41,953 nt of DNA, taken from assembly GCA_004172865.1 (NCBI GenBank), contig SEBV01000021.1:1-41953 (forward strand). The letters are read 5' to 3'. Below, piece by piece: positions 1 to 41,953 of this stretch (position 1 is its first letter; every line of letters starts with the position of its first letter). The stretch is from Gammaproteobacteria bacterium. GTDB lineage: Bacteria; Pseudomonadota; Gammaproteobacteria; Pseudomonadales; Cellvibrionaceae. The notes under the pieces were generated by a model, which was not told where the DNA came from, made no database searches, and saw only the letters and a list, made by a program, of their open reading frames with translations. The position numbers and the translations under genes are program-made.

Positions 1-60
1 CGTCGAACGGCAATTTCGGGCAGCTTAAACGCCAAACTTGCAGCAAAGTTCATCCGCACG

Positions 61-88
61 CTTGAATCCCCTTATTGAAACCCCATAT
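61..88 (+). promoter_or_regulatory. sigma-32 heat-shock promoter of grpE
   Basis: CTTGAA at 61-66 and CCCCATAT at 81-88 are separated by 14 bases. This is a full match to the known sigma-32 consensus (CTTGAA, 13-15 bases, CCCCATNT). It lies about 70 bases before the grpE start. The predicted transcription start near 94-96 falls in the left arm of an inverted repeat at 90-115. The left edge of the window (1-60) has no gene I can call; a reading frame entering from the left stops at 78. Confidence 0.9.
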
Positions 89-89
89 A

Positions 90-115
90 GCATCCACCCT
101 ATTTTTGGTGGATGC
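90..115. repeat. inverted repeat at the grpE transcription start
   Basis: GCATCCACC (90-98) and GGTGGATGC (107-115) form a perfect 9-bp inverted repeat with an 8-base spacer. It sits on the predicted start point of the sigma-32 promoter. It does not resemble the CIRCE element bound by HrcA. It could be an operator, or the terminator of a gene to the left, since a short T run follows. Confidence 0.6.
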
Positions 116-159
116 GTGTTTTCGCTTCTATCGTTTGCAATTTAGATTGGAGATTAACT

Positions 160-711
160 ATGTCTTCTGAAGACTACACTGATGTACAAAACGCGACCGA
201 CCCTCATCCCGAGGCGAACGCTGACAAGCCCGAAGTCACTATTGAAGGCTTGCAGTCCCAGTTGGCGACCTTGGCGGCTGCTTATGAATCTGCCAAAGAG
301 CAATCTTTGCGCTCGCAAGCGGATGCCCAAAATGCCCGCCGTCGCGCTGAACAAGATATTGAAAAAGCGCACAAATTTGGTCAAGACAAAATCGTCAATG
401 ACCTATTGCCGGTGGTTGATAATCTCGAGCGCGCCTTGGCAACTATCGATACCAGCAACGAAGCCTTTACCGCAATTGCAGAAGGTATCCAGCTGACTTA
501 CAAATCATTTATCGATGCGCTTGCGCGTCATCAAGTGGTCGTGGTGAATCCGCAAGGCGAACCTTTTGACCCTAATTTGCATCAAGCAGTTTCAGCGGTT
601 CCCAACCCAGACGTTGAACCTAATACCGTTATTAATGTGTTTCAAAAAGGCTACACCTTGCATGGCCGTTTGGTTCGTCCGGCGATGGTTGTTGTTTCCA
701 GGGCACCCTAG
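160..711 (+). CDS. grpE: GrpE, nucleotide exchange factor for DnaK
   Basis: GrpE speeds ADP release from DnaK in the cytosolic DnaK-DnaJ-GrpE chaperone cycle. The 183-residue product has the usual build: an acidic variable N-terminus, a long helical coiled-coil segment (about residues 30-95), and a C-terminal beta-domain with the family signatures GEPFDPNLHQAV and a terminal RPAMVVVS. I chose the ATG at 160 because GGAG lies 7 bases upstream; an earlier in-frame start at 112 has no ribosome binding site and would fall in the inverted repeat. It is followed by dnaK and dnaJ on the same strand, and its own sigma-32 promoter lies upstream. Size and motifs are normal for the family. Confidence 0.97.
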   Translation: MSSEDYTDVQNATDPHPEANADKPEVTIEGLQSQLATLAAAYESAKEQSLRSQADAQNARRRAEQDIEKAHKFGQDKIVNDLLPVVDNLERALATIDTSNEAFTAIAEGIQLTYKSFIDALARHQVVVVNPQGEPFDPNLHQAVSAVPNPDVEPNTVINVFQKGYTLHGRLVRPAMVVVSRAP

Positions 712-783
712 GTTTTATCACCATAAGTTTTGGTGGGCATGCCCCAATCGCAACAAAGTTTTGAGGATTTTTAAAGAGCTGGC

Positions 784-811
784 CTTGAATTACATTTGTC
801 AGCTCCAATAT
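784..811 (+). promoter_or_regulatory. probable second sigma-32 promoter, upstream of dnaK
   Basis: CTTGAA (784-789), a 14-base spacer, then TCCAATAT (804-811) matches the sigma-32 consensus perfectly at -35 and well at -10. It lies in the 237-base grpE-dnaK gap, about 138 bases before dnaK. It would let dnaK be transcribed separately from grpE. The leader also carries a 6-bp inverted repeat AGCGCA/TGCGCT at 895-919. Confidence 0.65.
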
Positions 812-948
812 AGATTCCAACGTTAGATGAAAGCGCAACACTCGCTGCAAATCGCAGGAGATGAAGTCTAACTCTAACCAGTAATTAACATTTTAGCGCA
901 GTTCAAATACGAATGCGCTCAGCAGCACAGAAATTATAGGAGCATATC

Positions 949-2871
949 ATGGGTAAAATTATCGGCATCGACTTGGGTACCACCAACTCTTGCGTATCAG
1001 TATTAGAAGGCGGCAAGCCAAAAGTTATCGAGAACGCCGAGGGCGACCGCACCACGCCATCCATTATTGCGTTCACTAACGACAATGAAATTCTTGTCGG
1101 TCAATCTGCAAAACGCCAATCAGTAACCAACCCGCACAATACTTTGTATGCGGTAAAGCGTTTGATCGGCCGTAAATTTAAAGATGATGTTGTGCAAAAA
1201 GACATCAAGATGGTGCCGTATAAAATCGTTGCCGCCGATAACGGCGATGCATGGGTAGAAGTGAAAGGCGAGAAACGCGCACCACCACAAATTTCTGCTG
1301 AAGTTTTGAAAAAAATGAAAAAAACCGCTGAAGATTATCTCGGCGAAGCAGTGACTGAAGCGGTAATTACCGTTCCTGCTTACTTCAACGATTCACAACG
1401 TCAAGCCACTAAAGATGCTGGCCGTATTGCTGGTCTCGATGTAAAACGTATTATCAACGAACCAACTGCTGCAGCATTGGCTTACGGTTTGGATAAAGGT
1501 GTAGGCGACCGTACTATCGCTGTGTACGACCTCGGTGGTGGTACTTTTGATATTTCAATTATCGAGATTGCAGACGTAGATGGCGAACACCAATTCGAAG
1601 TGCTTTCAACCAACGGTGATACATTCCTCGGTGGTGAAGACTTCGACATGCGTTTAATCGAATTCCTTGCGGATACTTTCAAGAAAGATACCGGCATTGA
1701 TTTGCACAACGATCCACTCGCATTGCAACGCTTAAAAGAAGCGGCAGAGAAAGCGAAAATTGAATTGTCATCCGCGCAACAAACCGAAGTGAATTTGCCA
1801 TACATCACTGCAGATGCATCAGGCCCAAAACATTTAGTTGTTAAATTGACTCGTGCGAAATTGGAATCTTTGGTTGAAGAGTTAGTGACTCGTTCACTTG
1901 AGCCAGTAAAACAAGCAATTAAAGATTCAGGCATCGACATCAAAAAAATCGACGACATTATTCTCGTTGGTGGTCAAACTCGTATGCCATTGGTTCAAAA
2001 AGCGGTTGCAGATTTCTTCGGCAAAGAACCACGTAAAGACGTAAACCCTGACGAAGCGGTTGCCATAGGTGCTGCAATTCAAGGTTCAGTATTGTCAGGC
2101 GAAACTACCAACGTATTGTTGTTGGACGTAACTCCATTGACTCTCGGTATCGAAACCATGGGTGGCGTTGCCACTCCATTGATCGACAAAAACACCACGA
2201 TTCCTACCAAGAAATCGCAAGTGTTTTCTACCGCAGAAGACAATCAATCTGCAGTAACGATTCACGTGGTGCAAGGCGAGCGCAAACAAGCATCGCAAAA
2301 CAAATCACTGGGCCGTTTCGATTTGAGCGATATCCCCGCAGCACAACGCGGCACGCCACAAATTGAAGTGACTTTCGATATCGATGCCAACGGTATTTTG
2401 AACGTGAGCGCGAAAGACAAAGCAACTGGTAAAGAGCAATCCATTGTGATTAAAGCATCGTCAGGTTTGTCTGATGCTGAAATCGAAAAAATGGTAAAAG
2501 ATGCTGAAGCAAACGCAGAAGCAGATCGTAAATTTGCTGACACAGTAGCAGCGCGCAACACGCTTGACGGTTTAATTCATGCAACTGAAAAAACTGTAAA
2601 AGAAGCAGGCGATAAAGCAACGGCAGAAGAAAAATCTTCTATCGAAGCAGCATTGACTGAAGCACGCGATGCATTGAAGGCAGATGATCTTGCGAAAATT
2701 GAAGCGGCAACTACCAAGTTGACTGAAGCATCTGGTCCACTTGCGCAAAAACTTTATGCTGAGCAACAAGGTGGCGCAGCCGGTGCACAGTCTGCAGGCG
2801 GCGATTCACAAAAAGCGGCAGACGACGGCGTAGTAGATGCTGAGTTTGAAGAAGTAAAAGATCACAAGTAA
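949..2871 (+). CDS. dnaK: DnaK, Hsp70 chaperone
   Basis: DnaK is the ATP-dependent cytosolic Hsp70 that binds exposed hydrophobic peptide segments; DnaJ and GrpE control its ATPase cycle. The 640-residue product has the N-terminal phosphate-binding loop GIDLGTTNS, the nucleotide-binding domain to about residue 385, the conserved hydrophobic interdomain linker ([14 protein letters not shown]), a substrate-binding domain and helical lid, and the conserved C-terminal tail EEVKDHK. AGGAG lies 5-9 bases before the ATG. Length and sequence are typical. It is preceded by grpE and followed by dnaJ after 138 bases containing a strong hairpin. Confidence 0.99.
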
Positions 2872-2914
2872 TGCCCGTTCTTCCTCTTGTTTTTAACGGG
2901 AGGAAAAAACAAAA

Positions 2915-2940
2915 ACAAATGCGGGCTTGCCCGCATTTGT
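2915..2940. terminator. strong hairpin between dnaK and dnaJ
   Basis: ACAAATGCGGGC (2915-2926) and GCCCGCATTTGT (2929-2940) form a perfect 12-bp inverted repeat. On the plus strand no T run follows, so complete intrinsic termination of dnaK transcripts is doubtful. The A-rich run at 2904-2915 would make it a terminator only for minus-strand transcription. It may act as an mRNA processing or stability hairpin that lowers dnaJ expression relative to dnaK. Confidence 0.55.
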
Positions 2941-3009
2941 CGTGTAAGAAACCTTAAATTTTTTTAAAATTTATTTCTGCAAAAAATAAATTTATTTGTT
3001 GGTGTAACC

Positions 3010-4122
3010 ATGGCAAAACGCGATTACTACGAAGTGCTCGGCGTCGAAAAAGGCGTAGACGCAGGCGATTTGAAAAAAGCTTATCGTCGAGAGGCAATGA
3101 AGCATCACCCGGACAGAAACCCGGATGATCCAAAAGCTGAAGAGAAATTTAAAGAAGCTAACGAAGCTTACGAAGTTCTGTCAGACGATCAAAAGCGCGC
3201 CGCTTATGATCGCTTCGGTCACGCAGGCGTCGACGGCCAATCAGGTATGGGCGGCGGTGGCGGCAGCAACTTCAGCGATATATTTGGCGATGTCTTCGGC
3301 GATATTTTCGGCGGTGGAGGCGGCGGTCGTCGCGGTGGCCCCGCACGCGGTTCAGATTTACGTTACAACCTCGAATTAAAATTGGAAGAGGCCGTAAAAG
3401 GCACCACTACCCAAATTAAAGTGCCCACACTGGTTTCCTGTAAAACCTGTAGCGGTTCCGGCGCAAAAGCAGGTAGCAAACCTGTTACTTGTACAACCTG
3501 CGGCGGCCACGGCCAAGTGCGTATGCAACAGGGCTTTTTCTCTGTGCAACAAACCTGTCCCAATTGTCGCGGTCGCGGAACTATTATTTCCGACCCCTGC
3601 AAATCATGTCACGGTCAGGGGCGCGTAGAAGAAACCAAAACCCTTTCTGTAAAAGTACCCGCAGGTGTAGACACCGGTGATCGTATTCGCTTAACCGGCG
3701 AAGGCGAAGCGGGAGAAGCAGGTGGGCCCAGCGGCGATTTGTATGTGCAAGTCCATGTGCGTGATCACGAGATATTTAAACGCGAAGGCGCAGACTTATA
3801 TTGCGAAGTCCCCATCGATTTCGTAGACGCAGCCCTCGGCGGCGAACTCGAAGTCCCCACGCTCGATGGCCGCGTAAAATTAAAAGTCCCTGCAGAAACC
3901 CAAACCGGCAAATTATTTAAATTGCGCGGCAAGGGCGTAACGCCAGTACGCGGCGGTGGAGTAGGTGATTTGCTTTGTCGCGTAGTAGTTGAAACTCCTG
4001 TGAGTCTCACGAGCAAGCAAAAAGAAATGCTGCGAGATTTCCAGGCGAGTATGAAGGGCGGTAAATATTCGCCCAAACAGTCGAGTTGGCTGAGTGGAGT
4101 TAAAAAGTTTTTTAACGATTAA
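3010..4122 (+). CDS. dnaJ: DnaJ, Hsp40 co-chaperone
   Basis: DnaJ delivers substrates to DnaK and stimulates its ATPase. The 370-residue product has the J domain with the essential HPD triad at residues 33-35, a Gly/Phe-rich linker (about 75-110), four CXXCXGXG zinc repeats ([32 protein letters not shown], about 145-210) and the C-terminal substrate-binding domains. It is a complete type I DnaJ. The ATG is preceded by an AT-rich leader with only a weak ribosome binding site. In Pseudomonas relatives dapB follows dnaJ; here a terminator and unrelated AT-rich genes follow. Confidence 0.98.
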
Positions 4123-4140
4123 TTAATTGTTAAATCAAAA

Positions 4141-4172
4141 ACGGGCTGATTGAGAAATCAGCCCGTTTTTTG
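4141..4172 (+). terminator. Rho-independent terminator after dnaJ
   Basis: ACGGGCTGATT (4141-4151) pairs perfectly with AATCAGCCCGT (4156-4166) around a GAGA tetraloop and is followed by a T run. This ends the heat-shock cluster. Confidence 0.95.
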
Positions 4173-4230
4173 TTTGATCTATACATTTGTGATTCAACGT
4201 TATTTTTACAGGCAATAGGATTTTTTTGAA

Positions 4231-4845
4231 ATGGAAAAGATGATTTTTGCAGTTTGCGTTACTGTTATAGTCATATTGCTAAGTTTTGCTCTTGGTGCTG
4301 CATTTGGATCAAGCGTAACTCATTCGGATTTTATTGAGACTTTAATTCCCTTATTTTCAATGCTTGGTGGTTGGGTATCTGGTTTGGGAGCGCTTGGGGC
4401 CGTTTTGGCTGCACTATGGATAGCTGAAAAGCAAAGAAAAGATGATACTGAGAATCTTAATATTTCTTTTAATGTCATGGTTCTTGCTGGGCTAGCTGGA
4501 GAATATTTAACTGTTCGAGTGGTATCTAATGGTAAGCGATCATCTAACGTAACATCCATAATTTTTTCCTCTCCTTTATCAACTGTAAATATTATGGTTA
4601 GAGAGCTTCATCGGTTAAGTCATCCTTTGCCTATAAATTTAGGCTACGGTGTTGATGCAGCTTTCATTTTTTCTGCTGGATTTGAAGAGCATATTGCAAA
4701 TTATATTAAGCATCATTGTGGCGGTTCAGTAGAGGGTCTTGAGCTAATTGTTGTATCTACAATAAAAACTTATAAAGTTAAAATTGATTCTAAGCTTGCT
4801 GAAACTTTTCAAAAGTTAGCTGATCAATCAAATGGTCAAGTTTAA
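4231..4845 (+). CDS. unrecognised membrane-anchored protein
   Basis: The 204-residue product has two N-terminal hydrophobic segments, about residues 5-26 and 40-65. The second contains a GGWVSGLGALGAVLAAL stretch of a kind common in small uncharacterised bacterial inner-membrane proteins. A soluble, probably cytoplasmic domain follows (about 75-204). I recognise no catalytic motif. AGGA lies about 10 bases before the ATG at 4231; a second ATG at 4240 is possible. The gene is AT-rich with many ATT/AAT/TTA codons, unlike dnaK and dnaJ beside it, which suggests recent acquisition. It stands alone between the dnaJ terminator and a dispersed repeat. No function can be assigned. Confidence 0.7.
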   Translation: MEKMIFAVCVTVIVILLSFALGAAFGSSVTHSDFIETLIPLFSMLGGWVSGLGALGAVLAALWIAEKQRKDDTENLNISFNVMVLAGLAGEYLTVRVVSNGKRSSNVTSIIFSSPLSTVNIMVRELHRLSHPLPINLGYGVDAAFIFSAGFEEHIANYIKHHCGGSVEGLELIVVSTIKTYKVKIDSKLAETFQKLADQSNGQV

Positions 4846-4874
4846 TATCAAATCTGCATATGATTTTTGAAATC

Positions 4875-5064
4875 TATTTCGCCTCCTGGCGAGTCACTTT
4901 TCTTTGCCTCGCCAAAGAAAAGTAACCAAAAGAAAGGCGACCCATCTCACACCCGTTTCCTACGCGCTTCAGAAAATCGCTGTCGTTCCGATGCGACATC
5001 CATGTCGCGCGTCACTAAAACAAACATCCTGTTTGTTTTACAACGATTTTCTTCCAGTGCTCGG
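4875..5064 (+). repeat. structured dispersed repeat, copy A
   Basis: This 190-base intergenic block aligns along its whole length, with only short divergent or gapped stretches, to the reverse complement of 16790-16980. Its hairpins are: ACTTTTCTTTG/CAAAGAAAAGT (4896-4906/4913-4923), GCGACAT/ATGTCGC (4993-4999/5002-5008), an 11-bp stem beginning TAAAACAAACA (5016-5026/5030-5040), and an enclosing stem AGAAAATCGCTG/CAACGATTTTCT (4971-4982/5041-5052, one mismatch). Open frames through it are not conserved proteins. Short elements starting with the same ACTTTTCTTTG hairpin are, to my knowledge, common between genes of Gammaproteobacteria. It carries no transposase and is probably a non-autonomous mobile or structured-RNA element. 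Confidence 0.85.
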
Positions 5065-5087
5065 GGTGGTCGCATGGGAGAGTTAAT

Positions 5088-5131
5088 GCAAAAGCTGGAT
5101 ACTCACTTGCGGGGATCCAGCTCTTGCTTTT
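5088..5131 (+). terminator. terminator-like hairpin after repeat copy A
   Basis: GCAAAAGCTGGAT (5088-5100) pairs with ATCCAGCTCTTGC (5115-5127) with one mismatch, around a 14-base loop, and four T residues follow. It may end transcription entering from the 4231-4845 gene. It could also be the tail of the repeat element, but nothing similar is seen beside copy B. Confidence 0.5.
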
Positions 5132-5231
5132 AAAATCTATAAGGAAGCCAAAGCTTCAAATTTTTATTCTCGTGCGAAAATCTTGCTCTTTAGAATGAAA
5201 CAGATCACTTTACTAACCAAGGAGAAATTGG

Positions 5232-5933
5232 TTGAAATCGCAGCTACTTAAATCCATAGAAAATATTTTTCCGATAACTTTTATTTGCTTAATGAGTCTC
5301 AATGCTGTTGCTGATTCGTATTGTTGGCCGGAAGAGCAGATGATTGGTACGCAAGCCATAGCTTACATAGAGGGAATTGATGCAACAATTTACGGTTGGA
5401 ATAATAGCGATGTTCAAATGGTGCTTACTCAAAAGCCAACAGAGAATGATAGATCTTGCAAGGTAATGGCTTTTGAAAAATATAATGGTGTGGGTAAATC
5501 TCTAGCATGTGGTGATCTTAGATGCATAAAGGGCGATTGCGGCGGTGGGGCAGAAGTTACTTCATTGCCAGTTGAGGATTTTAAAAATCCCTTTGTGAAA
5601 ACATCTCTTAAAAATGGCGAAAAAGTTTGGCTGAAATTTGACGGGCAGCTATTCCTTAAGCCAATTATGTATATTGGGAAATTAGGCGATCTTAGTGAAA
5701 ATGGAAAATTATTTGACCGTCCTCGTGGGAAAAAAATCGATTTTGATGGCTCAGTCCGCGTATTGGATTTTGTAACCGTCGGTGAAGAAATATGGGTCAG
5801 GGCAGATGTTGCTCCTGTGCAAGACGGCGAGCCACCGATAAAAATTGGAAGCTCTCTGGGGCAAGCATATTTTTTATATAAAAATAGTAAAAAGGAGATT
5901 GTTAACGTGGTCTCCGATATTTGGTGTGACTAA
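5232..5933 (+). CDS. unrecognised secreted protein
   Basis: The 233-residue product begins with a probable signal peptide (hydrophobic residues about 13-27, cleavage after AVA), so it is probably periplasmic or secreted. The mature part has several cysteines (in SYCW, SCK, ACG, RCI, DCG and a terminal WCD) that could form disulfides. Its C-terminal 80 residues look beta-rich and SH3-like, but this is only an impression. The start is TTG at 5232, supported by AAGGAG 7 bases upstream; no better ATG exists. It is AT-rich like its neighbours. I recognise no family. Confidence 0.65.
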   Translation: MKSQLLKSIENIFPITFICLMSLNAVADSYCWPEEQMIGTQAIAYIEGIDATIYGWNNSDVQMVLTQKPTENDRSCKVMAFEKYNGVGKSLACGDLRCIKGDCGGGAEVTSLPVEDFKNPFVKTSLKNGEKVWLKFDGQLFLKPIMYIGKLGDLSENGKLFDRPRGKKIDFDGSVRVLDFVTVGEEIWVRADVAPVQDGEPPIKIGSSLGQAYFLYKNSKKEIVNVVSDIWCD

Positions 5934-5958
5934 AAAATGTAATTTAATTTACTTCTCG

Positions 5959-5980
5959 TTCCCAAGCTCCTGCTTGGGAA
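5959..5980. repeat. short palindrome with TTCCCAAGC arms
   Basis: TTCCCAAGC (5959-5967), TCCT, then GCTTGGGAA (5972-5980) is a perfect 9-bp inverted repeat. Palindromes of this sequence occur between genes in many unrelated bacteria, to my knowledge, so it is probably a small dispersed repeat. It lies 28 bases before the next gene and could also fold in that mRNA leader. Confidence 0.6.
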
Positions 5981-6008
5981 TGTATATCGCAATCAAGGAT
6001 AACAATTT

Positions 6009-6506
6009 ATGCCTTTCGCAAAATTCGATTATTCCCTTGATTACAAAAACCTAAACCTACGCGAGCAACCCGAAATTTATCGAAGCGGTGTAGGCGAGCA
6101 GGGCGTACTATTAGTTGAACCCTACAAAAGTGAAATCCTTCCGCATTGGCGATTCAAAACACCTGAAATAGCAAAAGAATCCTCTGCAAAAATTTATGAA
6201 CTATTTCTGCATTATAAATCTGAAAAAGATTTTGTCGGAATGGATATGGCTCGTAAGTTTTTGCAGATGGGCTACACGCGCAGCCGACGTTACGCAAATC
6301 ATAAGAGCGGCAAAAAATATGATGGCCCTGTTCCTGATGATAAAAAAGGCCAGAGCGGCGCACACGGTCGTGCTGAGTTACCAAAAATGGAAGATTCAAT
6401 TAAAGCAGAAAGTGCTTCGATATTTTATGAGGTTTGGCAAAAGGCCAAACAAAATGAAACTTATCAGCGAATGTTGAAAGAGCACAAAGAACATTATCGA
6501 GTTTAG
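6009..6506 (+). CDS. DUF4385-like protein
   Basis: The 165-residue cytoplasmic-looking protein matches from memory the DUF4385 family, small proteins with a conserved opening (FDYSLDYKNLNLR..PE.YR.G.GEQGVLLVEPYKSEILPHWRFK) and a middle block around MDMARKFLQMGYTRSRRYANHK. The family has no function I know. It has no signal peptide or membrane segment and is rich in charged residues. AAGGA lies 9 bases before the ATG. It follows the secreted protein by 75 bases that hold a palindrome, and is followed by about 300 bases without a gene. Confidence 0.8.
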   Translation: MPFAKFDYSLDYKNLNLREQPEIYRSGVGEQGVLLVEPYKSEILPHWRFKTPEIAKESSAKIYELFLHYKSEKDFVGMDMARKFLQMGYTRSRRYANHKSGKKYDGPVPDDKKGQSGAHGRAELPKMEDSIKAESASIFYEVWQKAKQNETYQRMLKEHKEHYRV

Positions 6507-6803
6507 GGTAATATTTATAAATAAAAAAATACGTTATTAAGGTAACGGCTAGATTTTTGGCGTAATTATGTTTGAGGCTTTTAATGTACATATGATTTTG
6601 AGTTCCGTCTTGAATATATTCCAAGTTAATTTCTTGACTATTGTCACAAAATTATGTCCTCTTTAGATTTGGCCTCTTCATTGAAATAAATCAATATTTT
6701 TATTCAGTTTAAATTCATTCCCGCTTGATAAAGTCTTCCCATACATTTTCAACAAAAAATGTAGCCACGAAATTCTATATATTGAAATCTGAAGGAAATT
6801 ATC

Positions 6804-7370
6804 ATGAAGAAACAAATTTTAATTGCGGCTGTATTGAGTGCATTGACTTTGCCAGCTATGGCAGAAGGTTTTTATCTAGCCGGTGATGTTGGTCAAGGCA
6901 AAATTGAAGTTGATGCAGGCAATGGCTTCACGACCAGTAAAACAGATACGACCTATTCGATTGGTGCAGGTTACGATTTCAATAAATTCTTCGCTGTTGA
7001 AGTTGCCTATCGCGATCTAGGTTCTATTCGTGATAACGGAATTGGATCAGATGATGCAGGTGACTATAATTGGACAGACAAAGTCACCGCCACAGCATTT
7101 CAAGCATCTGTTGTTGGTAAGCTTCCGCTGAGTGATGTACTTAGTGTTTACGGGCGTTTGGGTATTGCCAAACTAGATGTTGAAGAAAAAGTTCGAATTG
7201 ATTCGGATTCATTTAGTTATGATGACTCAACAACTAAAGGTCTTTTTGGTGTAGGCCTTAATTACGACATCACTCCCGAATTTGCTATACGCGCTGAATA
7301 TAATCAATATGCAAAATGGGATGACACCAAATTGTCTGCATTGACTGTCGGTGCTACCTATCATTTTTAA
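6804..7370 (+). CDS. small outer-membrane beta-barrel protein
   Basis: The 188-residue precursor has a clear signal peptide (cleavage after PAMA, residue 20). The mature chain shows alternating-hydrophobicity strands typical of eight-stranded barrels of the OmpA-transmembrane/OMP_b-brl type: FYLAGDVGQG at the start, then SIGAGYDFNKFFAVEVAYRDL, SVYGRLGIAKLDV, FGVGLNYDITPEFAIRAEYNQY, and a last strand ending YHF. The terminal Phe is the usual signal for barrel assembly. No periplasmic OmpA peptidoglycan domain is present. GAAGGA lies 8 bases before the ATG and a terminator follows, so it is transcribed alone. The 297 bases upstream (6507-6803) are AT-rich leader with no gene seen. The physiological role is unknown. 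Confidence 0.85.
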   Translation: MKKQILIAAVLSALTLPAMAEGFYLAGDVGQGKIEVDAGNGFTTSKTDTTYSIGAGYDFNKFFAVEVAYRDLGSIRDNGIGSDDAGDYNWTDKVTATAFQASVVGKLPLSDVLSVYGRLGIAKLDVEEKVRIDSDSFSYDDSTTKGLFGVGLNYDITPEFAIRAEYNQYAKWDDTKLSALTVGATYHF

Positions 7371-7392
7371 TTGATTTTTAAATTGGCTTTCA

Positions 7393-7427
7393 AAAATCCT
7401 CATTGCTTATGTAGTGGGGATTTTTTT
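7393..7427 (+). terminator. Rho-independent terminator after the barrel gene
   Basis: AAAATCCTCA (7393-7402) pairs with TGGGGATTTT (7415-7424) with one G-T wobble, followed by a T run. The remaining bases to 7716 hold no gene I can support; an open frame at 7538-7780 overlaps the next gene and looks spurious. Confidence 0.85.
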
Positions 7428-7716
7428 ATGGGCTGAAGTATCACTTTCTCAGTTTGTATGTGGTGCACAGCACTGTGTTCAAAGAGTTATTTATTTAATG
7501 TAAACGTGAGTCTAATACTCGCACGATAATCATTTAATTGAAAAATATGCACTCTTATGTTGCGTTATTAAATGTATGTGATGAGTTTTTCTACCAAACG
7601 AATGAAAGCCCTGTTTTTACTTTTAATCGTGTTAGCATCAAGTGCGATTCAATTCATGAGTCATATAAATTAATTCGCAGTACTAACTTATTAACAATGT
7701 CACCAAGGAAATTACG

Positions 7717-8526
7717 ATGCGAATTAGAGTTGGCTACGAATTGCTTTACGATTGCCCGCAACCAACGCCCATGTTGCTAACCTTAAATTTGCACTTCTCG
7801 CGGGCGTCTGACGTTTTACTTCCCGATCAAATCGTTACCGAACCTGCATTGCCTATCAGCATGTATCGCGATAGTTTTGGTAATTGGGTTAGTCGTATAG
7901 TTGCGCCACAAGGCCGCTTACGAATTACTGCGAACGCGATTATAAAAGATAGTGGCCTGACTGATCCAATTGATCTCAATGCCATTCAACATGCAGTGGA
8001 AGATTTACCCACCGACACACTGGTATATTTATTAGGTAGTCGTTACTGCGAGACTGATCGTTTAACTGAAATTGCATGGTCGCTATTTGGTAATACACCA
8101 CTCGGTTGGCCGCGTGTACAAGCTATTTGCGATTTTGTGCACAATCACATTACATTTGGGTACCAACATGCGCGCGCAACTAAAACGGCATTTGAAGTAT
8201 TCAATGAACGTGTAGGTGTGTGCCGTGACTTCACGCATCTTGCCGTCACTTTTTGTCGTTGTATGAATATTCCTGCACGTTATTGCACAGGCTATCTCGG
8301 CGATATCGGTGTGCCTGCGTCGCCAAATCCGATGGATTTTTCCGCTTGGCTTGAAGTTTATCTTGGTGGGCGCTGGCATACTTTTGATCCGCGTAATAAT
8401 ATTCCGCGCATTGGTCACATACTAATTGCGCAAGGTAGAGATGCTACTGATGTTCCGCTGACTAATGTTTTTGGTCCAAATACATTAAGTGGTTTTAAAG
8501 TATGGACAGATGAAATTAAAGCTTAA
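7717..8526 (+). CDS. transglutaminase-like cysteine protease family protein
   Basis: The 269-residue protein has a beta-rich N-terminal domain of the bacterial transglutaminase-like type (about 1-100) and a transglutaminase/papain-like core with the nucleophile in GVCRDFTHL (Cys169) and the end of the core at GGRWHTFDPRNN (Asp224). Where many relatives have HAW, carrying the catalytic His, this protein has SAW (Ser209). I do not know whether another His takes over or whether Ser is normal in this subfamily. No signal peptide is seen. AAGGA lies 8 bases before the ATG. The next gene is an N-formylglutamate amidohydrolase relative 23 bases on; such pairs occur with ATP-grasp/alpha-E peptide-forming genes in other bacteria, but those are absent here. 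Substrate unknown. Confidence 0.85.
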   Translation: MRIRVGYELLYDCPQPTPMLLTLNLHFSRASDVLLPDQIVTEPALPISMYRDSFGNWVSRIVAPQGRLRITANAIIKDSGLTDPIDLNAIQHAVEDLPTDTLVYLLGSRYCETDRLTEIAWSLFGNTPLGWPRVQAICDFVHNHITFGYQHARATKTAFEVFNERVGVCRDFTHLAVTFCRCMNIPARYCTGYLGDIGVPASPNPMDFSAWLEVYLGGRWHTFDPRNNIPRIGHILIAQGRDATDVPLTNVFGPNTLSGFKVWTDEIKA

Positions 8527-8549
8527 GAGATTTTTAATGGATTTGATGA

Positions 8550-9350
8550 ATGGCTATTGATTTACATTTTCCGAAAGAGTCCTTACTAGCTGATGATGAG
8601 CCGCCAGCATTTGAAATTGTAAATGCAGATGGTGCGAGTAATCTTGTTTTAGTTTGTGATCATGCGTCCAAACGTGTGCCTCGCTGTTTAAATAATCTTG
8701 GCTTAACCGATGCGCAACTGGATGATCATATCGGTTGGGACCCCGGCGCTGCTAAAGTAGCACGCCTTCTTTCTAATAATCTGGATGCACCTTTATTGCT
8801 AAGCGGTTACTCGCGCTTGGTTATTGATTGCAATCGCCCCACGCAAAGTCCGCAATCTATTCCTGAACAAAGTGCCGGTGTGTTAGTGCCAGCCAATCAA
8901 CACATTACCGAAGCCGAACGAAAGCTTCGCGTTGAAAATTTATTTACGCCTTATCATAATGCGGTTAGTAATCTCCTCGATTCTCGTCAACATCGACCAA
9001 CTATTTTTTTAAGTATTCATAGTTTCACGCCGGTACTGAATAATCAGCAGCGTCCATGGAATATTGGAATTTCTTTTTGGAAAGATAATCGTTTTGCAGA
9101 TTTATTAATAAATGCATTAAAGCAATCTAGCGATATTGTCGTAGGCAACAATGAGCCTTACGCAATCGATGAGGCATTTGATTACGCTGTTCCAGTTCAT
9201 GGTGAAGGCCGCGGATTGCCAAGCGCTATGATAGAGATGCGACAAGATGGAATTCGTACGGATGAAGGTGTTGCAGAATGGGCTCAGCGAATTACAGATG
9301 CTTATCTACAAATTGCATCCGAGGTTCTTAAGCTCGCCTCACATAAATAG
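8550..9350 (+). CDS. N-formylglutamate amidohydrolase family protein
   Basis: The 266-residue protein belongs to the FGase family (COG3931-type). It shows the signatures LVCDHASKRVP near residue 35, HIGWDPGA, SRLVIDCNRP, an SIHSF block and a C-terminal VPVHGEGRGLPSAMIEMRQD. Family members hydrolyse N-formyl-L-glutamate in histidine breakdown, but no hut genes are near. Its partner is the transglutaminase-like gene, so it more likely acts on a glutamyl or peptide amide in that context (inference). It is probably co-transcribed with 7717-8526. The start has a weak ribosome binding site, and other nearby ATGs are out of frame. It ends 6 bases from the convergent PAP2 gene. Confidence 0.88.
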   Translation: MAIDLHFPKESLLADDEPPAFEIVNADGASNLVLVCDHASKRVPRCLNNLGLTDAQLDDHIGWDPGAAKVARLLSNNLDAPLLLSGYSRLVIDCNRPTQSPQSIPEQSAGVLVPANQHITEAERKLRVENLFTPYHNAVSNLLDSRQHRPTIFLSIHSFTPVLNNQQRPWNIGISFWKDNRFADLLINALKQSSDIVVGNNEPYAIDEAFDYAVPVHGEGRGLPSAMIEMRQDGIRTDEGVAEWAQRITDAYLQIASEVLKLASHK

Positions 9351-9356
9351 CTATTT

Positions 9357-10133
9357 TTAACTCTTGTTATAAATTTTCTTAGAAGCGATAAGTCGTTTTA
9401 CATCTTTCAACCACATTGCTAACGCAATTAATCCTACTACTACGATAATTCCTTCATTTACTGTATTGATTGGATCACGAATATCAATCTGGTGAAAAAT
9501 TGCTAAAATGATCAGTGGCAAATAAACGACCAGATTAAAATATTTAATGCCTTGATGTTTCAAATCCAGTTTTTTATATGTGCATAATAAACTTATTGTA
9601 ATTCCTAATGCCGCACCAGCAAATGCATCTGCAGGCCAATGTGCGCCTATAGCAATGCGCGAGACCCCAATCAAAATTGCACAACTAAATAGTGCCCACA
9701 ACTTCCAGCCGTGCAACTCGTACGCCCGAACGATAAATATTGTAGCCATAAATGCACTAGCGGTGTGCCCTGAAGGCATGGCGTAATTATCCAAGCTCAA
9801 TGCTGGGCCGAGCGTAAATGGATTGATTAAATCAGCTGTGTGTTCAGGGCGAATCACTGCGAAAACGCTTTTGCTAAATTTTACAGCATAGTGAATTAAG
9901 ATTGCGCATATCAATGCATTTGTTAATAAGCGTTCTTTGTTGTGTAATAAAATAAAAAACATGCAGCTCAAGAATAAAAAATTAGCCGTATTGGTAATTG
10001 TCACCCATAAGAGTTTCGATGGTAAGGCGTGGTTAATTGCGTTAAAAATATCGTAATGAATGTGTGGGAAGCCGGATAGCAGGACGGCAAGTAAAATAAG
10101 CGGTAAGCAAAGTATGTTTAAAGTTTTGGTCAT
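9357..10133 (-). CDS. PAP2-family membrane phosphatase
   Basis: The 258-residue integral membrane protein has about seven hydrophobic segments and the three phosphatase motifs of the PAP2/undecaprenyl-diphosphatase superfamily: K-x6-RP in KSVFAVIRP, PSGHT, and SR-x5-H-x3-D in SRIAIGAHWPAD. It probably dephosphorylates a lipid phosphate or diphosphate at the outer face of the inner membrane; which one cannot be told. I place the start at the ATG at 10133, because the longer frame begins with an unsupported TTG at 10166. It is convergent with the FGase gene with almost no gap and no visible terminator. Confidence 0.88.
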   Translation of the reverse strand: MTKTLNILCLPLILLAVLLSGFPHIHYDIFNAINHALPSKLLWVTITNTANFLFLSCMFFILLHNKERLLTNALICAILIHYAVKFSKSVFAVIRPEHTADLINPFTLGPALSLDNYAMPSGHTASAFMATIFIVRAYELHGWKLWALFSCAILIGVSRIAIGAHWPADAFAGAALGITISLLCTYKKLDLKHQGIKYFNLVVYLPLIILAIFHQIDIRDPINTVNEGIIVVVGLIALAMWLKDVKRLIASKKIYNKS

Positions 10134-10326
10134 TATTATCCAGCCTTTTCTACTTACGTGGCGCAATTATAACGGTTTAATCATGTGGATAAAATCTAGG
10201 ACTTATTCACATTTATGCTGGACACATTTATCGCATTCACTTAATGTTTAGCCGCTTTGATTAATCTAGCTTGCAGCAAATTTACCGGCTTCTGTAATAC
10301 ATTAATGAACTATTGAGGGAAATCAT

Positions 10327-11808
10327 ATGTTACGTAAATATTTTTCGATGGCGCTATTCGCCGCATCTCTGATTCCGGTTGCAAGCTTTGCGGCTTCCTT
10401 GAAGGAGGATCATCCACTGATTACGAGATATCCCGACGCGAGTATTCGTAATGCATACACAGTTGCCTACGAGACTTACCAAATTCCCACTTCAATTATT
10501 AACGTGTCGACTAAACCCTATAAATATTCCACATTAAATCTTACGGGGGATTTAACACGTCATTTCTATACCATTAAGAATGCCTCTACGCTAAAAGTTT
10601 ATGAAAATTATGCGGCTGCGATAAAAAAGTTAGGATTTAACGTTACCTTTTCATGTCAACTTGATGCGTGTGGAGATGAGAAACAGTCTGCTGAACTCGG
10701 TGCAATAGTATCTGTTGAAAATAGCGTTTATAACGACTATCGCAAGCCCTATTATCTGGTAGCTGAAAAGCAAGGCGCAAACGGTATAAAGACTTATGGC
10801 GCATGGTATATAGGTGGCTATGAAGAGGAAGTGGCAGTACAACAAGTTATTCTTGAGGCAAAACCGCTCGACGCTAACTTAATAAAAGTCGACCCAAGTT
10901 ATAGCAGCAAACCTGTTGCACCTGAGGCTACTGAGAAAGGTAATGCAAGTGATTTGGCGAAAGACCATAAATTATTTGCGCGTTACCCGAATGCGAAATT
11001 AAGAAAATCAATTCATGTGGATACTGAGACTATTGTTATTCCTGCGGCTCCAAATGCAACTGACAAAACCGCATTAAATTTAACCGGTGATTTGTCGCGT
11101 CATTTTTATGAAATTAAAGATGTATCAACTTTAAAGGTATTTGAAAACTACAAGCAAGCTTTAACTAAAACCGGTTTTACTTTCTTGCAGAAGTGTGAAT
11201 TAACCGAGTGTGGCGATGCTTCTGTTGCCGAAAAGTTTGGAGCTAAAATATCAGTAGAGGATTCAGTCTATAATTCGTACCGCAAGCCATATTATGTTCT
11301 CGCTAAAAAAGTTGCTGACACTGGCGATATTTATGTGAGTCTTTTTGTAGGCGGCTTTGAAAACGAAGTTTCTGTGCAGCAGATTATTTTGCAACAAAAA
11401 GGTGTGAAAACCGGATTAATTAAAGTCGATGCAGATGGTTTAAAACAGCAAATTGATGCTGACGGTAAAGCACTTATTTATGGAATTTATTTCGATACCG
11501 GAAAATCAGCAGTTAAACCGGAATCTAAAACAACTCTGGATGCAATCGCGCAGCTGCTTACTAAAAATAAAGATTTGTTGCTTTATGTAGTGGGCCATAC
11601 CGATGATACAGGTGCGGGTGCTGCAAACGTGGAATTGTCTCGCCAACGTGCGGCTGCAGTTGTGAATGAATTGGTGACAACTTATAAAATTCCGGCAGCG
11701 CGTTTACAGGCGCAGGGTGTAGGGCCTTATGCTCCAGAAGGAAATAATACCAGCGATGCCGGCAAACAAAAAAATCGCCGGGTAGAATTAGTAAAACGGT
11801 TGCAGTAA
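10327..11808 (+). CDS. periplasmic protein: tandem DUF4892-like domains plus OmpA peptidoglycan-binding domain
   Basis: The 493-residue precursor starts with a signal peptide (cleavage about residue 22, SFA). Two homologous domains follow, about 28-190 and 213-365. Each opens with DHxL.(T/A)RYP and carries LNLTGDL(T/S)RHFY, a STLKV(Y/F)ENY block, a Cys pair (CQLDACGD / CELTECGD) and a YRKPYY motif. I recognise these as DUF4892-like from memory. The last 120 residues are an OmpA-like domain (YFDTGKSAVKPES, VVGHTDDTG, NRRVEL) expected to bind peptidoglycan. It is probably a cell-envelope protein anchored to the wall. The usual family member has one such domain, so the duplication stands out. 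A bidirectional terminator follows. Confidence 0.85.
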   Translation: MLRKYFSMALFAASLIPVASFAASLKEDHPLITRYPDASIRNAYTVAYETYQIPTSIINVSTKPYKYSTLNLTGDLTRHFYTIKNASTLKVYENYAAAIKKLGFNVTFSCQLDACGDEKQSAELGAIVSVENSVYNDYRKPYYLVAEKQGANGIKTYGAWYIGGYEEEVAVQQVILEAKPLDANLIKVDPSYSSKPVAPEATEKGNASDLAKDHKLFARYPNAKLRKSIHVDTETIVIPAAPNATDKTALNLTGDLSRHFYEIKDVSTLKVFENYKQALTKTGFTFLQKCELTECGDASVAEKFGAKISVEDSVYNSYRKPYYVLAKKVADTGDIYVSLFVGGFENEVSVQQIILQQKGVKTGLIKVDADGLKQQIDADGKALIYGIYFDTGKSAVKPESKTTLDAIAQLLTKNKDLLLYVVGHTDDTGAGAANVELSRQRAAAVVNELVTTYKIPAARLQAQGVGPYAPEGNNTSDAGKQKNRRVELVKRLQ

Positions 11809-11813
11809 GGTTT

Positions 11814-11843
11814 AAAAAAAGGCCTCAGAATTGAGGCCTTTTT
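11814..11843. terminator. bidirectional Rho-independent terminator
   Basis: AAAAAGGCCTCA (11816-11827) pairs with TGAGGCCTTTTT (11832-11843) around a 4-base loop. A-rich and T-rich flanks on both sides serve the plus-strand OmpA-domain gene and the minus-strand aminotransferase gene. Confidence 0.93.
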
Positions 11844-11864
11844 ATCATCTCTATATAAATAATT

Positions 11865-13052
11865 TTATCTTTTTAGCTGTTCTTCAATTATCGCTGCCAA
11901 TTTTTTTAAACCGATTTGCAAATCGTCTTCACTGGCGTGGCTAAAGTTAAGTCGCATAGTACCAAGTTGCGGCGTGCCAGTGGCTGGATAAAATGCTTCA
12001 CCTGGCATAAAGGCTACGCCGTTTGCGAACGCTATTTTCAATAATGGACGAGTATCTATTGCGTCGCGTAATTGCAGCCAGAAAAATAATCCACCCGCTG
12101 GAATTTTCCAATCTGCCAGATGACCAAATGTATCCGTAAGCGCAGCGTGCATTGCATCGCGTTTGTGGCGATAGGTTTTGCGTAAATGAGCGAGGTTGTC
12201 ATTACGTTCTGCACAAGCCAACCAATTCGCAACGCGAATTTGTCCCGGGCGATTGGTGTGTAAATCGCCCGCTTGTTTTAGGCGCAATAGATGTGGAAAT
12301 AATTCCGGCGATGCTGCTAAAAATCCCACACGCCAACCCGGCCATAATGTTTTGGAAAAACTGCCCAAATAAATCCACGGGGCTTTGCGTAACAAACTAC
12401 AAATTGGTGTGCGGTCAACATTGTCGTACATTAATTCGCGGTACGGCTCATCTTCAATCAGTGGCAAATTGTAGCGATCAAGCACCTCGGCAACTGCGCG
12501 GCGATTGGCGGCGCTGTAACAATTTCCGGACGGATTTTGAAAGCTGGGAATCAAATAAATCGCGCGCGGTTTATGGGTTTCAATCATGCGCGCAAGTTGT
12601 GTTGGATCTATACCGTCGTCGGTGAGATCAAGTCCAAAACAATTCGCGCCGAATAATTGAAAGGCTTGCAGTGCGGCGAGATAAGTTGGTGCCTCGCAAA
12701 GCATGGGCGTGCCGGGGTCAACAAACAATTTTGCTGCCAAATCTATACCTTGCTGGGAGCCGGAAAGCACCAGAATCTGCTCGTTGGACACCGGCAATCC
12801 AGATTCCGCCAGCCAATCTGCTAACCGAGCACGTAGCACGGGTTCGCCTTCGCTAGGGCCATATTGTTGCAATGCAGCCGCGCGCCAATCGTGCGTGCAA
12901 GCAGAGTCATGTAAAATCGGCATGGCGTCTGCGCTGGGCAAACCACCCGCAAATGAAATCATCCCCGGAGCTTGCGCCGCCGCGAGAATTTCCCGCACCA
13001 ATGAAGACGTTAGTCGGGATATGCGTTCAGACAATTGCGGCGCGGAGGGCAT
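11865..13052 (-). CDS. PLP-dependent aminotransferase, class I/II (2-aminoadipate transaminase-like)
   Basis: The 395-residue protein is a fold-type I aminotransferase. Its N-terminus (MISFAGGLP near residue 32) and the Schiff-base lysine context GSFSKTLWPGWRVGF match the LysN/MocR-catalytic group, which includes 2-aminoadipate and aromatic aminotransferases. YDxPxYRELMYDN-type residues (EDEPYRELMYDN) and a C-terminal MRLNFSHASEDD agree. It is the stand-alone enzyme without a GntR DNA-binding domain. It is divergent from a MarR gene across 94 bases that contain two operator-like inverted repeats, so it is probably that regulator's target. The true substrate cannot be told from sequence. Confidence 0.9.
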   Translation of the reverse strand: MPSAPQLSERISRLTSSLVREILAAAQAPGMISFAGGLPSADAMPILHDSACTHDWRAAALQQYGPSEGEPVLRARLADWLAESGLPVSNEQILVLSGSQQGIDLAAKLFVDPGTPMLCEAPTYLAALQAFQLFGANCFGLDLTDDGIDPTQLARMIETHKPRAIYLIPSFQNPSGNCYSAANRRAVAEVLDRYNLPLIEDEPYRELMYDNVDRTPICSLLRKAPWIYLGSFSKTLWPGWRVGFLAASPELFPHLLRLKQAGDLHTNRPGQIRVANWLACAERNDNLAHLRKTYRHKRDAMHAALTDTFGHLADWKIPAGGLFFWLQLRDAIDTRPLLKIAFANGVAFMPGEAFYPATGTPQLGTMRLNFSHASEDDLQIGLKKLAAIIEEQLKR

Positions 13053-13098
13053 GATAGTCTCGTTATGTTTAATTCAAGAATATAGCGTGGGCAATGTT

Positions 13099-13115
13099 GG
13101 TCATGTATATTGACC
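13099..13115. promoter_or_regulatory. operator-like inverted repeat between aminotransferase and MarR genes
   Basis: GGTCA (13099-13103), 7 bases, TGACC (13111-13115) is a perfect palindrome of the size bound by MarR dimers. It lies in the divergent intergenic region. The TTGACC half-site recurs at 13151-13156. Confidence 0.5.
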
Positions 13116-13140
13116 CATAATTCACTTTTGGTAGATAAAT

Positions 13141-13155
13141 GTCAATATGGTTGAC
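13141..13155. promoter_or_regulatory. second operator-like repeat over the MarR start codon
   Basis: GTCAA (13141-13145), 5 bases, TTGAC (13151-13155) is a perfect 5-bp palindrome covering the ATG at 13147. With the upstream site it suggests autorepression by the MarR protein. Confidence 0.4.
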
Positions 13156-13608
13156 CAATTAAGCCCTGAGCTTGCCGATGAGCGGCAAGCTGAACTCAAT
13201 AAGGCGCTGGAATTATTCCATTTTGCGTTTCGTGCATTCACGGCCAAACCTGATCAATTGCTTGAAGCTCGCGGTTTACAACGCGTGCACCATCGAATTT
13301 TATATTTTGTTGGCCGCAATCCCGGAATTCGCGTTAGCGGTTTACTAACGATTCTGGGTGTGAGCAAACAAGCGCTACATGCGCCTCTGCGACAATTGCA
13401 GGCGATGCATTTGATTGAGGATTCGCAAGATGCAACCGATAAGCGCGGAAAATGCCTAACGCTCACGCAAGAAGGCGCAAAATTGGAAACCGCATTAAGC
13501 GGCGCACAACGAAAATTATTAGCGCAAGTTTTTGAACAGTCGGGAGATGAAAGTGAAGTTGCCTGGCGGGCTGTTATGGCACAATTGGCGGTGCAGTTGC
13601 CGAAATAA
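13147..13608 (+). CDS. MarR-family transcriptional regulator
   Basis: The 153-residue protein has a winged helix-turn-helix: helices around residues 45-85 (HHRILYFVGRNPGIRVSGLLTILGVSKQALHAPLRQLQAMHLIE), then the wing (DATDKRGKCLTLTQEGAKL), the standard MarR signature. N- and C-terminal helices would form the dimer. It is divergent from the PLP aminotransferase and probably represses it and itself through the palindromes between them. The recQ-like gene begins 51 bases downstream on the same strand and may be co-transcribed. No ligand can be inferred. Confidence 0.9.
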   Translation: MVDQLSPELADERQAELNKALELFHFAFRAFTAKPDQLLEARGLQRVHHRILYFVGRNPGIRVSGLLTILGVSKQALHAPLRQLQAMHLIEDSQDATDKRGKCLTLTQEGAKLETALSGAQRKLLAQVFEQSGDESEVAWRAVMAQLAVQLPK

Positions 13609-13659
13609 ATCTTATGTAATTTATCCATCACGGAAGTGGTTAAACAAGAAGGAAAATAT

Positions 13660-15591
13660 ATGCAATCTCCGCTCACTATTTTACAAAACCAATTTAGGCT
13701 GCCCGGTTTTCGTCCTGGACAAGAAACGGTTATTAATGCGTTACTGGATGGACGCTCCGCACTCTCTGTGTTTCCAACCGGTGGTGGAAAAAGTTTGTGT
13801 TATCAATTGCCAGCGCTGATGTTTGATGGATTAACGCTGGTGGTTTCTCCGTTAATTGCGTTGATGAAAGATCAGGTCGATGCATTGCAGAAATTAAATA
13901 TTTCCGCCGCACGTTTGGATTCTTCGCTGAGCAAAGAAGATACTTTTGCAATTTTCGATGGCATCCAAAACAATTCAATAAAATTATTATATGTGTCGCC
14001 GGAGCGTTTGAAGAATGAGCGTTTTGTTCAGCGCTTGGCGAATTTGAAAATTAGTTTGTTGGCTATCGATGAAGCGCATTGTATTTCTGAATGGGGCCAC
14101 AATTTTCGGCCTGATTATTTAAAGCTTGCTGAGTTGGCGAAAACCTTAAAAGTGGAGCGAGTGCTAGCCTTAACAGCCACCGCAACGCCGAGTGTGGCAG
14201 CAGATATTTGCAAGCAGTTTTCAATTCAGCCCCAAGATCATATTCAAACGAGTTTTGCGCGACCAAATCTTCAATTACGTGTGACGCCATCCTCTGCAGA
14301 TAATCGATTAGATTTATTATTGGCGCGTTTACAAAAGCACCCGCGCGATGCGGCAACTATTGTTTATGTCACTTTGCAAAAAACAGCAGAAGAGGTAGCT
14401 ACTGCAATTAATAATAGTGGTTTAAGCGCAGCGCATTATCACGCTGGTTTAAAAGATGATGAGCGCGATAGCATTCAAAATAATTTTATGAATGGCACAA
14501 CACCGATTGTGGTGGCGACTATCGCATTTGGAATGGGAATTGATAAGAATAATATTCGTGCGGTCTATCATTTTAATTTACCAAAATCGATTGAAAATTA
14601 TGTACAGGCAATTGGGCGCGCTGGTCGCGATGGTTTGCCTTCGCTATGCGAAATGTTTGCGGTTGCTGACGATGTTCGTGTGCTGGAAAATTTTACCTAT
14701 GGCGATACACCAAGCACCGAAAGTATTTATGAACTGGTAAATTATTTGTTGGCGCAGGAACATGAGTTTGATATCTCTACTTACGAATTATCCAACCGAT
14801 TTGATTTACGTCCGTTGGTCTTAAACACCGCGCTAACCTATTTGGAATTGCAAAATATCATCAGCGCGCAAAGTCCTTTTTACACCGAATATAAAATTCA
14901 ATTTCTGCAGGATGTGGAAACACTGCTCGCACAATTTGATCCGGCGCGCGCCGAGTTTTTAACTCGTCTATTTGCTGCAGGCAAAAAAGGTACTAAATGG
15001 CTGACGCTGGATATGATCGGCATCAGCGAGAAATTACAGGAGCCAAAAACGCGAATTACCAAAGCGCTGGATTATTTGGCTGAAAAATCGGCAATCGAAT
15101 TAACCGTCGCGAATTTGCGCCAAACCTATCGCATTCAAAAATTGGCGCTCGATGCTCAAGATTTGCAAAGTTTGTTGGAAACTTTGTATAGATTATTTGC
15201 GGAGCGCGAGGCTCGTGATATAACACGCATCCACAGTATTTTGGCTTACGCGAACAACCCAACTTGTTTAAGCCAGCAACTTATTGAGTATTTTGGCGAA
15301 GCTGCAGCGCCATGCGGGAATTGTAGCCACTGCCGCGGACAGGCGCGCGGTGAGCCGGTTGCACGGGTGGAATCTTTAGTCGTGCCTCAGGTCACAACTG
15401 CTGATCGCGAGCTTATCGCCCAACTCGTCAATGAGGGCCATGCTGCGTTACAGCAATCCAGGCAACTGGCGCGTTTCTTATGCGGTTTGCCAAGCCCGGC
15501 GACCGCGCGATCCAGCTTGAAGCAGCATCGCGCCTTTGGCACCTTGGATAAGCTTGGCTTTCAACAGGTACTTGCGCTGGCAGCTCGATAA
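13660..15591 (+). CDS. RecQ-family ATP-dependent DNA helicase, atypical domain order
   Basis: The 643-residue protein is a superfamily 2 3'-5' DNA helicase of the RecQ type. Visible motifs are: RPGQE (motif 0), Walker A PTGGGKSLCYQLPA with Lys44, a DEAH box in IDEAHCISEWGHNFRPDYL (about 136), motif III TATATPSVAAD, and motif VI QAIGRAGRDGLPS. The zinc-type Cys cluster (CLSQQ.., CGNCSHC) sits near residues 536-558, far later than in E. coli RecQ. About 190 residues of winged-helix-like sequence lie before it, and a short C-terminal segment without a clear HRDC domain follows it. I chose the ATG at 13660 because AAGGA lies 6 bases before it; a GTG at 13636 lacks one. It is a RecQ paralogue rather than orthodox recQ. 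Confidence 0.92.
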   Translation: MQSPLTILQNQFRLPGFRPGQETVINALLDGRSALSVFPTGGGKSLCYQLPALMFDGLTLVVSPLIALMKDQVDALQKLNISAARLDSSLSKEDTFAIFDGIQNNSIKLLYVSPERLKNERFVQRLANLKISLLAIDEAHCISEWGHNFRPDYLKLAELAKTLKVERVLALTATATPSVAADICKQFSIQPQDHIQTSFARPNLQLRVTPSSADNRLDLLLARLQKHPRDAATIVYVTLQKTAEEVATAINNSGLSAAHYHAGLKDDERDSIQNNFMNGTTPIVVATIAFGMGIDKNNIRAVYHFNLPKSIENYVQAIGRAGRDGLPSLCEMFAVADDVRVLENFTYGDTPSTESIYELVNYLLAQEHEFDISTYELSNRFDLRPLVLNTALTYLELQNIISAQSPFYTEYKIQFLQDVETLLAQFDPARAEFLTRLFAAGKKGTKWLTLDMIGISEKLQEPKTRITKALDYLAEKSAIELTVANLRQTYRIQKLALDAQDLQSLLETLYRLFAEREARDITRIHSILAYANNPTCLSQQLIEYFGEAAAPCGNCSHCRGQARGEPVARVESLVVPQVTTADRELIAQLVNEGHAALQQSRQLARFLCGLPSPATARSSLKQHRAFGTLDKLGFQQVLALAAR

Positions 15592-15689
15592 AGACACAGA
15601 AATATTAAAAAGAAAAACGGTGAATGGGGTGGGAAGCTGCCACATATCCATAATTACGATTCAACGCTAATAACACGAAGGTGAAAACC

Positions 15690-16745
15690 ATGAAAACCCT
15701 CAAAGGCCCCGCTATTTTTTTAGCCCAATTTCTCGGTGATACAGCTCCTTTCAACACGCTCGATAATATTGCCGGTTGGGTGGCGAGCCTGGGTTTCAAA
15801 GGCGTACAAATCCCGACGTGGGATAAGCGCGTTTTCGATCTTGAACAAGCTGCGAATAGCGCTGAATATTGCACTGAATTTCTCGCTACTTTATCCAAAC
15901 ACGGTTTGGTTCCCACTGAACTGTCGACACATTTGCAGGGGCAATTGGTAGCGGTACATCCCGCGTATGACGAAATGTTTGACGGCTTCGCGCCCGAGTC
16001 AGTTCGCGGTAATCCAGCTGCGCGTCAAGCATGGGCAGTTGAGCAATTATTGCTTGCGGCGAAAGCGAGTAAAAATTTAGGCTTGAAAGCGCACGCGACT
16101 TTTTCTGGCGCTTTGTTATGGCCCTATTTGTATCCCTGGCCGCAACGTCCTGCAGGTTTGGTTGATGCCGGTTTTGGTGAATTGGCAAAACGCTGGAAGC
16201 CTATTCTGGATGCATTCGATGCAGTAGGTGTTGATCTTTGCTACGAAATTCACCCCGGCGAAGACTTACATGATGGCGCAACTTTCGAGCGCTTTTTGAA
16301 AGCTGTTGATAATCATCCCCGCGCTAATATTTTGTTCGACCCATCGCATTTTGTTTTGCAACAACTTGATTATTTAGCCTTTATTGATCGCTATCACGAC
16401 CGCATTAAAATGTTCCATGTGAAGGACGCGGAGTTTAATCCTACTGCGCAACAAGGTGTTTACGGCGGTTATGAATCCTGGGTTGATCGCGCGGGTCGTT
16501 TCCGTTCTTTGGGTGATGGCCAAGTGGATTTCAAGCAAATCTTCTCAAAATTTGCTGCCTACAATTACGAAGGTTGGGCGGTGTTGGAATGGGAATGTTG
16601 TTTGAAGCATCCTGAAGTAGGCGCTGCCGAAGGCGCACCATTTATTGCGAAACATATTATTAAAGTTACGGAACGCGCGTTTGATGATTTTGCGAGTGGC
16701 GGTACAGATCACGCGGCAAATCGCCGGATTTTAGGTTTGAAATAG
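15690..16745 (+). CDS. sugar phosphate isomerase/epimerase (xylose isomerase-like TIM barrel)
   Basis: The 351-residue protein is an AP endonuclease 2/xylose isomerase-like TIM barrel. Likely metal ligands fall at strand ends: Glu in CYEIHPGED (about 190), Asp in ILFDPSHFV, His in KMFHVKDAEF, and Glu in AVLEWE. Family members isomerise or epimerise sugars, keto-inositols or 3-keto-glycosides. The start is the ATG at 15690, with GAAGG 8 bases upstream; a GTG at 15681 overlaps that site. The dehydrogenase and permease genes that follow on the same strand suggest a pathway for a sugar or polyol (inference). The structured repeat copy B begins 44 bases after its stop. Confidence 0.9.
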   Translation: MKTLKGPAIFLAQFLGDTAPFNTLDNIAGWVASLGFKGVQIPTWDKRVFDLEQAANSAEYCTEFLATLSKHGLVPTELSTHLQGQLVAVHPAYDEMFDGFAPESVRGNPAARQAWAVEQLLLAAKASKNLGLKAHATFSGALLWPYLYPWPQRPAGLVDAGFGELAKRWKPILDAFDAVGVDLCYEIHPGEDLHDGATFERFLKAVDNHPRANILFDPSHFVLQQLDYLAFIDRYHDRIKMFHVKDAEFNPTAQQGVYGGYESWVDRAGRFRSLGDGQVDFKQIFSKFAAYNYEGWAVLEWECCLKHPEVGAAEGAPFIAKHIIKVTERAFDDFASGGTDHAANRRILGLK

Positions 16746-16789
16746 TCTTTGGTTTTTTGCTTTTGATGTTGCATCCCCTTGTGGCTTTG

Positions 16790-16980
16790 CCGAGCACTGG
16801 AAGAAAATTGCCGGCAAACGCACACGACGTGCGTTTGAGTGACGATGCGACATGGATGTTGCACCGGAACGACGGCAATTTTCTGAGGCGCACAGGCAAA
16901 ATAGAGCCATGGGGTCGCCTTTCTTTTGATTACTTTTCTTTGGCGAAGCAAAGAAAAGTGATTCGCCAAGAGGCGAAATA
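16790..16980 (-). repeat. structured dispersed repeat, copy B
   Basis: This 191-base block is the inverted counterpart of 4875-5064. Its stems are: AGAAAATTGCCG/CGGCAATTTTCT (16802-16813/16873-16884, perfect 12 bp), CAAACGCAC/GTGCGTTTG (16815-16823/16829-16837), GCGACAT/ATGTTGC (16847-16853/16856-16862, one G-T) and ACTTTTCTTTG/CAAAGAAAAGT (16932-16942/16949-16959). The stem at 16815-16837 differs in sequence from the matching stem of copy A, yet both are perfectly paired. It lies inside a gene cluster, so it would be read through in the antisense orientation. No protein is supported in it. Confidence 0.85.
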
Positions 16981-17041
16981 AATTTTATAAAAATGAAAAA
17001 TTGTTGCTGATTACTCCTTACTAAATATTGAAGAAAATATT

Positions 17042-18181
17042 ATGACAACTCCAAGAATTCGTTATGCAATGGTCGGTGGTGGCCGCGGTGCTTTTATCGG
17101 TGCTGTGCATCGCATCGCTGCGCGTATGGATGACCGTTATGAATTGGTCGCCGGTGCACTCTCATCGAATCCAGAAAATGCAAAATTATCCGCAGCCGAT
17201 TTACATATCGCCGCTGATCGCGCCTACGCATCTTTTGAAGAACTTTTGCGTGTAGAAAAAACGCGTGCAGATGGTATTCAGGCAGTAGTGATTGTAACTC
17301 CAAACCATATGCATTTTCCCGTTGCAAAAGCAGCGCTTGAAGCAGGCATAAATGTTATTTGCGATAAGCCGGTCACGCGCACTTTAGAAGAAGCGCTTGA
17401 GCTGCAACAAATCGCCGCCAAAAGCAGCGCTTATTTTGCGTTGACTCACAACTACAGCGCTTATCCGCTGGTGCGTTATGCGCGTGAATTAGTCGGCAAA
17501 GGCACACTTGGAAAAATTCGTGTTGTGCAAGTTGAATATCCACAAGAATGGTTAACGGTTGCGGCAGCGGCGGATAATAAACAAGCGTCCTGGCGAACTA
17601 ATCCTGCATTAACAGGCACTGGTTGTTTGGGCGATATTGGCACGCACGCATTTCAACTTGCGCAATTTGTTTCGCAACAAAAAGTGAGTACGGTTTGCTC
17701 CGATGTGATGAGTTGTGTTGAAGGCCGTTTGGTTGATGACAACGTGCATGTGTTGTTACGTTTCGATGGCGGCGCGCGCGGAATTTTATGGGCGAGCCAA
17801 GTTGCTCCCGGTTGTGAAAATGGTTTGCGTATTCGAATTTTTGGTGAAAAAGCGGGCATTGAATGGGCGCAAGAAAGTCCCAATGAATTGTGGTTCAATG
17901 AATTGAATAAACCGCGTCAACGTATCACTCGTCGTGGCGATATTGGCAGCGACATAGCGGCGCGCGGCATGCGCACACCGGGCGGTCACCCGGAAGGTTA
18001 TCTGGAAGCCTTTGCAAATTTGTATCACGACATCGCGGATATTTTAATTGCGCATGAAGCCGGTGAACGTCATTACCTGCAAGATTGGGTGCCCAGTATT
18101 GATACCGGCGTGGAAGGCATGAAATTTATTCAAGCGGTGCTCGATTCATCTCAAGCAGAAGGTGCGTGGACTAAGCTGTAA
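17042..18181 (+). CDS. Gfo/Idh/MocA-family oxidoreductase
   Basis: The 379-residue NAD(P)-dependent dehydrogenase has an N-terminal Rossmann fold with MVGGGRGAFIGAVHR (about 10-24), the motif VIVTPNHMHFPVAKAAL, the family's CDKP variant of the EKP motif (ICDKPVTRTLEEA), and a C-terminal beta-sheet domain with the catalytic-region GDIGTHAFQLA. Members oxidise or reduce sugars, inositols and their derivatives. GAAG lies 10 bases before the ATG. It sits between the TIM-barrel isomerase and a nucleoside-type permease, which suggests joint catabolism of an imported glycoside or polyol (inference). It looks complete. Confidence 0.93.
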   Translation: MTTPRIRYAMVGGGRGAFIGAVHRIAARMDDRYELVAGALSSNPENAKLSAADLHIAADRAYASFEELLRVEKTRADGIQAVVIVTPNHMHFPVAKAALEAGINVICDKPVTRTLEEALELQQIAAKSSAYFALTHNYSAYPLVRYARELVGKGTLGKIRVVQVEYPQEWLTVAAAADNKQASWRTNPALTGTGCLGDIGTHAFQLAQFVSQQKVSTVCSDVMSCVEGRLVDDNVHVLLRFDGGARGILWASQVAPGCENGLRIRIFGEKAGIEWAQESPNELWFNELNKPRQRITRRGDIGSDIAARGMRTPGGHPEGYLEAFANLYHDIADILIAHEAGERHYLQDWVPSIDTGVEGMKFIQAVLDSSQAEGAWTKL

Positions 18182-18276
18182 ATAATCAGGGAAATTTATA
18201 GCTTGATGGCTTTGCCAGTACAACAAATGCCATTACAACGAATGACTAACGCCATAATTAAAAAAAGGTAAACAAG

Positions 18277-19500
18277 ATGAATTTATCGCTTCGGCTAAAA
18301 CTATCCAGCATGATGTTTCTTGAGTTTTTTATTTGGGGTTCATGGTTCGTTACCATGGGCACTTTTTTAGCTCAGGCCTATAAAGCCACAGGAGCGCAAA
18401 CGGGGACTGCTTACAATACCCAAGCTATAGGTGCGATTGTTGCGCCGTTTATAGTAGGTTTAATTGCAGATCGCTTTTTTGCCGCGCAGAAAATTTTGGG
18501 TGTATTACATTTGATTGGCGCGGGACTCTTGTGGTTTGCATCTACCGCCGCGAATTTTGATTCGTTTTATCCTTATATTTTTATTTATATGCTGCTCTAC
18601 ATGCCGACCTTGGCGTTGGTCAATTCGGTTGCGTTCCGTCACCTTGCTGATCCGGCAACACAGTTTGCACAAATTCGCGTGCTCGGCACCATCGGCTGGA
18701 TTGTCGCGGGCCTATTAATCGGCAGCGTGTTCCAGTGGGAATCCAGCAATTTATTGCACTTCACTTTTCAGATGGCCGCTGCAGCATCACTTGCGTTGGG
18801 TGTATTAAGTTTTTTCCTTCCTGATACGCCACCCGTGGTTGATAAAAATTCCAAGGTCAGTTTGCGCGATATTCTTGGGCTTGATGCCATAGGTTTGCTT
18901 AAAGACACGCGCTATTTAATTTTCTTTATCTCGTCTATTTTAATTTGTATTCCGCTCGCATTTTATTATCAAAACGCCAATTTATTTTTGAATGAAGTAG
19001 GCGTAGCTAACGCGGCTTCGAAGATGTCCTACGGACAAGTTTCTGAGACCTTATTTATGTTGTTGCTGCCAATTTTCATTGGCCGCTTTGGTATTAAAAT
19101 TTCGTTGTTGGTGGGGATGGCGGCGTGGGTATTGCGCTACACATTGTTCGCTTACGGTGACGCTGGCGATAAAATGTGGATGCTTGTATTGGGCATTGTG
19201 TTGCACGGAATCTGCTATGACTTCTTCTTTGTTACCGGGCAAATTTACACCAATCACAAAGCTGGCGAAAAAATCAAAAGCGCAGCGCAAGGTCTTATCA
19301 CCTTGGCAACTTACGGCATAGGTATGATGATCGGCTTTAGCCTCGCTGGTAAAATCAGCGATCAATATGCAGTTACAGGTGGCGGCCATGCGTGGACTAA
19401 CATTTGGTTAATTCCTGCTGCGATTGCTTTGGGGATTCTGGTGTTTTTCCTGATCGCCTTTAAAGATGAAAAAGTCTCCGCAGAACATTTAAAGCATTAA
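18277..19500 (+). CDS. MFS permease of the nucleoside:H+ symporter type
   Basis: The 407-residue inner-membrane protein has about 12 transmembrane segments and the NupG/XapB-like opening MMFLEFFIWGSWFVTMGTFL with ADRFF after helix 2 and a (R/Q)IRVLGTIGWIVAG motif. These are typical of the nucleoside:H+ symporter family, whose members in sugar gene clusters often carry other substrates. It follows the Gfo/Idh/MocA gene by 95 bases and is preceded by AAAGG, 12 bases before the ATG. Its terminator ends the cluster's first unit. Given its neighbours I expect a sugar or glycoside substrate; a nucleoside is the alternative. Confidence 0.88.
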   Translation: MNLSLRLKLSSMMFLEFFIWGSWFVTMGTFLAQAYKATGAQTGTAYNTQAIGAIVAPFIVGLIADRFFAAQKILGVLHLIGAGLLWFASTAANFDSFYPYIFIYMLLYMPTLALVNSVAFRHLADPATQFAQIRVLGTIGWIVAGLLIGSVFQWESSNLLHFTFQMAAAASLALGVLSFFLPDTPPVVDKNSKVSLRDILGLDAIGLLKDTRYLIFFISSILICIPLAFYYQNANLFLNEVGVANAASKMSYGQVSETLFMLLLPIFIGRFGIKISLLVGMAAWVLRYTLFAYGDAGDKMWMLVLGIVLHGICYDFFFVTGQIYTNHKAGEKIKSAAQGLITLATYGIGMMIGFSLAGKISDQYAVTGGGHAWTNIWLIPAAIALGILVFFLIAFKDEKVSAEHLKH

Positions 19501-19514
19501 AAATTTGAGTCGAT

Positions 19515-19539
19515 AAAAAGCTCCCTCGGGAGCTTTTTT
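19515..19539 (+). terminator. Rho-independent terminator after the permease
   Basis: AAAAAGCTCCC (19515-19525) pairs with GGGAGCTTTTT (19528-19538) with a very short loop, followed by T residues. Confidence 0.92.
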
Positions 19540-19591
19540 ATATTTGCATTTTCTTTCTAATAATTATCAACAATAAAAAGGTACAAACGCT

Positions 19592-20797
19592 ATGTCCTCC
19601 ACCATTAATCCCAATCGTTTATTTACCGCGTGCTGCGTCGCGTTAATAACCACGGCCATGACCTTCGCTATTCGCGCCGGTATTCTCAATCAACTTAGTG
19701 TGACTTTTGCTTTTACGGATACACAACTAGGCTGGATTAACAGCATGGCGTTTCTGGGTTTCCCTGTTGCCATGATGGTCGGCGGTTTGCTCTACAACAC
19801 GCTTGGCGCCCGCACACTTATGTATCTTGCGTTCCTATGTCATTTGCTGGGTTTAATTCTTACAATCACCGCAGGCGGTTTTTGGGGATTACTAATTTCT
19901 ACGTTTTTTATCGGTTTCGCCAACGGCTCTGTTGAAGCTGCATGTAATCCATTAATCGTTGATATTTATCACACCAATAAAACGACCAAGCTCAATAAAT
20001 TCCATATGTGGTTTCCGGGCGGAATCGTCATTGGCTCCTTAATTTCAGCCTTGATGACTAAATTGAATTTAGGTTGGCAAGCGCAAATCGCTGTAATGCT
20101 CGTGCCGACAGCAATTTATGGCTACATGATTTTCGGCCAAACATTTCCAGTCCCTGTTAATACTGAAACATCTACCAAAAATAATATTCGCGCGCTCTTC
20201 TCACCCTTATTTATTTTTATGATGTTCTGTATGACCTTAACAGCTGCATCAGAATTCGGCACGCAACAATGGGTTGATCGAATTTTCGGTGCGTCAGGTG
20301 CGCATCCAATGTTGGTATTGGCCTTGGTGACAGGTTTGATGGCTTTAGGTCGTTTCTTCGCGGGCCCAATTGTAGAGGCGTTGAATCCAGTGGGAGTATT
20401 GCTTATGTCAGCAATTGTTACCACTGTCGGTATTTATTTACTTAGCAGCGCATCAGGTTCGATGGTTTACATTTCCGCCATGGTGTTTGCGTTAGGTGTA
20501 ACTTATTTCTGGCCGACAATGATTGGGTTTATCAGCGAATATCAACCAAAAACCGGTGCACTCGGCATGTCATTACTTGGCGGCGCAGGCATGTTCTCAA
20601 TGAGTATGTGGAACCCGGTTATTGGCGGCTGGTTAGATAGCGCTAAGCTTGAAGCGGTAGCGAAAGGTGTTCCACCGGAAGCTGTCGAATTGACTGCCGG
20701 CCAGGCGACGCTACAGCACTTGGTTTTATTTCCGGCGTCCTTGATTGTAATTTTTGCGTGTCTGTATATTTTCCGCAAAAAATTCGCGCATAAATAA
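19592..20797 (+). CDS. MFS transporter, probable sugar permease
   Basis: The 401-residue protein has about 12 hydrophobic helices in two halves with a charged central loop (about 190-200). Its sequence (AIRAGILNQLSVTFAFTDTQLGWINSMAFLGFP, then GGLLYNTLGARTLMYLAFLCHLLG) resembles the FucP/glucose-galactose-type branch of the major facilitator superfamily. AAGG lies 10 bases before the ATG. A terminator separates it from the previous permease, so it has its own promoter within 19540-19591. Its place beside an isomerase and a dehydrogenase suggests sugar uptake; the substrate is unknown. Confidence 0.85.
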   Translation: MSSTINPNRLFTACCVALITTAMTFAIRAGILNQLSVTFAFTDTQLGWINSMAFLGFPVAMMVGGLLYNTLGARTLMYLAFLCHLLGLILTITAGGFWGLLISTFFIGFANGSVEAACNPLIVDIYHTNKTTKLNKFHMWFPGGIVIGSLISALMTKLNLGWQAQIAVMLVPTAIYGYMIFGQTFPVPVNTETSTKNNIRALFSPLFIFMMFCMTLTAASEFGTQQWVDRIFGASGAHPMLVLALVTGLMALGRFFAGPIVEALNPVGVLLMSAIVTTVGIYLLSSASGSMVYISAMVFALGVTYFWPTMIGFISEYQPKTGALGMSLLGGAGMFSMSMWNPVIGGWLDSAKLEAVAKGVPPEAVELTAGQATLQHLVLFPASLIVIFACLYIFRKKFAHK

Positions 20798-20815
20798 TCT
20801 TATTTTTCGATTAAT

Positions 20816-20853
20816 AAAAAAGCCCCGATTCGCGATTGAATCGGGGCTTTTTT
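20816..20853. terminator. bidirectional Rho-independent terminator
   Basis: A six-A run and GCCCCGATTC (20822-20831) pair with GAATCGGGGC (20838-20847) and a T run. It serves both the plus-strand MFS gene and the minus-strand S-formylglutathione hydrolase gene. Confidence 0.95.
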
Positions 20854-20870
20854 ATTCGCTAAATCTATGT

Positions 20871-21722
20871 CTACAACAAATGTTTTGCATGATAACGTAA
20901 ATGTTCGTCGATAAAAGTCGCGATAAAAAAGTAACTGTGATCGTAACCTTCTTGATGTCGCATCACGAGCGGATGCTGGCGTTGATAGCAAATCTGCTCC
21001 AACAATTCGGGCTTCAGTTGTTCGGTTAAAAAACTATCCGCATCGCCTTGGTCGATAAACAGTGGTTGTTTAGATTCGCCTTTTTTGATCAGTGCATAAG
21101 CGTCGTAGTCTGCCCAAGTTTGTTGATCATCACCTAAATAACCGCTAAACGCTTTTTGCCCCCATGGAACTGCGCTGGGATTTGTTATAGGTGCAAATGC
21201 CGAAACAGACGCGTAGCGCCCAGGCTGGCGCAGCGCTAATACCAATGCGCCGTGGCCACCCATGGAGTGACCGCTAATACTTTCTTTGCCGTTCAATGGA
21301 AAATTTGCGAAGGCTAGTTCAGGCAATTCCTTACTCACGTAATCGTACATTTTGTAATGTTGATTCCAGGGCGCCTGAGTTGCATTTACATAAAAACCGG
21401 CGCCTGAGCCGAAATCATAGCTGTCATCTTCGCCCGGAATACTGACGCCGCGTGGGCTGGTATCCGGGCAAATAATCGCAATGCCCAATTTGGCAGCCAA
21501 TTGCTGGGCACCAGCTTTCTGGATGAAATTTTCATCGGTACAGGTCAAACCTGAAAGCCACCATAACAGTGGCACAGTAGTGGTTTCAGCTTGTGGTGGA
21601 AGGAAAATGGCAAAAACCATTTTACAATTAAGTGTGTTGGATTGATGTTGGTAACGCCTAATCCAGCCACCAAAGCTTTTGGTGGCAGAAATTAGCGTTA
21701 AGGTCGATTCAACTTCAGTCAT
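20871..21722 (-). CDS. fghA: S-formylglutathione hydrolase
   Basis: The 283-residue alpha/beta hydrolase splits S-formylglutathione into formate and glutathione, the last step of glutathione-dependent formaldehyde detoxification. The nucleophile lies in SGHSMGGHGAL (Ser about 150), the acid in DQGDADSFL and the histidine in GYDHSYFF. The N-terminal WWLSGLTCTDENF is a family signature. Length matches E. coli FrmB/YeiG (about 278). It lies 43 bases downstream of the class III alcohol dehydrogenase gene in the same direction, so the two form an operon. No frmR-type regulator is adjacent. Confidence 0.96.
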   Translation of the reverse strand: MTEVESTLTLISATKSFGGWIRRYQHQSNTLNCKMVFAIFLPPQAETTTVPLLWWLSGLTCTDENFIQKAGAQQLAAKLGIAIICPDTSPRGVSIPGEDDSYDFGSGAGFYVNATQAPWNQHYKMYDYVSKELPELAFANFPLNGKESISGHSMGGHGALVLALRQPGRYASVSAFAPITNPSAVPWGQKAFSGYLGDDQQTWADYDAYALIKKGESKQPLFIDQGDADSFLTEQLKPELLEQICYQRQHPLVMRHQEGYDHSYFFIATFIDEHLRYHAKHLL

Positions 21723-21765
21723 AAATCGTGCTCAGTTAAACGTACGGCTCCCAGTAACGGGTTTG

Positions 21766-23411
<1,646 letters not shown>

Positions 23412-25145
23412 GTGGAAATGCTCTCAGGCGGAGATATGCTCATACGCGCACTGAAAGACGAAGGTGTTGAATACATTTTCGGCTATCCCGGTGGCGCTGC
23501 ACTGCATATTTACGATGCCATCTTTCGTCAAAAAGACGTAAAACATATTCTCGTTCGTCACGAGCAAGCCGCTACCCATGCCGCCGACGGTTATTCGCGC
23601 GCGACTGGTAGAGTCGGCACTGTGCTCGTGACATCTGGCCCAGGTGCGACCAATGCCATTACTGGTATTGCGACGGCCTATATGGATTCCATTCCGATGG
23701 TCGTTATTTCCGGTCAGGTGATGAGTCACTTGATTGGTGAAGACGCCTTCCAGGAAACCGACATGGTCGGTATTTCTCGCCCGATTGTGAAACACAGTTT
23801 CATGATCAAGCATCAAAGCGAAATCGCTGAGACGGTAAAAAAAGCTTATTACATCGCGTCTACTGGCCGTCCTGGCCCGGTAGTTATCGACGTGCCTAAA
23901 GATTTAACGCATCCCGCGTTTACCTTCCCGTACGAATATCCAGACAAGATCAAGTTGCGCTCTTATACACCAGCAACGCGCGGTCATGCTGGTCAAATCA
24001 AGAAAGCGGTGCAGTTATTGTTGGCTGCCAAGCGCCCGATGATTTATACCGGCGGCGGCGTGATTCAAGGCAATGCATCTGAATTGTTGGTGAAGTTGGT
24101 GGATACGCTGGATTATCCAGTAACCAATACCTTGATGGGTTTGGGCGCTTATCCCGGTACAGGCAAACGCTTCCTCGGTATGCTCGGTATGCACGGTACT
24201 TACGAAGCGAACACGGCTATGCACCACAGCGATGTAATCCTCGCCGTAGGCGCGCGTTTTGATGACCGCGTAACCAATGCTGTAAGCAAGTTTTGCCCGA
24301 ATGCGAAAATCATTCACGTGGATATCGACCCTGCGTCGATTTCCAAAACCGTGGTTGCAGATGTGCCTATCGTTGGTTCAGTAGAAAGCGTACTGACCGA
24401 TATGCTCGCGCTTATTAAAGATTCGAGCGAAAAACCAGACGCAGAAGCAATTGCAGCCTGGTGGAAACAAATTAACGAGTGGCGTGAGCGTCACGGTATT
24501 TACACGCAAAATCGTTTCGATACCACCAGCGATAAAATCAAACCGCAAGAAGTTATTCAGGCGGTGTGGGAAGTGACGAAAGGCGATGCTTACGTAACGT
24601 CTGACGTTGGCCAGCACCAAATGTTTGCGGCGCAATATTACAAGTTTGATAAGCCACGTCGCTGGATCAACTCCGGCGGCCTCGGCACCATGGGCTTTGG
24701 TTTGCCCGCGGCTATGGGCGTGCAAATGGCCTATCGCGATGCAACTGTAGTATGCGTTACCGGTGAAGGTTCAATCCAAATGTGTATTCAGGAATTATCT
24801 TGCTGCACGCAATATCACTTGCCGGTAAAAATTATCTGCTTGAATAATCAGGCCCTCGGCATGGTTCGTCAATGGCAAGATATGCAGTACTCCAGCCGTT
24901 ACGCTGAAAGCTTGTACGAAGATTCGTTACCGGATTTCGTAAAACTTGCAGAAGCTTACGGTCACGTTGGCATTCGCGTAACGAAAAAAGAAGAGCTCAA
25001 AGCAAAATTGGAAGAATGTTTTGCGATAAAAGATCGCCTGGTATTTATGGATATTATGGTTGATCAATCTGAGCACGTTTATCCAATGCAAATTGCGCAG
25101 AATTCCATGCGCGACATGTTCCTGAGCAAAGAGGAGCGCACCTAA
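23412..25145 (+). CDS. ilvI: acetolactate synthase large (catalytic) subunit
   Basis: This ThDP enzyme condenses two pyruvates to acetolactate, or pyruvate with 2-ketobutyrate, as the first common step of valine, leucine and isoleucine synthesis. The 577-residue product has the N-terminal [12 protein letters not shown] with [17 protein letters not shown] (catalytic Glu), the FAD-linked middle domain, and the C-terminal ThDP motif GEGSIQM...[13 protein letters not shown] chose the GTG at 23412 because GGGG lies 7 bases before it; the ATG at 23406 is too close and the ATG at 23418 rather far. Relatives also begin at the matching residue. The stop overlaps the ilvH start by one base (TAATG). Named ilvI by resemblance to the Pseudomonas type. 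Confidence 0.97.
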
Positions 25146-25636
25146 TGAGACGCATAATTTCTGTGTTATTAGAAAACGCCCCGGGTGCATTGTCGCGCGT
25201 TGTTGGTTTGTTTTCGCAGCGCGGTTACAACATTGAAAGTTTGACTGTGGCACCAACGGAAGATCCAACGCTGTCGCGTTTAACGCTGACGACTTTGGGT
25301 GATGATCACAAAATTGAACAAATCACCAAGCATCTCAACAAGCTTGTCGATGTTGTGAAATTAGTTGATCTGACTGAAGGCGCGCACATTGAACGTGAGT
25401 TGATGCTGATAAAAGTCAAAGCATCAGGCGCACAGCGTGCAGAAGTAAAACGTTGCGTGGATATTTTCCGCGGCCAAATTATCGATGTGACTAGCTCGCT
25501 TTACACCATTCAAATTACCGGTGCGAGCGACAAGCTCGATGCATTTTTATTAGCGGTCGGTGATGCTTCGATTATTGAAGTCGTGCGCAGCGGTGTAAGC
25601 GGTATTTCACGCGGTGAAAAAGTATTGAGTTTGTAA
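25145..25636 (+). CDS. ilvH: acetolactate synthase small (regulatory) subunit
   Basis: The 163-residue protein binds the large subunit and gives it valine feedback control. The N-terminal ACT domain is clear (RRIISVLLENAPGALSRVVGLFSQRGYNIESLTVAPTEDP, with the Gly-Ala turn that holds valine), followed by the conserved C-terminal domain (ELMLIKV, FRGQIIDV, SGVSGISRGEKVL). The TAATG overlap with ilvI implies translational coupling. A terminator follows. In Pseudomonas relatives ilvC comes next; here ilvC lies about 12.6 kb further on. Confidence 0.97.
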   Translation: MRRIISVLLENAPGALSRVVGLFSQRGYNIESLTVAPTEDPTLSRLTLTTLGDDHKIEQITKHLNKLVDVVKLVDLTEGAHIERELMLIKVKASGAQRAEVKRCVDIFRGQIIDVTSSLYTIQITGASDKLDAFLLAVGDASIIEVVRSGVSGISRGEKVLSL

Positions 25637-25693
25637 GCAAGATGAAACGCTTTAGCGAGAATATAATTTCGCTGCGTTAGGATCTGTGTTATT

Positions 25694-25725
25694 AAAAACC
25701 CATCTCGCAAGTGATGGGTTTTTTT
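25694..25725 (+). terminator. Rho-independent terminator after ilvH
   Basis: AAAAACCCATC (25694-25704) pairs with GATGGGTTTTT (25713-25723), followed by more T residues. Confidence 0.94.
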
Positions 25726-25838
25726 ATGTTAAAAATTGATACATTGAATCGCGTTTGATAGCTGACGATTACCTAAATGTGCAACTCATCTGCTATGCGG
25801 ATGTCGCATATTAATAATTTCTTTTCTAAGGATTGTTT

Positions 25839-26780
25839 ATGAAAAATATAACGTCTGTATGTTTATTAAGTTTCCTGCTGCTTGCTGGCTGTAGCAAAAC
25901 TCCTAAGGAAGATGTTCAGCAAGCAGAGTCTGATGCACCAGTTGAAGCGCCTGCCAGTCCAACGGGTGAAGCGATTACCCTGCATGCGCGGCTCGATTTT
26001 ATGGATTCATCGGCATCGGCTTCAGTCAATGCCAGTCACCACCTCAATGCATCAATTTATTTAGAAACGGACGTGACGCGCGAGGGCAGCGGTGAAAGTG
26101 CTACCTATTCGCTGGATTCAGATTCACGCGTGCAGGGTTCAGTGGTTGCGTCGGGGACATTAGCGCTTAAAAGTAACGATGTATCGTCTAATGAAACCTA
26201 CAGTATGCACAACGAATGGAACGCACTAACCGATAAAGCCGAAGGGACATATAGAATCCGGCTTCCTGAAGTCTCTCTCCTTGGCGAAGGCTTAAGCGTA
26301 GCGGTTGAAATTGAAGCGCCTGTTAGCGGGACTAAAAAGGCAACTATAAGCTCTGCAGGGCAAACTTTAGATAGCAATGATGTCACGCTTTCACGCCCGA
26401 TGTTCTGTTCAACGCAAGCTGCAGATAAAGACAAAGATGTTTGCAAACTGAGTTTTACTATTGATGCCGTACCGACCAAAGCGAAAGATCCTGCATACGA
26501 AAGCATGCTTGAAAGCGCTAAAACACTTTACGCCTATCAAGGTAAGAAAAATCCCGAAGGTGGTTTGGTTATGTATTCAGGTTTGATCCCTGTGTATGGC
26601 GCAACGACCCAATATCAAAACGGTCATTTTGTTACGGCGCTGGATCAACAATACACTTCCGACATAGATGGAACGGATATTAGCCAACATATTCATCTGG
26701 TTGTGTGGTCAACAAAACGCGGTGATAAATGGCAACCAGATGGATTAGCGCCGCTGCAAAAGCCTGAAGCAATGAAGTAA
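25839..26780 (+). CDS. unrecognised lipoprotein
   Basis: The 313-residue precursor has a lipoprotein signal peptide ending in LLLAGC (Cys18), so it is lipidated and envelope-anchored. After a Pro/Ala/Glu-rich linker (about 20-45) the mature part is beta-rich, with Ser/Asn/Thr-rich strands (MDSSASASVNASHHLNASIYLETDV and similar) and two Cys in FCSTQAADKDKDVCKLSF that could pair. I recognise no family. The ATG at 25839 has AAGGA 6 bases upstream, which decides against the TTG at 25833. It is a single-gene unit between two terminators. Confidence 0.75.
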   Translation: MKNITSVCLLSFLLLAGCSKTPKEDVQQAESDAPVEAPASPTGEAITLHARLDFMDSSASASVNASHHLNASIYLETDVTREGSGESATYSLDSDSRVQGSVVASGTLALKSNDVSSNETYSMHNEWNALTDKAEGTYRIRLPEVSLLGEGLSVAVEIEAPVSGTKKATISSAGQTLDSNDVTLSRPMFCSTQAADKDKDVCKLSFTIDAVPTKAKDPAYESMLESAKTLYAYQGKKNPEGGLVMYSGLIPVYGATTQYQNGHFVTALDQQYTSDIDGTDISQHIHLVVWSTKRGDKWQPDGLAPLQKPEAMK

Positions 26781-26782
26781 AT

Positions 26783-26820
26783 AAAAAGGGCTGACTCGCG
26801 TTAATCTGGTCGGCCTTTTT
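26783..26820 (+). terminator. Rho-independent terminator after the lipoprotein gene
   Basis: AAAAAGGGCTGAC (26783-26795) pairs with GTCGGCCTTTTT (26809-26820), allowing G-T wobble pairs and an extra A, and ends in a T run. Confidence 0.85.
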
Positions 26821-26889
26821 ATTGGTGGATAATTATTTTTTATTGATAGATATTTACGTTTTTTCGCAACACCTTCACGAGCATTCGAT

Positions 26890-27918
26890 ATGCAAGATTC
26901 ATTGTTCGGCGAACCTAAAGATGTTCCTGTTACGTCGATCAAAAATTCCAAAACGGTTGATCCATCACCCTCTAATCCGCAGTTAATAACTCTGTCGCAA
27001 TCCTTGCCGCCGCACTTACGGCTGGGCACTTCATCCTGGAGCGTTCCCGGCTGGGATGGGTTGGTATGGAATGGTGAATATCCCGAAAACCAATTGTCTC
27101 GTTATGGGTTAACTGCATACGACAAGCATCCGCTGTTTCGTACTGTGAGTATTGATCGCGGTTTTTATCGGCCTATGAACGTTATGCAATTTGCAGAATA
27201 TGCATCGCAGGTGAACCAGGATTTTCGCTTCATGGTGAAAGCGCCGAGTCTAGTGACGGATGCGTTAATTCGCGATGAAACCGGGCGTGGCATGCGACCC
27301 AATTCGAATTTCCTTAACGCGGTAGACGCGGTGCAAATGTTCGTAGAACCCGCTTTGGAAGGTTTGGGGCACAGACTCGGTGCACTGGTATTTCAGATCA
27401 GTCCGTTACCCAATAGCTGGTTTGCGCGTATGCCGGAATTGATCAATCGTTTGCATCATTTGCTGAAAGCCATTCCCCCGTTTCGTCACATAGCGCCAGA
27501 CGCCGTAGTCGCCGTTGAGGTGCGCGATGCCCAATGGCTCACGCCGCAATTTGTCGATGTGCTACGCGATGCTGGAGCAACTTACTGCATGGGCCTGCAC
27601 GCAAAAATGCCACCTATTGATGAGCAACTTCACATCCTACGCGCCTTATGGCCCGGCCCGCTGGTGTGTCGCTGGAACCTCAACCCGGTAAATGGCGCTT
27701 TCGGTTACGAGGATGCTACACAAGTTTATTCCCCCTACAACCGCATCATTGATCCCGATGTAGAAACGCGAACCAAGCTCGCAAAAGTTATCGCGGGCGT
27801 GGCGAATGCAGGCCAGAGTGTTTATGTCAGTGTGAGCAATAAAGCAGAAGGTTCAGCGCCGCTATCGATTATCGAATTGGCGAAGGCGATTCAAGCAGTG
27901 TCGACCGGTAAACGCTGA
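26890..27918 (+). CDS. DUF72 (YecE-like) protein
   Basis: The 342-residue cytoplasmic protein is a DUF72 TIM-barrel-like family member. Characteristic parts are the opening RLGTSSWSVPGWDGLVWNGEYP, SIDRGFYRPM, FRFMVKAPSLVTDALIRDE and VVAVEVRDAQWLTP. No reaction is established for the family as far as I know. The first 40 residues form a polar, probably flexible extension longer than usual. It lies alone, between the lipoprotein terminator and a convergent small gene that starts 13 bases after its stop. Confidence 0.9.
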   Translation: MQDSLFGEPKDVPVTSIKNSKTVDPSPSNPQLITLSQSLPPHLRLGTSSWSVPGWDGLVWNGEYPENQLSRYGLTAYDKHPLFRTVSIDRGFYRPMNVMQFAEYASQVNQDFRFMVKAPSLVTDALIRDETGRGMRPNSNFLNAVDAVQMFVEPALEGLGHRLGALVFQISPLPNSWFARMPELINRLHHLLKAIPPFRHIAPDAVVAVEVRDAQWLTPQFVDVLRDAGATYCMGLHAKMPPIDEQLHILRALWPGPLVCRWNLNPVNGAFGYEDATQVYSPYNRIIDPDVETRTKLAKVIAGVANAGQSVYVSVSNKAEGSAPLSIIELAKAIQAVSTGKR

Positions 27919-27931
27919 TTTAAAAATTTAT

Positions 27932-28471
27932 TTAAAGCGTAAATCCATCGACAAAATGCGCGCGGCTAATCAGCATTTGTGCGATGGGAATGACGACATC
28001 CAAATCGACTCCTTCCGCCATCGTCAGCGTTAACCAATAAATATTTCGATCATCTCGCAGCAGAAAATAAACCTGAATGTGTTTTTGTTCTGCAGATTCA
28101 TATTCGTAAGCTTTGAAGCTTACATTGTCGTGCGGCGTTGCTGAAAAACTATCGTCAGCGCGCAATAAAAACTCTCCGGTTTTATTTTGCTTTTTTATTT
28201 CGCTTTCAAGTCGCTTCCACAAAGCAGGGTCGCGCTCCCACATAGTTACTTTAGTTGCAGCAATAAAATAGCTTGGTGTTCCGCCTAATTCGCCCGCCAG
28301 AATTGGGTGGTCGGATGTATCTTGCGGTTCGATTATTTCTATTGCTAAGGCGCTCGGCAAAGTGATTTCTAACCCGGGCGCTAAATTAACCGTGGTCGCC
28401 TGAACTGTGATTGAAAAGAGCAGCAATGCAGCCTGACTTAACAGTGCTAGATAGAATCTTGGAGTGCTCAA
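27932..28471 (-). CDS. unrecognised small secreted protein
   Basis: The 179-residue precursor has a signal peptide (hydrophobic about 6-22, cleavage near VQA|TT). The mature domain alternates short strands and helices and is rich in charged residues; it has no cysteine and no motif I recognise. The only start I can find is TTG at 28471, with a GGTAG-type ribosome binding site about 8 bases upstream, so the exact start is uncertain. It is convergent with the DUF72 gene. It is separated from the TonB-receptor gene by 420 bases and a terminator, so it is not part of that operon. Confidence 0.65.
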   Translation of the reverse strand: MSTPRFYLALLSQAALLLFSITVQATTVNLAPGLEITLPSALAIEIIEPQDTSDHPILAGELGGTPSYFIAATKVTMWERDPALWKRLESEIKKQNKTGEFLLRADDSFSATPHDNVSFKAYEYESAEQKHIQVYFLLRDDRNIYWLTLTMAEGVDLDVVIPIAQMLISRAHFVDGFTL

Positions 28472-28732
28472 GACACAACTACCATTGGTTTTGTATCACA
28501 AGAGAAATGCCTGAAAATTGATGTGTTTCTTGCGTAATTATATTATGTATATGCAAAGGTTTTTTGTTGCAGTTGCCTGCGAGTTGCCATCCTACCCGCT
28601 ACTAGTGCGTAGTGCCAACTTGAATTAGTTTACAGGCTATTTTTATACGTATCTTAACAAATCAATTGATTGGTTTATCTTCAATACTGGTTAATTATTT
28701 TTATTTGGTTCATTTAATTTGTTGTGTACGAA
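28472..28732. other. intergenic, no gene seen
   Basis: This AT-rich sequence lies between the small secreted protein gene and the terminator of the receptor gene. It contains the palindrome AATCAATTGATT near 28662 and no open frame with a credible start. It presumably holds the promoter of the minus-strand gene 27932-28471. Confidence 0.5.
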
Positions 28733-28734
28733 AA

Positions 28735-28761
28735 CAAAAAAAGGAGGTCTTTCGACCTCCT
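28735..28761 (-). terminator. Rho-independent terminator of the TonB receptor gene
   Basis: Read on the minus strand, AGGAGGTC (28761-28754) pairs with GACCTCCT (28749-28742) and a T run follows. It lies about 130 bases beyond the receptor stop codon. The stretch between (28762-28891) contains an 8-bp inverted repeat GTAAACGT/ACGTTTAC and no gene. Confidence 0.85.
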
Positions 28762-28891
28762 GGCTGTAAACGTGAGCCTTCAATAGTTTTACTGGGAATA
28801 ACATGAACGTTTACGCTATAAACGCCCAAGCTGGTGTTGCATCCGTACCCGTTGCTAGAAATTGATTTAAAGGCTGTTAGCTCTCACGCTT

Positions 28892-31800
28892 TTATAAAGA
28901 GTAACGAACCCCCACTAACAGCTGTCTTCCGGTGTGATTGATTTCGCGCGTTAAATCCATAGTGCCGTCACCGGTACCGTAGATGCGCTCTTCTTCATCG
29001 GTCAGGTTAATCATCTCAACAGTGAGCTTTAGGTTGTCGTTCAAGTTGTAAAATGAAGACAGGTCGATGTGCGTCGGGCCGTATTTCATTTCTGCCACAT
29101 GACCATTCCCACCCGGCTTGCTCAGCAGATAACTGTCTCTGTTATTTGCGGATACGCGGACGCCGTATTTATCTTGTTCGTAATAAACAGTGAGGTTGTA
29201 AGAGTTCTTGGATAAACCCGTCATATCGCCCGCGGACACGTGAGTGAAGTTTGTTACGACGCCGGTGTTGGATAAAAATCCTGGCAAAAAGCTGAATGAT
29301 TGTTGATAAATAAGTTCATAACCTTTTACATCAAAACCTTTATTGTCATTGACCGGAATGTAATGCGTGTAAGTCACTTCGCGCGGGTCGGCGTTGTACG
29401 CTGGGTCATATTGCGGATCAGCAAAAATAGCTGCGTAATATTCCGAATCAATCAGTTTTTCAACGATGTCAGTTTTAAGCGATGTAGTAACATTTTTGTA
29501 AAAATAATTTACCGCAAGCAAAGATTCTTCCGCAAAATACCATTCCACACCCAAATCAATATCGTTGGATTCAAATGGTTTTAATCCGGGGTTGCCGAGA
29601 TTGCTTACAGTGCGCGTGGTGTAACCAAAGGTTGGGCCGGCGATATTTAACGAACCCAGATCTGGGCGAGTCATGGTTTTACCGTAAGAAAAACGAGTAA
29701 CTAAATCGTCAGTCACATTCAATGAAAAATTCATAGACGGTAAAAAGTTTTTGTAACTGCGTTCAACATCAACAGCGTTACCGTTGTACCAGGCTTTTGA
29801 CGTTACATTGGTATCAACTGCGCGCACACCAAAGTTTGTTTTGAGCAACATAGTGCCCACGTCGAAATCGCTATTAAATTCCAGGAATGCCGCGAGCGTT
29901 TCTTCACCCACTATCCATGCTGCAGCGAGTTTGTCGGTGTAATCTTTGGCGATAAGATTGGCTTTATAAATTGCGTCGAAATCGGCAACGAGGAATGGTG
30001 TGAGGCTACCGTCTAACCCTGTACCAAAATCTGACACAGGAAAATTTTTGGTGTAACCCACTGCGGAAAATGCCGCAGGATAATTTCCTGTTCCTTCACG
30101 CGATTCAACTTTACGGTCGTTGTAAGCAAGGCCCGTTTTAATTGAGTAGCGGTCCTGCGTAAATTTCAAATCTATCTTGGATGTCAGGTTATCTTTTTTT
30201 ACATAATTCGAACTGTTATTAGCCGTGGTCATGCTGTAATTGGACGGATCATAATAATCATAACCTTCGCCCCAGGACACTTTTGGAATGTCCGCGTTAT
30301 CGCCAAAATCAAACGAATACATATGCGATTTTGAGATGGAATAGAAACGAACTTCTTGTCGATCAGCTTCATTAGTTGCTTTGCCGAGCATTGCATTCAA
30401 TGTGAGCGAATCATTCAGTTTAAATTCGCCCGACAATACATATTGATCGAATTTTGAATCAGACGTTTGATCGCGGCTTTCAATCCAGGATTCCACATCA
30501 TCGAAAGTTCCCGCTTGAATTCGTTTGCCGTCCGGGCTCACAGTAATTGCCAATGGCGTTACTTCATTGTGAGTTAAAAACCATTCCATTGAATTGTAAT
30601 TTAAACGCGTATTCGAAAGCTCGGAGTGCAAAATATCCAAGGTGATTTTTGCATTATCTGTTGGGCGATATTGAAGCGATGCGGTGGCGCCAAGTCGCTC
30701 CTGATCATTACTAAAATAATCCGCGCGCGGTAAACGTGGCGACCACAAACAATTTATAGGCGCTACCGCGCTGCCATTAAGTGCGCAATTACTTTCAGCG
30801 ATATTGCCGGTGATTACCGGCGTTGCGGTGACAGGATAAATATCGTTAGTTGCAATCGGCGTTGTCCAGCGAACTGTTCCGAAACCTTCCTGACGTACCG
30901 TTCTATCTGAATAGGCAACGGAAAATAAAGCACCCAAGGTATTATCTGCAAATGTATTGCTCACCATAAAGGCGAGACGCGGATCATTTTTTTTGCTTAA
31001 GTCGTTGTAACTATCTTGCGCGGATGCTGCGAATTTAAAGCCATCAAAATCAAATGGCTTTGCAGAATATAAATCTACTGTGCCGGCAATGCCGCCTTCT
31101 TCCATTCCTGCAGTTGTTGTTTTTTGAATATCAACACGATTAAAAAGTTCCGATGCAAATACGTGAAAGTCAAACGCACGGCTCGCATTAATAGTTACGC
31201 CGCCAGAATCCAAACCATCGCTGCCTGCAGGAACTTCCATGCCGTTTAGTGTTGTACGCGTGAATGATGGGCTAAAACCGCGCAAAGTAATATTGCGCCC
31301 TTCACCGCCTTCGCGTGAGATGGCGACACCGGGAACACGTTGAATAGATTCGGCGATATTTAAATCAGGAAATTTGCCGATATCTTCGGCCATGATAGTT
31401 TCTTTGGAATTTATTGAATTGCGTTTTTCATCGAGACTTTTGAGGAGCGAACCGCGGTACCCGGTTACTACAAGTTCTTCTACATCTTTTGCTTGCGCTT
31501 CTTGCGCGAGTGCCTGGCTGGTAGCGAGTGAAGACATGGCGAGTAGAACAGCGGTGCTTAATTTATTTTTGTACATCATGGGGTGTTTTCCCTCTAAATC
31601 GTTATTAGTTTGTATAAAGAGCTGCCCATTGTTGCTTACTGATAAGTACAGGCCAGATCCCTCAAGTAGAGTGATAGCGCCGTCTATTACCGAGTAAGTT
31701 CCCACCAGTTCATGCGTTGCAACCGCGACGACTTTATCGTAAGGAACGATGATGGTCAGGTTGGATTGCCGCGCAAATTCGGTGAGCGCAATGTCAGCTC

Positions 31801-31912
31801 TATTTTCGGAAATATTGAACTGAATCATTTGCGATAAATTATTTTTTTCTGCATGCGCCTGATCATTGCAAGCAACAAGAGAAATAATTAATGCAAATAT
31901 TTTCTTATTCAA
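28892..31912 (-). CDS. TonB-dependent receptor with N-terminal STN signalling domain and internal second signal peptide
   Basis: The 1006-residue outer-membrane receptor is of the TIGR01782-like type found in plant-polysaccharide degraders. Residues 1-21 are a signal peptide, and LVAC at 12-15 could instead be a lipobox. Residues about 30-105 form an STN domain, which contacts FecR-type regulators. Residues 113-137 then look like a second complete signal peptide (Met-Met start, basic KNK, hydrophobic core, cleavage after AQA or ALA). The TonB-box region EELVVTGYRGS is near 145, the plug follows with SIQRVPGVAISREGGEGRNITLRGF, and a barrel runs to the end. The chain ends in Leu rather than the usual Phe. 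It probably imports oligosaccharides, perhaps from pectin (inference from neighbours). An ECF-type promoter motif lies upstream. Confidence 0.93.
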   Translation of the reverse strand: MNKKIFALIISLVACNDQAHAEKNNLSQMIQFNISENRADIALTEFARQSNLTIIVPYDKVVAVATHELVGTYSVIDGAITLLEGSGLYLSVSNNGQLFIQTNNDLEGKHPMMYKNKLSTAVLLAMSSLATSQALAQEAQAKDVEELVVTGYRGSLLKSLDEKRNSINSKETIMAEDIGKFPDLNIAESIQRVPGVAISREGGEGRNITLRGFSPSFTRTTLNGMEVPAGSDGLDSGGVTINASRAFDFHVFASELFNRVDIQKTTTAGMEEGGIAGTVDLYSAKPFDFDGFKFAASAQDSYNDLSKKNDPRLAFMVSNTFADNTLGALFSVAYSDRTVRQEGFGTVRWTTPIATNDIYPVTATPVITGNIAESNCALNGSAVAPINCLWSPRLPRADYFSNDQERLGATASLQYRPTDNAKITLDILHSELSNTRLNYNSMEWFLTHNEVTPLAITVSPDGKRIQAGTFDDVESWIESRDQTSDSKFDQYVLSGEFKLNDSLTLNAMLGKATNEADRQEVRFYSISKSHMYSFDFGDNADIPKVSWGEGYDYYDPSNYSMTTANNSSNYVKKDNLTSKIDLKFTQDRYSIKTGLAYNDRKVESREGTGNYPAAFSAVGYTKNFPVSDFGTGLDGSLTPFLVADFDAIYKANLIAKDYTDKLAAAWIVGEETLAAFLEFNSDFDVGTMLLKTNFGVRAVDTNVTSKAWYNGNAVDVERSYKNFLPSMNFSLNVTDDLVTRFSYGKTMTRPDLGSLNIAGPTFGYTTRTVSNLGNPGLKPFESNDIDLGVEWYFAEESLLAVNYFYKNVTTSLKTDIVEKLIDSEYYAAIFADPQYDPAYNADPREVTYTHYIPVNDNKGFDVKGYELIYQQSFSFLPGFLSNTGVVTNFTHVSAGDMTGLSKNSYNLTVYYEQDKYGVRVSANNRDSYLLSKPGGNGHVAEMKYGPTHIDLSSFYNLNDNLKLTVEMINLTDEEERIYGTGDGTMDLTREINHTGRQLLVGVRYSL

Positions 31913-31952
31913 TCAAACATTCTCCGAGGCGGTGTTGAGCCGCCATACACAA

Positions 31953-31974
31953 GACGATTTAGCTTTTTATTTCC
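31953..31974 (-). promoter_or_regulatory. predicted ECF sigma promoter of the TonB receptor gene
   Basis: On the minus strand GGAAAT (31974-31969), 12 bases, CGTC (31956-31953), preceded by TGGA. It has the same layout as the motifs before the sigma factor and pectinesterase genes. It lies about 40 bases before the receptor start. A GGCGG/CCGCC stem lies in the predicted leader. Confidence 0.6.
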
Positions 31975-32016
31975 TCCATGCCGATCAATATTTTTTAATG
32001 AATGGAAGAGTGATGT

Positions 32017-33087
32017 TTACTTCGGTAACGAAAGGTCAATCACTCCGTCGGCTGAACGTGAATAAACAATATTAAAATTTTCTTTTAATGCCAGTAGCAA
32101 ACCATCAACATCACCAGCTTTATATAATCCTGCAATACGCAAATCATTTATGCGCGCATCTTTTACGCGAAACCTTTCCGGTGTGTAGCGGCTGAGTTCA
32201 TTTAATGCATCTTTTAATCGCTCGCCGCGAAAAACCAGATTACCATTACGCCATGAGAGACGATCATTAATTACGGCGGCGGCAATATTTTCCACGGCGG
32301 TTGATTGACTATCGTGAATGCTAAGCTTTTCACCCTGACTTAATTCCTGGATAGCTTTGGTTTGCTGCGCAGTATTTTGCGTTAGCGCTTTCTCTGCAGT
32401 TGTTTTAACTTGCACACGACCTTCAGTCACAATGACATCAAAATTTTGTTCATCTTTTAAATAAACATTAAATGCCGTGCCTACGGCTTCAACAATTCTC
32501 TCGCCAACTTTTACGCGTAGTGGCCGCAATTTATTGTGCGCAACTTCTACCAATAGTTCGCCTTTTTTTAACACCAACAATCGCTCTTTTTCGCTGTAAG
32601 TTACCGAGACTTGCGTGTTGGTATTCAGAAACATTTTAGTGCCATCGGGCAAGCTAACGGTTGAGTGCACGCCAATGCCGGTTTCATAAATAGTATTGGA
32701 AGTTTTGCTGGTGGCCGCTTGTAATGGTTGCTGTAATGCTGCCGGCGTTTTCCAAAACATTGTAGGTGTCAGAATATTTAGCGCGACCACTAATACCAAA
32801 ACTGACGCAGCTACTGCCCAAGCTGTTTTTGCTACGGAGCGTTTGACTGGCTGCGGTACTTGCGCGACGGGCGCATCAAATAATTCTGACAGCACCGAGA
32901 GATTATCCATTCGATCCCACAGTGCAGCCATTTCCAGCAGCGCATCTTTATGTTTGGGATTAATTTTTATCCAGCTGCGCAAGGCTTGGGTTTCCTCGTC
33001 GGACAAGCCGCGATCAAGCCGCGCTACCCAATGACTTGCGTCATCGTAGATTTGGTTTTCGGTTTGGAATTGATAAACATTGCCCAT
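32017..33087 (-). CDS. FecR-family transmembrane anti-sigma/sigma regulator
   Basis: The 356-residue protein has a cytoplasmic N-terminal domain of the DUF4880 type (about 12-60, with WVARLDRGLSDEETQALRSWI.INPKHKDAL), one transmembrane helix (about 87-107), a periplasmic FecR domain (about 135-235, GIGVHSTVSLPDGTKMFLNTNTQVSV), and a C-terminal segment (about 275-356) resembling an STN-type fold. It should hold the ECF sigma factor at the membrane and release it when the receptor's STN domain reports substrate. Its ATG overlaps the sigma-factor stop by one base (TAATG), so it is translationally coupled. The receptor gene follows 104 bases on, with its own promoter motif. Confidence 0.94.
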   Translation of the reverse strand: MGNVYQFQTENQIYDDASHWVARLDRGLSDEETQALRSWIKINPKHKDALLEMAALWDRMDNLSVLSELFDAPVAQVPQPVKRSVAKTAWAVAASVLVLVVALNILTPTMFWKTPAALQQPLQAATSKTSNTIYETGIGVHSTVSLPDGTKMFLNTNTQVSVTYSEKERLLVLKKGELLVEVAHNKLRPLRVKVGERIVEAVGTAFNVYLKDEQNFDVIVTEGRVQVKTTAEKALTQNTAQQTKAIQELSQGEKLSIHDSQSTAVENIAAAVINDRLSWRNGNLVFRGERLKDALNELSRYTPERFRVKDARINDLRIAGLYKAGDVDGLLLALKENFNIVYSRSADGVIDLSLPK

Positions 33088-33644
33088 TACTTTATCTCTT
33101 GGCTTTTGGTGGAGCCTGATTCTTCGTTTGTGCCGGCCACGGCCTGCAACATAAATTGGCGACAGCGGCTCAAGCCCATAGCGATGTGCTTTTCAACCGT
33201 GTTCTCGCTGATATTTAAATTTTCGGCAATTTCTTTTTGGGAATAGCCATACACTTTTTTCAACACGAAAGCCTTTCGGCATTGCAGCGGCAAATGACGG
33301 ACGGCCTCGCAAAAATGCTCGAACTCCTGAGTGGCCGATACCTGGTTGTAGACTTGATCCAGATCCTCCACGTCAGCATCCAAATCAAAACTATCGTCTT
33401 CCATGCTTACGTTGGTGCGTGTCTCGGAGCGCTTGAGATGATCGAGCGCTAAATTGCGTGCAGTTCTGTACAAAAACGAACGCGGGTGCTGAATTTGCAC
33501 GGTTTTTTTAACTGCACAAATGCGTACATAAGTTTCCTGCACTATGTCTTCAATTTCTTTCGGCGGCACTAGACGCGATACGGTGTGCATCAGTCCATTC
33601 CGAATCGACAGGTAAACGCTCTCCAAACTCTCTTTATTACTCAT
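33087..33644 (-). CDS. ECF sigma factor, FecI-like
   Basis: The 185-residue sigma-70 family protein has region 2 (EDIVQETYVRICAVKKTVQIQHPRSFLYRTARNLALDHLKR, about 35-75) and region 4 with its helix-turn-helix (LPLQCRKAFVLKKVYGYSQKEIAENLNISENTVEKHIAMGLSRCR, about 120-165). It has no region 1 or 3, as expected for ECF sigmas. Adjacency and one-base overlap with a FecR gene place it in the FecI-like group used for cell-surface signalling. I chose the ATG at 33644, because the longer frame starts with an unsupported GTG. The motif upstream of it recurs before the receptor and pectinesterase genes, which suggests autoregulation. Confidence 0.94.
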   Translation of the reverse strand: MSNKESLESVYLSIRNGLMHTVSRLVPPKEIEDIVQETYVRICAVKKTVQIQHPRSFLYRTARNLALDHLKRSETRTNVSMEDDSFDLDADVEDLDQVYNQVSATQEFEHFCEAVRHLPLQCRKAFVLKKVYGYSQKEIAENLNISENTVEKHIAMGLSRCRQFMLQAVAGTNEESGSTKSQEIK

Positions 33645-33709
33645 AGTTATTCTTCGGTTTATTATATTGTGGAACACCCGCTGGCTTTTCGGTCGCGGGT
33701 TTGTATCTT

Positions 33710-33731
33710 GACGACTGGCGACAGAAAATCC
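33710..33731 (-). promoter_or_regulatory. predicted ECF sigma promoter of the sigma-FecR operon
   Basis: On the minus strand GGATTT (33731-33726), 12 bases, CGTC (33713-33710), preceded by TGGC and followed by AAGATACAAACC. The block from TGGC to AAACC is nearly repeated before the pectinesterase gene. A perfect 8-bp inverted repeat, GACTGGCG/CGCCAGTC (33713-33720/33731-33738), overlaps it only here. Confidence 0.65.
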
Positions 33732-33795
33732 GCCAGTCGATTAAAAAATAGATTTATACCGTCCTTTTGAGAGTGCTGATTGATTTCGTAATTGG

Positions 33796-34785
33796 CTAGC
33801 GCTTGAATTGCTCGTCTAAAAATCCTATTACCACGGCCGATGCTGGTTTCAGCCAGGGATCGTAAAGCCAGAAGGTGTGCGGAGTGTCCGGCAGTGTAAC
33901 GACTTTGCTGGGAATGCCGTAAATCTTCATTTTGGCGATCATCTCATCCCGCCCAACATGAAAACGCTCTTGCGCACTGTTCAGAAACAACACCGGCGGG
34001 CCGCTTTCACCAACGTAATAAGTGGGTGAGGCATCGTGCCATAAATCGCGTTTTTCGGCATAACTACCGCCAAACCATGCACCAGCGGCAGATTTGCCTT
34101 TTCCCGGTACATCTTCATATTTGCGCGCTTCAGCGGAGGTGAAATCTGAAAGGCCATCAATATTCAAAATTAATTGCGCCGCGCTGGATACACCACTCTC
34201 TTTGGCTTGCGGATCGAAACGCGCTAAATAATTCGTCATCCCCGTCAAACTGGCGATTTGCCCACCCGCCGATGAACCGCCCACCGCGATCCGCTCTGGG
34301 TCAACTTGATACTCTGCCGCATGGCTGCGCAACCAGCGAATCGCGGCTTTAACGTCGTAAATCGCTGCGGGATATTGCGCTTCCGGCGCTAGGCGATAGG
34401 TGATGGTCGCTGCAACATAACCTGCTTTCGCAAGCTCAATGGCAAGCGGCGTTAGATGGGTACGATAACCTGAAATCCAGCCGCCACAGTGAACCAAAAC
34501 AACGCCGGGAGCGGTTTTCGTTTTGGCTTCAGTCAATTTTCTGGGCAGGTAAAGATCCAACTGTAATTCGCGGTTGCCATAGCGCACATAGGTGATATCT
34601 TTTTTCTCTATCACCGCGTCGGGAACTGCTCGGCTAGCAATTTTAATATTGGGAAAACTTTTTACATCCTGCGCGAAACGATTTTCCGCCGTATAGGTGT
34701 TTTCATAAAGTGGAGTTGCCGCAGAGCAGGCGATAAGGCCAGTAACCAGTTGCAGCAAGAGCGAAGCTAAAACGAAATTTTTCAT
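33796..34785 (-). CDS. lipoprotein alpha/beta hydrolase (acetylesterase-like)
   Basis: The 329-residue precursor has a lipobox (LIAC, about residue 20). It then has an esterase/lipase fold of the HSL/CE10-like type: oxyanion-hole motif HCGGW (variant of HGGG), nucleophile in GGSSAGG, and a C-terminal His in DTPHTFW. I chose the ATG at 34785, because the longer frame starts with TTG. It lies 30 bases downstream of the pectinesterase gene in the same direction, so they are co-transcribed. It may remove acetyl or other ester groups from pectin fragments in the periplasm or at the outer membrane (inference). Related hydrolases act on many small esters, so the substrate is uncertain. Confidence 0.88.
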   Translation of the reverse strand: MKNFVLASLLLQLVTGLIACSAATPLYENTYTAENRFAQDVKSFPNIKIASRAVPDAVIEKKDITYVRYGNRELQLDLYLPRKLTEAKTKTAPGVVLVHCGGWISGYRTHLTPLAIELAKAGYVAATITYRLAPEAQYPAAIYDVKAAIRWLRSHAAEYQVDPERIAVGGSSAGGQIASLTGMTNYLARFDPQAKESGVSSAAQLILNIDGLSDFTSAEARKYEDVPGKGKSAAGAWFGGSYAEKRDLWHDASPTYYVGESGPPVLFLNSAQERFHVGRDEMIAKMKIYGIPSKVVTLPDTPHTFWLYDPWLKPASAVVIGFLDEQFKR

Positions 34786-34815
34786 GGCAATACTCAATTG
34801 AAGTAGTGGGAGTTT

Positions 34816-35916
34816 TTATCGCTGCGGGTGCCAATCCCCAAACATTTTTTCTAACGAAAAGTGCGCAACTTGCGCGTCAGAAAGCTGAGGTCGCTGTGAA
34901 TTAATAAGTGCGCCAGGGCCAATGCTTTTGTATTCAAAAAAGCGCGATTCTTCCGGCGTAAAAATTCGACTTTTGGTTCCGTCTGGCGCTGTGCCCGGCA
35001 TGCTCGACCAGCCTTTAGAATTGATATGGCGATCCATAAACGTGCGAATAAATACCGCTTTGCCAATGGCTTTCGGGTCGGCGTAACGGCCATCAGGAAA
35101 ATTAGTGGTGGGATGCCAGGGGCGACCCAGCGTAATGCTGCCATCGGGTACGCCGCTTTCGCGCGCTAACGTGCAATCAAGAAAGGTGAGACCGTATTCC
35201 TGGTTGATATTGGTTGAGGGCGCGGTAATAAAACTTTGTATTTCACCTTCCGCAAAACTGCTATTGCGTGGCCGAGTAATAATCGTGGATTTATCAAACA
35301 CAACCGTGCCCGCACCAAAAATAAAATCTACATTGCCGCTAATAGTGCTTTGGTAAAAGTAAGCGCGGCGACCGTGCGCAAACAGCGTATCTTGATAGCC
35401 ATTCAGCGTTACACGGCTGAAACTCAGCTTGTCGCTATTCGTATCCAGCAAAAGCGCGACGGCCTGGCTATCCGCAATTGCCGTGGGGTCATTACGAGTT
35501 TGTTTGGCATCATTCGCTAAATAATCAAACGTATTTTCAATGGTGAGGTCTGCAATATAAATATTGGTCGCATTAATTGAGACTGTCGCAGAGCCCGGCG
35601 TGCCCCAGGCGTCCTCGCGGTAATGGCGAGAATTGCCAGCATAGGCATCGAAATAAATAATAGTGTTCGCAGCGCCTTCGCCTTTGATCTCAAGGTTAGA
35701 GCGGGTGATATTGAGTTTTTCCTGGTAGCGACCGGGTTTTACTAAAATTCGATAACGCAGGGATTCGTCTTTTGGTGCGGCATCCAAAGCGGCTTGTAAG
35801 CTTGAAAAAGCCCTCGGCGTATTGGCACTTACTATGGCGTCATATTGTTGGGTTTTGTTATTGAGCGTAGTGCAGGCGCTCAGGCCCAGTATTATTAGAA
35901 TAAAAACAATCCGCAT
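34816..35916 (-). CDS. pectin methylesterase (carbohydrate esterase family 8), lipoprotein
   Basis: The 366-residue precursor has a lipobox (LSAC, about residue 15) and a right-handed beta-helix pectinesterase domain. Active-site signatures are GYQDTLFAHG (QD pair with catalytic Asp), GNVDFIFGAG (second Asp) and LGRPWHP (Arg), with the family blocks FSSLQAALDAAP and RILVKPGRYQEKL. It hydrolyses methyl esters of homogalacturonan, leaving pectate and methanol. As a lipoprotein it probably faces the periplasm or cell surface and acts on imported or nearby oligomers. I chose the ATG at 35916: the frame upstream starts with TTG inside the promoter region. Its promoter motif matches that of the locus's own sigma operon. 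Confidence 0.95.
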   Translation of the reverse strand: MRIVFILIILGLSACTTLNNKTQQYDAIVSANTPRAFSSLQAALDAAPKDESLRYRILVKPGRYQEKLNITRSNLEIKGEGAANTIIYFDAYAGNSRHYREDAWGTPGSATVSINATNIYIADLTIENTFDYLANDAKQTRNDPTAIADSQAVALLLDTNSDKLSFSRVTLNGYQDTLFAHGRRAYFYQSTISGNVDFIFGAGTVVFDKSTIITRPRNSSFAEGEIQSFITAPSTNINQEYGLTFLDCTLARESGVPDGSITLGRPWHPTTNFPDGRYADPKAIGKAVFIRTFMDRHINSKGWSSMPGTAPDGTKSRIFTPEESRFFEYKSIGPGALINSQRPQLSDAQVAHFSLEKMFGDWHPQR

Positions 35917-36000
35917 CGCTAAGGGTGCTCCGTTGTGTAAGAAAGTTATTGTTAGATGTTTTGGTGCCGCGTTGAGTTGAGCCAACTAGGTTTGTATCTT

Positions 36001-36022
36001 GACGAAAGACAACCGAGAATCC
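36001..36022 (-). promoter_or_regulatory. predicted ECF sigma promoter of the pectinesterase-esterase operon
   Basis: On the minus strand GGATTC (36022-36017), 12 bases, CGTC (36004-36001), preceded by TGGC and followed by AAGATACAAACC, almost identical to the site before the sigma gene. The predicted leader is about 77 bases. Confidence 0.65.
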
Positions 36023-36080
36023 GCCAGTGGCTTTTTAAAAAGAGTAGTTGTCCTATTGGTTTGAAGAGCGTTTTATATCT

Positions 36081-36647
36081 ATGAAATATGCAGTTTCCGC
36101 GATTGATTTTTTGCGTCCATCACATGAAGTGGCCTATCAGCTTATAGGCGCAACTTTTACGGTAAATGGTGTGGGTGGAATAATTGTAGAGACCGAAGCT
36201 TACGATCAGCTCGATCCCGCATCGCACACATTTGTCGGGCCAACCAAACGCAATGCGGCGATGTTTGGCCCGCCCGGTCGTGCCTATGTGTATCGCTCTT
36301 ACGGAATCCATTGGTGTTTGAATTTTGTGTGCGAAGCTGAAGGGCACGGTTCCGGCGTTTTAATTCGTGCGGTAGAACCAATTGTCGGCTTGCAAACTAT
36401 GTATGATCGGCGCGGCGTTAATAATCATCGCCTGTTATGTTCGGGCCCCGGCAAAGTAGGGCAAGCGCTAGCGATTGTTCACGACTACAATGGCATGCCA
36501 CTCAATCAAGCGCCGTTTGAATTAATTCCCGCTGCAAAATCTGCGGATGTCATTTGCGGGCCGCGCATAGGAATTTCAAAAGCAGTAGATGTTCCCTGGC
36601 GTTTTGGCTTGGCCGGCTCGCCATTTCTAAGCCGGCCTTTTCGCTAA
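36081..36647 (+). CDS. mpg: alkyladenine (3-methyladenine) DNA glycosylase, MPG/AAG family
   Basis: The 188-residue base-excision repair enzyme removes alkylated purines from DNA. Family blocks are: IIVETEAYDQLDPASH (catalytic Glu), GPTKRNAAMFGPPGRAYVYRSYGIHWCLNFV, GVLIRAVEP, and LCSGPGKVGQALAI near the middle. I chose the ATG at 36081 with a weak GAAGAG upstream; the longer frame begins with TTG at 36048. It is divergent from the pectinesterase operon but has no obvious link to it. It ends shortly after the usual C-terminal GPRIGISKAVDVPWRF. Confidence 0.93.
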   Translation: MKYAVSAIDFLRPSHEVAYQLIGATFTVNGVGGIIVETEAYDQLDPASHTFVGPTKRNAAMFGPPGRAYVYRSYGIHWCLNFVCEAEGHGSGVLIRAVEPIVGLQTMYDRRGVNNHRLLCSGPGKVGQALAIVHDYNGMPLNQAPFELIPAAKSADVICGPRIGISKAVDVPWRFGLAGSPFLSRPFR

Positions 36648-36700
36648 GTTTTTTTAGTTTTTATTGTTAACTTACGGTGTTACCCAATAATGAGAATTTC

Positions 36701-37207
36701 ATGAATTTATTCAATACAGATATACACGAAATAATGCATTTCACCGTTCCGCCGCTCGAACTTTTTTTGCGCGGCACAATTATGTTTTGGTTTTTGTTTT
36801 TAATCTTTCGCTTGGTTTTACGTCGTGATATTGGCTCTGCATCCGTCACTGATTTTTTGTTTGTGGTTATTTTGGGTGATGCGGCACAAAACGCAATGAT
36901 CGGTGAAGGAACATCGGTTAGCGATGGAATGGTATTGGTTTCAACGCTTGTGTCGTGGAATTATGTAATCGATGCCTTAAGTTATCGCTACCCTGCTATT
37001 GATCGATTGGTTTCCGCTCGCAAATTATGTTTGATTCGCGATGGTAAATTGCAGCGTCGCAATTTACGCAAAGAATTTATCACTGTTGATGAAGTCCACG
37101 AAAAAATTCGCGAGGAAGGTTTGGAGCATATTGAACAAGTAAAAATGATGTATATGGAATCCGACGGCGAAATAAGTATTATCAAACGTGAAGATGTGCG
37201 TTCGTAA
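36701..37207 (+). CDS. DUF421 (YetF-like) membrane protein
   Basis: The 168-residue protein has two to three hydrophobic segments in the first 95 residues and a conserved cytoplasmic domain. Its signature is IFRLVLRRDIGSASVTDFLFVVILGDAAQNAM followed by LVSARKLCLIRDGKLQRRNLRKEFITVDEVHEKIREEG, which I recognise as DUF421. The biochemical role is unknown, and the protein is shorter than the YetF type (about 230). The frame opens at a GTG (36677), but the ATG at 36701 is the more ordinary start. It lies 53 bases after mpg, so the two may be co-transcribed. It is convergent with ilvY. Confidence 0.85.
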   Translation: MNLFNTDIHEIMHFTVPPLELFLRGTIMFWFLFLIFRLVLRRDIGSASVTDFLFVVILGDAAQNAMIGEGTSVSDGMVLVSTLVSWNYVIDALSYRYPAIDRLVSARKLCLIRDGKLQRRNLRKEFITVDEVHEKIREEGLEHIEQVKMMYMESDGEISIIKREDVRS

Positions 37208-37230
37208 TTTTTTAATTTATTTCTCGTCAA

Positions 37231-38118
37231 TCAGTTTTTCTCGTGAGCTAATTGTGCCCAGAATGCATTTAAGATTGGGCTTTTTAAACGTTTTTCCATC
37301 ACACAAATTCCCATGGAGTAGGGGCCTAAATCTGGCTGCAACATAAATGGTTCAACGCGTTCGGCAAGCGGGCTGTTATCCACTACAATTTTTGGCAACA
37401 CGCCTACACCAAATCCCAAGCTCACCATGCTAACAATCGCTTCGTTACCTTTTACTTCCGCATAAATATTCGGTTTAATTTTTTGTTGCTCAAACCAATT
37501 ATCCAAACGCTCACGTACTAAACCTTCCTCGGAAATAATCATCGGAATTTTATGCCAGAAATCTTTTGTGTCGAGTGCAGGTGTTTGCCAGTTGGGATTG
37601 TTTTTCGGCGAAATAAAAATCATCGGCGAGCGCGTGATAGGTTTAAAACTAATTCCCGCTGGCATTTTGTCGGGCTTAGCGGCAATCGCAATATCTTCAT
37701 AGCCCGATTGCACGCGTTCAATGGATTGCGCCGGGTCGCCAGTGTGTAATTTAATTGCAATGCTGGGGTGCTTAACGCGGAATTCGGTGAGGATGTCGTA
37801 TAAGAAGCTGTAACTTGCTGTCACTGAACAATAGATGCTGAGCTGCCCGTGCAGTTGATCCGCTTGCGCAATCAGCGACTCTTGGTAAGTTTCCCACTGC
37901 TGTAATACTTCGCGCGCAAAATTCAGATAACTCTGGCCTTCATGGGTAAGCGCAACTGAGCGGTTATCGCGCTCAAACAAACTAACACCAAGATCATCTT
38001 CAAGTTGTTTGATATTGCGGCTTAAAGTTGATGGGCTGACATGGCAAGTATTGGCAGCGCGGCCAAAATGCAGGCTGCTGGCGAGAGCGCAGAAGAGTTT
38101 GAGTTTGGTGATATCCAC
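37231..38118 (-). CDS. ilvY: IlvY, LysR-family activator of ilvC
   Basis: The 295-residue protein has an N-terminal LysR winged helix (LKLFCALASSLHFGRAANTCHVSPSTLSRNIKQLEDDLGVSLFERDNRSVALT) and an effector domain. It closely follows E. coli IlvY from memory, including LSIYCSVTASYSFLYDIL.FR..HPSI.IKLHTGD and NEAIVSMVSLGFGVGVLPKIV. IlvY activates ilvC when acetolactate or acetohydroxybutyrate accumulates. I chose the GTG at 38118: AAAGG lies 8 bases upstream and the length then matches E. coli (297). Earlier ATGs lack such a site. It is divergent from ilvC, as in E. coli. Confidence 0.93.
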   Translation of the reverse strand: MDITKLKLFCALASSLHFGRAANTCHVSPSTLSRNIKQLEDDLGVSLFERDNRSVALTHEGQSYLNFAREVLQQWETYQESLIAQADQLHGQLSIYCSVTASYSFLYDILTEFRVKHPSIAIKLHTGDPAQSIERVQSGYEDIAIAAKPDKMPAGISFKPITRSPMIFISPKNNPNWQTPALDTKDFWHKIPMIISEEGLVRERLDNWFEQQKIKPNIYAEVKGNEAIVSMVSLGFGVGVLPKIVVDNSPLAERVEPFMLQPDLGPYSMGICVMEKRLKSPILNAFWAQLAHEKN

Positions 38119-38135
38119 AGTGACAACCTTTGAGT

Positions 38136-38152
38136 GTTGCATAAAGCGCAAC
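38136..38152. promoter_or_regulatory. probable IlvY operator
   Basis: GTTGC (38136-38140), 7 bases, GCAAC (38148-38152) is a perfect palindrome holding the LysR-type T-N11-A core. It lies between ilvY and ilvC, just upstream of the predicted ilvC promoter. Confidence 0.6.
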
Positions 38153-38173
38153 ATTAACATGCGAATATATCAT

Positions 38174-38202
38174 TTTACGTCATGTGATTATTTTTCTACA
38201 CT
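38174..38202 (+). promoter_or_regulatory. predicted sigma-70 promoter of ilvC
   Basis: TTTACG (38174-38179), 17 bases, TACACT (38197-38202) matches the consensus at four of six bases in each hexamer. This is the imperfect promoter expected where an activator is needed. The leader to the ATG would be about 50 bases. Confidence 0.5.
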
Positions 38203-38250
38203 GCGCGCCTTCTTAAATCCTGTCGATTTCGACACAACCTTCTCTATTAG

Positions 38251-39276
<1,026 letters not shown>

Positions 39277-39309
39277 TGTGGCCAAAAGCTAATTTAGGTT
39301 GATTGATGT

Positions 39310-39346
39310 AAAAGCCCCGCCTAGGTGACTAGTGCGGGGCTTTTTT
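39310..39346. terminator. Rho-independent terminator between ilvC and the GGDEF gene
   Basis: AAAAGCCCCGC (39310-39320) pairs with GCGGGGCTTTT (39334-39344), with a T run after it on the plus strand. The loop carries CTAG-GTGA-CTAG, which can extend the stem. It can work for both converging genes. Confidence 0.93.
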
Positions 39347-39360
39347 ATTTACCGTGTTTT

Positions 39361-40694
39361 TTATTTATGCGTTTCAATTTCTGACTCGGAGCTGTTTTCA
39401 TCCAGCGAAAGTACCACGCGATTGCGCCCACGTGCTTTAGCGCTGTAAAGCGCAGCATCTGCGCGACCAATAAACTCAGTGGGGGATTCATCACGCATCT
39501 CGGCAACGCCGAAGCTTGCCGTTAACTGAATATGTTCCGGCCAATTTAACCGCGTAATTTTGTCGCGAATTTTTTCTGCCAGACGTGCAGCGCTCAATAA
39601 ATCGGTATTGGGGCAGGCTAAGACAAATTCCTCCCCTCCCCAACGTGCGAGTACATCAGCTTCTCGCGTGCTTTCACTCATACTTTCGCAAATTGAATAA
39701 GCACTTGATCGCCCGTGAGGTGACCGTAGGTATCGTTGACTCGTTTAAAATAGTCTATATCGATAAAAATAAGTGATAGCTTCGAGCCATTGTATTTGTT
39801 GTTGTGAATATCAAATAAAAAGGCAATTCCTTCACGATTTAAGGTGCCTGTAAGAGGATCGCGGGTTAGGCGTTCTTCCAGGTCTTTGCTTTTTACATGC
39901 AATAAACTATTGAGTTCTTCAAGTTTGTGTCTGTGTTGATTGGCATAGGCCAACTCATCCCGAATGTATTTGATGCGTTCAACTATATAGAAGATTGCAG
40001 CGCAGCCCCAGAGAAGTAGAAGGCCGAGATAGAGTGTGCTGTTATCGAGATATTTTCCTTGCAGCTCAATACGTTCTATTTCTATTTCGTAATGACCCGG
40101 CTTGATGTTGCTGCCCGTCGCTACCTCAAAAGCAATCGCATTAGAGAAATCGGGGTTGCTTAGCTCGGGAGGGATCTTGTTTGTAACAATCCACCAGGTA
40201 GGCACTTGAAAAGATGTCAGGGGAACAGTAATTGGGTTTTGCTGGGTATTGTAGAGTTCGATGGCGCTATATTTTAGTGTGGCTTCATTCTTCGAATAGG
40301 CGCTATTGAAGTTTCGCACTTGGACTCTAATGCTTGAAGCATTAGGTGATGTGAATTTTAGCCAAAGTTGAACCCGGCTAAAGTTTGACAAGTCGGTGCC
40401 GGCGTCTTTACCGCTATTTGGTCTTAAATCAAAACTTGCTTCACAAAAAGGCCATGCGTAAGCAGAGGCTGCAATGTCGCAAATAATTACGTTGCGATCG
40501 CCCCGCTTTTCAGCGCGTGATCGTGTGGCGCCACCATTGCCGCTATCGTCAACAGCAGAAAGAGCAAAGCTTGGATTGTTATCGATTCGTAGTACTTTTG
40601 GATATTTTAGGGATTGAAATGAAATAGCTGCAGCGCTAAAGGCGAGCAGCAAAATGACAATGCGCATTTTCCATCGTTCTTGCACGAGAGTCAT
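39361..40694 (-). pseudogene. diguanylate cyclase (GGDEF) with periplasmic sensor domain, frameshifted
   Basis: Two overlapping frames form one GGDEF protein of about 444 residues. The first part (40694 to about 39678) has a transmembrane helix (10-28), a periplasmic beta-rich domain (about 35-215) resembling galactose-binding/CBM-like sensor domains, a second helix (219-238), a short coiled coil, and the first half of GGDEF ([24 protein letters not shown]). It stops at a TGA at 39680-39678. The other frame starts with ATG in an ATGA overlap (39681) and holds the second half with the active-site GGEEF. Spacing from GD to GGEEF equals the family norm if one base is restored, so a single-base deletion is likely. 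It could be a real mutation, a sequencing error or a coupled split gene. The start at 40694 has AGGA upstream. Confidence 0.85.
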
Positions 40695-40923
40695 TGCGTG
40701 GTTTCCTGAAAGTATTGACTGTCTAAGTAAAGCACATGCAAGCAGGCTTGAACTTTTGTTTGTCAGTTTAATCAACAAAAAATAAAAGGCGGTGTCGGTA
40801 GGGTAAAGGCATGAAGGATACGCTGTGTTGTAAAAGTGCTGGATTTTGTATGTATCGAAAATATATGCAGCTTGAATTTGATGTGTACAATGGCGCTCCC
40901 CGCGATAAAGAAAGAGGTTGGTC

Positions 40924-41745
40924 ATGAGCAATAACAATAGCGAACAAAACGAATCTGTAGAGATTAAAAAGCGCGATAGCGATTTGCTGTTTGGCGATCA
41001 TGAAGAAGAGGTTTCCGAAGGCGGACAAAAGGTTCGTCATCGCGGCGTTTATCTATTGCCCAATCTGTTCACGACGGGCGCGCTATTCGGCGGGTTTTAT
41101 GCCGTTATTTCCGGTATGCATGGCAACTTTATTCATGCGGCTGTGGCAATTTTCATTTCTATGTTGCTCGACGGTATGGATGGTCGCGTTGCGCGCATGA
41201 CTAACACTCAATCTGCATTCGGCGAACAATATGACAGTCTGGCGGACATGGTTTCCTTCGGTGTCGCACCGGCGTTGGTAATGTTTAGCTGGGTGCTTCA
41301 TGATTTGGGGCGTTGGGGGTGGGCAGCTGCTTTTGTCTACACAGCTTGCGCAGCTTTACGTCTTGCGCGTTTCAATACGCAAATCGGCGTCGTGGATAAA
41401 AAATACTTTATGGGGCTCGCGAGTCCAATGGCGGCGGCGGTCATTGCCGGAACTGTACTGACTTTCTCGAATTATCAGCCGGAAAATGTCTGGGCTATTG
41501 CGGGCTTGGCGATTTTGACGGTAATTACAGGCTTATTAATGGTCTCAAACTTCCGCTATACCAGCTTTAAGAGTGTGGATTTCCGTGGGCGCGTCCCCTT
41601 TGGTGTCATGCTTTTAATTGTGTTGGTGTTTGCTTTGTTGATTATTTTTCAGGAAGAGGGATTGTTAGTTATTTCTGTTGCTTATGCGTTGTCTGCGCCA
41701 ACTATATGGTTGTTGAGAAAAATTGGCGTGCTTAAATCCGCGTAA
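40924..41745 (+). CDS. pssA: CDP-diacylglycerol--serine O-phosphatidyltransferase
   Basis: This membrane enzyme makes phosphatidylserine from CDP-diacylglycerol and serine, leading to phosphatidylethanolamine. The 273-residue protein has the CDP-alcohol phosphotransferase motif in [31 protein letters not shown] (about 87-117, with the DG, AR, G and two Asp residues in register) and about eight hydrophobic helices. It is the integral-membrane type II/Bacillus-like form, as in Pseudomonas, where pssA follows ilvC. The ATG at 40924 has GAGG 6 bases upstream. The acidic 40-residue N-terminus is cytoplasmic. It is divergent from the GGDEF gene. Confidence 0.95.
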
Positions 41746-41842
41746 TGTGTTTGTAAATTCTGCGTCTTGAGCGCTTTGTATTTCATCTGTTTGATTGTTA
41801 TACGAGGCGCCGAATTATCTTCTAAATAATCTTCAAAAAAGC

Positions 41843-41871
41843 TTGCAATGAATTGTTGGGGTGCCTATAGT
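41843..41871 (+). promoter_or_regulatory. strong stringent-type promoter, probably of an RNA operon beyond the edge
   Basis: TTGCAA (41843-41848), 17 bases, TATAGT (41866-41871) is a strong sigma-70 promoter. An A/T-rich block lies just upstream (41821-41840), like an UP element, and a GC-rich discriminator (CGCGCCC) follows. These are the marks of rRNA or tRNA promoters. The following 80 bases have no start codon with a ribosome binding site but do contain short inverted repeats (CGCC-GAGCA-GGCG, GATCC-CC-GGATC). The transcribed gene is outside the window. Confidence 0.5.
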
Positions 41872-41953
41872 TCGCGCCCTCGCCGAGCAGGCGGTTTTGA
41901 TCCCCGGATCGAAACGCAAAGTTAGCGAGATTTGTAAAAACCGAATGAAAATA

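Follow-up and report, generated by a model that had tools for sequence, protein, structure and literature searches.

Can a single promoter signal place a regulator, its receptor and a set of pectin enzymes under one control? The question is raised by the window, i.e., the whole stretch of 41,953 nucleotides that was analysed (contig SEBV01000021.1 of a bacterium from the Cellvibrionaceae), which contains the genes of an ECF sigma factor, a FecR-type regulator, a TonB-dependent receptor and two esterases on the minus strand. Sequence comparison makes it most likely that the regulator activates three targets, namely its own gene, the gene of the receptor and the pectin-enzyme operon, each by way of one copy of a shared signal.

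Genes and Proteins of the Locus

The ECF sigma factor gene (33087..33644, minus strand) encodes a protein of 185 aa with regions 2 and 4 (PF04542, PF08281). It is the only close copy in the genome, the next best hit having 30% identity. The gene of the FecR-type sigma regulator (32017..33087, minus strand) is assigned by PF16220 and PF04773, and its product matches the PupR chain 6ovk_R (E 3.6e-10). A membrane helix was recognised in this protein by eye. The TonB-dependent receptor gene (28892..31912, minus strand, TTG start as listed) matches PF07715, PF00593 and TIGR01782 and has an N-terminal signalling (STN) domain. The Pfam STN model gave no hit to the N-terminus of the window receptor; a profile of this region (A2) matched the solved signalling domains of PupA, FpvA, PupB, HasR and FecA, the FecA model matched residues 19-103 below its curated cut-off, and the predicted fold of residues 29-102 agreed with the PupB signalling domain 6ovm_B (rmsd 0.9, E 4e-7). 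Together, the three proteins would constitute cell-surface signalling of the FecI/FecR/FecA type.

The putative target operon begins with a pectinesterase gene (34816..35916, minus strand; PF01095, with the PemA model below its curated cut-off), and its second gene encodes an alpha/beta hydrolase esterase (33796..34797, minus strand; PF20434, PF07859). The pectinesterase start, ATG 35916, was picked by eye; the list of open reading frames has TTG 35985. A pectinesterase sits behind the site both in the window and in all three of the congeneric genomes L147, L148 and L149, which were chosen for having the trio of sites described below. In L149, a PL3 pectate lyase is found 2.8 kb past the receptor. 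The pectin reading is weakened by Marinimicrobium L002, in which a 75%-identical receptor has no pectinesterase hit in the 12.5 kb that were examined.

Three Sites with a Common Layout

An earlier note on this DNA described three minus-strand sites of one layout, and these are read directly from the sequence: GGATTT (33731-33726) and GGATTC (36022-36017), both preceded by TGGC, and GGAAAT (31974-31969), preceded by TGGA, each stand exactly 12 bases before CGTC. The sites were said to lie 40-90 bases before start codons, in agreement with the distances from CGTC to the likely starts of the receptor gene (40 bases, TTG 31912), the sigma gene (65 bases, ATG 33644) and the pectinesterase gene (84 bases). 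As putative promoters they extend over 31953..31978 for the receptor gene, 33710..33735 for the sigma-fecR operon, a candidate for autoregulation, and 36001..36026 for the pectinesterase-esterase operon, all on the minus strand; the latter two have the form TGGCGGATT-N12-TCGTC. A simple consensus scan of the minus strand between 31800 and 36200 found no sigma-70-like promoter.

Two details of the earlier description need modification. The GGATTT given there is present, but the predicted -35 element is better placed as beginning further upstream and is best read as TRGCGGAWW, with TCGTC as the -10 element. The sigma and pectinesterase sites have CGTCAAGATACAAACC (16 bases) in common, as well as ACTGGCGGATT upstream. 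In the window these two sites share AAGATACAAACC, but in relatives the esterase site has not retained it: it is partly preserved at the sigma site of two of the three trio relatives (AAGGTACAAAACC, ATGGTACAAAACC) and is absent from the L149 sigma site and from the pectinesterase sites of all three.

Recurrence of the Motif in Related Genomes

For the first matrix, the upstream regions of sigma genes, 72 after dereplication, were submitted to Gibbs sampling, with the window left out. The three sites were the top matches of this matrix in the window, with 26.4 bits at the sigma site, 24.3 at the pectinesterase site and 22.7 at the receptor site, followed by a next match of 11.0 bits. GGA-N15-CGTC was found 5' of 66 of the 79 related sigma genes (about one after shuffling) and is missing in its exact form from the other 13. 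The matrix gave 133 hits of at least 14 bits in 80 related loci, which include several near-duplicates and one locus (L002) contributing two sites for one receptor; the reversed matrix gave 6 hits in all. TonB receptor genes, assumed to begin at the earliest start codon of their longest frame, lie downstream of 53 of the 60 non-sigma hits. The 73 sigma-site hits are not independent of the matrix, which was trained on sigma sites, while the receptor sites, the esterase sites and the GGA-N15-CGTC counts are. The same signal recurs 5' of related regulator and receptor genes in dozens of other gammaproteobacteria, and recognition by the ECF sigma factor, as proposed earlier, is favoured by the way in which the motif accompanies the sigma gene across relatives.

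The trio of sites stands at the same genes and in the same order in L147, L148 and L149; the three genomes of genus g13 that were read have strict matches (see below) 5' of the sigma gene, the receptor gene and a third gene. A 30-position model in local mode placed the window sites at ranks 1, 2 and 5 of 6 hits (E 0.013, 0.23 and 1.9), with 150 of 1990 first-look candidates scored. Because of these weak E-values and the share of candidates scored, this search alone is not enough to single out the pectinesterase site. A division into two sigma specificities by TTT or AAA after GGA was considered but is not supported: of 51 paired loci, 16 combine a TTT-like sigma site with an AAA-like receptor site.

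Restriction of the Motif to the Locus

A genome-wide scan shows no enrichment of the loose pattern GGAWWY-N12-CGTC (54 matches, 76 in the reversed control), which therefore proves nothing alone and was discarded as the defining pattern. The family-derived pattern TNGNGGAWW-N12-TCGTC occurs five times in 5.25 Mb (four times in the reversed control), and three of these five are the window sites, and the refined pattern TRGNGGAWW-N12-TCGTC has three strict matches in the 5.25-Mb genome (reversed control 2), all of them the window sites. If matches arose at the rate seen away from sigma loci (23 in 21 genomes), finding three of them in 4,070 bases would have P ~1e-10, a guide rather than a formal test, since the pattern was refined on relatives post hoc. 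Elsewhere in this genome, full-length sites one base off reach 16.7 bits (L105) and 16.2 bits (L102).

Of the 54 strict matches in the genus, 31 are no further than 4.5 kb from the sigma gene, and the 23 others are close in number to the reversed control (18). All 14 sigma-bearing genomes have one to three strict matches at most 4.5 kb from the sigma gene, and the seven genomes without a close sigma have eight (reversed control 5). Family-wide, at least one strict match occurs in 100 of 144 genomes, and many of these are surely background. Distant regulon membership was rejected for the eight of the 23 off-locus matches that were inspected: five lie inside a long reading frame, on the opposite strand (L161, L164, L165) or the same strand (L166, L167). 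L160 is followed only by a 99-aa frame, L162 by no frame of at least 200 bases starting within 300 bases, and L163 gave no 13-bit hit. The claim of a self-contained regulon agrees with these counts; many equally good matches genome-wide, named earlier as evidence against it, did not appear, all three strict matches being in the locus.

The ranking of the three sites, their restriction within the genome, the congeneric trio and the recurrence at sigma and receptor genes make it very probable that the motif serves this ECF sigma factor as promoter.

Alternative Explanations

The sites might belong to a broader ECF promoter class common to several sigma factors of the cell, in which case the regulon would not be insulated. 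A search with the sigma protein yields 10 further hits in the genome, one of which, the ECF gene C227 (27% identity), is preceded by GCGGATTC-N12-CGTC at 11.9 bits, so cross-talk is possible. However, the three strict matches of the genome all lie in the locus, and the genus genomes without a close sigma barely exceed their control, which makes such sharing improbable. Slightly less probable still is that the sigma and receptor sites are real while the pectinesterase site is a relic of duplication, with the pectin operon driven mainly otherwise. This would fit the lower value of that site in model R1 (11.9 bits) and the long block common to the pectinesterase and sigma sites, as expected of a recent copy; yet three other species carry sites of 27.6, 28.3 and 28.9 bits before the pectinesterase, and their differing sequences speak for selection.

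The inverted repeat CGACTGGCG-N10-CGCCAGTCG (33712-33739), which spans the -35 element and spacer at the sigma site, could be the true element, serving as the operator of a separate repressor. Repeats of 7-9 bases do occur at four clade sites (the window sigma site, both the sigma and esterase sites of L147, and the L149 esterase site), stems of at least 7 being more frequent than expected (4 against 1.45). Stems of at least 5 are absent from the window esterase and receptor sites, and over 136 sites their number does not exceed that in permuted pairs (16 against 17.6). As a general element the repeat is thus unsupported, and an operator is very unlikely. Coincidence of three unrelated GGA/CGTC pairs could appeal to the unenriched loose pattern, but considering the P value of the refined pattern and the conservation of the sites in relatives, including their presence at the three corresponding genes of other species, it is scarcely credible.

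Proposed Regulatory Circuit

It is highly probable that RNA polymerase, when associated with the ECF sigma factor 33087-33644, initiates transcription at the three sites, which would make up an autoregulated local cell-surface-signalling regulon. The receptor would bind its ligand, which we infer to be a pectin fragment, and its periplasmic signalling domain would act on FecR, leading to an active sigma factor. Three units would then be transcribed by the latter: the pectinesterase-esterase operon, the receptor gene and, as positive feedback, its own sigma-fecR operon. The regulon would not extend beyond the sigma-receptor-pectinesterase locus. Sigma binding, transcription starts, feedback and the pectin trigger are all predicted features of this circuit.

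An unexpected feature of the receptors is a second signal-peptide-like segment between the signalling domain and the TonB box, present in 51 of 52. In the window it occupies 31502..31579 (minus strand) and begins with ATG 31579-31577, a candidate internal translation start, 5' of which stands the Shine-Dalgarno-like AGAGGG (31590..31595, minus strand; for the window gene alone p 0.22 against synonymous shuffles, not significant). Across the receptors, the internal Shine-Dalgarno element preceding the second segment is codon-selected, which suggests that one gene makes two receptors. With about even odds, the products are a full-length signalling transducer from a weak 5' start and a signalling-less transporter from the internal ATG, equipped with a separate signal peptide and Shine-Dalgarno element. 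Their ratio would set the feedback of uptake on transcription, and the promoter with the signalling-domain cassette could be placed before an existing receptor gene. A signal peptidase cut at the internal segment, releasing the signalling domain, was also considered; codon-level selection of the Shine-Dalgarno element fits internal initiation better, though such a cut or a plain linker may apply instead.

Comparison with Known Systems

The locus resembles E. coli FecI/FecR/FecA in having an ECF sigma factor, a regulator of the FecR type and a receptor that carries a signalling domain at its N-terminus; the receptor promoter is sigma-driven in E. coli (PMC9249621) and is predicted to be so in the window. 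The same account states that E. coli fecIR is not autoregulated (PMC9249621), whereas the sigma gene here bears the motif, pointing to autoregulation, and its neighbours are pectin enzyme genes instead of iron transport genes. Absence of autoregulation is a trait of E. coli fec and not clearly of the whole kind, as VreI may also induce itself; self-induction is called unusual among ECF sigma factors in the cited text (PMC2729926). The signalling and CSS domains match those of Pseudomonas PupI/PupR/PupB and VreI in sequence, the signalling domain also in fold; what differs is that, among the 79 sigma relatives examined, most have the motif 5' of the gene.

Carbohydrate-linked control by an ECF factor, an anti-sigma factor and a TonB receptor is described for Bacteroides glycan loci with SusC receptors (PMC10766802); the present case is in Gammaproteobacteria, with a defined predicted promoter, TRGCGGAWW-N12-TCGTC. 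In Xanthomonas, the TonB receptor gene of the XCC0120 pectin locus likewise adjoins pectin enzyme genes, namely those of pectin methylesterase and pectate lyase, and the locus is reported to be polygalacturonate-induced; an ECF/FecR pair is not mentioned for it in the cited portion of the source (PMC1790865).

Biological Significance

The predicted motif provides a sequence-level promoter code for a cell-surface-signalling sigma family in Gammaproteobacteria, by which regulons become predictable from genome sequence. Unlike in the textbook iron systems, self-feedback of the regulator is very probable, and a switch-like response would be expected from it. If the second signal peptide and internal start are true, one gene would separate transport from signalling in the cell.

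A very probable promoter set in the window and in its relatives

Rereading of the sequence found the three minus-strand sites as the earlier note had described them. Aligned on CGTC, these are ACTGGCGGATTTTCTGTCGCCAGTCGTCAAG before the sigma-fecR operon (33710..33735), ACTGGCGGATTCTCGGTTGTCTTTCGTCAAG before the pectinesterase operon (36001..36026) and CATGGAGGAAATAAAAAGCTAAATCGTCTTG before the receptor gene (31953..31978). The products of the locus are an ECF sigma factor (33087..33644), FecR (32017..33087), a TIGR01782-type TonB receptor (28892..31912), a pectinesterase and a BD-FAE-type alpha/beta hydrolase.

The loose pattern GGAWWY-N12-CGTC was not enriched in the genome (54 matches versus 76 in the reversed control), and relatives were therefore examined. 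The best 80 of 290 sigma relatives were compared, 79 of which had at least 60 bases upstream. GGA-N15-CGTC was found upstream of 66 of these 79. The opposite strand gave 2 of 79 and shuffled sequences about 1; nine other GGA/CGTC spacings yielded 0 to 7 each. A Gibbs sampler supplied with 72 dereplicated sigma upstream regions, the window left out, returned ACTGGCGGAAAA-N10-AATCGTCTT; apart from a shift, the top four of eight runs converged. This matrix scored the three window sites at 26.4, 24.3 and 22.7; the next-best score in the 42 kb was 11.0, and the reversed matrix reached 10.3 at most. Over the 80 loci there were 133 matches versus 6 with the reversed matrix. Sixty extra matches of at least 14 bits lay outside sigma promoters, 53 of them preceding a receptor gene (by BLAST) and one of the other seven falling within a fecR gene (L056).

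TNGNGGAWW-N12-TCGTC had five matches in the 5.25-Mb genome, three being the window sites (reversed control, 4), and R at the second base left exactly these three (reversed control, 2). In a 112-site sequence model run in local mode on 150 of 1990 first-look candidates, the window sites took ranks 1, 2 and 5 among 6, and their E-values were weak. When extended to full length, two other matches of this model (L105 and L102) scored 16.7 and 16.2 bits with the first matrix; they are weaker than the window three, yet not negligible. The strict pattern, TRGNGGAWW-N12-TCGTC, occurred 54 times in 21 genomes of the genus, with 18 matches in all for the reversed control. Of the 54, 31 lay no more than 4.5 kb from the sigma gene and were spread over all 14 genomes that carry it; 15 were elsewhere in such genomes and 8 in the seven genomes without the sigma gene. 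Within the family, 100 of 144 genomes had one strict match or more.

Another sigma gene of this genome that resembles FecI (contig C227; around position 1276 of L083; 27% identity) is preceded by GCGGATTC-N12-CGTC, possibly a related type of promoter.

Architecture of the sites

In two ECF promoters of S. meliloti, according to a passage of PMC6180224, GGAA stands 21 and 22 bases before CGTC. In the window, GGA is 18 bases before CGTC, whereas the R-G conserved in TRGCGGA is at a distance of 21; by this analogy, the -35 element is read as TRGCGGAWW. The sigma sites (n = 73) were AAA-like in 47 cases and TTT-like in 25, and the receptor-type sites were AAA-like in 59 of 61; the difference is perhaps a strength code.

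The sigma promoter carries a perfect 9-base inverted repeat, CGACTGGCG-N10-CGCCAGTCG, across the -35 and spacer (33712-33739, minus strand); similar repeats occur at three other sites of the clade and are not family-wide. The receptor leader has a short hairpin, GGCGG-N7-CCGCC (31928-31944, minus), with GCGG...CCGC at the same position in L147, L148, L149 and L002. A 3-codon frame, ATG TTT GAT TGA (31909-31920, minus), overlaps the TTG start of the receptor with its end and is possibly coupled to it translationally; a comparable tiny frame, TTG AAT TGA, is found in four relatives.

Signalling and probable autoregulation

A profile of the receptor N-termini matches the solved signalling domains of PupA, FpvA, PupB, HasR and FecA. 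A structure predicted for the N-terminal 140 residues of the window receptor (mean pLDDT 72, above 84 in the blocks 31-100) fits the PupB signalling domain with an rmsd of 0.9, and the window FecR matches PupR. As judged from these matches and the predicted fold, the system is one of cell-surface signalling. Two papers state that fecIR and hasI are non-autoregulated (PMC9249621) and that self-induction is unusual among ECF sigma factors (PMC2729926). Here, the copy of the motif that precedes the sigma gene argues for positive feedback of the sigma factor on its own gene. A simple scan of the minus strand between 31800 and 36200 revealed no sigma-70-like promoter.

Contigs C22 and C220 of the same assembly carry signalling-domain receptor fragments (L170, L174) that are Bacteroidota-like by eye and perhaps represent contamination; the reported contamination of the assembly is 3.56%.

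Searches of an open-access library brought up no title or abstract opening that described the promoter or the pectin system. The main ECF classification was outside this search, so its group motifs may contain the promoter.

A probable second start within the receptor gene

Of 52 dereplicated signalling-domain receptors encoded behind the motif, 51 have another segment resembling a signal peptide between the signalling domain and the TonB box. The finder was home-made rather than SignalP (basic n-region, hydrophobic core and A-x-A) and was positive in 6 of 409 barrel stretches of the same size. On inspection, the segment was absent from three further signalling-domain receptors encoded in this genome (L168, L171, L172). 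Of the 51 receptors that have it, 47 contain a Met no more than 24 residues ahead of the core. The 20 bases upstream of this Met codon reach -5 kcal/mol with the 16S 3' end in 38 of 47, compared with 55 of 530 other Met codons of the same genes and with a mean of 17.7 (maximum 24) in 200 synonymous shuffles. When each 50%-identity cluster was represented by a single receptor, 18 of 22 reached this value, compared with 26 of 212 other Met codons and a mean of 9.3 (maximum 14) in 500 shuffles. Taken by itself, the window receptor shows a non-significant excess over synonymous shuffles (p 0.22), and the internal site of L077 is weaker than every shuffle. The segment and its Shine-Dalgarno-preceded ATG (31502-31595, minus, in the window receptor gene) suggest two receptor forms per gene, the second, signalling-less form probably arising by internal initiation. 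Searches of the open-access library aimed at this feature brought up no title or abstract opening on it. The receptor frame itself begins with a predicted TTG in the window, the three genomes sharing the site trio and L002.

Targets across relatives

In three congeneric genomes (G008, G003 and G004), the sigma factor is 88, 84 and 78% identical to that of the window, the order pectinesterase-esterase-sigma-fecR-receptor is kept, and one site of 22.3 to 28.9 bits precedes each of the three units. In G004, a gene for a PL3 pectate lyase that bears a carbohydrate-binding module is also present, 2.8 kb past the receptor. In ten more genomes of the genus, the sigma factor is 55-64% and the receptor 29-37% identical; nine have one strict match at the sigma gene and one at the receptor gene, and in G012 a single strict match is accompanied by a weaker sigma site.

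At L001 and L179 (Gilvimarinus, inferred), a 73%-identical sigma has a GntR regulator and a lyase of the chondroitinase B family in its neighbourhood; L001 had no pectinesterase match.

Among the matches listed, four genomes of another genus, inferred to be Gilvimarinus, have three clustered strict matches. In the three loci read (L176-L178), the sigma factor is 50-51% identical. The third site in L177 and L178 precedes a protein of about 2000 residues with GSDH, five F5/8 and ThuA domains (L177:6611-12847, L178:4134-10073), which this type of promoter apparently controls as well; the third site of L176 is located within the beginning of the corresponding frame as called. The three receptor-side matches are likewise inside the receptor frames as called, that of L178 being below 14 bits, and the starts may have been called too far upstream. 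L176 and L178 also have GH16 genes nearby. The locus-specific third target thus seems to change while the promoter stays. The three window sites are real and conserved, and very probably form the promoter set of a signalling system that is tied in this locus to pectin enzymes.
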